This document shows positions 1 to 64,000 of a stretch of 64,000 nt of DNA, one piece after another. The notes beneath the pieces are model-generated. The model had not been told where the DNA came from. It saw only the letters and a program-made list of their open reading frames with translations, and searched no databases. Every line of letters begins with the position of its first letter. Within the stretch, counting starts at the first letter, position 1. Origin of the DNA: Sarcomyxa edulis (Eukaryota > Basidiomycota > Agaricomycetes > Agaricales > Mycenaceae); NCBI GenBank assembly GCA_009761415.1, contig QUOL01000001.1, forward strand, positions 2,852,001 through 2,916,000, read 5' to 3'. The translations under genes and the position numbers were made by a program.

Positions 1-337
1 TCTTCGTCTTCAGCTTCCCGCTTCCGTTTCGAACTCAATTTCCGTCTAGCAATGATTTCATCAACGGATATAGGTTCCTGTTATTGCACTTTATGAGTTT
101 CGATCATTCTTAGAGAAAGAAAGGGAAAGGCTCTACCGGTTTTGTACCCTTCTTGACAAAGTCCTGAAGGTTATTCTGCTGGCCCGGAATATCGATGTAT
201 GGGTCGCCAGAAACATCGAAAACAAATTCAGGGTTCAGGTCGACGTCCTCTTGAAGTTTAGACTTGGAAGTCTTTGCGAGTTTGGGAGGAGATATGTCTT
301 CCGTATCAGAGTCAATTGTCATGACATAGTCAGCCAT
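1..337 (-). CDS. DRS1: Drs1/DDX27-type DEAD-box RNA helicase, N-terminal part only
   Basis: This is the 5' end of a gene that runs off the left edge of the window. Two exons are visible, 137..337 and 1..77, with a 59 bp GT-AG intron at 78..136; the phases agree. The visible protein starts MADYVMTIDSDTED, contains LNPEFVFDVSGD, and continues after the intron as EPISVDEIIARRKL followed by a basic KRKRE stretch. That pattern (acidic start, 'NPEF.FD.SGD', 'VD.IIARR') is how I remember the N-terminal extension of fungal Drs1, a nucleolar helicase needed for 60S ribosomal subunit assembly. The helicase core lies outside the window, so the call rests on the N-terminus alone. It is separated by about 160 bp from the DPB4 stop codon. 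Confidence 0.7.
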
Positions 338-494
338 GATGGGCCTTGGTGAGGCGTGGGCGTTGAGAGAAAGAGCGAGGAGAGGTAGTTACAAGGACTT
401 GGACAGGGAAATTGAATTCGAAATTTTTGAAAATGTCGCACGTGATGAGCCGACGCGTAAATTATGGGTATAGCAATGCTCTGACTAGTACAAA

Positions 495-1511
495 TTATTC
501 AACGGTATGAGGTGTACCAGTAGCAGAATCTAATTCATCAAGCTCCATTCCATCTTCCCGAAGCGCTACTTCTTTCGCAGGTCCAGTGTTCACATCCCGA
601 GGGATATCAACATCCTCACCTTCCTCTTCCTCTTCCTCTGCCTCCCAGGACCTATTCGTATTAGCAGTCACGTTCTCTTCATCAACTTCCATAGCTCCTG
701 TCGACACTGATGCAAAAACATGTGGCGGGCTAGTAGCATTGAGAGGCATAGTCGTAAACGGCGGCGGCAAGTTACTAGGCACGATCATCGTCTTCTCTCG
801 TTCTTTGCCTTTCGATTTTGATGCCGCGGATACAGAGGTAGGAGCTGAGGCAGTTGACACAGATTTACCTTTGTGGGCGGCAGAGGCTGCGCTGATGTTC
901 GCACTCCCTTTCATGCTTTTATCGTTTTTAGCCAGTTCGCGGTAAGCTGATACGAGAAATGGAGTCAACAAGGCATATCAACCTCCCAGTCATAATGGAA
1001 ACTGAATCACCTTGTAGATCCGCTTGTAACACACCAACAAGATCACCAAATTGGATCATCTCCAGTGCCTTGAAGACGTCTGACGCAGATATGCTCTTGT
1101 GTTGTTTGGACAGCGCGACGTCGTGTGCTCTTGACATGAGACATAAATACGACTTCGGAGAGAAGGGATTATGAGTGCAAACTCACGTCGCCGCTACAAA
1201 TATACTCTTTCAGCATACAATAAATGCGTCTTGCGATAGAACGTACCTAGATAATTAATGAATACTGTCGAACCCTTCTGTAGGGATAGAACCGTCTCCT
1301 TCTGGAGTTTGACATTATCTGGGACCTGTGATTTTGAGTCAATGTATGCATGAGTATGTCGCCCGAAGGGAGATCTGGGCATGCATACCGATGCTTTGGC
1401 AAGTCTCTGAACTACAGTCCTCGGAAGTTCAAAGTTCTCTATACCTTCCGTAACGAGATCTTGTTGGGCTTGAGCAGAGATTGGACCTATGTTAATTTCT
1501 TTGCGTGGCAT
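495..1511 (-). CDS. DPB4: DNA polymerase epsilon / CHRAC histone-fold subunit Dpb4 (POLE3-like)
   Basis: The gene has five exons: 1389..1511, 1247..1325, 1187..1193, 1011..1129 and 495..946, which give 259 residues. The N-terminal half is a histone fold: a 'FELPRTVVQRLAKAS' helix, then 'KETVLSLQKGSTVFINYLAATAHD', then 'KSISASDVFKALE', as in POLE3/Dpb4. The family pairs with Dpb3/POLE4 in DNA polymerase epsilon and in ISWI-type (CHRAC) remodelers and acts in the nucleus. The C-terminal half is low-complexity, with a Lys/Ser part and an acidic run (EEEEEEGED) typical of fungal members. The third exon is only 7 nt and is needed to keep the phase and to restore the conserved 'LAATAHD'. The start codon gives MPRKEINIG directly before the fold. 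Confidence 0.9.
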
Positions 1512-1774
1512 GACTGGAGACCCGGGGATTCAAACTCTGAATATCTGAATCTGAAGCTAGTGAGAAACAGAAGAGGAACCCGGTAAGAGCAACATTCGGT
1601 TTAACGCCTTTGCCAAGCATAAGCAAATATGGACCCCTACAAGTCTGCAAGTCTCCATCCAATAGACACATGTTCAGAAAAGTATATCTTCATGGTTATA
1701 ATACAGTGTGTATATACAGGATATTCCAAGAATTATAATATATGATGGGCTAGATAGACCGATCCGAGCAATCC

Positions 1775-4700
1775 TCACTCAACATCCTCTCCCAACATCT
1801 TCGCTAAAGCCTCGTTGCCTTCATCCACAGGTGCGTGATAGACAGCAAAAGCAGCCTTCTTCCCGTTGATCTGTCTATCAGACAACACACCACCACTCTC
1901 TCCATCGTCACCCACTGGAATTTCACCAGCAGACGTCCAACCCTTCCCTCTATTCGCAAAGACCTCCGGTCGACGATCTAAGAGCATCTCTAGGTCCTCA
2001 TCACTCAAGACACTCGCTTTACCCGCCGCAGTATTCGGCACGACGTCGATTTTCTCGCCTTCGAGTTCTAGCAACGACGCTGCCATCTCTGCCATAGTTC
2101 CAGGCTTGTGCTGGCCAGGAACGGCTGAAGGCATCTTGAACTTCCCTACTTTCACGTCAATCATCAGTTCTAATGACGGAGAGGAGGGTATATACCTTTG
2201 GCAATGACCAAAGCCTCCAACTTTCGTTTCTCCGTCGCTCGTTGCATAATCTTTGTCTCGATCGTATGAGCACTGACCAGCCGGAATATCAGTACAGGTT
2301 TCGTCTGTCCTATCCGGTGAGCACGATCTTGAGCTTGAGCGTCCATTTGTGGGTTCTAAAGCCATCTTAAATCAGCAGAACCCTTATGAGTGAGCTCGCT
2401 AGACGCACCCAATCTTGATCGTAGAATATCACCGTATCAGCGGCTACCAAGTTTATCCCAAGGCCACCTGCCCTAGTGCTCAACAAGAACAGACAAGGCG
2501 CATCCGGTGCGTTCCCTCCATTCTGGAACCGTTTCATTTCCTCTCGTCTATCAAGAGGGGCTGTCGAACCGTCAATTCGGCAAATCTTGTAGCCTTTGTA
2601 TTCGGATGCCCAATCCTGTAAATTCAGAGTGGGAATTTCGCTTTAGGAAGGAAAAACATGGTAGGAGAAAAAACGGGTCACCTCAATGATATCAAGCATA
2701 GTAGTGAACTGGCTGAACAACAAGACTTTGTGCTTCCGTTTGAATAATTCGGCGAGCAATCGATCGAGGACCATCATCTTCCCGCTTACATTCACCAATT
2801 CTTCGTTCAAAACTGGCTGACGCGTATTCGGGTCCAATGGCCAGTCGAACAGGAAGGGATGTGAGCATACTTTACGGAGCTGCATTACGGTGTTTTGAAG
2901 CTTCATGTTGTTGACTTGTTTCACTGTGAAATTTGGGCGTCAGTAGACGGTATGAGGCCAGAAATTGAAGACTCACATGTAGTTTTATATTGATGCTGCC
3001 GTCCGATTTCCTCTATATCGTCCTTCTTCTCCGCATCATTCGTATCCAACTCGCCTTTCTCTAGCATCTCGAAATATTCGTCGTCATCGCCGTCCACTGC
3101 ATAACTCTTTCGCTTCCCCTTCCCCTTCCCCTTCCCTTTACCACCACTCCTCAACCTTCTCGGACCATTGAGATCTTTCTTCGCAGTTTGAGTCTTCTTA
3201 CTCTCATCGCCTATTAGATGGGCGCGTAACCCTCCTCGCAGCACGCTATCATATACCTCCCTCTGCCTCACTGTCAACGGAGCATAGAGCACATACTCCT
3301 TCTTGGGGGGCAAATTCGACTCGACATCGACCTTCAACCGACGCAACAGGAAAGGCTTGAGAATTGCATGAAGGCTGCTGACAATCTCAGAAGACTTGTC
3401 GGAGCCTATGCTTGACTGCATTGTAGGTAAATTGAACCTTCAGGCGCGAAATGACAGTCCGGGGTCAGTCTGATACGCAAAAATGGAGTCGGCAGATGCT
3501 ACGCACCATTCTTGGAAAGAGTCGACATCGTTAAAAAGATCAGGAAGTATGAAGTTCAAGAGAGACCAAAGTTCTGCCAAGTTGTTCTAGTATCATGTCA
3601 ATAAAGGACGAATAACATGAATCGCAACTCTTACATGCAGTGGCGTCCCCGTAAGAATCATACGACTGGCTGAGGAATACTTTTTGATCTCCCTCATCAG
3701 CTTACAATCAAGGTTCTTCAGACGGTGGCCCTCGTCTACGACAATGTATCCCCAATCGTACGCAGCGAGGTGGATGCGGTCTTTCATTATGATTTCGTAT
3801 GTTGTGAGGATCACCGGGAATGATAATTCCTCCTCTGAAGGCTCTTCAGATTTCGAAGGTTTGTCGTCGGAATCCTCAGTGGCTTGAACGTCTCCAGAAG
3901 GGCCATTCTCATCGACTTCCATTCCTTCATCATCGATTTCAGCTTTGACGGATTCCTTCTCGTCGATCTCGACTACTTCCTCTTCCGCGTCCTTCGCAAA
4001 ACGGCTGCTCCTTCGCGGACCTTGCCCAACATTCTTTTTGATTTTGGTCTTGGTGTAGGCGGGGGCCTTGGGTCGTGTCTTCCCCTTTCCTTGACCCTTC
4101 GCCTTGGTCTTCGATTCTTGATCGCCCTTGTTGTTGTCATTCGTGGACGAAACGGAATCTTTTTTAGATGTGTTTTCGGTGGGCGGGCGCATGACAGTGC
4201 GTCGTAATTCCGCTCGTTCAGCCGGTGTCCCGTGGTACATACACACAGGAATCTGGTGGCAACTTGTCAGTCATGCCACAACAAAGGATCGCGAACACTC
4301 GATGATCACCGTTGGAGCAAACTTTGCGTACTCGTCGACCCAATTATGCAGAACGCTAAGTGGACACACTATCAGGAAAGGCTTTGAGACTTTCTGCTCT
4401 CTGAAATAGGCGCTGAACGCAATAGTCTGAAGCGTCTGGAAATTATGGATGAGGAAGTAATGCTATCTCAGATCTTCTGAAGCAAGACATACCTTTCCAA
4501 GGCCCATCTCGTCGGCTTACACCAGTCATCAACATCAGGAAACGTCAGTCAAAACAAGCAAAGCACACACCTAAAATCCCTGATATCCCATTCTGATCAA
4601 GAGAAACCATCCACTGCAAGCCTTCTAGCTGATAGTTCTTCAGCTTGGCGCCAGTCACGAGTTTGGGTTGTGGAAAGATTGGCGGGTCGTCCTCATCCAA

Positions 4701-5212
4701 TTCCTGGACATGGTCATCGTCGATCTTCTGGCGTTTATATGCTCCTACATCGCTATCATCGTCGGAATCAGTATCTTCAAGGCGTTGACGCTTTCTTGTT
4801 CTCAGGTTTGCCCGCCGACGCGTTGTTTTCCGAGGGGACGCGACGCTTTTACGAGCAGACGCGTTCCGCCGACGTTCTCGTTCTTCTTGCTGCCTCGCCT
4901 TGTCCTCGTCCATTCTAGCTTTCAGGATACGCGAGTATACGGCTGATTTCTCCAGCACGTACTTCAGGCGGGCAAAACGTTTTTCGGCGTCCTGTGTAGT
5001 AATATCAGTAACGACGCGTCTAAATCTCACGACTATTCTCATACCTGCTCTTCAATTGAGATGGGCCTACTGGGAGAAGACTAAGAGGATACAAGTCAGA
5101 GTCTCGATGGGACACTGCTGACGCGACTGCCACTCACGTCGCGTTCTATCAAGTCCGAGTCTTCATCTGGTGGTGGCGAGGATGGAGCCGTGCTCGCCGG
5201 CTCAGAAGACAT
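1775..5212 (-). CDS. IRC5: SNF2-family chromatin remodeling ATPase, Irc5/HELLS (LSH) type
   Basis: This is a multi-exon gene starting with [12 protein letters not shown] at 5212. All SNF2 landmarks are present in order: an N-terminal coiled, basic region ([14 protein letters not shown]); '[31 protein letters not shown]' (motif I, spliced across 4500-4560); '[13 protein letters not shown]'-type context; DEGH (motif II, near 3740); 'LTGTPLH'; '[14 protein letters not shown]' (helicase C); and '[17 protein letters not shown]' (motif VI, near 2300). The block 'MVSL..NGISGILADEMG' and the HGTP..RAELR segment fit the HELLS/Irc5/MUS-30 branch, which supports DNA methylation in animals and genome stability or cohesin loading in fungi. 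A long charged insertion (about 110 residues; [15 protein letters not shown] then an acidic stretch) sits between motifs Ia and II. A second Lys/Gly-rich insertion lies near 3110-3180. Other exon borders were not all fixed. Confidence 0.88.
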
Positions 5213-5735
5213 GTTGAATGGGGTTGGAGGTGGAGAAACAGAACTCGAGAGCATGGGTATTACTGACGCGGACGATGAGAGTAGGTATCAAGAAAAATAG
5301 AAGTCGCGGAAATATTTGACTCTAAGTGGATATCAACATATACAAATTTCTAAGGTGTGCTCAAAGGATCTCCCAATACTGATATGTAGTAGACAAACGT
5401 TGCAAGTTGCGTCTGATCACAAGTAATATTGAATGTTTTAAGTGTTTTTGGTAATATAGTAGGGCGGGAGGATGATGGTATGGCGTGGTCCGGAGGGTGT
5501 TGGGCGTCGAGTCTTGATCCTTGAGCGTATCGCATGTACTGTGCCACTTTCGTTGGACAAGGAAATATGCGTATACAGATAAGCAGCGACGTCGAGTAAC
5601 AAATACTGGTGGCAAAGATATGTGCAAAGGGTATCTGGACGTGAGGGGCATCAACAAGGGTAAAAAGGGACATAATGAAGTTCATGCAAATGGTCGTTAT
5701 TCCGATATATCAATGCAGAGAGAATAGAGGCTTTA
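5213..5735. other. Intergenic stretch between the RasGEF stop and the remodeler start
   Basis: About 520 bp lie between the end of the RasGEF gene and the start of the SNF2 gene, both on the minus strand. It should hold the remodeler promoter near 5213-5340 and the RasGEF 3' UTR. Small open frames here show no family features. I see no repeat or RNA gene. Confidence 0.5.
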
Positions 5736-8700
5736 TTACCAGAAAAATAGCTTGCGTATGATGGCTTGATTCGGAGCGTTTATCAGGTTGATTCCTTCAC
5801 GATGAGGCGGTCGCTGAACATCGTATTCATCGTCCAGGGGAGTCATGCGTGTTTTTTGCATCTAGACAATTGTGGGGGTAGTCAGCACGAAGATACCGGA
5901 TACACGACGTTGTGGAAAACCAGCCTGGTCATTCATAACATTCCTCTCCCAGATAAGGTTGCTTATGTTGAGCCTTTCAGGAAAGTCGTAATCTTTTGAA
6001 GTTCGGCACTGGATTTGGCACTGCGTGGTGATGGTGATAAACTTGCCAAGCATGTTGAATTTTGCCCAATGAATTTTCGTAGGATCCTCAGCATGAGCGT
6101 CTGGATTGCCCTCGTCCGCCCGAATTAGATCGGACCCGTGAATCTCCCTGAACCCAGTGGCATAAGTTGCGATAACGCCATTAAACATGAACAAAACTCA
6201 CAGAGCGGGGATACAGGCGCCTTTTGAGTTTCTGAGGGCTAGACGATAGGCTCGATGTGCACCTCTTTGTTGCAAGAGGACATCCCAGGATTGCAGATTC
6301 TTGGCGTGATCAGGTGACCTAAATTTAAACAGGTCTCCGCTCTGGTCGCCTTCGAAAGTAGAAAGCGTGATTCCTGCCACGAACGCCCGGAGCGCAGAGT
6401 AGTTGTTGAGCGCACGTAATCGTTGAGCTACTTCCACAAACTTCTCCATTTGCTTAGCACGCGCTTTAGGTTTGTCGTGACATAGGATGAGGGAGGCGAC
6501 CCTATGAGGATGATTTTAGCGCAGGACTAGGACCACTTCTGAATCTAGCAACATACCAATCGGCGAGATGGTTGGATGCAACGTTGAAACGGATGATCCT
6601 GTCTGTTCGGGGGTCCCTTTTAGCACTGGAACCGAAGGTGTATTGTAGCCACTGTCTCGGCTGCAAGGCGAATTAGCGGCCAAGGGAAAATCGGGGACGG
6701 TACCATGTCTCACCTCGATATCCAGAAATAATTTGGCTTCCACCCTAGTTACTTCTTGAGCAATCTCTTCAACATCCAGGTTATTCACCTCCCGAGCTAT
6801 TTTGACTAAATCTGAGAGGAACGCTTTGGATGACCCGTTGGATTGGTCCGTCTGTCCAGAGCTAAGCAGTGATATTGGTCCAGGTGCAGAAAGGACCCTT
6901 GTACTGAGGGTCTGACTAGACTTTCGTCCGTTCGATTTGAGAGATGGAGGATTAGACTTCTCCTGTAACGAAATCGGAGAATGAGTGCTATCTGTCAGTG
7001 AGTCAACCTCGGAGATAGGGTCCCTATCCTCTTCATCGTCAAGAAGGCTGTAAGAATCGTCGCTTTCGTCTGCAGGATGGTCTACTTTGAGGGCCCAGGC
7101 AGCATCCTTGTCCACTAGACTGGGAATCATCTCGAGGAAAGGCAGAAAATCAGATCCATAATGAAGGAGGTAGGTCTTCGAGATGATGGATCGAATCAGA
7201 GCAGCTAAAGCGTCGCTGGCACCTTGGACTCGGAAATCGTACGGATAGTCTCTAATCCAAAGCTCTAGAAGGTGACAAATTCTGTAGACAGTCTGAGACT
7301 ACGACGATGGCACACAATAAAGAAATACTCGTACCTCATCTGTGCAAAGCAAGCAAACATAGGATCACCAGAAGGGTTATCTAGCTGCCGCATTCGTTTC
7401 TGCATTGCCAGCAATACACTCCTAGGGCTTGCAAATCTGCGATACGTGAGAAGAAAATGTATGATGTACGCTGGATCTGGAAATTCTATGATGAATATCG
7501 ATATGACCAAAGAGCGCGACGAAAACATACCGTCTCCACTGACAGCCAGGAATAGAAGTTTATCTAGGAGCTCCTCCAATGTCGCCCATTTTTGTGTAAG
7601 TCGACTAGAGTCAATGATTATATGGCCGATCTACCATGACACTCTAAATTACTTACGGTTCTTCCTTTTTGTGCTCTGGTACATGTTCTGGCGCATCGTC
7701 GCCATCGTTATGATCGTCGTCTGGTGGTGGCAGCGGTGAAGTCGTATCATCCGAGTCCGAGTGTCCGAGATTCAGAGAACTCTGAGTCGCGTTCGTCAAC
7801 TGTCGCTCGCCGTTGCTTTTGGATTTCTCGTGCTCGGATAGCAGATCACCTGTTGAGTGCGCTCGCGTCGGAGAAACAGCCAACGGCGATGATGTTGGAA
7901 CCTGCGAGAAACGCGACATAGTTATTGGAGCTGGGGAGATTGTAGTAGCAGAAGCAGCAGATGAAGCAGCCGTTGGCGTTGAGGTCCGGGACTGTTCCCA
8001 TGGAGGAGGAGAATGCGTTAAGGCAGGAGACGCTGGGTTCCGGTAGTTATCATCGTCGCCGAGTTCGTTATGACCTGACACACAAGGTTTCAGATGCAGA
8101 GAAGTGACAATAACACTTAGAAACGCACGTCGTTGTCGGAAAATTGCTTTCAATAGCCAGGACACAGAGCGCCTTATTTTTCCTTTGCCTATTTCATCGC
8201 TTGAAACTTCCACCAGACCGACGTCATAACGCTGCAGTACTGCTACTGCCTTGAGGGGTTCAATCTGCTTGTTTAGGTCTGATTTGCATGCAAGCACCAG
8301 TGTAGGTAGCTTCATAGCACGATACCCGCCTGAAGGGCACATTGACTTGAGATTCAAAAGTTCGAGACATGAGGCAGACTTACGCAAGAGACCTTCCACT
8401 GGCCGGAATGATGCTTCGTCTGACGCGTCGTAGCAGATGATGACGCCATCCAATCGAGGTGCACCCTCTGGACATAGAGACCAATTTGAGGATAGAGGAT
8501 CTACAACCGCGGGTACTTCAATTTCAAGGACATGCAGGGGGCAATCAGGCACGTCCTCATAGCGGTCCATTTTGCCTATGCGCTCAGAATCTAGATTTGT
8601 ACCAGCGTGAACTAGAAACCGGATAGAATTCGAGGACCACATACAAGCGGAAGACGCCACTCCTTGCGTATTTGATGGAGAGAAAACGGTACTTGGTTCG

Positions 8701-9695
8701 GAAAGGCTGTGGCCTTTCAGACCTCTGCGAATGACTGCGGATTTGCCGCAGCCAGTAGTACCAACGACAGTCAATGTGACCGGCGAATGTTTGCTGAATA
8801 TGCTATGCTGTGGGGTTCTCGTTAATACGATCGCGGAATGATCATAAGAAGTTTCTGGACCTACAGTTGGTACCTGGGTATTGATGAGTATATGTCTGGG
8901 ATTAGATTGTATTCCTCCAAGGCTCCCACTACGGATCCGTCCGTTGGGGGGTATAGCGTCGAGAGAAAGGGTAGGACCGCGTCTCGGTTGTGAATAAGAG
9001 GATATGTGTGTATTTACGTTTGGTGAATCTTCGTGAGTGATGCTCATACTACTGATGCTCGAAGTCGTGCTGATAGTCTGCGATCGGGATGGGAGTGGGA
9101 GTTCTCCCCCACGAATGAGGGGTCTCCGTTGATCCTTTAAAGACGTCCGTCTAACCCCTTCGGCGACCGTGTTCAGAGGTCCATATCGTTCGGCATCCGA
9201 AAGTGCGGGGTCGTATTCATCTGCTACCGCGCTGATGCTAGATCCGCGAGTACGTCCAGAAGGCGCGTGTTGTTCGCGTTCGGGCTTCAGACCGGTAGAA
9301 AAGATGAGGCTCTTGGGAGGGTGCATGGCCGACTCTGTGTGGACTCTGTTCGGCCGTGTCGTAGTGGACGAAGACGGGGCTTCACGGCCATAGTTAACGA
9401 AAGAATCTACGGATATAGATTTACGAAGGCTTGTTGGTGGAGCAAGAGAGGAGGAAGACGGGAGAAGGTGATCAGGAGTGGGACCATCTGGATCCATGGG
9501 GGAAGATGAAGAGAGTGCGGTTGAAAAGGAGTCTTGGGAAGCTAGTGAAGAGGCTATGGGAGAATGCAAATAAGAGGAGGAGTCGCGATGGGAAGGAATG
9601 GAAAGAGATGTCGAGTGACTCGGGTCGGGCATCTGAATCTCCAAAGGAAGTAAAGGTGGTAGCAACGGCAAATGTTCTCCACGAGGAACCGTCAT
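5736..9695 (-). CDS. Ras guanine-nucleotide exchange factor with an internal P-loop GTPase-like domain
   Basis: The coding region runs from MTVPRGEHLP (9695) to the final exon ending 'IIRKLFFW' (stop 5736..5738). An alternative start is MPDPSHSTS about 20 codons later. The order is: a Ser/Pro-rich disordered region (residues 1 to about 300); a Ras-like nucleotide-binding domain with a P-loop GTTGCGKSA (about residue 315), 'GVIICYDASDEASF' and a 'LACKSDLNKQ' base-recognition segment; a Ser/Thr-rich linker; the RasGEF N-terminal domain (DPAYIIHFLLTYRRFASP, PMFACFAQMR); and the catalytic CDC25 domain (RLRALNNYSALRAFVAGI, 'NMLGKFI', 'DYDFPERLNISNLIW'). The family activates Ras GTPases at membranes. 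Fusion of a GTPase-like module with its own exchange domain is a fungal architecture distinct from yeast Cdc25. Several introns interrupt the 3' half; the last one ends at an acceptor just before MQKTRMTP. Confidence 0.85.
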
Positions 9696-9871
9696 TGCCA
9701 GAGAATATTATACACCCGTTATTAAAAAACCAAGAAGCAGTACAGAGGAAGCGCCAGCAAGAGAAAGAGATTCTGAGATAAAAAATTGGAGGGGAATGGG
9801 GGTATGTTGTGGGTGCAAGTGGAAGTGCCTGAGATGGTCTCGAGTCGGTCTGGCTCATCCGTCTTACCATC
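9696..9871. promoter_or_regulatory. Short divergent promoter between the RasGEF and SurE genes
   Basis: The two start codons face away from each other with only 176 bp between them, so both promoters must share this segment or lie within each other's 5' UTR. No clear TATA box is visible. Inferred from gene positions. Confidence 0.45.
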
Positions 9872-11393
9872 ATGCCCAAACCAAGGGTCTTGCTCACAGT
9901 AAGTCAACAATCTGTCTAAAGATATCTGTATTTTCACTTTTATGATCTCAATAGAACGATGATGGTCCACCATCACCCGATTCACCGTACATTTATGGCC
10001 TTTACCGTTATTTAACGGCTGAATTAGGTATGACGGACGTCCAAGTCGACGTCCAACGCACATGTTGACAATTCTAAGGCTGGGATGTCAAGGTAGTCGT
10101 GCCAAGCTCTCAGAAATCCTGGATCGGTATGCAAAGCTTTCTCTCGGATCCGTTTGACTGCTGACATGGAAGTGAGCAGGCAAGGCGTATCATATCACCG
10201 AGGTCACAAAAGGTACGTTTGTTGCAGACGTAACCATGCAATGCAACTCACCAGGTATCGACATTTTCTAGGAAGATATTACTACCCTCGGGAACCTGGT
10301 AATTTTAACTCTTTCGGCAGCCTTCTTTCAGTCCACTAAACAGTCCCAAGATGGTCTGGGTGAAACGTCCGCCGTGTCGCGTCCTCTGAAAGATGGGGAA
10401 GTAGTGAGCACTCGAACAGTATAATCTAATACTAGCATTGACGGTGTCGCAGGCAGAATGGATCCTTTTGGACGGGGTGTGTAGAATTATTCATAGCCGT
10501 CGGTCTGTTCTCATCGCGCCCGGGACATCATAGACACCTGCAACATGTGCAAATGTGGGTCTGCATAACATCTATCACGATGAAATCGATCTTCTGGTTC
10601 GTCTCAGGCCCCAGGTTTCATGGATTAGGTTGCTCTAAATTAATGATTTTGATGAATAGTTATCGGGCCCCAACCTCGGTCGGAACACATCTGGTTTGTA
10701 TGTCGCTCTGTGTCCAATGCCGTGCTGATCTTTGTGCGTTCAGCCGCGTTCGCCTTGTCTTCTGGTACTATCGGAGCCGCTTTGTCCGGTTCTTTATCCC
10801 AGAAACGGTCCATCGCAATGTCGTACGGCACAGTTCTCCGCCCGACTCCGGTAGAATTCCTACAGCCGGCGCACGTCCTGAGCTCTAAAATCATCCGCCA
10901 TCTCTGGGAAAACTGGGGAGAAGACGAAAACGGGTTAAGGAACGGCGAGGTCGACTTGTACAACGTGAATATCCCATTGGTGGAGGGACTCGTGAGTGAA
11001 GATGGGTTGAAGATCTGTTGGACCACAATCTGGCGGAACTCGTACGGGCGTTTGTTCAAAGCAGTATCCGCATCCGACGCGGTCAAGGCGCTTCCGAAAC
11101 TCCCTGTTAACCCGGCAGGGCCGGATGCACAGACGTCTGATCCAAGGAACCCGGACAGTGGCTCAGCGGAAGCAGAACAATCTGGGAACTTGCTATTCAA
11201 GTGGTCTCCAGATGTAGGTGGCCTGATAAACCCATTATTAGCTGATCTCCCCATTGGATCTGACGGATGGGCGATTCATCATGGTTGGGCAAGTGTCACC
11301 CCGCTCAGAGCTACTTTCGGAGAACCTGCGACAAATGCGTTGAGTGCAGAGACGGGTAATATCGAAGGTAAAATGTGGAAGCTGAAATTGTAG
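9872..11393 (+). CDS. SurE-type acid phosphatase / 5'-nucleotidase
   Basis: Ten exons can be joined in phase: 9872..9898, 9955..10027, 10079..10126, 10180..10212, 10272..10298, 10351..10403, 10453..10476, 10534..10596, 10660..10693 and 10744..11393, giving 343 residues. The join restores the SurE core: LLTNDDGPPSPDSPYI (metal-binding Asp-Asp), WDVKVVVPSSQKSWIGKAY, GRYYYP, 'EWILLDGTPATCANVGLHN', 'LLLSGPNLGRNTS' and 'AAFALSSGTIGAALSG'. SurE proteins are metal-dependent nucleotidases or acid phosphatases. In yeast the domain is fused to a tubulin-tyrosine-ligase domain in Pby1; here the protein ends without one. The first nine exons are 24-73 nt, so gene finders would probably miss the N-terminal half and start at an internal ATG near 10710. 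Substrate unknown. Confidence 0.88.
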
Positions 11394-11511
11394 AGCCTAG
11401 TAACTCATCATCCGAAAATCTAACGAGATATCAACCGCTCAATCTGTCATTAACGTCGTCTAAGTACGTTCGTGGGTCCGTAGATAGTTACGTGGCATCG
11501 TAAGTCCATAT

Positions 11512-13443
11512 TTACAACACCTGTGCTGCTATTCCTGTAAGGAGACATAAATAGAATGTCCACCGCGAGAGCCCTAAAAGGATGGTCTGCTCGGTGTCGC
11601 TGGAAACAGCTGCACTCAAAGTTGTCTTGGAATAGACTTTCAAAGAGTTGATACTCCATGAGGCATTCTTCAAGCTCAACCTGTCAGCACTCTGGATTAG
11701 AATAAAGCCGCCGACTGTTGTACTCACGACGAAGTTCGACGGATCCATAACCCTGTCTAAACATGATCCAGGACATCCAGAAGTCGCATACGAGTTGCCT
11801 GCCCAATCACCTGTGGTCTTCCAGTTTAGTCATAACACAACGATTTCCTTTTCACGACTGCAACATACCGCAGAAAGTGATATCTATATGTGAACATCAT
11901 CAGTCACGGTTAACCCTGAGTGTAATACAAGAACAATGTCCCCACCAAAGATCACAGAATGATTGTAAAAATACGTTCCAATATCGCAATTGTCAGGCAA
12001 CAACTGAGCAACGGGCGCCCCCCAATTGGAAGGGTTTGGGTTTCCTTGGACGATGTCTTGGGGTATAGCCGCTCTGTAAAACGACCCTGATATCCAGGTG
12101 TAAAGTGCATTGCTTCAATGGAATGAACGAAGGAACAAAGCTTACAGATGGCGATCCCATTTTCGTCCCATTTCATAGCGAAAACCCCTCCTCCCTGTGA
12201 GTCGAAGAAGGGTCCGTAGGAAGCTCGAGACCACTCGATAACACCGCATCCTGCGTTTCCAGAAAGCAATCCGTTGCACTGAGTGTTATTCTGGCCGTTC
12301 GTTTGCTTCAATATTGTCTTAGCATACGCTCATGGAATGACAGCAAGGAATAGAAAGTACTCACTACCATTGCTCCAGTATAAGTAGCGTCGGCGGTATA
12401 GTTGCACCCTATAAATATGTCAACCACGTTAGGACATTAAACAGCTTGATAAGTGAGATCTACGTGCCTGGACCAGTATGCCAGGTAACTTGATTGTGTT
12501 CATTATCGTGTACGCCTTCCAGAATATCAATTTCGCCGGCCTTCAAGAGGACAATTAAACGCCGAGGTATTTCATATCGGGGGATCGCTTGAGACTTACA
12601 TAGGGCCAATTCTGACCGTAGTTCCCCATGGTCCAGAAAGCAGGCCATACACCTTCATTCGTACATGTATCGGCATTCCAACTGGAATGTAAGTGAATGA
12701 ACACATACCACAGCCCCAGGGCGCATGATTCAAATCAAGAATGAACAATCCCGTCTCGTATTGGGCTTGGGTGGATATCCGAACACTGTCACAATCAGAT
12801 ATTAAGCACACGAAGTCCGTTCATGGGAAGAGTGATGGGACACACCTATCACGATTCTCACCAGCAGCCAACCAGGTCGTATTGTCACCTTTCATCACGA
12901 CCGTTCCATCGGCTTCTACGTATGCCAGTTCATTGGCTGTAGCCACGCTTTGGTTCACGAAGCTAGATGCACCATTCAGTAACGAGATAATAGAAGATAG
13001 AAACGGTCGCGTGGCTCGACGTACTTGACAGTTCCGCTGTATACGTACGATACACCATGAATACCATAGAACGGCAAAGGTACAAATATGGGACTCACTC
13101 TGTAGGATCCGGTCCCGTGAAAAAATCCCATCGACTGCATGTTCAGGGTAAGCAGACGTGCACTGCCTGTAACGAAGGCAAAAGGAACCCACTCGAAGAA
13201 AGTCTCTCCAGCATAAGTATCCTTGATCAACCATACGAATGTCGATCCGTTCGGGTTAGTATCGAAGTTGCTTGGGACGGTAGCGCGTTTTTCGTGGGTA
13301 GATCTCCAAGAAGGGAATAGTGAAGAGATACTTGATCTCAAATCTATTGATGCCGTGTCGAGACTAGGGAATGCCTTGACTGAGGTGTGAAAGGCTAGTA
13401 GAGATGCAGCAAGGTATAGAGGTATAGATAGTTTACTGTGCAT
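11512..13443 (-). CDS. Secreted GH16 endo-beta-1,3(4)-glucanase (laminarinase-like)
   Basis: The gene starts with a signal peptide (MHSKLSIPLYLAASLLAF..., likely cut after about residue 24) and is split by many introns. GH16 signatures: 'FDTNPNGSTFVWLIKDTYAGETFFEW'-like substrate-cleft start, 'YETGLFILDLNHAPWGCG', the catalytic 'GEIDILEGVHDNEHNQ' (Glu-x-Asp-x-x-Glu, nucleophile and acid/base), 'WSRASYGPFFDSQGGGVFA' and 'VMDPSNFV..NASWSINSLKVY'. This is close to the Phanerochaete laminarinase type, which cuts beta-1,3-glucans with branches in its own wall or in substrate. After the catalytic domain comes a short Ser/Thr stretch and a hydrophobic end (WTFYLCLLTGIAAQVL), so the enzyme may be GPI-anchored or membrane-held rather than freely released. 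It converges with the SurE gene; the two stops are about 120 bp apart. Confidence 0.88.
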
Positions 13444-13777
13444 GTCTTGATGTTCGTGGGTGTTCGTAATCGTGAATCTCAGACGGAAAGCGCTTTTAAT
13501 AGCAAGATATAGCCATGAAAACTCCGGGCAACGAGGAGTAGGTGTGGAATGTCGAAGAACACGTTTTGCATGGATGGAGTAAAATTGTTCACACCGGCGT
13601 CTAAAAATCGTAATGAAGCACTAGATTTCACAAATGAGTTGATTGTTTTGTGACTATCGCTGGGTAGACTTGAATCAATCGAGACATAGCTTGCAGCATG
13701 AAGGGCATACATAGAGTAGGAGCGACGTGATACGAAAAAGACAAAGCATGGAGAACCGAAACAGACACAACAACAGC
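13444..13777. other. Intergenic region upstream of GH16 / downstream of eL15
   Basis: About 330 bp without a supported gene. It must hold the GH16 promoter (minus strand) and the 3' UTR of the ribosomal protein gene. No repeat or RNA gene is seen. Confidence 0.5.
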
Positions 13778-14613
13778 TCAACGGTAACGGCGGAGACTGA
13801 GGGTGTTGTGTTTTTTCCAGGTAGACCGGGCTGGGGTATGGTTGTATCTGTGACCCTTGCCAAGACCACGGTTCTAGAGGAAAAATATAGCTTATTAGCA
13901 TGGAGAGGGCGAAAGCGACAGAGCATCTGTCTCGTACCTGCTTGCCGATGCTCGTAAGTCCACGAGCCTCGCGGCGTTTGTGCACAGGCTTCGTGATCCA
14001 GTTGATTCTGGGGTCACGACGGATCTACGAAATGGCGTCTTAGCAAACCGCTGCAAGATAGAAGAATAGGAATGCACTCACAGCCTTGTGGTTGGGGTCA
14101 ACCAGGATAACCTCGTAGTATTTGTAGACACCATCTTGGTTCACCCAGTACGAGTTCAGCACTCTCAGGTTACCACAACGTTTTCCAACTCGCTCCTCAG
14201 CAGTGCTCCTCAATCCGCGCTGGAATTTGAGGTGGTTTACACCTTGACGAACAGGTTTACCGAAAGTTGCTCCTGAAATGCCCACATATATTAAGACACA
14301 GTCCGGTCAAAATGAAGGTGCTACTCACCCTTAGGGACCTGCTTTTTCCTGTTACCACGGCGGACACGGATGCGGTAGATGACATAGCCCTGTTTTGCCT
14401 TGTACCCTAGTCTGCGTGCCTTGTCAGGGCGGGAGGGGCGGGAAGCACGGTGGACGACGTTGAGCTGTCTGTATTCCCAGCATCTAATTGACGACGATTT
14501 AGCAGACTTCCAGGTATGCAGAGAGTTGAGACGCACCGAACGCGGAGCAGGAACCGCAGAACATCAGACTGCTTCTTTTTGTACAACTCCCCAATATATT
14601 TGTACGCGCCCAT
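13778..14613 (-). CDS. RPL15: 60S ribosomal protein eL15
   Basis: Five coding exons (14537..14613, 14329..14483, 14082..14272, 13938..14024, 13778..13873) join in phase to 201 residues; the family is about 204. The protein starts [18 protein letters not shown], continues '[32 protein letters not shown]', '[20 protein letters not shown]', '[23 protein letters not shown]' and ends '[10 protein letters not shown]', all hallmark eL15 segments. It is a structural rRNA-binding protein of the large subunit. The coding region is preceded by a 5' UTR intron, a common arrangement for fungal ribosomal protein genes. This is the most secure call in the window. Confidence 0.97.
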
Positions 14614-14620
14614 CTTGCTG

Positions 14621-14673
14621 CTAGTAAGACAATTGTGAGTCTACGATGGAGACTGCGTCAGATTTCGACATAC
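14621..14673 (-). other. 5' UTR intron of the eL15 gene
   Basis: On the minus strand a GTATGT donor (ending at 14673) and a TTACTAG acceptor (14621..14623) enclose 53 bp. Splicing leaves CAGCAAG directly before the ATG. Seen in the sequence; use not tested. Confidence 0.65.
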
Positions 14674-14882
14674 CTTCGGTTCTTCTTGGGGTCTTGAAGT
14701 CGGACAGGCCGGCGAGCTGCAAAATTGGGAGACGCCTGGCAATTGCCGAAGTGCAACTATCTAGTCAAAGAATAAGGTTCAACGGTATCGACATTAGAAA
14801 TAAACAATTATAAACATCCTCCTATGGTATATTCATTGCTGTGCTACGTTACATGTTCCATCCGTAAATAAATAAGATCCGT

Positions 14883-17279
14883 CTAGAGTGCTGTACTATC
14901 CTTTTCCTTCCCTGAGCCTAATTTTAACCACGCCGTCACCATAAATAGCACCCACGCGCACAAAATCACCCCTACGCATATCGCAGCGAACAACGCCCCC
15001 CTCTTCCTCATCCCCTCCGTTTCTGCATCATCTTCGCGTGTCTGACGACGGGTAACCGACTCAACAGACGAGTAACTCGGCCGTGGACTCATATCCGACA
15101 AGTGAGTGTGCTCTAGGTTGGATGACGATCCGACATTGACCGCTAGACCGAGTTCCCCGTCAGTCTTTACTGAAGTCTCAGGACCGGCATCAGGTCTCTC
15201 GATGAGACTCGTGGATACTCTTCTGCTGTCACCACCGATGGCAGCTATCTCTGCTTGAACCTTGGCCTTCCTCAATCTTTGCAGCCAAGCCAGCCCCAGT
15301 AGCGCGCAGAGCTGCACGACGTTGATTATTAAGAAAATATTCAGCAGGATTTGCAAAGACGCGTTGCTCTTTGGGTCCTGTGGTGTATGTGGTGATGACG
15401 GTGATGTCTTCTCTTTGTGTATATCTAGCGCAAGTCCAGCGAATGTCTGGAATATCGTCGAACCAGCTTGTTCGAGCTAAGGCAAGGTCAGCATCACAGC
15501 AGGAAGTTATGATACAGAGGAAGCTTACACTTTTATGAGCACCCAGAGCTGTTGACACGTACTTCAGTGAGACGATTTGTGGCACTAGGACTACCAAGAG
15601 CACTAATTTTGTCGAGCATAAATGCAACGCTCGTACGAAGAGATACGCATAAATACGCACAGGGTCCGATTCCATGTCCAGCCGCGAATGCAGCAATGGC
15701 GGGTCTTGCTGTCTCGGTCAATCTAGCAGGTAGAGCGAGCCAAGCAAACGAAATCATGGTCAGGCATGAAGAAAGAATCATGAGTTGCACCACGATAGGA
15801 CGGCCGCGGGACCTGAAGCGATCAACGATGTACCCACACTATTGATTGTGGCTGAGTCGACATGATAGCGCGAGTATGAAGACTACGTACGACTGGGTAC
15901 AAGACGAGGCTACCGGCCAGGAGCCAAGACGCTTCATTTGCAGCGTCTTTTTCCGACATGCCGTATCGTTTCTCAATGATATTTCTGCAACAAAGTAAGC
16001 GTCGGAAATTGCAAGGGAATGTAAGCACCTACGGAGCAAGATGAGTGAGTGGAGACCATATCATACCGCACAGAACATTAACACCAATGTATCTGTCAAC
16101 AACATCAGCAATGGAATAGTTTGAGACGCAGAGACCGACGCTCACGCCCAAAAGATATCTCCGAGGTTTGTGATCTCTTTCAAATGCACTCTCTTCTTCG
16201 CTGCAACTTTCTCCAATGCTTGCGCCTCCGACATGCGTGCAACGCCACCATTACCGCAATCGCATGCCTCTCCCATACTCCGTCTCCGTCTCGCTTCCTC
16301 TTCTATGTCAGCAGCCTCGAGTTCAGCACCAGTTTCGTCCACTAGCCATTTTGATGCGGATATGTAAGCCAAGTTCACGAGGACCGACATAGCCGCCAGG
16401 AAAGTAGCGACGTAGAACGGAGCCCTCGAGCCGAAATGTTCAATAAGGGGATAAGAAGTACGGGCGGAGACAAAGGAAGCTCCTTTTCCCATTATGAGGC
16501 CAAATGCCATAGAAACACCTAGTCCATGGTTTTCGAAAAACCGGACGATGATAGCTTCTTGTACCACGGCGACTGTTTGGACGTGAGAACACGTCGCAAG
16601 CCAAACTTAAGACCAGTTTTATGCGTACCTGGGCTTACACCTAGTCCGAATACGAACATGCCGAGAGCCATCAGACGGACGCTGCCTACAATGTCTCCAA
16701 TCAAAAGAAGTATTTGCCCTACCCGGGGTATTAGCCACGATGAAAAGGAATGCAGTGTGTATGAAAACATACCTATGAGAATTATTCCCGTGGCTAGTAT
16801 ACTAGTGAAAGTGGTTCCAAGTCTGCTCGCCATGAGACCTCCTAGAAGTGGTGTCCATGTGCTGTTCAAACTGAAAGCGGATATTAAGAGACTGAACTCT
16901 GTATGAGAGGTTCCAAGCTCCCGAGAGAGTCGACTCTTCATTGGGCCAAGAACATACGATGCACTAACGCGATCCGAGTTGAGTAAATGGACAAATAGAT
17001 GCCTGGCATGGATGGTACGTACTAATGGCACCCAACGCTCAAAAAACATGCACATAGCAGAGCTATTGTCCGTATAAAGGATGCTCGTCTACGCATTGCA
17101 GCTGTAGTTCTCAGCCTCGCAGGAGGCAAAGAAGAGTCCCTAGGACGTAAAAGATGGTCTGTTTCGGTGGATTCGTCCTCCTCCTCGCTGGGTATAGGTT
17201 CAGAGTCGTTCAAGAGATGATCATAGGACCTGCGAGAGGCCTCTGAGAGTTCGTGAGGATGCATGACTGAAGAGACCAT
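14883..17279 (-). CDS. Major facilitator superfamily transporter, MFSD1-like
   Basis: The coding region starts at MVSSVMHPHELSEASRR. A charged cytosolic N-terminus carries an acidic/dileucine-like stretch (DHLLNDSEPIPSEEEDE). It is followed by about twelve hydrophobic segments, including 'FIRTIALLCACFLSVGSH', 'GTSHTEFSLLISAFSLNSTWTPL', 'LGGLMASRLGTTFTS', 'FFENHGLGVSMAFGLIMGK', 'AANEASWLLAGSLVLYPV' and 'LQILLNIFLIINVVQL'. The overall plan (G-x-x-x-D/H-R-like loops, a long central loop, and a Ser-rich C-terminus before a last hydrophobic segment) fits the MFSD1 branch, recently linked to lysosomal dipeptide export in animals. The fungal substrate is not known, and another MFS subfamily cannot be excluded. 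An in-frame-like upstream ATG at 17478 is not needed. Confidence 0.78.
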
Positions 17280-17510
17280 GCTCTAGGGAGAGAGGCGTAA
17301 CTGTCAAGAGCTGCGCGGTGGGTATGCTTATAAGGAAGGATGGAAGAAGCACCGGCACATAATCTAAGGAGCTCGGGATCAGGATCTCCTTATCTGATAA
17401 ACTACTTTCGGCCCTGATCGAATCTCGGCGTCCGCGGCGTCCGTGATCCAAGTCCAGAGCGATGACCGGAGAGGTCACCGAATCGTATATCTAAGGGTGC
17501 TGGCTGATCT

Positions 17511-17590
17511 TGAGTTGGCCAACGGTTAGGAACTCAGCCTTGGAGAACTTTGACTTGGCCAAGGGTTAAGAACTCGGAATTTGAGGGATT
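17511..17590 (+). repeat. Two-copy 40 bp imperfect tandem repeat with tRNA A-box-like motifs
   Basis: The unit beginning TGAGTTGGCCAACGGTTAGG (17511) recurs exactly 40 bp later as TGACTTGGCCAAGGGTTAAG (17551). Each copy resembles a pol III A box (TGGCNNAGTGG), and just after copy two GGATTCAAACCC (17586-17597) resembles a B box. A full cloverleaf does not fold by eye, so this is more likely a tRNA-derived relic or SINE fragment than a live tRNA. Confidence 0.4.
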
Positions 17591-17652
17591 CAAACCCTGC
17601 CTGGACTCCGGAAAGGGTCACGCACTGTCACAGTCACCTGAGCTCACGCGCG

Positions 17653-17715
17653 CTCTACGCGGCGACTAGGTTTTGTTAGGTTTTGTGAGTCCCGCTTGCT
17701 CCGCGGGTCGTAGAG
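17653..17715. repeat. Inverted repeat enclosing a TAGGTTTTGT direct duplication
   Basis: CTCTACG at 17653..17659 is matched by its reverse complement CGTAGAG at 17709..17715. Between them TAGGTTTTGT occurs twice in tandem (17667..17686), and the inner flanks are GC-rich (GCGGCGAC, CCCGC...GCGGG). It could be a small hairpin or the edge of a decayed element. Confidence 0.4.
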
Positions 17716-17848
17716 TCACCAGGCTCGACGTAGTACATAGTAGATAACACAGTTACATATCTCCTGTCCAATCACACATAATAGCTGTTTCGCTTAGGTT
17801 TCAAAGTAGAGCCCAACCGGATTTGAGGATCAATACAAATCGCACCTC

Positions 17849-18546
17849 TCAGACCATTCTACGAGAATCACTCACATAACTCCTCCTACTCGTCCTCACC
17901 CACATACATGTGGCGATGAGGGTAAGTAGACAGAGCCCAAACTCTGTCCACCCCAGAGCTTCCACGGTCAACGACTGCCTACATCTACGTGCAATGATGC
18001 TCAGCTGGCATACGCATGAGGGTTTGGACGGGAAGCGCTCGCTGACGAACCGCGAAATGGAAGGGACACCTGCACAGTTGCCTCCTGTCCGCGTGTTGTG
18101 CATGACTCCCGCTGCAGTGCCCTACAAAGAAAATGCAGAGCATCAGAAAGGTCCATCGGAGACTCGAAAGATAGAAGGTACCAACCCATAGTACAGTTGT
18201 AAGGAGCAACCAAATGACCGAGCTCGCGACGCTGGCTAGCAGATGGACCGCCCCATCGACAATCCACATCATGTACGCCGTCGAAAACACAGTTGTCCAC
18301 ACAGCGTTGAATAGGAAAAGTATCAAACTATCAGTATCATCTCGTCAGCATTTGATAGCATAGCAAGTTTGCTCGATGAGGAAAGGAGCGGCACACGTAC
18401 AGAGAGTGATACCTCGGACTGGGCCATGTATGATGTTCATTCCCCGCACTGATCAAGAAAGCAGTCAGACCGAGCTCGGCCATCGCAGATAGTGTCATGA
18501 GTGCAAAGAGGAATGGGTGGTAATGAGCTTTGACGAACGAAGCCAT
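17849..18546 (-). CDS. Four-segment membrane protein, MARVEL-like
   Basis: The gene has four coding exons; the first is 18401..18546 (MASFVKAHYHPFLFALMTLS). The protein is small and mostly hydrophobic: segments at the N-terminus (FLFALMTLSAMAELGLTAFL), 'LILFLFNAVWTTVFSTAYMM', 'LLASVASSVIWLLLTTVLW' and, after a hydrophilic loop with 'HNTRTGGNCAGVPSISR', a final 'WTEFGLCLLTLIATCMWV'. Four membrane spans with a Cys-containing loop before the last one is the usual fungal MARVEL-domain layout, a family tied to membrane apposition and eisosome-like sites. The loop and topology fit; there is no catalytic motif. Distant from the neighbouring genes in role. Confidence 0.65.
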
Positions 18547-18901
18547 TTGATATCGTGCTTAATTGTCAAGGAAGAAGGAATTGGATGTATAGTTAGCGGA
18601 TACGAGACTCAAGAAATACTTGCAAGTTCATGGATGTCGTGCGTCGATGCACGCCCACAACACGAGTCTGCAGCTGACGGGATGGATAGAACCGGGGGAT
18701 GGGGTACATAAGCGAGGGTCAGCGTGGTCTACGCGTTGAATGCGCAGCTAAACATATCAAAGGTAGCTGCGCCTCCATCTGCTCATCACGCGAGTCATTG
18801 ATCATGACATTCGGTATATGAACAACAGTTTCCAGTATCCACCATGATGAAGAAACAAGCGGATCAGGATTTGCTTTGATCAGTTTACGCACGTGTCTGG
18901 A
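18547..18901. other. Intergenic, nothing notable
   Basis: About 355 bp between the MARVEL-like start and the MYG1 stop, both on the minus strand. No repeat, RNA gene or strong motif is visible. Confidence 0.5.
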
Positions 18902-20484
18902 TTACATTTCGAGAGCAGTAGTAGCAAGCTTTATTGCTCCTTCTTTCGTTTTATTTCCTATCACCAAGGAATGGGTCAATGATCAGCAATCCGCTCGAGG
19001 TCATAAGGATGAAAGTTCACATACCACCGATAAATCCACTAGCATGAACAAAAATGCAACCCTCAATCCCCGAAACTTTGCTTAGCTCCTCATCTCGAAG
19101 CCCTCTCCACGCTTCGGGTAGAGCTTTTCGGCTTTCAAAGGAATCAGTTGAGAGGGAGACGGCCTGAACACGCCAGCTTCCACCGGTGTCTTCTGGGTAG
19201 AGGACATAGATAGCTCGATCTGGCTCTACCAATCCTTCGGACTCTAACTCAAACAAGTGGGACTGTGAAATGAAAGTTGAGGAGAGATATCGGACATTCC
19301 GAGGATAGGCACCGTACCTTCCAAGGAAGGAACTGCTCAAAAAGAAGAACCTTTCCAGTAGGATCGAAACTTTTACTCTGCTCGATGGCATCGAGGACGA
19401 GATCCCGTGCAGGGAGCCATGCATCAGCATAGAATTCCAATTTGCCAATGAATTCTTCTCCCGTGAGTGCGGATGCTTTCGCAAATAAGGCCTATATCTT
19501 GTATTCGTAAACACAATACTATAGATGAAGACAAATATACTCACGTCAACACCGGCCAAATCAAGTGGTTTATTCCATACAGGGTTCATGCCTCCAACAC
19601 GACTCGATAAATCGGTTCTGCTTGTGTATTTCGGTTTGTGACCTGCTGGGTATTGAGAAATTCCATTGTCGATAGCGTCTATTGCTTCGATGAACTCCTG
19701 GCAAGGACAGATGAGGGACTATTATATTCTCATGGGAAAGAGTGCATACCTTGTACAATTTCAACCACAAAGTCATCACTTTTGGATCATCGATGGGCAG
19801 TTGCGTTTTATTGGCGATGACTTCTTGTCCAAAATGTCTGCAAGTAAGAAATAATGGACACCATGAGATCATAGCAAATCACATGACACGGACAGCAGCT
19901 CACTTACTTATACACCAATCCAGCCGAACTCAGTTTTGTCTCAAAGCCATGTCCAAAGACCTCTGTGAAACCCCGCTGGTGATGATCGAATCTCTGCTTG
20001 GATTCGTCGTATATGCCACCGACATCTACAACAATATCGCATGGATCTAGAACGGTAGGATCTCTGCTACGTTTTACCACTTCGAGACAAGTGTTAGGGT
20101 ACATGCGCAATTGTCTTCATCAGAGAAACGTACCAGAATCGCGGTAGGCAGCAGTCTGGCGCAGTAGGAATACGGCGAGGGCTTCATCACAATGGAATAC
20201 TCCGTTGTGGGTTCCAATGGTCTGTTCAATGCTTTCGTCTATGTTACCCACTTTGAAGAAAGTGCACACACGCATACCTTGGGCTCTTGATTCATCTTTT
20301 GTTTTTTTGTTGCCTGAGGACTGTCGGACATGAATCTAGCTGGGAACTGAAGCTGAAGGCTAGGTATCCGAACGCGATGAATGAATGAGGGTAGCCGTGA
20401 GAACGACCGAGATGGAAGTTGTAGGAAAGTTTGCATCTCAGAGTGATCGGGTTTTGCCGATCTTCCAATAATATTGGAAGACAC
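18902..20484 (-). CDS. MYG1: MYG1-family 3'-5' RNA exonuclease
   Basis: The protein begins with a basic, Ser/Arg-rich stretch ([20 protein letters not shown]) that reads as a mitochondrial presequence, then a second Met ([15 protein letters not shown]) that could give a nuclear form. The core has '[20 protein letters not shown]' (metal-binding His/Asp), '[20 protein letters not shown]' followed by DHHQRGF (the DHH-like motif), and '[12 protein letters not shown]', '[14 protein letters not shown]' and '[20 protein letters not shown]'. It ends [14 protein letters not shown]. These are MYG1 (UPF0160) signatures. In animals MYG1 acts on RNA in the nucleolus and the mitochondrial matrix and so coordinates the two compartments. 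Multiple short introns; the last one joins 'GFIGG' to 'NKTKEG'. Two in-frame starts fit dual targeting, which I infer only. Confidence 0.9.
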
Positions 20485-20707
20485 TGTCAGATGTAAAGCC
20501 CAGGAATAAGAGTGCGTCCGCGAATGATATGTAAATTAGAATGCATGCAGGTCAGGAATGAAAGTATGTGATGTCCAGGTAGAATACAATCCGCAAGCAA
20601 AAGAGGATGAGATAAGTGAATCGAGTGTCCGTATGTGTATGCTGTAGAGAATGAGTGAATAAAGAGAGCAAAAGTCAGAGCGACGACGTTCATCCTCCCT
20701 ACGTTGA

Positions 20708-21252
20708 CTACAGCATCACCAGTGCACCACCTGCCAACGCGCTGAATAACCCGATCCAGACAGTAGTTCGTTTTAGCGAGCTTGCAGCTGCGATATATCC
20801 GTCGCCTGGTCCGTACACACCACCAGAGCCTGTAGCTCCAGGGACTGGGGCACCATCACTTGCGCCAGCCTCGACAGTGGTCGGAGCAGTGGGTAATGGC
20901 GACGTGTTCGACGATGAGGACGCAGATGCTGAGTGTGTGATGGTCGAGTTCGATGTTGCGGTGCTGTTTGAGGACGTGCTGTTACCGGATGCTGACGCGG
21001 CAGCGGCAGTAGATGATGGTGTGATGGTAAAGACGAAGGTTTGTGTGGAAGTGCTCTCTGCTCTGTTAGAGCCAATGGTTATGACTTGTGAGAATGATGT
21101 GGAGAGCTGGAAAGTTGCGTTGGACGACGCTGACGCTGAACCTGAAGACTATCGGAAACTCAGCTCAGAGTGAGAGAGACAGTACGATACATAGTTACCT
21201 GGGCCGTTGCAAGTATCGGGAGAGCGAGAAGAGCGAGGAGAGATGCCCGCAT
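20708..21252 (-). CDS. Small secreted Ser/Thr-rich protein, probably GPI-anchored
   Basis: Two exons, 21199..21252 and 20708..21148, with a 50 bp intron, give 164 residues. The first exon encodes almost exactly a signal peptide (MRASLLALLALPILATAQ). The mature part is dominated by Ser, Thr, Ala and Asn with many N-x-S/T sites (GNSTSSNSTATSNSTITHSA) and ends with a hydrophobic tail (WIGLFSALAGGALVML) preceded by a small-residue region, as in GPI-anchored wall proteins. The acceptor is the GATAG before TCTTCAGG; the next CAG would put the reading frame out. No catalytic domain is present; a structural or adhesive surface role is likely. The complementary strand has a long open frame that is only a shadow of the skewed composition. 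Confidence 0.75.
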
Positions 21253-21325
21253 TGCAGAGTGCTGTTGTGGTTGTTGGTGAAGAACGTTCTCGCGACTTGC
21301 TCACGATCCAATTCTTCTATCACGG
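21253..21325. promoter_or_regulatory. Very short divergent promoter (73 bp between start codons)
   Basis: The surface-protein gene (minus) and the following unknown gene (plus) start 73 bp apart. If the second gene uses the internal Met at 21371, the gap is 118 bp. Transcription starts must overlap or UTRs be very short. Inferred from positions. Confidence 0.4.
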
Positions 21326-22715
21326 TTGGCAACGTCGAGCTCAGCCCAGCCACCATCGAGCCCAACATCCATGGCCGCACCTACTCCCCTGCAAGCCCAC
21401 TCTATAAACTTGACTCTACAGTTTCTAACTCTTTCGCAACGTGAAGCAGAACCTCTTCCTCCTCACCTCATCTCAAAACCTCTTTTACAGCGCCACCATT
21501 TCCTTCAACTCTCCCCGGACGACCCATCCTCGTACCTCTCTTGGCCATCTGACACCGACACTGAGACTGGCATAATTGGAAACCTTCTGCAGTCTTACAT
21601 ACCCCCTGTCGACGATACTCAATACTCAAACTACCCCGTTCGGTATACCTCTGACACTGAGACCACTTGCGCGCACGTACACATTCTTCCTCCTGTACCG
21701 TACACCCGCATTACATCCGGTCGAAAAGCAAGCAACCCTGCACTCTCAGCTGAGCATGATAATCCACTCTCCGATGGTCAGCTGGGCTCTACCACGGACC
21801 CGGCTCTCCGCTTAGTATTTCTGTGGGATCACCAAGACGGATCTTGGAAATATCACGACGCGGGTCTCATGCCTTTCCCCCCGCATAGCTATTCCTCTCT
21901 TGTCGACGCGCTATCTAGTACGAACACCATGTCTCGCCTACATGAGGACTTTCTAGACGATCCATCACTCGTTCCTGATCCTGATCAAGGTGAGGATGAA
22001 GATGCCTATTGGGCGGCCTATGGCCAGCAAAATCACGATGGCGAAGATCAGGACGATGACGAGCGATGGCCTCAGCAGGATCCAAAACCCAGCGTACCGG
22101 TAGCTTCTTCCGCGTTCAGCAGTATTACCAAAGCTAATGTATCATTACAGGAAAAGGAACTGTCAGAAGACGCCTACTGGGCTCAATATTCTATCGTGCA
22201 CGGTACGCATAACGTCTGGTCCATATCTATATCAGCACTTCACTAATAGATGTGGCGGTTCAGGTTCAGGAGACTCTACAATTCCCTCGCCCATCCCAAA
22301 TCAAGGACGCAAATTCGGACATCCGCCATCAGTGCCTCTCGTCATAAACTCGCGAAGCATATCCCAGACGGAACCTCTATCAACTCGTCCTTGCCCAAAA
22401 GCTCTTACCGAGCGCCTCAACGCCCTTCCACCGCGGCCACGATCCCCACCTCCACTCCACGACGACGATAGCAGTGGATCCCATCATGACCATGATCCTC
22501 CCAGAGAAATCGTGGATCTAAGTGCCCAGGACAGAACTGATTCTGCCAGTGATGAATCTTTGAGAGATACTATCCGAGGCGTGTATCAGCTTTGGAGACG
22601 TGGGAGGGCGCCGGCCAAGGCTAATATGAACGGTGGGAATGAGGGCGAGAGCAGGGTGTTCTTAGATTTGGTTCGGGAGGCTGTTGCTGATGACTACGTC
22701 CAACGTTCATTATGA
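21326..22715 (+). CDS. Conserved fungal protein of unknown function with repeated DAYWAxY motif
   Basis: Two exons, 21326..22202 and 22264..22715, join in phase to 442 residues. I do not recognise a named domain. The N-terminal part has alternating conserved-looking segments (SINLTLQFLTLSQREAEPLP, 'YLSWPSDTD', 'LRLVFLWDHQDGSWKYHDAGLMPFP'). A strongly acidic middle carries two copies of a short motif, EDEDAYWAAYGQQ and LSEDAYWAQYS, about 55 residues apart. The C-terminal part is Pro/Asp/His-rich and ends with a predicted helical segment (DESLRDTIRGVYQLWRRGR, 'VFLDLVREAVADDYVQRSL'). No signal peptide or membrane span is seen, so it is probably nuclear or cytosolic. A later start at 21371 (MAAPTPLQ) is possible. 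The TIR element begins only 39 bp after its stop codon, so its 3' UTR or terminator is probably altered. Confidence 0.65.
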
Positions 22716-22745
22716 TTGATGATGATTGGCATCTTGAGCTTGATG

Positions 22746-22754
22746 TCTATATGC
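22746..22754 (+). repeat. Target site duplication, left copy (TCTATATGC)
   Basis: Nine bases identical to 28423..28431, directly outside the left inverted repeat. If the first T matches by chance, the duplication is 8 bp. Confidence 0.8.
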
Positions 22755-22869
22755 TAGTCTCGTTCCCCATCCGTTCGGTGCGATCCGAGCGGAGTTTAAA
22801 AAAGTTGTGCAGAACACGCACCAGAACGTCTGGTGCACTTGGTAGTGAGAGCCCCCCCATCGAGTCACA
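22755..22869 (+). repeat. Left terminal inverted repeat
   Basis: About 115 bp. Compared with the right end read in reverse, four blocks are shared in the same order: the outer 25 bp (TAGTCTCGT ... CCATCCGTTCGGT, one single-base gap), TTGTGCAGAA (22805-22814), CCAGAACGTCTGGTGCA (22821-22837) and CCCCCCATCGAGTCACA (22853-22869). Sequence between blocks has diverged. Confidence 0.82.
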
Positions 22870-22944
22870 GTGTGACCGAATGTAACGAGCGCGTCAAATT
22901 TTCGTACATATAAGTCCTGCTTTGCCGTATCAACTGCACTCTAT

Positions 22945-25673
22945 ATGGACTCGGAGACAGCAGATTGGAATAATGTTTTCTTACATGATGATGACTACGA
23001 TGACTCCTCAACATATTCCTCTGGCTCCGACCCGGATTACAACCCCATACTGGAGTCAGATACCTCAGAATCCGAGAGCGAAGATGACAGCACAGGCCCA
23101 TCTATACAACTGAAATACACCCGGTATTTGAGGGAAAAGCTGCAAGGGAACATGGCAATGAAAGTGAAGACAGTCCTCCATGCAATGGATGCTGTAGGGA
23201 TCAATCTTCCTATCTTTCTGGATGCACTGAGCTGGGGAGATGGAGATTGCACGACGGACAGCAAAATTCGGTATGCTCGATCGGCTTTAATGACCAGCGA
23301 AGAGCTCCCCAAGGTTTTACGACGGTGGTGGAAGCCTCCTCGATCTGCCGCATCACATAAGTCGAGACCGAAAGGAGCGCGGTTGGCCATGTCGGATTTC
23401 GCGTTCGAGTGCATTCGCGACACCGTCGAGAGGGAATTGGATGGCATTGCGGATTATTTACGGTCTCCGGCTGGGAAAGACGTAACGGAAGAGGAGCTAA
23501 CATCAATGGGACTGGAAGAAATGAGCATGCAAATGAAAAAGGACGCGCCTTATTTATGGCGATTGCTTCACAGGATGGCGTGTACACCTGAGCAAGAAGC
23601 GAATAATACGATGAAAACCCCCGATAAGGCGAGTAATCTTTAGCCTGTTCGAAGTCTTGTATTGATTTCTTTGTAGATTATACTCACAGTAATCATGATG
23701 CTCTCGTATACACGAAATCACCATCGAAATCGGTTCCAAAAGATGCTGACAATGTACCTGAAATTCCGTGGACTGTCAGCTAAAGGTTTTGACACTCTAC
23801 ACGCACTGGCACTTACGATGAGTCACAAGTGGAGCGCCAATTCTGTTGCCCGCATGTCCAACGCAGCAATGCGCGAGGTTGTATGGATGATGGACCGATT
23901 TCCGTGGCTCCTATCCTATGACAATGTTCAACTGCCATTCCGGGTTTTCTCGCAACGCCTAGATAACCGAGGGGAATTCGGAAACGGAACAGCCGCCACT
24001 GTTTATATCAAACGAAGCGCCAGACCGTTACCTGCCAGTGCTAACCGTGATTTGCAAGAGCGTCGAGCAGAAGGAATGAAGAATCCACTTACCATGCTCG
24101 ACATCATGGACATAGCTACGGAATCTTTCCCGCAGATCCAGAAGTGGCAGGTATACCATGTCCTCCGATTTCTCCTGGATGCGCCCGAGTTCGACTTCAA
24201 AACTTATCGAGGCAACGGCAGTGAGCTTTTCGATCCACCGATTGCACAACATCAACTGCCGTCTGGTCCGGAACATGTCACATTGCAATACCTTCTCGGG
24301 ACAGTCAATATTCCCGAGGCGAGCTACGAAGATCACGGACGACTATTGAACGAGTGGTTCAATCAGCTCAAAATGAACAATTTGGAAGAAAAAATGAAGC
24401 TTGCCCTCGAGAAATTAATCGCATTCGCTGGCGACCAATTGACGATTGATCGACTCCGAGGTTTATTCAAATTTCGGGCGGAGGATCTGAACTCGTTTGA
24501 CCGTCTGGATTGGGTGCTTCTACCGTTCGGATGGTTCCATCTTCAGATGGCATTTGCGAACTCGCTGCATAAGCAATATCTTGGTACCTCAAGGGGGAGA
24601 GGCCTCAGCCAAGCATTTGACCTGCTGAAGAGGAAAGGATTGGGATCAGTGTCCACGAAGGGAGTGTTTCATCACGATTTGAATGAAGCATTATACCATG
24701 TTGCAGAGGCGCACATACGCGTGGACTGGCTTCTCGCTAGTGGGGCAAAAAGTCTTGCAGAGCTGCGAAACAAGAATCCGGAGGAGCTGAAAAGTTTTGC
24801 GGAAAAGATCGTCCAGAATCACGCCTCGAGTGAAGCCCTTGATCGTATGGATGCAAAGCCTAAAGAGCAACGAGACAAGGTTAAACGGCAGACGATTATG
24901 TGGAATAGAGACGTCTTACAATACATCGTTCTCAATCACGCAATCAAGACAGGAAACGTTGGTATAATGGAAGATATGCTTCCCCATCTTCTTTTCCGTT
25001 TTGTCGGCGGGAATAATTCGAACTATGCTGCCGAGATCTTGGAGCTTCTACAGGGCCTTCGCAAGGAGTGGACTCCTGAAGTAAGGTATGTAAGAATCCG
25101 AGTCTAATTGGGAGAGAACAAGTGACGGACCAAGAAACAACAGATCCTTCGTTCGAGATCATTGCTGGGTAGTAAATTTCACCGGTAATCCGGGTGATTT
25201 TTTGCCTGTTGATAAGGCTCAAGAGCACAATATAAAAGACATCAAGGTACGAAAGAAGCTTTCCAAAAGATAGAACCCACACTCACATATAAAAGGTAAC
25301 ATATCGATCGGAAGGTCCTAATATCCATTGGGAATATCTCAAAAAATTGCACCCTGCGGTACGCATCATTCGCGCTCTTGCCGCGCATATGGAGAAAGAG
25401 TTTGGGACATTAACGAGAGGTAAGAAACATACCACGCCACAGAAAGAACTCGATGTACAGAAGCTCTTCGAGTCATACACGGCTGCGGGGATGCACGACT
25501 ACAAACCGGGCCGTAAAGTCTCGAAAGGCGATCGGGCAGAGGATTACACGACAAAAGGATGTCTCGAGTTGCAGAAGGGTAAGATGCTTGAGAGATGGGT
25601 AGACGGGCGAAGCTTTGCACGGGCTACAACGCAAGATTGGGAGTCGTCCTACTCGGATCTAGAATCTGGCTGA
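22945..25673 (+). CDS. DUF6589 protein, candidate transposase of the element
   Basis: Four exons (22945..23628, 23677..25085, 25144..25246, 25296..25673) give 857 residues without a break. The first intron has a GC donor (AAG|GCGAGT). The N-terminus is acidic (DDDYDDSSTYSSGSDPDYN), followed by a helical region and then a long conserved part I recognise as DUF6589, abundant in mushroom-forming fungi: 'IILTVIMMLSYTRNHHRN', 'WLLSYDNVQLPFRVFSQRLDN', 'IAFAGDQLTIDRLRGLFKF', 'LLPFGWFHLQMAFANSLHKQ', 'FHHDLNEALYHVAEAHIR', 'LLFRFVGGNNSNYAAEIL' and 'EHNIKDIKVTYRSEGPNI'. Hydrophobic-strand contexts place acidic residues at D310 (SYDN) and D481 (AGDQ), with E565 or E572 in a downstream helix, the layout expected of an RNase H-like DDE enzyme. 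That catalytic reading is my inference; the family has no assigned function that I know of. Confidence 0.8.
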
Positions 25674-25721
25674 AAAATAAGAGGTTCTATTTCGCTTTTC
25701 TACAGGATGCGAGGTATGGAA

Positions 25722-28231
25722 TCAGGGTTTCTTAGGGATATAGGAAGGTCCTGGCATATATGGAGTTGAATAGCGAGGCCCAGAAATGCTGTCAGAGAAG
25801 CTCGTAGCAGTAGGGGATGGCATGTAGTACATCCAACCTGGAGGAATTGGATAAGGCACTGCTATCATTCCCGCAGTCTGAAGTGACTGATGAGAGACCG
25901 CAACACAATCATATCCAATGAAATCCACTTGCCTGTGCTCTCAGTAAAGGCTGATGAACGGTGTTGTATGTTGAGGAACCTACGAGTGCTGGTAGACCAC
26001 CATCTTCTCTTACCAACATCCTCCTTCTCCTTGTGTCTTCAACTCGTCGCTCCTCTGTTTCCCTTCTTTTCTCAGCTCTTTTAGCTTCCTGGGCCCTCTT
26101 TCGCTGATCCTTATCCGCTTCGTCTAACCTTCCAATAAGTTCTAATACCTCCTGGCCATGTCGATCGGCGAAGATCCATTGCGGTTTGAGCACTTGCATG
26201 TCTTCAATAGTTTTGATACGCGCATTGGATGCGAGGGTGGTAAGTGATTTGTCAGGGAGAATTGCGACTGCAGTGAATGGGCTCGGAGAGTACTGACGCA
26301 GCTTGGTCTCGTAACGCCAGTTCTCCAGAGCAGCGCGTACATTTTTTAGATGCTGTCCCCGCCGAGTTGCTGGCCCATTCCCTCGAGTACTGCGGGATTT
26401 GTTCATGGTGCGTTTTCCATTTTCATTTCTGGTCTTCGATGGTGTGGAATGGGTACTACTGGGTGGAGAGTTTGCCTCGGGGGCAGGGGTACGTGGGCGT
26501 TCCATTTCGGTATCGTCGAAATGCGTAATTGAAGACTTGTTCAGATTCTCTGTACACCGATCGCAACATGCACCTGTGGGTGCTTCAAAAAGCAATGGTA
26601 AGTGTCAGGAATACCTTCGTTCAACGGGATGAACTCACGTATATGCCGAGGAGGATTATCAAAATATTCGTCTACCATGTCACGACGACAAAGAATTGTC
26701 TCGATATACCGGCGTAATGCTTCCTCAACATTCTTTGCCCATTCCAGTTCCTCCTCTTCTATACCATTCTCTGCCTCACTTTCTGAACTAGATTCTGAAC
26801 TACCTGATTCAGATGCAGAGCTGCTCCCTGCCTTGGTCTTGTGTCGCCTACCCCCAGGTTTCCTTTTCTTCCTACGCTGGAACATTGACTCCTCAACAAG
26901 GAGGGTTGCTCGGGCTTGGATATTTGGTGAGCGGCCTGCACGTCCAGCTCTTTGAATCCACATTGATAACGATGAGGGGATGCCAAACTGGATGACGTGT
27001 TTGATATCAGGAATATCGGCACCCTTCAAATTTTTGTAGTAAGCATGGTATACAACAATAATATTACAAGGCTAACGTACCATCCCAGCTGCCTCTGTTG
27101 CAATCAGAAGCTTGATCTCGCTACTCCGGAATCGTTTCATCACCTCGCTTTTGGCTTTTGGTGTCCGATGCGAATGCAGATAATCGATATATTTATGTAG
27201 ATGAGGTGGGTATCTCCTCCGGATGTATCGGCAGAGAATTTGAGTTTCGTTGACAGTGTTAGTGAATATAATGGTTTTTTCGAAGTCGTCCGGGGATGAG
27301 ACTTCTTTGGGAAGAAGATCGTTGAGGGCACTGTAGTCCGTCTTGTTTTTCATTGTCTTGACAGACATGGTGATATTAGGACGGTCATTTCCAAGATTTA
27401 GAAAAAACGACCGAGGAAGATCAATAAGTAAGTTTGTGCAGACATCATCAAGAGCTGATGGTGTAAGCGTAGCTGAAGTTGCCAGGATAGGAACAGATGG
27501 AGGCATAAATGCGCGTAGTTTATTCAATAGAGCATATGGAGGACGAAAATCACCGCCCCACTGTGAGATGCAGTGTGCTTCGTCCACTATCACAGCGAGA
27601 ATATCTTTTGTAGTTTCCTTCGAAGTCAGCCATTTACGAAATTCGGGATGCTCGATGCACATTTCCGGAGAAGTCAATATAGCCTGGTATTTGTGCTCCT
27701 CAAGACTCTGGAAATGGTAGAGTATATACATAAGCGAGGGAGTTCTGAGTTTCTCATTGTACTCACTTTTTTGAGTTTTGGACTCCATGTATCCCCGTTC
27801 ACTGCTACGGCAGAGATATCCATCTTCTTGAATCGCGAAGCCTGTGGATATATGCTCAGTTTCATCTCCATATAGAGTATGTAGATTCTCCGACATACCT
27901 GGTCTTTCTGAAGCACTTTCAAGGGGGATATGATGATCTCGAGCTTATTCTTTCGTAGCATTAACGGCATCATGAACGGCATTGTCTTTCCAGCACCGGT
28001 ACCAGCAATCAGGACAGTGTCAAGACCTAGTACAATTGCTTCGGATATGTCAAGCTGCCATGCGTACGGGGCACGGCCAAAACGCTGGACAAAGATTTCC
28101 TCGATTGTACGTCGCGTCTGCGCAGAATCATATCCAGATTTAGAGCGAGCGGTTCCCCGAGATGAATTAAGGTTATTATAAGAGCGCGTGTGAGCCTTCT
28201 CGAGCCGTTCTTGACGTGATTGAGAAGCCAT
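25722..28231 (-). CDS. RecQ-like DNA helicase carried by the element
   Basis: Six exons (27899..28231, 27767..27841, 27081..27707, 26639..27023, 25933..26573, 25722..25877) join in phase to 738 residues. Motifs: YAWQLDI (Q/motif 0, 56-62), Walker A GTGAGKT (77-83), 'ISPLKVLQKDQ', DEAH followed by CISQWGGDFRP (178-181, the RecQ motif II and aromatic loop), 'ILATSATLTP', 'IIFTNTVNETQILCRYIRR', 'LIATEAAGMGADIPDIKHVI' and motif VI QRAGRAGRSP (369-378). A Cys cluster ACCDRC (475-480) follows, where RecQ proteins have their zinc-binding region. After it comes a Ser/Pro-rich linker, a coiled basic stretch (KRRETEERRVEDTRRRR) and a Pro/Tyr-rich tail. The last intron appears to use a GC donor (CAG|GCAAGT). 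No RQC or HRDC domain is evident. A start at 28330, inside the inverted repeat, is possible but adds an unlike N-terminus. It is a truncated-type RecQ, probably acting with the convergent gene. Confidence 0.85.
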
Positions 28232-28294
28232 CAAAGTTGAGAAGTCGGGGAACGGGACACAAAAGGAGCACGTTTTGCGCTCCATTTGGGCGTG

Positions 28295-28422
28295 TGTGAC
28301 TCGATGGGGGGTCACACACCTGAAATGCACCAGACGTTCTGGTCCGATTTCTGCACAATATTTTCACTATCCGATTCAAGGTCCGATACGGAACTCGGAC
28401 CGAACGGATGGGGACGAGACTA
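28295..28422 (-). repeat. Right terminal inverted repeat
   Basis: About 128 bp, the reverse-complement partner of the left end with the same four blocks in order and slightly longer spacing. The inner part also forms a local hairpin: GTGTGTGAC and its partner GTCACACAC flank the C-rich block. It ends 63 bp upstream of the helicase start codon. Confidence 0.82.
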
Positions 28423-28431
28423 TCTATATGC
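28423..28431 (+). repeat. Target site duplication, right copy (TCTATATGC)
   Basis: Nine bases identical to the left copy, directly after the element's last bases (CGAGACTA). Confidence 0.8.
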
Positions 28432-28772
28432 ATGCTTTGCTCGATCCGAGTCTGCGAACTTGGAATCACCTTGAAGCATCTCAGCCATTTAAGTTAGCAT
28501 ACAAAGCAGCCTCCAGGTAAAGACCTCGATATCTCTGAAGGTGCGGCGACTCAACAAGTGCAACACAATCAACAATAACTTAAAATATGCTTCGAAAAGC
28601 CTCACTATCAACGACCCAATTACAGATAGAAAAGTAAGAAGTAATGTTACCAAATACGAAGTCAAAGCGAGAAGACACTGGAAGCACCAACAGTAGTAGC
28701 AACAACAACAGCATTGAGAGAAAAATTGCATCCCAGCAGACTCCCAGATTGTTCGACTCGAGAGTCCGAGGA

Positions 28773-29905
28773 CTACGTACTGGTGGCACCAGCTACGATC
28801 AATCCTCCAAGAAGGATCATCGCATAGTCGAGCTGGTTCAGGATTTGGGGGTCTGAGAGGGGGAGGGTCGACACAGCAGGAGGAGCAGAGGAGGTCGTGG
28901 AGGAGACGAGAGTGGGAGTGAGTATTTCGGATGAGGTCGATGTGGGAGTAGCACTGGAGGTTGACGTAGGAGTTGAGCTTGTAGTAGAGCTGTTGGAAGA
29001 TGAGCTTGTGCTAGTGGTGCTAGTGGTGGACGGCACGACCTTCGACGTCGAGTGGGAGGTGGTGGAAGGAGCTGGGGGAGGTGTAGACTTTGTTGTAGTC
29101 GTCGTCTTTGGAGGAGGAGGAGGAGTCGAAGTCGTGGAAGTCGTTGTGGAGCTCTTCGGGGGATCAGGAGAAGCACCGACATACTCCCAGTCCCCATAAA
29201 CTACACCTCCGTTGTCGGAGAAGAATGAGTACAGGCCTTGGCTAAGATCGAGACCATTCTCTGGACAACCCATACACTACCGAATTTAAATACAGGTGTG
29301 ATTCAATTTTTTGACAGCTACATACCTCGTCTACAATTTGGGCCTGTGTTGTTTTACCCCCAAAGGTCAGAGTGACCATCTCGTAGCAGTGTGATCCACC
29401 GTCCCATTGCTAGGAAAGAACATCGTCAATCACACCTAATCGGACTGGGATTGCAAAGGCGAGATGATGCTCACCGGTCTATTGAGAGCTACAACCTACC
29501 GGACACCATTATGAGAGAAAAGTACGCGAAAAGGTCAATATTGATTCCACGTCGCGTCTCGGAGGGGCGCTTACAAATTCACTATTTGAGTTGTAAGTAC
29601 CACAAGCACCCCTATAGAAACGAGCCGTCAATGCTTAGTCAAGGTCTGTCCGGGTACTTTGCTCACAGTCCAGCAACATAATTAGAGAACCGGGCGTTTG
29701 CTGCTCTCTTGACTGGGACGTTGTTTTCTATCGCAGCGGAGTCGCGTTTGAGCCGACGAGAGATGACGCTGTGATGATAATGGGCGTTTGGTGCGTGAAC
29801 GTTGTTTTGGATGCCAGGACCAGGCAAGTGATCAGCGGCGCTAACGACCTGGGGATGGAAGAAAGGAGCAAGTAAAGACAGAGATGCGAGGAGACGCAAG
29901 TACAT
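28773..29905 (-). CDS. Secreted expansin-like (double-psi beta-barrel) protein with Ser/Thr-rich tail
   Basis: The start is MYLRLLASLSLLAPFFHPQVVSA, a clear signal peptide; the longer upstream frame is not needed. A His-rich propeptide-like region ending with basic pairs (SRRLKRDS, PVKRAANARF) precedes the barrel: 'GACGTYNSNSEF', 'VVALNRP', 'QWDGGSHCYEMVTLTFGGK', 'AQIVDECMGCPENGLDLSQG'. The Cys pattern and the 'GACG ... VDECMGC..GLDLS' frame match RlpA-like/loosenin-type domains, which bind and loosen chitin or cellulose without cutting. After residue about 190 the chain is Ser/Thr/Pro repeats (TTSTTSTPPPPPKTTTTTK), then a short hydrophobic end (LDYAMILLGGLIVAGATST), perhaps a membrane or GPI anchor. 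KR sites suggest Kex2 processing. At least four introns, one flanking a small exon coding VVALNRP. Confidence 0.82.
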
Positions 29906-30225
29906 TGGTGATGATAAAGAGTGAGTATTCGAGAGCGAAAGAATAGGGAGGTTTTGCAAAGCGATGCGAGTTGAACAAGTTGACGAGGCACGAAGCCTCG
30001 AAGGCCTTCCCATGGACCCAGGAACGCAATGAAAGGCGGGCTTCGATACCCGAAACGGATTACAGAAAGCATCTGAACAAAGTCAGTGCGCCGTGTAACT
30101 ACAGACAGTCTCTGGTTTTACGATGGAAAGGATATCATTGCGTAAAGAGTATACAATTCAATAGAATTTCAGGAAGGAGGAGGAGGATGGGGAGCACGGA
30201 AGCAAAAAAAAGTACAATGGCACTC

Positions 30226-30239
30226 CACGTGGCCACGTG
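30226..30239. promoter_or_regulatory. Tandem CACGTG E-boxes
   Basis: CACGTG occurs at 30226..30231 and 30234..30239, two bases apart, in the 595 bp divergent region between the expansin-like and Sur7/PalI-like genes. CACGTG is the bHLH/Cbf1/Pho4-type site; the close pair is unlikely by chance. Which gene it serves is unknown. Confidence 0.45.
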
Positions 30240-30324
30240 CACCCGGTAGCGCCGTCCGACGCGTCTTTGTTCTCTTACTTTCATCTATTGTCCATACACG
30301 CACCCTAGAATGCAGATCATCCCA

Positions 30325-30332
30325 TATATAAA
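30325..30332 (+). promoter_or_regulatory. TATA box (TATATAAA)
   Basis: A consensus TATATAAA lies 169 bp upstream of the Sur7/PalI-like ATG at 30501, a suitable distance for a fungal promoter with a 5' UTR of about 100 bp. Confidence 0.5.
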
Positions 30333-30500
30333 TCCTGACTTTGCTGCAGAAGATGATTCCCATCCGACCCCTTCATTCTCTCGGTGCACCTTCTCTAACA
30401 CTCTTTTCATCTTGGATCTTTTTCACGAAGCCGCAAGTCGAGCTGCCATCTTGAATATCTCATTTCATTCAACGAAACAACCATATATCTGCACTGAATC

Positions 30501-31430
30501 ATGATTTCCGGTCTCTCAAAAGCTGTCATTCTTTACCTCGCTCCGGTACTGTCATTGACGGCCATTCTGCTGTCTCTCTTCGCGGCTTTAGCGCCATCGT
30601 TATTGCTTCATGATAGTGTCGCACTTATCACGATTACGCCCTCTACGAGTCTCAATCAGGCTGGCCCTTCCAAGAGCGTAGATGGACCAAGCGTCTTTCT
30701 AGGTGTCTCCGGTACGTGTATTCGGCGTAATTTATATGTTCCAGCTCCTCATATTGACATTTACATCAGGATCTTGTTCACGAACTAGCAATGCTGGTCA
30801 TATAAATTGTACTTCTGCAACTGTATCAACTGTATACGGTGAGCAATCACCTTTGACTTTACGCGCGCTTAGTTCCTAACCCATTGCTTCAGACCTCTCC
30901 GCTCTACCGAGCAATGCCCCGAGCTTTTTGATCTCTCCCCCTGGAATGGCGACGCCAGCATTCATCGCGGTCGCCCTCACGTTTTCCATTGTATTCTTTT
31001 TCACATCCACCCTCATATCCTTCCGGCACAAGATGGGGAAAGCATCCAAGGTCTTTGAGAGACCCATGGTGCAACGACTATCCGCGTGGGTTGGATTCTT
31101 TGGTTTCATGATCGGTCAGTGACTATTCTGCTTCCTGTTCACCAATCTGACGATGCTATCCTTCGCGCAGGCTTGACATCTTTCCTTATCTTACGCATGT
31201 GGTTTGGAAAGGCCGTTCAGGACTTCAACTACGTCATTATGGGTATGGGCGATCAAGGCCCTCAACTCATCGCCGACTACGGAAATGCCTTTACTAGTGA
31301 GTTGTTCCCGTGCGATCCTCTGAATCACCTGCTTATTGTATCATCCCCAGTGGTCTGGGTAGCCTACGCGTTCTTTGCTGTCCCACTCATCGTTTCGCTC
31401 GCCAAGCTAAACGTCCAAGCTACCAAATAA
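30501..31430 (+). CDS. Sur7/PalI-like four-span membrane protein
   Basis: Several exons begin with MISGLSKAVILYL, a first membrane span (LAPVLSLTAILLSLFAALAP). The long extracellular loop includes the spliced segment 'SVFLGVSGSCSRTSNAGHIN' with Cys residues and 'LPSNAPSFLI', then three spans: 'FIAVALTFSIVFFFTSTLIS', 'LSAWVGFFGFMIGLTSFLIL' and 'VWVAYAFFAVPLIVSLAK'. One span, a G-x-C loop, then three clustered spans is the SUR7/PalI-family plan (eisosome, pH sensing, claudin-like). The short C-terminal end (LNVQATK) lacks the long cytosolic tail of PalI/Rim9 sensors, so a Sur7-like organising role is more likely. Splicing at 'GVSG|SCSR' and 'VY|DLS' was checked. Confidence 0.75.
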
Positions 31431-32220
31431 AATCACGAAACACTCATCTACGTTCCGACGTCAGAGGACATTCAAAGGACATTTCTTGGTTAATTGGGAC
31501 TTTCACATATACATTAGAGTATCATAATTCCATCTGTAGCGTTACACAATTGCTTGTCAATAGCTAATACACACGATATCTTTCTGACTCTTCATTGCAA
31601 TCTGAGTCATGGTCATGGCTTGTTTGCATCTTCTATCCTCCCAACTTGAACTCGATCAATTGACTTGAACAAGCTGACAATGAAGCTGCCACTTTCCACC
31701 TCTTTCGAACTGACGCTCATTCAGTGTCCCCGAGCGTAATTCCTTGGCATCTACATCTACGCCCTTCGTGATCATCATCCTCTGGATCCATCAACAAACA
31801 CTGGTGGAATGAGTCGACCGTCGTGCATCGAGTCATCGCAATGTTCACATAGCCGGGTCTTTGTCTTGTGCCTTTTACCACAAACGGCAGCACTACATCC
31901 ACTCTAATAACGCCATCTTGGACTTTTGAATGTCTTTACTTCCTGGCGCCAAGTGAGAGGGTCAGTCGATATGACAGGAAGTCACCTAGGGCACGCGGGC
32001 ACGCCTCGAGCTATGCAGAATTCTTGCTCGCGTATCGTCCGTGTTTGAAAGGGCGTTCGAGCTTTATGACGATCGCGGTCAGTCCTCTACTATCATCAAA
32101 GCTTAGGCTTGAGGGACAACGAACGCGTACTATGGATGTACGATAGAAATGCAAATCACTCGCAATTCTAATCTGTGATATCAAACCAGGTTCCTCCACG
32201 GGATTCGACTTGGATCCCGA

Positions 32221-32385
32221 ATTCTATTCATTGTCGTCGTCGTCGTGCACCCATATCAAAATCCGCACTATACGGCGCGCTAGCATCCCGACTGTGATCG
32301 TTCCTGTTCCTGCATGTAGTGACTCGCGCATCCGACTATCCACACCTTTCGTCGAAACGTATCTTGCGGTAGTCGACTCACATCG
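32221..32385 (+). repeat. Intergenic direct duplication, copy 1
   Basis: A segment with TTGTCGTCGTCGTCGTGCA, ATCCGCACTATACGGCGCGC, TTCCTGCATGTAGTGACTCG and GTCGAAACGTATCTTGCGGT recurs in the same order about 490 bp downstream with scattered changes and two small insertions. Confidence 0.75.
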
Positions 32386-32718
32386 CCATCACCGTCATTA
32401 TCCTTGCAGTGGAATGATTCAACTATCTCAGGCTCGCGAGTAATATTTGCCATCTGTCTTTCGTAGAGTTCGTATCTCCGGGTTTTTGTGTGCCTCGTGC
32501 TGCTCACTACAAACACAAACGGTATCATGACCACCTTGTTGATCTTTCAAAACTCTATACCTGGCGCCAGAAGACTGTAACAAGCGTACAATGGTATCGC
32601 ACAACTTGGACAGGAATTTAATCACTATCGGTGTGGACTCAGCATGCCTTTCGGTCGTATCAGTAACTTGCCACGAAATACGGCTTGAAATCTAGGATTT
32701 CACGTGTATCATTCTGGA

Positions 32719-32855
32719 CTTCCATTCATCGTTGTCGTCGTGCAAAATCCGCACTATGCGGCGCGCTGTGATTGTTCCTGCATGTCGTGACTCGTTCATT
32801 CGAGTCTCTGCAATGTCCGTCGAAAGGTATCTAGCGGTGCCCGACTCACAATGAC
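32719..32855 (+). repeat. Intergenic direct duplication, copy 2
   Basis: Partner of the copy at 32221: GTTGTCGTCGTGCA, ATCCGCACTATGCGGCGCGC, TTCCTGCATGTCGTGACTCG and GTCGAAAGGTATCTAGCGGT. Roughly 80-85 % similar by eye. No coding frame is shared. Confidence 0.75.
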
Positions 32856-33219
32856 ATATTTTACTAGATTCAGGCCTTAGCGCTCGAACTTCGGGAGAAT
32901 TCAAGACTCGTATTTGTTCAGACCTCGAGGCTCTCAAGGCTCAAAGGAGTTATTTCTGGCATGTCGGGCTCAATGGTTCCTACTCAGTATGTATCCGTAT
33001 GTTCATATGCCCTTAGAGCTTTTTCCGAACCTTCTCAAAACAGATACAGATGACTCCACGTTCAGAGCTTTTTTCCCAGGCTCAATTTAGCCAGCCAGTC
33101 GACGGAAAATTCACGTCTCCAGCTCTTTGAGTCAGAGTGCCACGATTCTCTCCACCTTGGGCTTTGAGTACAAATAGCTCAAGTATGTTCCTCTTAGGAC
33201 TCCCCAACACGAATACAAC

Positions 33220-36140
33220 ATGAAATTCGCGCTATTACTACCTTTGCTTCATCTCTCAGTCCTCCAGACCATCGAACGCGTTTCTGCGGCCGACATAGAC
33301 ACCGTACGCGATCGGAGGTACTCTAATATCGTCGGTGGCACTACTGGAGCCACCTCGATTGCGTCGTGGTCAGTGATTGTCTTTTTCCCGAAGAAGTCTT
33401 TCAGCTCATAGTCATGCACAACGTTAGGGTTTCGACGTTGAGCTCAGATGGGACGTGGCCAGATGTTGATTATACTACTGGTTGGACATCCACATTATTA
33501 GATCGTGCACATGACTTGGGACTGACGGACTGATTGGTACCAAATAGGTTGTGACGCGTCAGCAGCGAGCTGGCCTGCCCAAGAGCATTGGAGTCGCATC
33601 AGTACGTCATGCTCCTTGTCGCAAATACTCCTCTAACTCTGATGGGTGTCCCACGACAGACACATTCGCAGCTGCTTGGCACGGTGGACTGAAAAATGCT
33701 GCCCAATTCGCCCAAAGTGCCGACCTCAGAGCATCCATTTCTCTCGCGATGGCTTTTTGGTTCCAGAACGATTTCACGGACGCGTCATGCCTGGACTTTG
33801 GAGGAGACTCGCAGTGCCCTTGTGGAACCCCAGGTCTTTGGAACACGAATTGGTTCTCCAATGTAAGACTCCAGCTTCTTCGTTAGCTTCATACTAGTAG
33901 TGGTGCTGAAGGCATCGAACAGATCATTTTGATTCCCGGATGGGTCGGCCAAGTCTGCCTCTTACTCGGAGACAGTCTCACGAGCTCAGAATTGGCCAGC
34001 TGTACTCTCATGACCGGCAGGGCATATAACACCTTCATCACGGGGATCAATGGCGTCAGCGCGATCACTGGCTCCAACACTCTGGACATAGCCAGTATCG
34101 GGATAGATCTAGGTCTTTTGCAGGGAAATTCGAGTCTGGTGTCCGATGCTTATAACAGAGTGCATGAAGAAGTGGTCGTGGAAAACGGCCTCAAAGTCGA
34201 TGGAATCAGAGCGGATGGGAGCTTCGGCCAGGTAAGCACTTGGTTCAGTCTTGGTGTCGTATCTGGACTGATACTGACTATGACTCATCCTACAGCATTC
34301 AGGTAAGATGGATTGATACGTCTCTAGCTTCGCTGATAAACTGAATCGATATTTGGATTTCTCAAGGCATTGTGAGTTTCATGTCTAACTTCGTATCGAA
34401 CCGTTAATCATGGCGTCTTTCAATCCCAGATCTACAACGGAAATTATGGAAAAGACTAGTCAGTATCCCTTTTTCTTATCTCACGAGTATATGTTCTCAA
34501 ATCTATGCGTAGCGCTAACGATGTCCTCAACTTGGAAATAGCTGCTGGGGGAACTCAGTTCCAAGCTACTTCCGGTTCTATGACGGCGTTTTCGTCGCTT
34601 ATTTCGGCTGATGAATGGATGGTCTTTCGCAATACCTTGACCAATGTCTTGCATTGGGACTACGTACGCATCTTTCATATACGGGCAGACCCTCGACAAT
34701 CCCTGACCCCCAGTTGCAGAGTGTGCTCGGTCGTTTCATCAGTCTTCCTGTCGCGGATAATCAGTACGTCTCCACCTATATGTCGCTTTGTGTATAGAGT
34801 TCGAACTTCCCTCGTAGGGCCACCGAAAATCTGAAGATCAACCTTACACAAATTGACGTCCTTGGGCAGGAATGGGACTCCAGCGATATCGCCCAAGTGT
34901 TTGATGATTTATCCTTGAATACTGCTGATGCAAATGCTGGGGCCCTGATCGGTAATCGTATGTTTTACGCTAACGACTACATGGTATGCCCTAAGCACCT
35001 ATGGTCAACGTCTTGTACTGACTCTCATCGCTCCAGGTTCAGCGTGGCGCGGGATATGTCACCACTCTGAGAATGTATTCCAAGCGTACGATGAATACCG
35101 AATGTATCAACGGCCAGAACCTGCTCGGTTTCCACCTCAGTGACGGTACGCTGTACAATTATCAGCAAGGCAATGAATACGAGGATATATTCGCTGCCTG
35201 GGATTGGAACCTTATCCCAGGTATCACTGTGGATTACGGCGCTACAGCCTTGAACTGCTCGGGCACGGGTCATACGGGCACACAACCCCTTGTCGGAGGT
35301 GTTTCTGATGGCATGATCGGCGTCGCGGCCATGCGATACGAGACACCTACGTCCAAGACATTGAACTGGCGCAAGACTTGGTTCTTCCTCGATGATGATG
35401 TCCAATTCGTTATGGTTGCTGACATCCTTTCGACTACCAACGCACCTGTCTTCTCTGTCTTGGATCAGAAAAGACACAACGGAGATGTGTTTGTTGACGG
35501 AGTGGCGCAAGGTAGCGGGAACTATAGTGGCGTCAGTTCATTGTGGCATGGAGGTGTTGGATACACGTTCAACTCTTCCAACGTTGCCGTGTCTCTGTCC
35601 TTGGCGTTGGGAACACGTACTGGATCGTGGCAATCGATCGGAACCTCGAAACAGCCTCCAGCAAGCGTTGATATATTTTCTGCTTGGCTCAGTCATAGTG
35701 ATATCTCTGTCCCCGTCTCATACGCTATCTACCCAGCGACGAACACTCTCTCCTCTTTCCAACAGAAATCTCAGGCATCTCAACTCCAAACTATCCGTAA
35801 CGATGGCTCAATCTCCGCCTTATTGGACATCTCACACAAAGTTGCGATGATTGTATATTGGGTCGCAGCCGGGGGGTCCGTATCCGTACCCAGCCCTACA
35901 GGCAATGCGCCTATTACAGTGAAATCTAATGGGAACGCGAACCTCATTTTCCATTTGGACACTTGGACTATCACCGTCGCGGATCCTACTCAAACTCTCA
36001 CGAGTCTTACGCTCACCTTCACGTTGGGTAGTGGGTCGGTACCGTCTGGGTGGCCTGGAGGGTCAGCCAAGACCACATCACTGACTATTTCTCTCCCGTC
36101 GGGCGGAGAAGTGGGGAGTAGCGTCTCTCAGTCTTTATGA
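33220..36140 (+). CDS. Polysaccharide lyase family 8 (hyaluronate/chondroitin/xanthan lyase type)
   Basis: A secreted enzyme with signal peptide MKFALLLPLLHLSVLQTIERVSA. The N-terminal alpha/alpha toroid includes 'SIASWSSSLGSDGTWPD', 'SISLAMAFWFQNDF', 'LWNTNWFSN' (candidate catalytic Asn), 'DIASIGIDLGLLQGNS', and the segment GQHSGIIYNGNYGKDYANDV, where His and Tyr are nine apart as in PL8 active sites. The middle beta-sandwich has 'MFYANDYMVQRGAGY', 'MNTECINGQNLLGFHLSDG', 'NLIPGITVDYGA', 'NWRKTWFFLDDDVQF' and 'VLDQKRHNGDVFVDG'. A C-terminal beta domain ends SSVSQSL. About 780 residues is the family size. PL8 enzymes cleave uronic-acid polymers by beta-elimination; the fungal substrate is not established. 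The catalytic His segment is assembled from two tiny exons, 34296..34302 (7 nt) and 34367..34371 (5 nt). Confidence 0.9.
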
Positions 36141-36755
36141 CTAATACGCACAAATCAGATGTTTTCGAAGTAGGCAACTTATATACATAGGATACTATTT
36201 GTATCTCATTCAGCAGTCTATCCCTAGTTGTACCCGAGTGGCGAAATTTGTGGTTGTCTCCAATTGTACGCAAAGATACAAGTGCCGAATTTATAGTTAT
36301 CGGTCTCTGTAAAATCGCCTGTGTCAGATCCGAGTCGTAACAGCGAATGGCAAGCATTCTGATGTATCTACCGTAGGTACTGGGAAAGAAATGCAGTGAC
36401 ATCGTTTTCTGTAGACCCCACCAGACCTCTGCCAAGGAGTCGGAGGGGTTGTAGTACTTACGCGGACTGAAGAAACTACATATTCTGGATTATAGTGTAT
36501 AAACTATTTATTTGACTCGCCATAAGTGATGAACAGATAAAATAGATCCGATTGAGACTGTGTTACTATCGAGGCAGGATTTCGAGAGTCGAGACGGACT
36601 CAAAAGCGAAGCACAGTTGAAGCACAGAGCACGCGTGGTCGCGTGCAAGAGGTCCCAAATCGACCTTGAAATGTTTTAGACACGAAATTTGACTTTGCTT
36701 TGCACTTTGAATAGTCCTCAACTTCAAGTACAGTCTACGCAGGATTGACTCAAGA
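36141..36755. other. Intergenic between PL8 and prenylcysteine oxidase genes
   Basis: About 615 bp holding the PL8 3' UTR and the promoter of the next plus-strand gene. AT-rich near 36480-36545. No gene, repeat or RNA is seen. Confidence 0.5.
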
Positions 36756-38725
36756 ATGCGTTGTCTTGGTCTTCTTTTACTGGCCTCCGGGACCACTTGG
36801 GCCTTCCAATTGCCCTTCCAGCTCCCATTCTTCAAATCTAAGGTCGATGTATCGGAATTGGAGCCCGCGGTATCCTCAACGCCCAGGATAGCTATCATCG
36901 GCGCGGGCGCAGGGGGATCATCGGCCGCTTTCTGGATATCAAAAGCGAAGGAAAGGTTCGGAGTCGACGTCGAAGTCGACGTATACGAGCGCGAGTCGTA
37001 TATCGGTGGTAGTGAGTATCTGTCCTTCACTACGTGTCATCTGCTTTGATCTGAAGCAATACTTCAGGAAGTACGACTGTATACCCTTATGACAACGAGA
37101 GCCTTCCATCAGTTGAACTTGGTGCCTCAATATTCGTGAAAGCGAATAAAAATATGTGGAGAGCCTCGGACGAATTTAATTTCACGCGACTTGACTTTGA
37201 CGAAGGAGATGGCAGCATAGGGGTATGGGACGGAGAGAAAGTCGTCTTCTCGGTGAGCAGAACTATGTACAATATGATCGTGATGACTGAGTGCTCAAAT
37301 TTCCATGGGCAGACAAGAAATACTTGGTGGGATAACGTCAAAATTGTCTGGCGGTATGGATTATCACCCAAGCTTACTCAAAGCATGTAAGGAGATCATT
37401 CCAGCCTAGACCTTTGACTGAGTCTCATGCATTGCATTGTAGGGTGGAGAACGTGATTCATAAATTCTCGAGTCTCTATACGCGCGAGGCCCCGAAGTGG
37501 GATGATATATCCACTCTCGCCACTTCTCTTGGATGGACCGAGATGATCACTCACAGTACCTCCGACTATTTCGAATCTCATGGTGTCTCCAAGAAGTTCA
37601 CGCGCCAATTGATTGAAGCAACCACCCGCGTCAACTACGGTCAGGTCAGTGCCCTCTTCTCATATCGCAGAGCACCGAAACTGAAATCATATCTCCAACA
37701 GAATTCCGATGGCATCCATGCTCTGGAAGGAGCTTGCTCCCTCGCAGCAACAGGTGCCTCAGGGATCAAGGGAGGAAACTTCAAGATATTCGAACAGTTC
37801 TTGGAACGTTCAGCAGCCAAGGTCTACTTGAACACGACTGTGAGCAAACTTCACGAAAAAATGCATACTATCAGCCGCTCACTCAGAGCTACTCTCAGGT
37901 GACCAGCATCACCCAAAAATCCACAACTTCTCATCACCACTGGACACTGACAACTGACAAAGGCTCTGATCCTATCAACTATAAAGCCGTAATTCTCGCT
38001 GCACCTTATCATTCTACGAATATTTCCCTTCCCTCCACCATCGTTTCCGACATCCCCGAACAGCCTTACGTTCATTTACATGTCACATTAGTGACGACTA
38101 CCGCAAAGACCTTCAGCCCGTCTTACTTCGGTCTAGGTGCCTCGTCTCACGTCCCTGCTATGATGCTTACCACATATGAGGGTGCGAGACAAGGTGGAAA
38201 GGAACCCGAATTCAACTCGATCTCGTATCACGGAATGATCAAGGAAGGAGAATGGATCGTCAAGATATTCTCCAAGGAGATAGTAAGTGATGAGTGGCTT
38301 CAAAGTATCTTCCCCGGTGAAGTAGGATGGGTGTATCGGAAAGAGGTAGATCGATTTCTTGTTATTTTTTGCACCTACTGACCTTTGTTCTAGTGGGACG
38401 CGTACCCAGTGCTCCCACCTACGTCAAAATTCCCTCCCGTCAAGTTGGCGACAGGTTTGTATTACGTGAATGCTTTCGAACCGTTAGTTTTTTTTCACTT
38501 CTTGCCTCCTGCTTTACATTGAGTGAACCCTTGTACAGATTCATATCTACGATGGAAACTGAGACTATCGCTTCTCGCAACGTCGTCGACCTACTCCTTA
38601 ACGAGGAATTTGACTCGAGTATCTGTGGAAGAACCATAGGAGAAGTCGAGCCACCTGTGTCCCTACGTGAGGCCTTTTACCAGGCCCAAGAGGACGAACA
38701 TTTTGTTATTGGATGGGATTGTTGA
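36756..38725 (+). CDS. Prenylcysteine oxidase (lyase) family FAD enzyme
   Basis: The signal peptide MRCLGLLLLASGTTWAF is followed by a Rossmann FAD-binding start, 'RIAIIGAGAGGSSAAFWI' and 'VDVYERESYIGGSTTVYPY'. Family segments follow: 'VELGASIFVKANKNMWRAS', 'YGLSPKLTQSMVENVIHKF', 'RQLIEATTRVNYGQN', 'IHALEGACSLAATGASGIKG' and 'KGGNFKIFEQFLERSAAKVY', then a substrate-domain region ending with 'YYVNAFEPFISTMETETIAS'. These fit PCYOX1, which breaks the thioether of prenylcysteines left by breakdown of prenylated proteins, producing H2O2, in lysosome/vacuole or secretory compartments. Length (about 530 residues) fits. Several introns; the splice 'VYRKEW|DAYPVLPPTS' near 38,346-38,400 restores the frame. 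No obvious link to its neighbours. Confidence 0.88.
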
Positions 38726-39012
38726 TCGGACGGCGCCTATCCTCTCTAATATGTACCTGGACCACTGTTATCGCAGACAACTAAACAACTCACGGACTAA
38801 TCAAATCTAGGATGCGCGCTCGCAGATTATCTAATGTTTTTATAGACTGAAAATTATGTGTGTTGGGGCAAAAATACAGGATGATGTGTGGAGCCGCCGA
38901 GAAAGAATGTGTGAGTCCCATATAAGTAAACCAATAAAGATACGGGCATATATGCACTCGCGATCGAAGTATCCTATCCTCCGCCTTGAATAATATTGAC
39001 GCGTATTACGGA

Positions 39013-41148
39013 TCATGGATGCGTAGGTCCATTTTCTTCGATCTTCTCGTTTACATCGAGGAGATGATGTGTTGTTTCTTGACCGTTCGGTTGAGGAGCC
39101 TGCGCTTCGAGGGCGATGTCTGTGAGGGCATGACGATCCCCGGCTACGCCAGGTACTGCGGACCCGTTTTTTAACTTCGTGTCCTCGAGAATCGGTGCTG
39201 GAGTCCAAGATGTATAATCTCGGCGGACCTCGATGTAGTCGTTGGCGAACTCTCCAATCTATGGGGAGGCAGTAAGCAATGTATCGAAGAAGATCAACGA
39301 GGTATAGTTCACCTCGATCTCATCTATACCAAGCGTCTCCCCTTCGTCCGTGCATCTGAGTTGGAGGCCAGGTATCATGTCGAAGATCTTGGCAAGGACG
39401 GCAGTGACAACAAAGGTGAACGCAGTGGTCGCACATACGTAAGCGAACTGGATATAGAGCTGTTTCCAATTGTGATCCATCCATCCTCCTGTCGAAGTAC
39501 TGACACCGTCCAATTCGATGATCTCGTGTGTGGCGAAGAGTGCGTTGAAAATCAAACCGATCATCCCTCCGACGGCATGCTCAGCAAAGAGATCGAGAGC
39601 GTCGTCAATTTGCAACAAAAGTTTGACTAATGAATGCAGCCGTCAAACATTTTTCGGAAAGACACAGAAAGAAGAGAGGCGGACTGACTTTTTGTGGCAT
39701 AGTTACATACAGCACCTGTGATGATCCCTAGAATAACGGAACTCCAAGGGTGGATGTACCCGGAAGATGGAGTTGCAGCAACTAGACCGGCTATCGTTCC
39801 TGAGCAAAACCCGACCATACTCCATCTGCGTCCGATGCGATAATCCAGTATGCACCACACGATCCCGGCCATAGCTGCGGCGATCATGGAATTCCAGACG
39901 GCCATTACGGCTCGAAGATTGGCGCCAAACGCGCTGCCACCGTTGAAGCCGAGCCTATTTTGTTCAAGAGAATATCTGAGTGTCTGACGAACGATCTACA
40001 TTAGGAGATGTATAGACGCACCAGCCAAACCTGATGGTACTCAATGTCAGTATTTTGAGTATGAAATTTGATCAAATATGTACTGACCATAGGATGAATG
40101 TGCCAAGGCCGACCATGGAAACATTATGTGGTCGGAAATTGATCAATTCACGTTCTTTGCGACGGCCGAGGACCCAAGAGTACGCCAATCCTGCGACGCC
40201 GCTCCCGATCTCAACCGGTCCTCCACCTGCATAGTCTAACACGCCCCAGGTGAACCCCCATCCGTTGACTGGATTAGAGATAAATGAATAAAATCCCTTA
40301 AGACAGTCTGAATGAGATGAACTCACTACTCCAAGCCCAGCACGCCAGTGGACAGTAGACCAGAGTCATCCACACAAATGTGAAGATCATTGCTGGAAAC
40401 ATCCTTCCACGCTCTGCAAGTCCGCCCATTAAGATAGCTACGGTAACGCAGGCGAATTCCATCTGGTAGAAACTATAAAGAAGTTCAGGTAGAAGAGGTG
40501 AACCCGGTGATGGGTTTGCGAGAACCTGCCAGTAGGGGGTGAAATCTCGTGAGCTCTCGATCGACAAGGCAAATATCCAGCGATGAACGGTCACGTACCT
40601 TTCGTAGACCAATATTCCTGAGGTTTCCGATGTATCCATTGGTGGCCGAGGAGGAGAATGCGAGGGAATAGCCCCAAAAAAACCACTGGAATATACAGAC
40701 CGCGTTACTGGCCGACACGGCCCATATTAAGGAAAGGGCCGATTTTCGGCGGGATAGCCCTGAATAAAGGAAGGCTATGACAAAGGTTAGCCTGGACGAA
40801 CTACTGAGCAGACTGAAAAGACGCACCAAGACCTGGCCGTAGGAAATTTCTCAAAGTCAATATGATAAATATGCATAGATAAGGAACTCTGCTCGCCAGG
40901 AATCATGAAAGACACCATCGCACCGCAGACGATGATGAACGAGACATCTCCGCGGTCGAATCTAAGATAGAGTTGATAAGATAGATAAAGATAGTGTGTG
41001 ATGGAAAGTTGCTCACTGGTTAGGGTCGTATGTGTCCCCTGGAGATGATACGTTATCTTATCAGTCAATTTTTTTTCGCAAGATAAGGTTATTACTTACT
41101 TTTGAACTGATACCACCTGTTCTCTAGCCCTACAGGGACAGCATTCAT
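39013..41148 (-). CDS. Ammonium transporter (AMT/Mep family), Mep1-like pore
   Basis: The start MNAVPVGLENRWYQFK (41148) is followed by an intron and then 'GDVSFIIVCGAMVSFMIPG'. Eleven membrane spans follow, with landmark segments 'LIWAVSASNAVCIFQWFFWG', 'LLYSFYQMEFACVTVAILMG', 'FVWMTLVYCPLACWAW', 'GVLDYAGGGPVEIGSGVAGL', 'LGTFILWFGWLGFNGGSAFG', 'GFCSGTIAGLVAATPSSGYI' and 'LFAEHAVGGMIGLIFNALFA'. The second pore His is present (EHAVGG), but the first twin-His position is Glu (GGPVEIGSG), as in yeast Mep1/Mep3 rather than the ammonium sensor Mep2. It imports ammonium at the plasma membrane. The cytosolic tail is hydrophilic and ends NEKIEENGPTHP. Many short introns; all conserved segments line up. 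Confidence 0.93.
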
Positions 41149-42111
41149 GGTCGACTGGGATGGCGGGAAGGTCGAAAGTCGAAGCAGCTGGCAAACGTTG
41201 GATAGGTTGAATCTTCAGCCCGAGCACCACTCGACCACCCCTAGGCGAGGCCATCGGTTAAATTCGGATCCTGACATTGGCTCTTTCTTTCCACTCTGCG
41301 ATTTCTTCGTCGACGTTGTCCACTTCAGCATGGAATCCACTCCGAGTCAATGCTCGCCATATTCTTGGTAAGTCAGTCCAATCGTCTTCGTCGCAATCCG
41401 TATTTCTTCAATTTGGACAGAAAAATCGGCATTTTTGTCCGAAAGCTCTCTCTCGAAACTTGGTCAAGGCTCGCTGGCTTATCAGTGGAATGTGTTGCAT
41501 GGCAATGACTTATTGGTCCATTCCGAGTCTGTCCGTATGACAAGGGTTGATAGCACTATTGGCTACTATTGGTCCGAGGTCGGACAAATTTATACCGCGT
41601 TTTCTCCAACAGGACGAATGGAATCCCAACATGTACTGGGTCTTTCCTGCAGTTGTTTCTCTACTTCGACCACGCCCACCGTTCACGGTTCAGTCAATTC
41701 GAACGCCCTTTCACGATTTTTGTGCACTGTACTCGATGTTCGCAGAACGGATCGTCTATCGCACATCCACCCCATTTTCCTTATCTCTACCGTCCCCTCC
41801 AGGCTATTCTTATTTCAAAACGTTCCGTGCCCTCACGCACTGGCACACCAGTCTGAGGCTCGGCCCACAGCCCATGTAGTGGCGCTGCGTCATCTACAAG
41901 AGATCTTACGCACGTACTTAGAGGCACATCTACTCGATACTTCCATGTTGCTGTACCCGTCAAATTGATTTCAATGTCGCGTGCACGTCGCCAGTAGCCT
42001 TCATTTTAAACAACAGCAAATTTCCAGCCATTTAGATCTATATTTAGAAGCCGATATCGTTCTGTAATCATCAGAGATCGGTGTGACCGTTGACTACCGT
42101 GACATTGCGCC
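41149..42111. other. 963 bp divergent intergenic region
   Basis: Between the ammonium transporter (minus) and the F-box gene (plus). Overlapping open frames of up to 177 codons on the plus strand at 41435-41968 have no recognisable features or splice logic. I see no repeat. It probably carries both promoters. Confidence 0.5.
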
Positions 42112-43941
42112 ATGCCAGCGTCGGTTCATACTGTGTCTTTCGATGCACACAACATCTTGACCATTCCATTGGAACTAACCGAACAAGCTCTCAGCTTCTG
42201 TCATCCGTACGATGTAGCTTCATTTTCAGCGACTTGCCGTCTAGCGTACAAGATCGTCTACTTTCCTCACGATAACTACCTATGGCGCCGTCTCTTTCTC
42301 TTCTTCCCCTTCGATGACCCTCGCAAATCAATTCGACCTCGTCTGGCCAAAATTCAACAGACAGATTGGATGGCAGAATTACTAGCACGCATGCGTGCCG
42401 AGATGGTAGCTTTCCGTGGACCGACTCAGGATATTGAACGCAAGCACGCGCTAGCAACTTTCGTTTCTACGGTACAGGATTCCCTTCCAGTTCAGCCAGG
42501 AGAGGAGAACAAGCCGTCAGGCAATCTCCAATGGCTCACGCGCGTCTTGCGTGATTCTGGAATGTTAGATACCAACCAGGTCGCTCCAGTCGATGCAAAA
42601 CTCCATGCCCAGCTCAGATCATATTTTGCATTGACTCTCGACGAAGGCAAGGACGATAAGACTCGCGAGCGTCTGCAGGTACGACGCACGAAGAGTAGAT
42701 GCTACGTCTATAATCTCCAAAACTATGGTCCCGATAATCACTGGGGTCCTTATCTACATGATGGTACGGTCAATTGGATTCATGTCGAGGCGATCATCAA
42801 CGTAGTCTCGATGAATCTCCGTGCAATACCCCCGATGGCGTTGAACGATATCAAGCCTCCTCTTGGTTTAGAGGCGACCAGGGCTTATTCAGCACCGGGG
42901 AAACGTGCTCCGGATGATTGGGCGGGAGTCGAAGGTAGGCCTATACTTTCTCATGGATATTTTAGACCAGCTCAATTCTTCTGATTCTAGGAAAGTGGAA
43001 AAGATACGTGTGCTTCATGGACTACCGGTGTGTCAATTTACCCACGTCTTTCTCACCTCGCTGACCGATGCTCAGTGATTTATATGGTGAGTAAAGTGGC
43101 ACATTTAGTTCAGCAACGCTCATCTAACACTCAAACCAATTCTCGCAGCCTTCAACGTTCGTCTATTCTCGTCACCGACTGATCTAGCTGACTAACTTGA
43201 CCTGTGAATGCCACAGTACGCAAACTCTCCGAACGGCCCTCGTGATCCCTATTTCTTCGAAGACGAGTTATTCAGAGAGGCCACCCGTCTCATCGAGCTT
43301 GAACTCCATTTAATCCCGCTCGAAGAGATGCGCACCTTTCCTGTCAAAGTAGATGATTGTCGGGGTCCCTTTCCACCCTTATGTTTCGAGGGAACATCTC
43401 ATGGACTTAACGGAAACCACGGAAACGAAGCGAGTGTGAAGGGCGTGGTGCATATGACACCTGAAGGCGTGCAGTGGCATTTTGTGAGTTCAAGAACTTT
43501 CTGATTTGATCACAGATGGCCTTGGATAGGTTCTATTTATTTCTGGAACTGATCATTCTTGGTTGCTTTCAGGTCTCTATACATGATGGGCATACACAAT
43601 GGAGGTATGTGAACAATATTTTTGGCGTGTGTTGATAGACAGCTTGTTCTGATAAATTCGATGCCAGTTCCGAAGGAGTACAAATCGGAAACGTCGCTAG
43701 TGCCATCGGCGTAGTGGGCTGTTGGACCACCGCCGTTCACGAGCCAGGTTCGTACTTTACCTCTTACTTGACACAGCATCTGGGGAATATTGACCTCGTT
43801 TTGCAGGCGATCCTGTTGGTACGAGCCCGCATATTGAGATTGCTTTCCCTCTGACACTTATCTTTCATTTTGTCTCTAGGACCGTTTTGGCTATGGAAGG
43901 TTGTTGAGAACCATTCAGACTCCATAACGGACTTCGATTGA
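42112..43941 (+). CDS. F-box protein
   Basis: The N-terminus MPASVHTVSFDAHNILTIPL leads into an F-box: 'LTIPLELTEQALSFCHPYDV', 'ASFSATCRLAYKIVY', 'NYLWRRLFLFFP'. The F-box binds Skp1 in SCF ubiquitin ligases. The rest is a large substrate-side region without repeats I recognise, with 'VNWIHVEAIINVVSMNLR', 'CFMDYRDLYAFNYANSPNGP' and 'GVVHMTPEGVQWHFVSIHDG', and ends 'GPFWLWKVVENHSDSITDFD'. This shape (F-box plus long conserved tail with W-rich segments) is common in Agaricomycetes. Two tiny exons are needed to connect the halves: 43076..43086 (11 nt) and 43149..43156 (8 nt), coding DYR-DLY-AFN. The substrate is unknown. Confidence 0.82.
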
Positions 43942-44142
43942 ACCGGATTGATACAATATTTTCATCCGTACAGACATGCACGTTTTCTTTTTCCGCTCAC
44001 TGACACTCTTGTACCTCCGGCTCCTTGGTCCGGAAAATATGGACTCTTTCGTTATTTATACGTTCCAGTACAATTCATCGATACAACCTCTTCGGTATTC
44101 CTACATATATACTCGCCCCTCGCGCATCGAGAGACAAAGAGT

Positions 44143-45252
44143 TCAAGCCAGTACCTTCGTGAAAAAGTTGACAAGTTTGGTATAGACATCTTCATATCTG
44201 TGGAAGGGGACGTTAGTGGCAGGATATGTGTAAGATATTGAAAGATCGGCTGTACTCTTTCTTGTTCTCCTCGTCTTTAAGGTTAGCGCGAGCCGCAGAC
44301 CATCCGTGATGCCTGGAATACCATGCAGGGTAAGTCTGACGAACGACGCGGAAGATTGGAACAAGGGGCGTACATGTTTGAATAGTATTTGCTATCGTTC
44401 ATGTCAGCGTAAGAGTTTTTGGAGAGAACTTCGGCTATCTTGGTAAACTGCGGATATGATATTTGTTAGGTTCAGGGTTGACATTTCGAATTATGGATAC
44501 AGACCTCATCTAACGGCTCGTCCTTCGAGGCATAGAGAGCGAGGGGAACGACCAATTTATTCGCATCATCGACAGAGAGCATGCTGAGCAATCAAAGTCA
44601 ACAACCGCAACCAATTTGTGTGGTGTGTTGCTCGTACACAGGATGAATAACGGACACTGCGTCAAACGGCATATCCTCCGCCCCACCTGCAAAGCAGACT
44701 TTGCCACCTATAGCATCATTTAGTGAGAAACCGGTTGTATATCGTTACATCGAATTCTAGACGCACCCCAACAAACGCCGTAAAGACCAAGTTTCTTCGC
44801 GCCTTCGGCTATCAGTACCTCACCAAATGCCTTGAGTTTAGTGATGGCAACGTCTTGGTTCGCCGTCCCTCCAAAGAATTTCTGAAATTTGGCCTTCTGT
44901 TCGTCCGACGTGGGGGGATAGTCCTCGGCTGGATATGCGCCATCGGGCTCGAAGAAGTCGGGCATGTATACCTTGGCGCAGAGGCTCGATGCGAGAATGT
45001 CTGCTCCTTGCTGAGTTTGTGGAAAATACCCGAAGATATCGTATACGCAGACTAGGGCCTTTTCGGTGTCGGCGGGGCCTGTGACATAGACCTACAGATG
45101 ATAGGGTCAAAATCTCAAGAGCATGCCTGTGGGCGTATACCACGCACCTTCTTGAACGCACCCACGGGTTTGAATGAACCTTTGGGGGTGTATTCGTGAG
45201 TTACTGGAGGGATGGTACAGCACGCGACGTTTGTGTTGGTAACTGTAGACAT
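44143..45252 (-). CDS. Dienelactone hydrolase family protein
   Basis: Starts MSTVTNTNVACCTIPPVTHE. An alpha/beta hydrolase with the dienelactone-hydrolase triad: Cys nucleophile in 'KKLGLYGVCWGGKVCFAGG', Asp in 'LALYASKDEPLDEF', and His in 'YYSNMYHGWAAARANLK'. Other family segments are 'YVTGPADTEKALVCVYDIFG', 'ADILASSLCAKVYMPDFF' and 'LVNFFTKVLA' at the end. About 245 residues, the usual size. The first residues before the 'TPPV'-like motif and the short N-terminal extension resemble yeast AIM2-type proteins. Such enzymes open lactone rings in aromatic catabolism or act on unknown esters; the physiological substrate is not known. Introns split 'FKK|VYVTG' and 'CWG|GK'. Confidence 0.88.
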
Positions 45253-46102
45253 TTTTGCGTGGTTAACGTGATGCAGTAGTGCTCTGAGACGAGATAGCAT
45301 ATGAGCAAGACGGTGAGTGACTTCGCCTGGTTTATACCCAGTCCTCGCCGACTCCCCGGCCAAGTCCCATGAGAAGCATCGACTTGAATTTCGGAAAATC
45401 ACACGCGATCGGGCGAGCTTAGTCAGCGATCTTATTTAAGCGTTTTTTTCTCAACAATACGTTTTCTTTTCAACCCTCACCACAGCTTCGCGATTCGATT
45501 GCGGAGCAACTCTTCTTCTTGGACGATGTTCCGATGGACTAGGGTATGGAGCTTGGAAGGGTAGAAGGAACACCTTTATGAGCTCAATTAAGCCGGAGCG
45601 TCTTCCAGCATTCTGCATCCGTCCTATTTCGACGGAAGGGAAGGTGCTTGACTGTGCAGCTCGGACATCTCATTGTTCTCGCTTTCTTCGTGTATAGCTT
45701 TGTACTTAGTATCCCTTGAACATTTCGAACCCGAGTTTTTCCAAGTCCTGTGTGATTTTCGAACCCTGCCCATGTGCGCACGCGTACGCTGTGCAAAATT
45801 TACCAGATGGTTGTCAAATGTATACCTGATCGCCACCGCGAAGGCTATATATCGCTACCACTGCCTAACGGAACATAAAATGCTCCTACAGTCCCAACCC
45901 GTTCTCTTGTGCCATAGATGGAATTATTCGTGATGATGTGATCGAGTCGGTGTCTCAATACCCTCGTAGATCGCCCTGATATCGATGTTTACTTTGCCCC
46001 CTGATATAGTTCGAGATTGGCGGCAAGAATGAATGGGGCGTTGAAAAGCTAACGTTCACCTGTAACCTTTTCATCCCTCCCGCCCTGCGCTAGTCGGTCA
46101 AG
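45253..46102. other. 850 bp divergent intergenic region
   Basis: Lies between the dienelactone hydrolase and the first DUF6533 gene. CTTAAATA on the minus strand (45432-45439) is a TATA-like candidate about 180 bp upstream of the hydrolase start. No gene or repeat is recognised. Confidence 0.45.
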
Positions 46103-47694
46103 ATGGCCACCTACAGCGAGGAGGACATGCTCAGGGGGCTTCAGGCTTGCAATTACAGTGCTAGTGAGTCTTCAAGATATCATCACCGTTGTCGATCCCA
46201 CGTACGTCGAGATTGACACAAACATTCGTTTGACATCACTGTTCTCAGTGGCAGCGCTTGCTTTCACATTCTATGATATTCTTCTCACTCTCGCGGATGA
46301 GGTATAGTCTGTTCATTTCCAAATCCCCGGAGAGCGTGCTAATACATTCCACAAGTCCCGGCAAATCTGGACGTACGTTTCCTTCACCTATATAATAACG
46401 CGCGGTCGCGATCTCATCGCCGAATACAGGGGTCGTTGGACGAGAAGGAAGACTTTGTACATGTTCTTACGGGTTTTCTCATTGACGGTCCAAGTGTCAG
46501 TGGATAGATCCTTGAAATTGCAAGCGTACTGACAGAGAATTCAGGATCTCTCAGATTCTCAGCGTGAAGCTCGTGACAGGCCTTACGTTGTCCACTCTAG
46601 GCTGCCAAGGTATGTTCACCGCTATCAGCTCGAGGATATATTAATGATCAACGCAATCACAAGTGCTTGTTGGATTTCAAGGAGTTGCAAGCCAAATTCT
46701 CATGCTCTGCGTGCAGTTGATCCTCATTCTACGAGGTATGATCAATCTGACATTTTCTATCTATCAATGCTTCTCGCAACTGACTTAGAGCCGCCTTTTC
46801 TCCAGTGAAAGCACTCTATTCCGAGCACATCTTCTTGCATCGACTTCTATATGTCTTATATTGGGGGGAGGTCGTAATGATGATCATCATGTTCCCCATA
46901 GCCTTCCCTGGAGTGACGTACGGCGCTCATTGCGTTACAATTCATTTCCCTCTCATCGTCGCGGGTTTCTTGTACGTCTTCTTGCTTATCTCTGTGACGA
47001 AGCCTGACGCTGGATCGTGTATCAGGGGTCCCCCAGTCCTGCTTGATATGCTTTTGTTTGTATTGACTATGATCAAATTCTATCGAGCTATTCGGGATGG
47101 GTGGGGCCGAGAAACGATCTACTCGCGGTTTATGCAAGACGGGATATGGGCTTTTGCATTGCCATTCGGTGCGTACATCTGGAGACTAGTCAGAGCATGC
47201 ACGTTGATTTATTCTCTCAACTACAGTAACTGTTGTGCTAAACACCTGTTGCACGGCTTTGTTGTCAGGTCCATTCTCATCTATCATATATTCGTAAGTA
47301 CTAATTAGAGCGTCAGGAGCATCCTAACTGATTGCTTTACGATTACACAGATGGGCAATAGCTATTCCCGGGTTTGCGGTTAGTTTCATTGTTTTCTCCA
47401 AGTTTCATTCCTGTGGCTTACAAATATACAGGGCTACCATCTCATCCTCAATATGGGCCACCTATTGAAAGACCGTCGGCACGGTACAACTCTTCACACT
47501 GAAGAGGCTGTAATTGACACATTCCTGCGGGAAACGTACGATGGCCCAAATACCGAATGTAAGCAACTGTGACTTCTAATGATTCGCAAGCCAATTGATG
47601 ATCTCCCTCTTCAGTTGTAAATTCTTACGAACTCACTGATTCTTCAGTTGCGAGACGCACGTCGTTACACCTGAATCCACCCCCAGACCCATAG
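46103..47694 (+). CDS. DUF6533 multi-span membrane protein, copy 1
   Basis: Starts MATYSEEDMLRGLQACNYSA and is split by short introns. The N-terminal 'ALAFTFYDILLTLADE ... W' region and the first span pair match the DUF6533 domain, a fungal seven-span family with no known function. Later segments: 'VLVGFQGVASQILMLCVQLI', 'LHRLLYVLYWGEVVMMIIMF', 'GVTYGAHCVTIHFP', 'LLFVLTMIKFYRAIRDGWG', 'FMQDGIWAFALPF' and 'LRWAIAIPGFA'-like spans. The C-terminus has 'GHLLKDRRHGTTLHTEEAVI'. The end depends on the last acceptor: the reading shown gives RRTSLHLNPPPDP and stop at 47694; an earlier acceptor would stop near 47617. A paralogue lies 1 kb downstream on the same strand. Confidence 0.75.
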
Positions 47695-48683
47695 AGATCA
47701 TCAATGCGATCACATCTGGACATGGTACCACATGCTTATTCTTCCCGCTACATAACACCATATCTAGAGCGGACGGACCCCAAACGGCCTTAGAACTCCC
47801 AATGGGTCACCAATCACTCCTACTGGGACGCAAATTAGATCAATTCTAACGACGGGAGCCAATGCAGGTGTCTCCCTACGAATAATTCACGGATGATGAC
47901 AGTATACGCCTTTGATGATACGGATGTACCGTAGGTTAGTGTAATCAGTTAATGCAGAACTTCCCTTCCCCTTTGTCACTAGGATCCTCTGCTGCGTATA
48001 GCCTCAAATCGGCAAGTCTGGTTATTTTACTTCACCGATTTGGAGCGAGACTGCGTCTCTTTGAAATCTTCCAACCCCGGCGTTATCTGATTTCCTTCTT
48101 TTGAGCGCCCGGTCTTTTAATACCCTCGAACTGGTGGGTCTCCTTGTTCTTCGCTTCCATTCGATACATCCCGACTAATTGATTTTCGCTCACCCACGAC
48201 AACGACTCGGAGGTTCCCGCTGCAAGTCAGTCAGAAGGAGTAAACAGGATAAACTTTAAGGCAGGAGGAGGTGCACTGGCAGTCCACTAGTCACCGATCG
48301 CATCGTGCCCCGAGACTGGTAGGAATCGCCTCTTTTGCCCTCCCAGATATAAGTAACCCTGTGCAGGTTGCCCGAAACCTTGTCATTTTCATGTGCCGAG
48401 AAACATCCTATTGGTAATCAGAGCTCAATACGCCTGCATGCCCATCGCATGGTCCATTACACACGCGGGAAGCGAAGGACTCGTACACAGCTCAAGAACC
48501 GACCCCCACACGAAGTCAGTCTAGGGACCTAACCCGTCAACCCGTCGTAGAAACCAGGCGTCAAACCCACATATGTGGAAATTGTAGACTGACTTGTTCC
48601 GGTATGGTGATGTTTCAGAAGTTGCTTAAAGCACCTATGGAGCTTTGACGTAAGAACACACCCATCCCCCTCTCCACCTTACC
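47695..48683. other. Intergenic between the two DUF6533 paralogues
   Basis: About 990 bp with the 3' UTR of copy 1 and the promoter of copy 2. No long frame, repeat or RNA gene is visible. Confidence 0.5.
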
Positions 48684-50126
48684 ATGGACTTGACCGACGC
48701 TGATATGCTCGAGGGCTTGCGTGCATGTAACTATAGTGCCAGTGAGTATCTTTGTTGCGTTGCCGAAGTGATCATCTCTCATCTCTAGTCGAAGTGGCAG
48801 CATTGACGTTCACACTTTGGGATCTCATCATCACGGTCCCAGAAGAGGCGAGTGCTCAAATTTCATCTGCGGTAATGATCTGGATCTGACTTTTGTTGTC
48901 GGATTGGCAAGGTGGTCCGGATCTGGAAGTGCGTATTGCACTCATTGCTCTATTTATGGTCGAACTGTCTGAGAACGGGCATGCAGAGGGCATTGGACGA
49001 GGTTGAAATCATTGTACTTGTTTTTGCGGTTCTTTCCCCTTGGCGTTCAGATGTGAGTCGAGTCTGTCGTTATCTGAATAGTTAACAAACGCTCATGAGA
49101 TCCTGTAGCGTTTCGGCAGTCATCAGTATGAAACTAGAAGACATACCCAGGGCGCCCCTACGACTCTGTATCGCCCTTGCTGCATTTCAAGGCATATCGA
49201 GTGAACTCATCGTCATATGTGTCCAGGTGATCCTTATCCTGCGAGGTATGTTTCCTGTCTGTACCTCTGTCATTTGTGTGGCGTCTCATAGATAGATACG
49301 ACTATCTATCTATCTAGTTCAGGCTCTCTATCACCGGAATGCACTGCTACGTCGTGCCTTGCGCGCTCTGTTCCTCGCAGAGATAACGACGATGACGCTT
49401 CTGTTCACGATATCGATGCCAAACATGAAGTATGGGGCTCATTGCGTCATTGTGGATTTTCCGTCGAAAACCGCTCCAGCGTTTTTGTACGTTTTTATGA
49501 CACTCGGTGGCCATGGATCTAAACTAACGGTATTTTATCCCATTTCCATTTCCATCGAACATCGAAATTAGCCTGTCTCCCATCATTTTCGAGTTCACAC
49601 TCTTTACACTGACCATGCTCAAATTCTATCAAGCAGTACGGGAAGGATGGGGCAAGGAGCCTGCGATTGCACGTTTTTTGCAAGACGGTATATGGGTTTT
49701 CGCTTTGCCATTTAGTGAGTCACTTACCTGTTCCTTGTTCCAGTGGCTGTGATCAACGATATTGACACTAGCTTTTTCTGTCCAGGCATCTTGACTATAA
49801 ATACTTGGTGTATGGCGTTCTTGACAGGCCCTTACTCGTCTATTGCTTATTCGTGCGTTGTCATATCTTTACAATGACTGCTCTCCTTCACCTTTGAGTT
49901 TACCTCTAGCTGGGCGGTCGCTATTCCAGGGTTCGCTGTAAGTATGTTATGTATGAGCCAGGGTATATCGTCTTGGAGATTGATCGGTTCAATTACGTGA
50001 CAGGGATACCGTCTAATTCTCAATATGAGCCATCTTCTGAAAAGTAGCCGACGGAGAGTAGAACCAACAGACATAGACATCACTGAAGAAGTGGTGTTCG
50101 ACACCATCCTTTCCTTCAACTACTAG
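48684..50126 (+). CDS. DUF6533 multi-span membrane protein, copy 2
   Basis: Starts MDLTDADMLEGLRACNYSA, nearly the same opening as copy 1 (MLxGLxACNYSA). The same exon logic and span order follow: 'EVAALTFTLWDLIITVPEE', 'LCIALAAFQGISSELIVICV', 'RALRALFLAEITTMTLLF', 'MKYGAHCVIVDFP', 'LFTLTMLKFYQAVREGWG', 'ARFLQDGIWVFALPF', 'WAVAIPGFAGYRLILNMSHL' and the tail 'TEEVVFDTILSFNY'. Motifs shared with copy 1 are YGAHCV, LTMxKFYxAxxxGWG, FxQDGIW and IPGFAGY. The family is expanded in Agaricomycetes and its role is not known; a receptor or transporter-like function is only a guess. Tandem duplication is the simplest origin. Confidence 0.78.
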
Positions 50127-50454
50127 TACGAGGAAGGTTATGGAGGTTCGTGACTTGTGTTCCTCACTCAGCGGGCCCTTGCTCATTTGAACTACGTAGG
50201 TCGTAGATTTGTAGCCTAATCATTGCCAGCGCTCGATGCTCAGGCAGGCATGTATCGTGAAACCTCACCTCATTCAGAATTATCACATGTACTATTTCTG
50301 TATCTACACGCACGTTATTAATGTTATCTTTGTTAGAACACGATAGAGGGCTAGCTACCATTCGCAAGAAGGTATGGTCTGTACAACGTCAAGTCATCCT
50401 GATACTATGCTACACTAGAATTTTGCTTATGAACAGTCCACCTAGATAGATAAA
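50127..50454. other. Convergent 3' region
   Basis: 328 bp between the stops of the second DUF6533 gene (plus) and the DUF7702 gene (minus). No gene or repeat is seen; it must contain both terminators. Confidence 0.45.
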
Positions 50455-51454
50455 TCATCGTCTTCGATGACGAGACCGAGACTGACGCATATTACCGGTG
50501 ACAAGGTATATAAGGACCACTACGTATTCCATGACCAGGAGCATCACTAGGAATATCCGATAATCTCCTGATATCGGATTGAATTTGGCTAAAGTCGGAT
50601 TGGAAGATGGTCTTGCTCCGAATGCATCGGATGCAGACCAGGCTGCGAGGATAGCATAGGCTACGCGGACGCCCAAGAAGGGGAGAACAAGTGTCACTCC
50701 AGTCAGAAGCTAGTTGTTGACATAAGTACATATACATGTGAGAGAGAGAACAGACGAAGAATGAGAACGCGCGGATCGTACGTACCGGTATATGACGTCT
50801 CCTAATCTCATAGCGAGAACTCAAGGCCAAAAACTCGACGATTATGAGAAAGAGGTATAACGCGCCGAACATGATTGCTCCTACGCGTCGTAGAATCAGC
50901 CCGGCGTGCGCTGCTTTAGGGTCGGTATTTGTGGATTCTACGACGCCAGCTACGGATATAGCGAGTGCAGCGGAGCTCAGAAGAGCGAGAGCCCTGAAGA
51001 CGCGGGTCATCTGGAGGCTTTCACTGTACGAATACTGTCCTCTATGGAAGATCAGCTCTCAGATCTAAGGCCTAAGGATTGAAGGTCTGAATCAAGACGA
51101 ACATACACGAGTCCGTAGAAACCGATTACAGCAAGCATCAGAGGGGATAGTCCAGCTGCTTCTAAGGTGTATGCCGCTGTGAATAGGTCGGTATTAACTG
51201 GTCGCACCAACTCGGCGGCAACAAGCAGTGCTCCGCTCGCGATTCGGACTACTTATACCGTGCTGAGATGAGTCGCATAAGGTACAGCTAAGACGGATAG
51301 ACGTACCTAGGGAGAAGATGAACAAGAACAGCCATCCAGCGTCTTTAGAGAGACCATATCGTACGGTGAGAATAGATGTGAAGACTGCAACAGGGACATA
51401 GAATCCGATTTCAGCAGCTGCGATGTCTCCCCGAACATCCAATTTCGGTGGCAT
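50455..51454 (-). CDS. DUF7702-like seven-span membrane protein
   Basis: Begins MPPKLDVRGDIAAAEIGFYV at 51454. Spans: 'IAAAEIGFYVPVAVFTSILT', 'DAGWLFLFIFSLVRIASGA', 'LEAAGLSPLMLAVIGFYGLV', 'FRALALLSSAALAISVAGVV', 'VGAIMFGALYLFLIIVEFLA', 'GVTLVLPFLGVRVAYAILAA' and 'FLVMLLVMEYVVVLIYLVTG', ending with a basic tail (RQSRSRHRRR). The opening 'RG.IA.AE...Y.P' followed by 'GW.FL..FS..RI' and the late 'PFL.VR..Y' match what I recall as DUF7702, an uncharacterised fungal integral membrane family. Together with the two DUF6533 genes it makes a run of three unknown multi-span proteins. Three or four introns interrupt the gene. Confidence 0.72.
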
Positions 51455-51850
51455 GAAGTCGCGATCGCTAGAATTCGTGAGGATGAGAAGAACGTGCCGC
51501 AAGTTGAACCAAGTGTGATCAATTGATGCCAGCAAGTACTAACTCCGGCGAGAATACTAGTCTAAAAATTGTTTATAGGCTAGCAGCTTCAGGCCGTTGG
51601 ACTCGAGAGATTTTGAGATGGCGAGGACAAGATTGTTACATTCAAGCGCAAGGATCAAGACAAGGCTATGATACATACGCGTGTGTATCAAATTGAAAGG
51701 TCAAGCAAGCACTGAGTGGCTGAACGAGGGTGGCTGCAAGCGCACGTGGCTAAACGCGATCGGTTCCAAGTAACCGATCGGTGTACCTCCAATTTTTGAG
51801 ACTGCCTCCTAGTCATTGAAGATCTTGTATTCACACGTGCACTTGCTGCC
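51455..51850. promoter_or_regulatory. Divergent promoter between DUF7702 and LAS1 genes
   Basis: 396 bp between opposite start codons, inferred to contain both promoters. A short palindrome-like repeat ACCGATCGG/CGATCGGT occurs around 51760-51782. No TATA box stands out. Confidence 0.4.
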
Positions 51851-53625
51851 ATGAGATTACCTCGCCGAGTACCCTGGGCGTCTACGGGAGAACTCGAACA
51901 AGTTTGCGCATGGATCTACGCAGACGAAAATGACTTGCATTCAAAAACCCTGGCAATAAACAGAGTCAGTTCATCCCGTAATGTCTACTCTATGTCTATG
52001 CTATATCTCATCACTCTTCCCAGATATCTGCCTGGAGAGTCATTACTCCTCTCCCGCATGCCCTGGAGTCAACCCTCGCCTTGCTCGTCGTTATCCTCCA
52101 AGATAATTCCTCTCAGCTATCGACATATCTTCTTCTGCGGCAGAGCTACGCAGCTGCCATCATCAGACTCGTCAACGGTCTAGTCGACCCACTTCAATTA
52201 GGTGTCTATGCCAGATCTATTGCATCCATAGCTACGCAGATTGGCCTACCGCCCTGGTTAGTCGAGCTCAGACACGCCGCTACACATGAAGACTTGCCCA
52301 GTCTCGAGTTACTGCGTGAGGCAGCTAGAGAGGTACCCCATGCATACCTGAATCTCTTGATGTGCTCTTAATCTTTCTTGTATTGCAGTCCATGTCATGG
52401 CTTCTACACAACTATTTTCTACCCACCATCAATCCGTCTCCAGCTGCCCAAGCTCGTCCTACACCAATACGCCCTCTAAATCCTATTCTAAAACAATACA
52501 AAAACTGCCTCAAGATCACTACCCGAGACGCTTCTCTCAAATCTCGATATAGAGCCGAGATAGCTGGAATCCTCAAGGATGTGGAAAGGTGGGTAGCTGA
52601 AGCTAAAGTCGCCGCAAATGTCGTTGTGGACGGTTTTGGATGGGATCTCTCCGGGCCTTCTGATAGTCTGGATGTCGGAGATCAAGACCTCAAAGAAAAA
52701 TGGGCTTTGGATAGACTCTGTGACGCTCTTCTGGAGAAAGGTGTACTGGTCCCCTTGTCCAAAAAGTAAGTCATCATCACTCTTCCGAAAAGTCTTCGAT
52801 TAACCTTGGCGATAGAAAACGAAATCCTCCCGACGACGATACATTCACTCCGCCTGATTTCTCCGTTCAACTATGGTCCCCTCTTCTAGTGCACCTCCAA
52901 TCACATCACCCCGACCTTCCTACCGTACTCACACATCGCATTGTCTCCTACCTTCTGGCCGACCATCCACCCCCCCTCGGAAAGGACGCACCATCCGGAA
53001 ACGAAAACGATCCATCTTTCGACATGTGTCTAGCTCGATGGGCCATGTGGATCATGGACAAATGGAATGCCAACGAAGCTGAATATGAGATTGATCTCAA
53101 GAAAGACGTTACAGTGAACCTGATAACTGCCTTTGGTCCTGGGGCTTCCGAAATAATTCGAGATCGAAAGGCGTGAGTCCGTTCATAAGCACTCCTCGTA
53201 GTGAGACATCCTGCTCAAGGGACTTTTTGGTTCACGCTGGTAGAGCACTTGCTCTGCTACAGGCACTCTGCGCAGGGAGCTTGGAATTAGAATCAGCTCT
53301 GACACTGCTACTTCAATCAACGCATACGTCGCAGTCGTCAGACGTGAGTGGCGTCTCCACTAAAGTGATTTTTCCCTGTTTGTTTTGTTGACGTCTCTTC
53401 TAGGAATGGGACACAGACGACATACAAGTCATGGACGAACGGCTGACCACGTTGCTTTCTTATGCAGATGCACCACAACAACCATCATCATTAGCAAGTG
53501 CTACTGCTCCAGAGTCGTCTCACAGTCTGGATTCACAGGTGGACGACTCTGCTCCAGGATGGCGAATACTTGACAGTCGAACGAACTGGAGGCCTTCGCC
53601 GATCGGTGTGTACGTCGGTGCGTAA
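51851..53625 (+). CDS. LAS1: LAS1 pre-rRNA ITS2 endonuclease subunit
   Basis: Starts MRLPRRVPWASTGELEQVCA. The N-terminal HEPN-type domain includes 'WIYADENDLHSKTLAINRIS', 'FLLRQSYAAAIIRLVNGLVD' in its helical core, and the nuclease motif 'LVELRHAATHEDLPSLELLR' (R-x4-H). This is the LAS1 signature: Las1 with Grc3 cuts ITS2 at the C2 site during 60S maturation in the nucleolus. The C-terminal half is less conserved, with 'KWALDRLCDALLEKGVLVPL', 'SVQLWSPLLVHLQSHHPDLP' and 'HRIVSYLLADHPPP', and ends 'GWRILDSRTNWRPSPIGVY', the small C-terminal tail that fits the usual Las1 Trp-containing end. About 500 residues; introns at 'INR|ISAW', 'REV|SMSW' and others. Confidence 0.92.
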
Positions 53626-53928
53626 CGGTTTCCGTGCGTATATCAGCCAGCTGCAGTATGTAATATAATTTATGCGATTACCCTACTTTTGACCTCGATT
53701 ATCGTGTGCGTGCGTATGTAAGAGTTCGAATCGTGATCATGAAAATGAGCATATGCCAGCGTTGGTAAGTAAGAAACCCGGATATATAACGAGGTATGAA
53801 TGAGATGGCCCGTCCTACAGTTAGTAACAGAGAGAGTTCTTGGGGAAAAAAGGAGACAGGGAGAAAATGAATTTGCTAGCAGTTACAATAAATAATAACG
53901 CCATCCCTACCTATGCATGCGTGGTATA
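53626..53928. other. Convergent 3' region between LAS1 and the surface-protein gene
   Basis: 303 bp, AT-rich toward 53,890, with no gene or repeat seen. Both genes end here. Confidence 0.45.
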
Positions 53929-56168
53929 TTAGGATGAAGATGGTTGTCCAGAACTAGACCCTCCTCGTTTCTTCCTGCGTGGGCCTGGTCTACGGGGTTG
54001 TTCTAAGAATGGAGGTATTGGTGCCGATCCAGAATTCGAATTCGAATTCGAGGAATCTGTATGTTGTCCTTCTGGGAGTCCTTGGCTGCGACTCTCGCTA
54101 GGCCGTATACTATTACTAAGACCAGAACTATCACGCTCCGAGCTCGAGCCCTCCACATACCGTGGAGGCAATTCTACCACCTCAGTTCCTTGAGCGGTGT
54201 ACACTGTCACGGGTGGTCGTCCACCGTCGTGGTGTACGACATATACTTGGTTGCGTTCGTGTTGAGGTGATATGGGGGGCGAGGAGCCCGCACGCGAACC
54301 CGAACCTGAGCCACTGGCGACTGGGATGGTACTATCGTGATCGTGATCATGATACGAGGATTCACGATGGAGAGTACCCATCTCGCCCGGTAATATGAAT
54401 GGTTCGATTTGATACGGATTAGCCCCGGTACTAATCAAGAGAGTATTGCTATTGGTGGAGCCGTTCGATGTATCGAGGAGGTGTCCAGATGCTGGTACGG
54501 GTAGGTAGTGGGAAGAACCTCCATTGGAATTGGATAAATGCCGGGTACTGTAATTTCGAAGCGATTGAGGATGTGAATATGTTTTGTTGAGTTCCATGGC
54601 GTCAGAGTTCGGGCGCCCGTGAGCTCGATGTCGTTGAAGAAATATAGTGGCACCGACTCCGGCTAGGAGACCCGCAATGAGGCCTCCGATCCCTGCGCCT
54701 ATTGCGGCGGCGGGTTTGATTGTGGATGTACTATCATCGATGGGGGTATCACGCGCATGTCAAAACCGATAGTTCCCAGAAGTCAACGAAAGAGCCGTAC
54801 CTGCTGGAGACATCGCTGATCGTAGAACTGGCATCTATATTGAGACAACTCGTGGAAGCCGCTGAAGAATCACCGCTGTGCAATGGACCGTTAGCCCAGA
54901 AGTTTCCGTCCGCGTCTGTGACGCTTATGAAGAAAGGTGATGCCCAAGACTGGGATTAAACAAACGATATAAGATGTCAAAAAACGTGTGTCCGATGAGA
55001 ACGAGAAGAAATTCGAAGTACCAAGGCAACTGTCCAGTTCATGGCAGTCATATTGCTAGTTGTTATGTTATAAGGAGGGTGCAGTGCCGGAGCGACCTAA
55101 GTCTGGATTAGCGTAGGCTTCGTCACGAGACTGTAGAAACGCACTCACTGTGAAGGTATACGGTGGGGTCCCATTCTTGGGGAGAACGGAGATGTCGGTA
55201 CACTGGAAGCAATGGGAGTATGAGGGGCGTTAACAGTACAGTCGTGAACCGAAGACAGCAACTGACCGTATCTACCCAGCCGTACTGGGACAGAGGCCCA
55301 TTCCATACTGTAGCCTCTATATCTAGAGGACCAAGAGGAAATGACATGTTAGCACATGATGATGCAACTGTCGTGTTTTCCGCTTCAATCATGGTATAGG
55401 TTGCTTGACAGCCTCCCGAGTTTCCGTACATGTCGAACTATAGTGCAATATTAGGGCTTTGGATTTCGAAACGATAAACTGGGATATCGTGCGCACCATA
55501 CAGATCTGATACTACACGTGCAACTTCAGTAATTTCCAAAAATTGGTGGGTTACAGCCTTGACACACCTGAGTATTTGGTGCAAAGGGTACGGTCCAATC
55601 CTGGTTTGAGCATAAGTCCGTGAGGTTGAGCGTGCAAGAACCTCAAAATTTAAGCTTTCGACGTACGAAGCTCAGACCACTTCCGGCCGCGACGATAAAT
55701 GGGAAGACGAATGCCCTATGGATACGCACGCATACCCGGCGAGTTAATTATTGTTCTTGGGTTTGAGTTTGCCTCTACTCACGACGTGTAAATTTGGAGA
55801 AAGTACGGCGCTGTTGGGTTTGGTCTGAATGACAGAGAGATGTGAGTGACTTCAGAGGTGATAAAGTATTGGTTCAGCTCGCACCCGACTGCGTTCCCTC
55901 TCGACCAAATCAACTCGACGGTGTCGCATTGAGCGGTAACGGGGGCTGGCAGTGCGATCGCTACTCCATTCGTGGCGTAGTTGAAGAAAAAGGACTGTCA
56001 TCGGAAATGTCAACAGTGAACAAAAGACTGTAGCGAATTTATTACCTGTGTCATGAACTCATGGGTGCCAAAGTCGGAGGCCCGAACACAACTGAAGCAT
56101 GCCCATAGGAAAACAAGTTGGAGGAGTGGATAGAAAGGAATGTGCGCTCGACCGTCGTGAATACTCAT
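53929..56168 (-). CDS. Single-pass surface protein with secreted N-terminal part and disordered cytosolic tail
   Basis: Starts MSIHDGRAHIPFYPLLQ, with a signal segment (LLQLVFLWACFSCVRAS), then 'DFGTHEFMTQ', 'SFFFNYATNGVAIALPAPVT', 'CDTVELIWSRGNAVG' and 'YFITSEVTHISLSF'. A second similar extracellular block follows, 'GGCQATYTMIEAENTTVASS', 'VALSWASPFFISVTDADGNF'. The membrane span is 'AAAIGAGIGGLIAGLLAGVG' near 54,690. The tail is rich in Ser, Gly, His, Asp and ends with basic RRPGPRRKKRGGSSSGQ. No enzyme domain is recognisable. The layout (beta-rich ectodomain duplicated, one span, low-complexity tail) is frequent among unnamed basidiomycete surface proteins; a sensor or adhesion role is a guess. 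The upstream exons have to be joined across many introns to reach the signal peptide. Confidence 0.7.
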
Positions 56169-56690
56169 CAGAGTTGGTTAGGGTGCAAGGACAAAGATCC
56201 CGACGTACGAGGAACGTTACTACTTGGTTTCTGGAACGCCGCCCACTACTGCATATTCTATTTCCAATTCTTATTTGCGAATGAACGCGCGTGTCATCAC
56301 GTACTTATAGCCTTTAGGTAGTAGCTATACTAAAGAGACACGAAACTATTATCTTCAATGGTATAAACGAACAAGATGTGTACAAAATAGAGGAAGCTTG
56401 AGCTCGATCCGAACCTCCTCCATGAATTACTGGCCCAAAGAGACTAAGGATTGGCAAAATGAAGAACGTGACGTGCAGTAAACCGTTTAGCGGCTGCAAC
56501 CATTGTGGCAAAGCAAACATGGTCCCAATTGACTTTCGAGGCTTGTAAACACAAGAAATGGAGGGACTCACCCGTGATGGAAGTCGTGCGGGTATGTAGC
56601 CGCGCCTTCTGTCTATCGTTCTTTTGCTCGAGGAGAGCTGGCCTGAACAGGATCATCTCGTCGTGATGAGACAGTAATTGGGATATACCT
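56169..56690. other. Intergenic upstream of the surface-protein gene
   Basis: 522 bp between the surface-protein start and the IMPACT stop (both minus). Open frames on the minus strand at 56314-56827 overlap the IMPACT gene's end and lack features. No repeat is visible. Confidence 0.45.
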
Positions 56691-57455
56691 TTAGACTCGG
56701 ATCTCTGCTTTCTTCTTCGCCAACAAATTCCTGACACTGTCGACAGCATTCTCCCTCGCCCTGATAAGTCGTCTAGCCTTGGGCAGATCGGAAACTGTCC
56801 ACGTGGAGTAAGGAGAGCTGCCTGCACTCCTTTGAGACCCAGAGATAGTGTTAGTGTCTGTGGAATCTGACAAGGACTTCAACTCCATGCGAAGGGTATC
56901 AAGAATGTCGTCTAATGTCGAAAGGGTAGAAATGATGTCTTCTAGCTCCTCCTTCCGTTTGAAAGTGCGTATGGCTTCCTGAGCGCATGTTTCTATATGC
57001 GTAAACCGAACGGGGCCCAATTGCTCCCCTCCATACCTGGGCCAAAGGATGAGCGTGACATGATAATCAATTTGGAAGAGAGACTCGTACCATCGACTCA
57101 CTATCACGACAGCATCAATCACGGCTTCAGTCTGCATGACCTTCAAAATCCTGCCCCCAGACCACCTTTCTCCACCATCGTCAGAACCGATATTGAGCTC
57201 GAAGTCCTCTGGGCCCTCTAAACCACTTCGACCTGTTTTGACGACCATACACCGCCAAGCTGCCATTTCATACGCAGGTTTTGCAGCATGAACAACGTGT
57301 TTCAAATGGTTGATGGCTGTCCTGGCTTGCTCGGGGGTAGATGCTCGGAAGACATTGGCTATGAATATGCATGCCTTATCCCGGATTTCCTGAGAAGTAG
57401 CAATAATTTGCGGTGGTGGACGAGATGATGTGACGAAAGAATCTAGGTTATTCAT
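56691..57455 (-). CDS. IMPACT/Yih1-family protein
   Basis: Two exons (57091..57455 and 56691..57036) with a 54 bp intron give 236 residues. The N-terminal IMPACT (UPF0029) domain is recognised by 'DKACIFIANVFRASTPEQAR', 'INHLKHVVHAAKPAYEMAAW', 'AVIDAVVIVSRWYGGEQLGP' and 'VRFTHIETCAQEAI'; the RWYGG-x-x-LG segment is the family hallmark and is created by the splice. The C-terminal part is helical, with coiled-coil (ELEDIISTLSTLDDILDTLR) and a basic end (ARRLIRARENAVDSVRNLLA). Full IMPACT/Yih1 proteins have an N-terminal RWD domain and inhibit Gcn2; here it is absent, so this is a stand-alone UPF0029 domain with an added helical tail. The role is uncertain. Confidence 0.85.
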   Translation of the reverse strand: MNNLDSFVTSSRPPPQIIATSQEIRDKACIFIANVFRASTPEQARTAINHLKHVVHAAKPAYEMAAWRCMVVKTGRSGLEGPEDFELNIGSDDGGERWSGGRILKVMQTEAVIDAVVIVSRWYESLFQIDYHVTLILWPRYGGEQLGPVRFTHIETCAQEAIRTFKRKEELEDIISTLSTLDDILDTLRMELKSLSDSTDTNTISGSQRSAGSSPYSTWTVSDLPKARRLIRARENAVDSVRNLLAKKKAEIRV

Positions 57456-57648
57456 GGCATGTAGTACCCCAGGCTGTGTTGCTGCTATACACTGCGCAGA
57501 TTACGCCGAAGAAAGAGGATACCAAGACATGTTTACGAGAGAGAGTGCAAGCCGCAGCCGGCCTCTATAGTCAGCACGATCTGCCAAAAGCTCCTGGTCT
57601 CGCCCCTGTTCGCCGACGGTGACTCTTTCTTTCTAACTTCCACCTCTC
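57456..57648. promoter_or_regulatory. Short divergent promoter between IMPACT and YSC84 genes
   Basis: The two start codons are 193 bp apart on opposite strands. Inferred shared promoter; CT-rich near 57,625-57,645 ahead of the plus-strand start, as is common for fungal transcription starts. Confidence 0.45.
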
Positions 57649-59580
57649 ATGAAACTCAACAGCCCTTTGCCTCAAACCCTCCCTAAGGAGTGCGCAAAAG
57701 CTGCCAAAATCTGTTCGTTTTGTCTATATACGATCCTCACGATACCCCATTCTAATCAGTCTTTCACAGTCAAATCGTTCGTCGACAGCGGCAACAATGG
57801 CCTCGATGGTGTCATCCGTACGTCTGTCCCATATCCAGGTGTATGTGATCTGACGGTCTTCTTCCAGCTCGTACAGTCCTCGAGAATGCTAGGGGGTTCG
57901 CCATCTTCACAATATTCAAAGCCGGATTCTTATTTTCCGCACGAGCAGGTACTGGAGTAGGTGCGTCGTGAATCTCGAATTCTTGAAAGGTAGTCTCATG
58001 TATATTTGTTACAGTAATCGCTAAATTGGATGACGGAAGTACGTTGGTCTATACATCTCGATGCCCCTGTACTCATGTTACTTTCTCCATCGTCCAGCGT
58101 GGTCTGCACCTAGTGCGATAGGAACGGCTGGATTAGGATTCGGGGGACAGGCTGGTGCTGAGATGACCGACTTCCTAGTCGTCCTCAACTCTCGTTCAGT
58201 GAGCTTGTTCTGATATCTTCTCAAATGGCCTCATATCTAAAACATATATGATCATCTGTCTAGGCAGTCGTAAGTTCTATTTCCACAAAGGATACGGACT
58301 AGTTCAACGACTCAATTGTCATACATAGCGCTCTTTCATGGCTGCTGGGTCATTGACCTTGGGTGGTAACATGAGTATCGCTCTTGGGCCTCTCGGTCGG
58401 AATGGAGAAGCCTCAGGATCCGTGAACTCGAGTGGAAAATTGGCAGCTATGTCCGTGGTGACATGCTCACTAACTCTTTAGATACTGAATCTATTTCTCG
58501 TTACAGGTACAGTTATTCCAAGACGAGGGGTTTATTTGGAGGCGTATCTGTGGAAGGCTCGGTTATCGTTGAAAGGCAAGACGCCAATGCACAGGCTTAC
58601 CAGTCGGACGTCACTGCGAAGCTCCTTCTCGGTGGCGCCGTCGAACCTCCGCCATGGTCGGCGACTCTGATAAAGACTCTAGAGGCATGTACAGGCATGC
58701 CTGGGACTAGACAATGGGTCAATGACGGAGAGGCAACCGATGGTAGCTATGCCTTCAACGGATTGGCGAGTCCTGGGGGCGAAAGTTCCTCGTCTTCGTT
58801 TCTACGAAAGAAGAAGAAAGAGAAACCAGGGAAGGAGCCTTTCCCTCCTGATTCTTGGGGCGCCAAAAAGAATTCGGGATCCTACTTTGATGACTCGTTC
58901 GTTCCGTCTCTCTCTGAACCCAGAGACCAGTATCGGAAGCAGGACAACCCAGCTACGGCTAGTTTCGAAACCCCTTTCAAGTCTGATTTCATGCCAGAGG
59001 ACCAGAAACGCCGACATCCTCGTCTTAGCTTGTCCGTATCTCACAGTCCCTCGCCAGATTATTTCGAGCAGCGTTCATCTGCGTCTTCTGAATTTCCACG
59101 CCCGTCCCGTTTCGCGTCCAGTCCTGCCCATAATCGATCGTTCAGCGCAAATGTACCATCTGGATCATCGTACGACCAACAGAGGCATTCTTCCTTCTCC
59201 AACCCTTTCGCTTCCCGATCCCCTGGCGCATTGCGAAACAGGAACTCCTCACCATCACCCTCAGATAGTGGGCGAAGCTTCAATACCCCTGCTCCCTACA
59301 TTGCCCCAAAACCTGAGCTCAAGAGACCTCTGTTGCCACACGAAGGTGTCGCTCGCGCAATAGCTCTCTACGACTTCAAAGCTGTTGAAAAGGGAGATCT
59401 TTCCTTTTCGAAAGGCAACGTTATCACAATCATCCAGAAGAGCAACAGTACCGATGATTGGTATGTTGAAGATCTCTCCCTCGTTCTGTTGCGTAAGCTC
59501 ATTGTATTGATCGCAGGTGGAAAGGCAAAGTGGACGGTAGAGAGGGGATATTCCCTGCCAATTTCGTCGAAGTGGTGTAG
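57649..59580 (+). CDS. YSC84: SYLF-SH3 actin-patch protein (Ysc84/Lsb3 family)
   Basis: Starts MKLNSPLPQTLPKECAKAAK. The SYLF domain spans about residues 10-235: 'LPKECAKAAKICSFCL'-type opening, 'GLDGVIPRAVLENAKGFAIF'-type core, 'GTGVVIAKLDDGTWSAPSAI', 'GLGFGGQAGAEMTDFLVVLN' and 'YSYSKTRGLFGGVSVEGSVI'. A long Ser/Pro-rich linker holds a basic patch (RKKKKEKPGKEPF) and proline motifs. The C-terminal SH3 domain has 'ARAIALYDFKAVEKGDLSF', 'DDWWKGKVDGREGIFPANFV' and ends FVEVV. Ysc84 binds actin and phosphoinositides at endocytic sites, and its SH3 recruits proline-rich partners such as Las17. Domain order and size (about 490 residues) match. Introns lie in the SYLF part and just before 'WKGK'. 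Confidence 0.92.
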
Positions 59581-59731
59581 TAGCATCTATCAGTCTGTAT
59601 ATCCACTCTTGCTCTCAATATGTATCGGAATCCAGTCTTTGTATAACTTTCATGTCATGCCTTTCTAGAATGTCAACGCTGATGGTACATGTATATCGGG
59701 GTAGGATTTCCACTTGACACTGAATTCTTCT

Positions 59732-60797
59732 CTACTCTTGGGTCACCGATATGACCTGGCCCCCGACCCATGTTTGACCTGGATCTACCGTAGCAAAGCC
59801 TCGCACATGCCCTGGTTCCACGCAGACGAATCTCTCCCTGCAATGTTATTGATATCAGCCTAACAAAACTTTGAAGGAAGGCAGTCGTGCATGCGTACCA
59901 TCCTCCACTTTCCAGATCACTCATCTTGCTGCCTGCTTCTTCACGAGGATTCCAAATTTCCACATCCTTACATCCTATGGCTTTGATCTCCACCCCTCCT
60001 CCAGGCCAGATTACTTCGTATTTCTGTGATGCGTCTGCATACACGGAATCTGTGAACTCTTTTACGTCGACGGCGGGCCTTGCTTCGATTTTAGGGGTAT
60101 TCTTTCCGAGTGCCGTAGGCTCCGTCTTGTCATAATATACCCCATTCTGAAGTGGGGTAACGAGTACTTGATTGGCTGGAGCTCGGATGTAGTTATGGAA
60201 GAGAACTTGGAACTCAAGAGGATCAGGTGGCGAAGCACTCGAGGTTGCGGTGTTGGTGACGTGCAAGTCGGTGCTGATTTGGTGTTCTGCTAATGTAACG
60301 ACATATGCGAGATGGAAAGGTCTAGCATAGATAGAAGTGATCGTGGGCGTTGGTTCAAGCGCTGAAAGGGATGAACAGTCAATACAGATCGTGAAGTCTA
60401 CGCGCAGTGTTGGATGCACATACTCAATCTTACAGATACACCCGCTTCGTTGTCCATGACTACCCCATCCCACTTCCAAAGTTCGCTTCTCGCAAAACCA
60501 TGTGCCTTGAGCTTCATGTGCTCAGGATGTGTTGGGACGCCGAAGCAAGGAAACACGACTGGTATTCCGCCACGGACAGGTTTAGATCCATCGAGGGCGG
60601 CTGTGGAGGACACGAACAGGCGTTCTGTTGGAATAGATCCTGCCTTCCAAGATACTACCGTGGCTCCGTACAATAAGATCTCAACGGAGGAGCCCTACAT
60701 CGGTGGATATCAGATGCGATTGTGTACGCCATTGAGTGACCTTTCGCACCTTGGGATGCTTCAAAACGATAGTGCCTTGACTTTGTTCTACGGGCAT
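59732..60797 (-). CDS. Glucose-6-phosphate 1-epimerase (hexose-6-phosphate mutarotase)
   Basis: Starts MPVEQSQGTIVLKHPK, then after an intron 'GSSVEILLYGATVVSWKAG', 'ALDGSKPVRGGIPVVFPCFG', 'HMKLKAHGFARSELWKWDG' (catalytic His in HGFAR), 'FHLAYVVTLAEHQISTDLHV', 'LEFQVLFHNYIRAPANQVLV' and 'PLQNGVYYD', ending 'CVEPGHVRGFATVDPGQTWV', where the family has its catalytic Glu (VEPG). It is the YMR099C/YeaD-type beta-sandwich that interconverts alpha and beta anomers of glucose 6-phosphate in the cytosol. About 300 residues as expected. Four introns; the penultimate exon joins 'LESGGW' to 'ERFVCVEPG'. It converges with YSC84, the two stop codons being about 150 bp apart. Confidence 0.9.
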
Positions 60798-61206
60798 GAT
60801 TCTGCTAGGGCGAGATGACTTGAACTGAGTACTGAAGTTTGAAACTTGTAAGGTGGGACCACTCCAGAGACTCGGGAACGAAAAATTTGAGATAGGGGCT
60901 ATCGGCGGCCATGTCCCGCATGCCGCGATTCTAACTCTCCAGTCTCTCCTCCTGTGACTTGACTGTGACTCTCTGATACACCTCCTCCTAGTACTTTGCA
61001 ACTTGGAGGACCGCGACTTCGCCTACACTGGCCACCTTCTTGCTAAATACTTCTGTCGTTATCAATTCTCGTCTGTCAATTTACTTCCAGTACTAGTCTG
61101 CAGCGAAATTTGACTTTCTGAACCGCGCGAACCGAATCCTCTAGTTTCAAGTTGTTGGACCTACTGCCTGCCTCGGTATTGATCGGGTGACAACTAGGTC
61201 CTTCGC
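60798..61206. promoter_or_regulatory. Divergent promoter region between the epimerase and PIF1 genes
   Basis: 409 bp between opposite start codons. Open frames here lack features. No TATA box stands out; inferred to contain both promoters. Confidence 0.4.
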
Positions 61207-63669
61207 ATGAGACCATCATTGAAGTTATTATCGACTCCAAAGGCAAGATTACAATCCTACGCTGTGCGGAACGGCAGAGAAGGATCGAAAATATACAAGT
61301 CTTGGGACGAGGCAAGTTCAGCCTCTGATTGGCCAGTTTCCTCTCAATCTCTAAACTATAGCAGACCTTGGCGAACGTATGTGTTCCGATTTTCTCTCTT
61401 AATAGGTCCAGGACACGAAATTCATGACTAGGTCCATCGCGGAGCTGTTCGGAAGACTTCCGCTCAAAGAAAAGCGGCGCAAAATTGGCTTGCTAAAGAC
61501 CCGAGACCATGTAATGACTGATTCTCTTTCTTGTTCTCCGTCTGATGCATTAGGCTCAATCTTCTGGTAGCTGGCACCATTCATTGGGACTGGCAGCTGA
61601 ACTTTGACCCAATAGCTCGCCTGAAAAAGGCTTCTTCATCTGTCTCTCTTGAAAAACCGCATGCTTCAACAACACTATCCGACGAGCAGAATAAAGTTAT
61701 GAATCGGGTGGAGGAAGGTGATAGCATTTTCTTCACCGGTTCCGCTGGTACGATTCCTTTCATCTGGGACACATGTTGTCTGATTTACGAGTCCAAAAAA
61801 TATATTTCTGTTCATAGGGACAGGAAAATCGGTCTTACTGCGTGAAATCATACGAACTGTACGTTCCAGTGCTCCATCAAGGGTAGGCGTAACGGCATCC
61901 ACGGGCATCGCTTCTATCAATATCGGAGGCGTGACTCTGCACTCCTGGGCAGGAATTGGCCTTGGTCACGAATCTGCGGAAAGACTTGTCGAAAACCTTC
62001 GAGGAGACGCTTTGGTGCGCTGGAGGTCAACGAGAACCCTCATCATCGATGAAAGTACGCGAGTTCAATCTCTTCCTATGCGATTCCTTGATCCAATGAT
62101 TTTTCTTCCAAGTTTCAATGATCGATGGTACTCTATTCGACAAACTTGAGGCAATGGCCCGTCTACTCAAAGAGAACAATAAGCCATTTGGAGGTATTCA
62201 GGTGATCAATTTATCTCTATTCTTTGTTATCCGACTAAGACATCTTTCAGTTAGTTCTTTGCGGCGATTTTTGTCAGCTACCCCCTGTTCCCGGGAAGGA
62301 TAAAGAAGGAAACCAGATACCAGCCACATTCGCATTTGAGGCAAAAAGTTGGGTCAGATGTGTTGGCCCTCCGGTCGTCCTGACACAAGTATTCCGTCAG
62401 AAGGAACAAGGTGTGCCATGTCATCCCACAAGTCCATAGATATCAGAAGTCACAGCTCGTTCCAGAGTTCGTGGACATTTTAAATGATCTACGCGTCGGT
62501 CAAGTAAAGGCTAAGACTATAGGTACTCTGAAAAAGCTTTCACGTCAAGTGAAGTACAATGATGGAATCGAACCAACGGAATTGTAGTTCGAGTTCTCCT
62601 TCTAGAAAGCAGTGTCATGGTTGACAACCTTTTCCAGGTATCCCACTAGGAGAGAAGTAGCACGCGCAAACGCGTTGCGTTTGCAAAATCTTCCTGGTCC
62701 AGAGCGGATGTACACATCCATTGATATACCTGGAGTCGATTCCAATAAGAAGCGCATCTCCTTAGATCGAACGGAAAGGCTCCTCAAACGTATTGTGGCT
62801 ACTCCCTCCATCAAGTTAAAGGTTCGTGATTCATATATTTCAGGTACCTCATTCGCTGATTGCTCCACATTTGGCATAAGATCGGAGCTCAAGTGATGTT
62901 GATTCAAGTAAGTTGTGTCCGGAGTGAAAAGTCTTGAGCTGGTATACTCACGTGTTTTATCTTTAGAACTTGGTGCAAGGAGAGCTGGTCAACGGCTCTG
63001 TCGGTCAAGTCATCGAATTCAGCTCATATAAGAATGCATTAAAAAACCACACCGAGATCGCTACAACAGACGACAAGGCCAACGGCGTACAACACATTCC
63101 AGAGGGTGTCTGGCCGACTGTTTCGTTTACAAACGGTAGAACCGTGCTGGTGGTTCCAGCAGAGTTTACTGTCAACAATGCAAACGGGAAACCGGAGGCG
63201 CGGCGGATTCAAGTGAGGCTAACGCTTATTTGAGGAGTGCGTGTTGATCAAAGTCTCTAGATTCCACTTATTTTGGCTTGGGCTTTGAGTGTGCACAAAT
63301 CTCAAGGACAGACATTGGAGCGCGTCAAGATCAATCTCGCCCGCACATTCGAATGTGGTCAAGGTGAGTAGTACATCTTATTATGGTTGTAGTCTGTCAA
63401 CTTGTTTCTCTTGTCCAGCGTATGTCGCCCTCTCACGAGCAACCTCGATGGCAACACTTGAAGTCACTAACTTTCGACCAAACAAGTAAGTCGATCTTAC
63501 ATCACCCACGTTGAAACTGCTTTGAACCCCTTCTCGTAGAGTGCGAGCCCACGCTCGGGTGCTTGAATGGCACGGTGTTCCAATACGCAATGAGGATGAC
63601 GACGGGAACGACGATGAGTGGGAGGATGTGTTCAACGACCCAGACTTTCTCTCGTCTTGGTACGATTAG
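61207..63669 (+). CDS. PIF1: Pif1-family 5'-3' DNA helicase
   Basis: The start [18 protein letters not shown] is basic and Ser-rich and could be a mitochondrial presequence; the first intron joins are uncertain (61,370-61,590). The helicase core: '[20 protein letters not shown]', Walker [16 protein letters not shown], '[20 protein letters not shown]', Walker B '[18 protein letters not shown]' (spliced at about 62,054), '[16 protein letters not shown]', '[11 protein letters not shown]', '[10 protein letters not shown]', '[20 protein letters not shown]', '[18 protein letters not shown]', '[20 protein letters not shown]', and '[19 protein letters not shown]'. All superfamily 1B Pif1 motifs are present; it unwinds G-quadruplex and forked DNA in nucleus and mitochondria. 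The acidic C-terminus ends [16 protein letters not shown]. It stands alone with no mobile-element ends, so it is the cellular Pif1, not a Helitron helicase. Confidence 0.92.
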
Positions 63670-64000
63670 GGCATACCTTTGTGCGCGCAGTATATCTTTA
63701 TATGTCTCGCCATCCTACATTCTACCTTTGATACCTCGTTGCCTATCGTCTTCCTCATCTCTGAGAAGGAGATGTAGTTTGAGGTTTTTAGGATAATGAG
63801 GCTGGAAGTTGAGGGTTACATTAGATAGAATTAGAATTCAGAAGATAACGAAGCTTTTCGGAGCATGGTCTCTGATGAAAGCACGACGAGACAGAAACGA
63901 TGCAATCGCGATAAACTCCGAGTCTGAGTTTTTCGATACGATTTCACAAGAGCCTCTCAAACTCAGTTCAACAGGTCTGTCTGGCGTAGCTCGCTCCTGT
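63670..64000. other. 3' flank of PIF1, window edge
   Basis: 331 bp after the stop with no supported gene. A short run of codons after ATGGTCTCTGATGAAAGC (about 63,868) closes quickly, so nothing can be called. Confidence 0.4.

Follow-up and report, generated by a model that had tools for sequence, protein, structure and literature searches.

Several described groups of transposon bear on the element analysed here. MuDR of maize makes a 9-bp duplication and has long inverted ends and two convergent genes, one of them a partner gene that differs from a helicase. hAT elements make 8-bp duplications, in the transposases of both hAT and P a helical insertion precedes the last catalytic residue, and Helitrons have neither a target duplication nor inverted ends. 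AcademH is said to have been described by Kojima in 2020 (Mob DNA 11:15). AcademH duplications are described as 9 or 10 bp long and those of AcademX 3 or 4 bp, a length that the author ties to the encoded enzyme—helicase in AcademH and nuclease in AcademX (PMC10045372)—and AcademH appears as a low-copy element in Basidiomycota, Ascomycota and Mucoromycota (PMC10799480). Published texts also state that 81% of fungal Academ copies have recognizable protein domains (for example, PF00270 and recQ_fam), that Academ elements are frequently annotated as host genes (both PMC6416283) and that the mushroom Marasmius oreades has widespread Academ insertions of a putatively non-autonomous type (PMC8290104). 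A C/DxxH motif between the second D and the last E is given as common to MuDR, hAT, P, Kolobok and Dada, and KolobokH as a fungal lineage with a RecQ helicase alongside the transposase (PMC9587614). The Kolobok duplication is the 4-bp TTAA.

The window—the 64,000-nucleotide stretch of Sarcomyxa edulis DNA analysed as a whole—contains a genuine transposon that is complete, well supported and of an ordinary kind, at positions 22755–28422 (5668 bp; it starts with TAGTCTCG and ends with CGAGACTA). The element is flanked by the perfect 9-bp target-site duplication TCTATATGC (left, 22746–22754; right, 28423–28431), and its terminal inverted repeat regions lie at 22755–22869 (+ strand, starting with TAGTCTCGTTCCCCATCCGTT) and 28295–28422 (− strand, ending with GGGGACGAGACTA). 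The ends align over 132 columns with a score of 115, against a shuffle maximum of 26 (n = 500), and the two arms are ~74% identical; both the duplication and the long inverted repeats had been claimed in the initial annotation. A blind scan for any inverted end with matching flanks of 8–11 bp, run on nine regions of 20–21 kb, gave 12 candidates, among which the element was the sole one in its own region. The duplication begins 31 bp past the stop codon (22713–22715) of a long + strand frame (seen in the stretch 22104–22754), and the insertion site is probably at the 3′ end of a host gene.

The two genes of the element converge, and both are open and correctly spliced with GT–AG introns, as had been annotated. 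The transposase-type gene on the + strand consists of four exons (22945–23632; 23690–25085, with the bulk of DUF6589 (PF20231); 25144–25246; and 25296–25673, with the stop codon) that stay in frame across three introns and encode 854 amino acids. The helicase gene on the − strand has its exons 1–5 at 27899–28231, 27767–27841, 27081–27707, 26639–27023 and 25909–26582 (the last with the stop codon), in frame across four introns and encoding 697 amino acids. The initial annotation is borne out in describing a complete DNA transposon that carries genes for DUF6589 and a RecQ-like helicase. Its wording ‘apparently intact’ holds for the reading frames, with the qualification that the transposase has N at codon 24955–24957, a position occupied by D in the other 39 of 40 aligned proteins.

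Modelling and conservation support the view that the DUF6589 protein is a DDE transposase, a family that can be named although the initial annotation had found none for any protein of the element. Pfam placed DUF6589 on the exon-2 frame (23677–25104) with E 7.7e-98, and the structure model has an RNase H fold in which a helical insertion precedes the catalytic E; this fold is shared with hAT and P and does not signify membership in either. The closest solved folds, those of the hAT (Hermes) and P element transposases, come from a second-look aligner, and the case for the fold stands on this aligner and not on Foldseek, which returned nothing at E ≤ 0.001 with the DUF6589 model (best match Hermes, 4.2e-3). 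The proposed catalytic triad is formed by D307 (codon 23920–23922) and D478 (in GDQLT; codon 24433–24435), placed by conservation and the model, and E722 (in QEHNIKDIK; codon 25223–25225), placed by conservation and the model of a relative, all on the + strand. All 47 aligned relatives share E722, but conservation alone cannot pick the catalytic E because E612 and D652 are equally invariant (47 of 47) in the same alignment. E722 is favoured because, in addition to its conservation, its position falls on a helix (651–669) of the relative’s structure model, after the helical insertion, and because its E..N...K-like motif is also present in the frames of loci L003, L005 and L007; in the other three of the six loci examined (L006, L009 and L010) the pattern was not found, possibly owing to introns. 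A glutamate encoded by exon 2 (frame residue 453, in NYAAE) was dropped as the catalytic residue, given that the C13 copy has H there and that the PDB alignments of the exon-2 model stop at Hermes 565 and P element 525, before the catalytic E, which we take to be residue 572 in Hermes and 531 in the P element.

The protein also bears on the parallel with MuDR drawn in the initial annotation. The architecture does correspond, in that a duplication of 9 bp, long inverted ends and the convergence of two genes would be expected of a MuDR/MULE element that had captured a helicase. However, the conserved histidine sits in GWFH in place of C/DxxH, its G and H being nearly invariant across 40 aligned proteins and also across 11 diverse ones, and the partner gene is a helicase. 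Scanned against Pfam at E ≤ 1, the exon pieces gave no listed MULE family and no hAT or P match, an absence from the match list that we do not count as exclusion. An origin from a MuDR/MULE element appears very improbable.

DUF6589 has at least 299 relatives and, among the 120 listed, every one named after a fungus comes from what we take to be mushroom-group fungi. No relatives were found in the scanned viral and prokaryote contigs, and a Foldseek comparison of DUF6589 with viral models yielded no match at E ≤ 0.001. Among proteins of ~1120 amino acids and longer, one fungal protein has PF20231 as its only listed domain. In a literature search, the term DUF6589 was not found and PF20231 occurred only in an unrelated optics paper.

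Judged by its sequence, the helicase is a member of the RecQ family. Exon 1 encodes GTGAGKT, and exon 3 encodes DEAH, SAT and the RecQ-like loop HCISQWGGDFRPPY; we take these to be Walker A and the helicase motifs known by those names. Pfam identified DEAD and Helicase_C domains (E 1.8e-21 and 1.8e-23, respectively) and a weak match to the RecQ zinc-binding domain PF16124 (E 0.025). The spliced protein contains a readable CRR...CCDRC, presumably the RecQ zinc-binding pattern, in which CCDRC (at the beginning of exon 5) resembles the RecQ zinc site. A PDB sequence search with the first 491 residues matched 176 distinct sequences; among the best 60, the first 37 are chains of WRN, BLM, RecQ and RECQ1/4/5 (top match WRN, E 1.2e-36; three of the 37 are named only ATP-dependent DNA helicase), and RNA helicases start below the RecQ-type chains, at E 6e-16.

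In the 35.6-Mb, 40-contig genome, DUF6589 occurs at at least nine loci (at least 21 exon matches), with no close second copy of the whole window element listed. A convergent helicase match lies beside DUF6589 at five of the nine (the window, C11, C13, C17 and C19); at a sixth locus (C1:2528848) the nearest helicase match is ~8 kb off and divergent, and none is listed near the loci on C5, C6 and C10. The blind-scan candidates that were kept—window, C11 and C13—have 9-bp duplications and look-alike ends, whereas C17 was invisible to the scan because its left end is outside the scanned stretch. A 9-bp candidate on C5 was judged to be chance (3 mismatches in 12, 11 kb, unlike ends), as were eight further candidates. 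Within ~8–10 kb, the scan found no convincing ends at five of the nine loci (L003, L005, L009, L010 and C19:157808–159248), and the four of them that were aligned have 17–23% identity to the exon-2 frame of the window; these five may be old copies, other lineages or host genes. One could read the whole pair as host genes, DUF6589 and a telomere- or repair-type RecQ that are neighbours by chance, since some of the loci at which ends were not found may be host genes or remnants, but the ends common to several copies, the 9-bp duplications and the finding of two identical copies at separate sites speak against this reading, which we consider exceedingly improbable.

Part of the check proposed in the initial annotation succeeded in the same genome, where further places with ends of this kind, other flanks and 9-bp duplications were found. 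A pattern that combines the ends of the window copy with those of the C13 copy has 28 sites, compared with 5 for a reversed-pattern control: 17 fall in ten places with facing ends, 4 are single (C5:540065, C34:1962016, C12:2119900 and C10:265594, with no partner end within ~500 bp) and 7 two-mismatch sites were left out. C11, the ends of which do not fit the pattern, is an eleventh place contributed by the blind scan. A perfect 9-bp duplication was present at 10 of these 11 places with two facing ends: the window, C11 (GGAAGGACA), C13 (CGTGACCGG), C17 (ATCAGATAT), two places on C37 (CTGGACACC and AATCACTGG), C38 (GCACCTAGT), C40 (TATAATACT), C13 at 231153 (C13b; GCTCATCGT) and C39 (CAAAGCGTC). 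The independence of this count has limits—the window duplication was known beforehand, the scan that gave C11 demanded matching flanks, and the right ends of C13b and C39 were located via the duplicate itself in 301 bp (one exact match each, adjoining TAATCTCGG)—and where the ends were set by the pattern alone, the duplication was present at six of seven pairs. The sole pair without one, C17:242796–242946, is a 151-bp end fragment at the centre of a perfect palindrome whose arms are at least 97 bp each (within C17:242700–243050); it could have arisen by folding back after the end broke, or could reflect an artefact of assembly. YAGWCTCSTNNCCATCCG fits most of the 20 ends, and poorly those of C11 and the right ends of C13b and C39 (the C39 element spans 1312642–1313755; its left row in the end comparison is displaced by one base). 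For six of the ten places (both on C37, C38, C40, C13b and C39) no DUF6589 or helicase match is listed, and these copies are therefore probably non-autonomous.

The ten duplications have no strong common sequence, a point that bears on KolobokH. This lineage is likewise fungal and likewise has a RecQ helicase accompanying its transposase, but the 4-bp TTAA of Kolobok contrasts with 9 bp of varied sequence at 10 of the 11 places, and an assignment to KolobokH is hardly credible.

The C13 (40213–46464) and C17 (250574–269080) copies have different flanks and different duplications and are 100% identical over 3603 and 2654 bp, which cover the entire 6252-bp element; at the level of sequence, this establishes recent movement of these relatives. 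The description ‘recently moved’ in the initial annotation is thus apt for the C13/C17 pair but cannot be assigned to the window copy, given its ~74% identical ends and the absence of a listed close copy. The 1.1-kb short copies C13b and C39 are ~98.5% identical over the stretches compared. Some places contain nested insertions. The C17 copy contains a 12,250-bp LTR element with a 5-bp duplication (GGGAT) and identical 473-bp ends, and the 7.8-kb insertion at C37:1436988–1444813 consists of a 1.4-kb short copy, the right end of which is interrupted by ~6.4 kb of other sequence; this short copy is 96–100% like C37:102570–103988 in the pieces compared.

The joined flanks of the ten insertions had a mean palindrome score of 5.2, compared with 3.86 in 4000 random windows (P 0.003 and 0.004 in two tests), although the palindrome idea was post hoc, C13b and C39 carry most of the signal and the C39 flank was one base off. 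Short perfect hairpins adjoin some target sites, most clearly at C13b (a 19-bp palindrome) and C39. With such weak statistics, a preference for hairpins at target sites is a lead only.

We conclude that the window element is very probably an autonomous-looking DNA transposon of the AcademH kind, with DUF6589 as its DDE transposase and a RecQ helicase as partner. The initial annotation had considered an undescribed superfamily; helicase-bearing fungal transposons with 9–10 bp duplications have been published as AcademH. A separate, unnamed superfamily that combined a DUF6589 transposase, a RecQ helicase and 9-bp duplications independently of Academ would agree with the finding that no literature was found naming DUF6589 or PF20231 as a transposase, and with the presence of RecQ helicases in more than one transposon group, including KolobokH. 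However, the published descriptions of AcademH agree with the window element in type of helicase, length of duplication, host group and low copy number, so a second unrelated fungal group would be a coincidence, and we regard such a superfamily as distinctly unlikely. It is also unlikely that the DUF6589 elements are a superfamily of their own with a hAT/P-related fold, in which RecQ was gained independently of Academ and of which several subfamilies, with short derivatives of their own, moved in this genome.

AcademH is the helicase-encoding lineage of the Academ superfamily, with duplications of 9 or 10 bp. Beyond what can be read from the sequence itself (ends, duplications, family copies, the gene pair and the recent movement of relatives), we propose that the DUF6589 transposase, predicted to be a nuclease of RNase H-like fold whose final catalytic residue follows a helical insertion, as it does in hAT and P, would bind to the inverted ends, cleave them in a presumed order and join the cut ends to the two target strands 9 bp apart; repair after this joining would then create the duplication of 9 bp. 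The partner helicase of the RecQ family, read from the opposite end, may assist in opening or processing either the ends or the gap, a role that would be consistent with the tie between encoded enzyme and length of duplication proposed in PMC10045372. Movement would probably be cut-and-paste rather than replicative.

The AcademH reading would give DUF6589, so far a Pfam family without an assigned function, a likely one: its relatives, at least 299 in number, become readable as transposases, and gene catalogues would no longer list them, or the RecQ genes paired with them, among host genes. The identical C13/C17 pair, together with the open genes of the window element, offers a system for testing what a helicase contributes to a DDE transposon, and could address why helicase-bearing Academ duplicates 9–10 bp and nuclease-bearing Academ 3–4 bp.

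Among known systems, Helitrons differ from the window element, which has both a target duplication and inverted ends. hAT (Hermes) and P offer the closest solved folds, and their helical insertion ahead of the last catalytic residue is also predicted here, but they differ in having C/DxxH where the window protein has GWFH and, for hAT, an 8-bp rather than 9-bp duplication. AcademX, which would belong to the same superfamily if the AcademH call is right, differs by its 3–4-bp duplications and a nuclease instead of a helicase. AcademH resembles the window element in duplication length (9 bp here and at 10 of 11 places in the family), in encoding a helicase (here of the RecQ family), in its DDD/E transposase (predicted here as DDE from model and conservation) and in being fungal and of low copy number (at least nine DUF6589 loci in the genome, with no close copy of the window element listed). 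No difference from the published descriptions of AcademH was seen in this comparison by anatomy, which covered duplication length, the encoded helicase, the type of transposase, host group and copy number. On this anatomy, AcademH is the most likely assignment of the window element, given that its helicase, duplication length, host group and low copy number fit the published descriptions.
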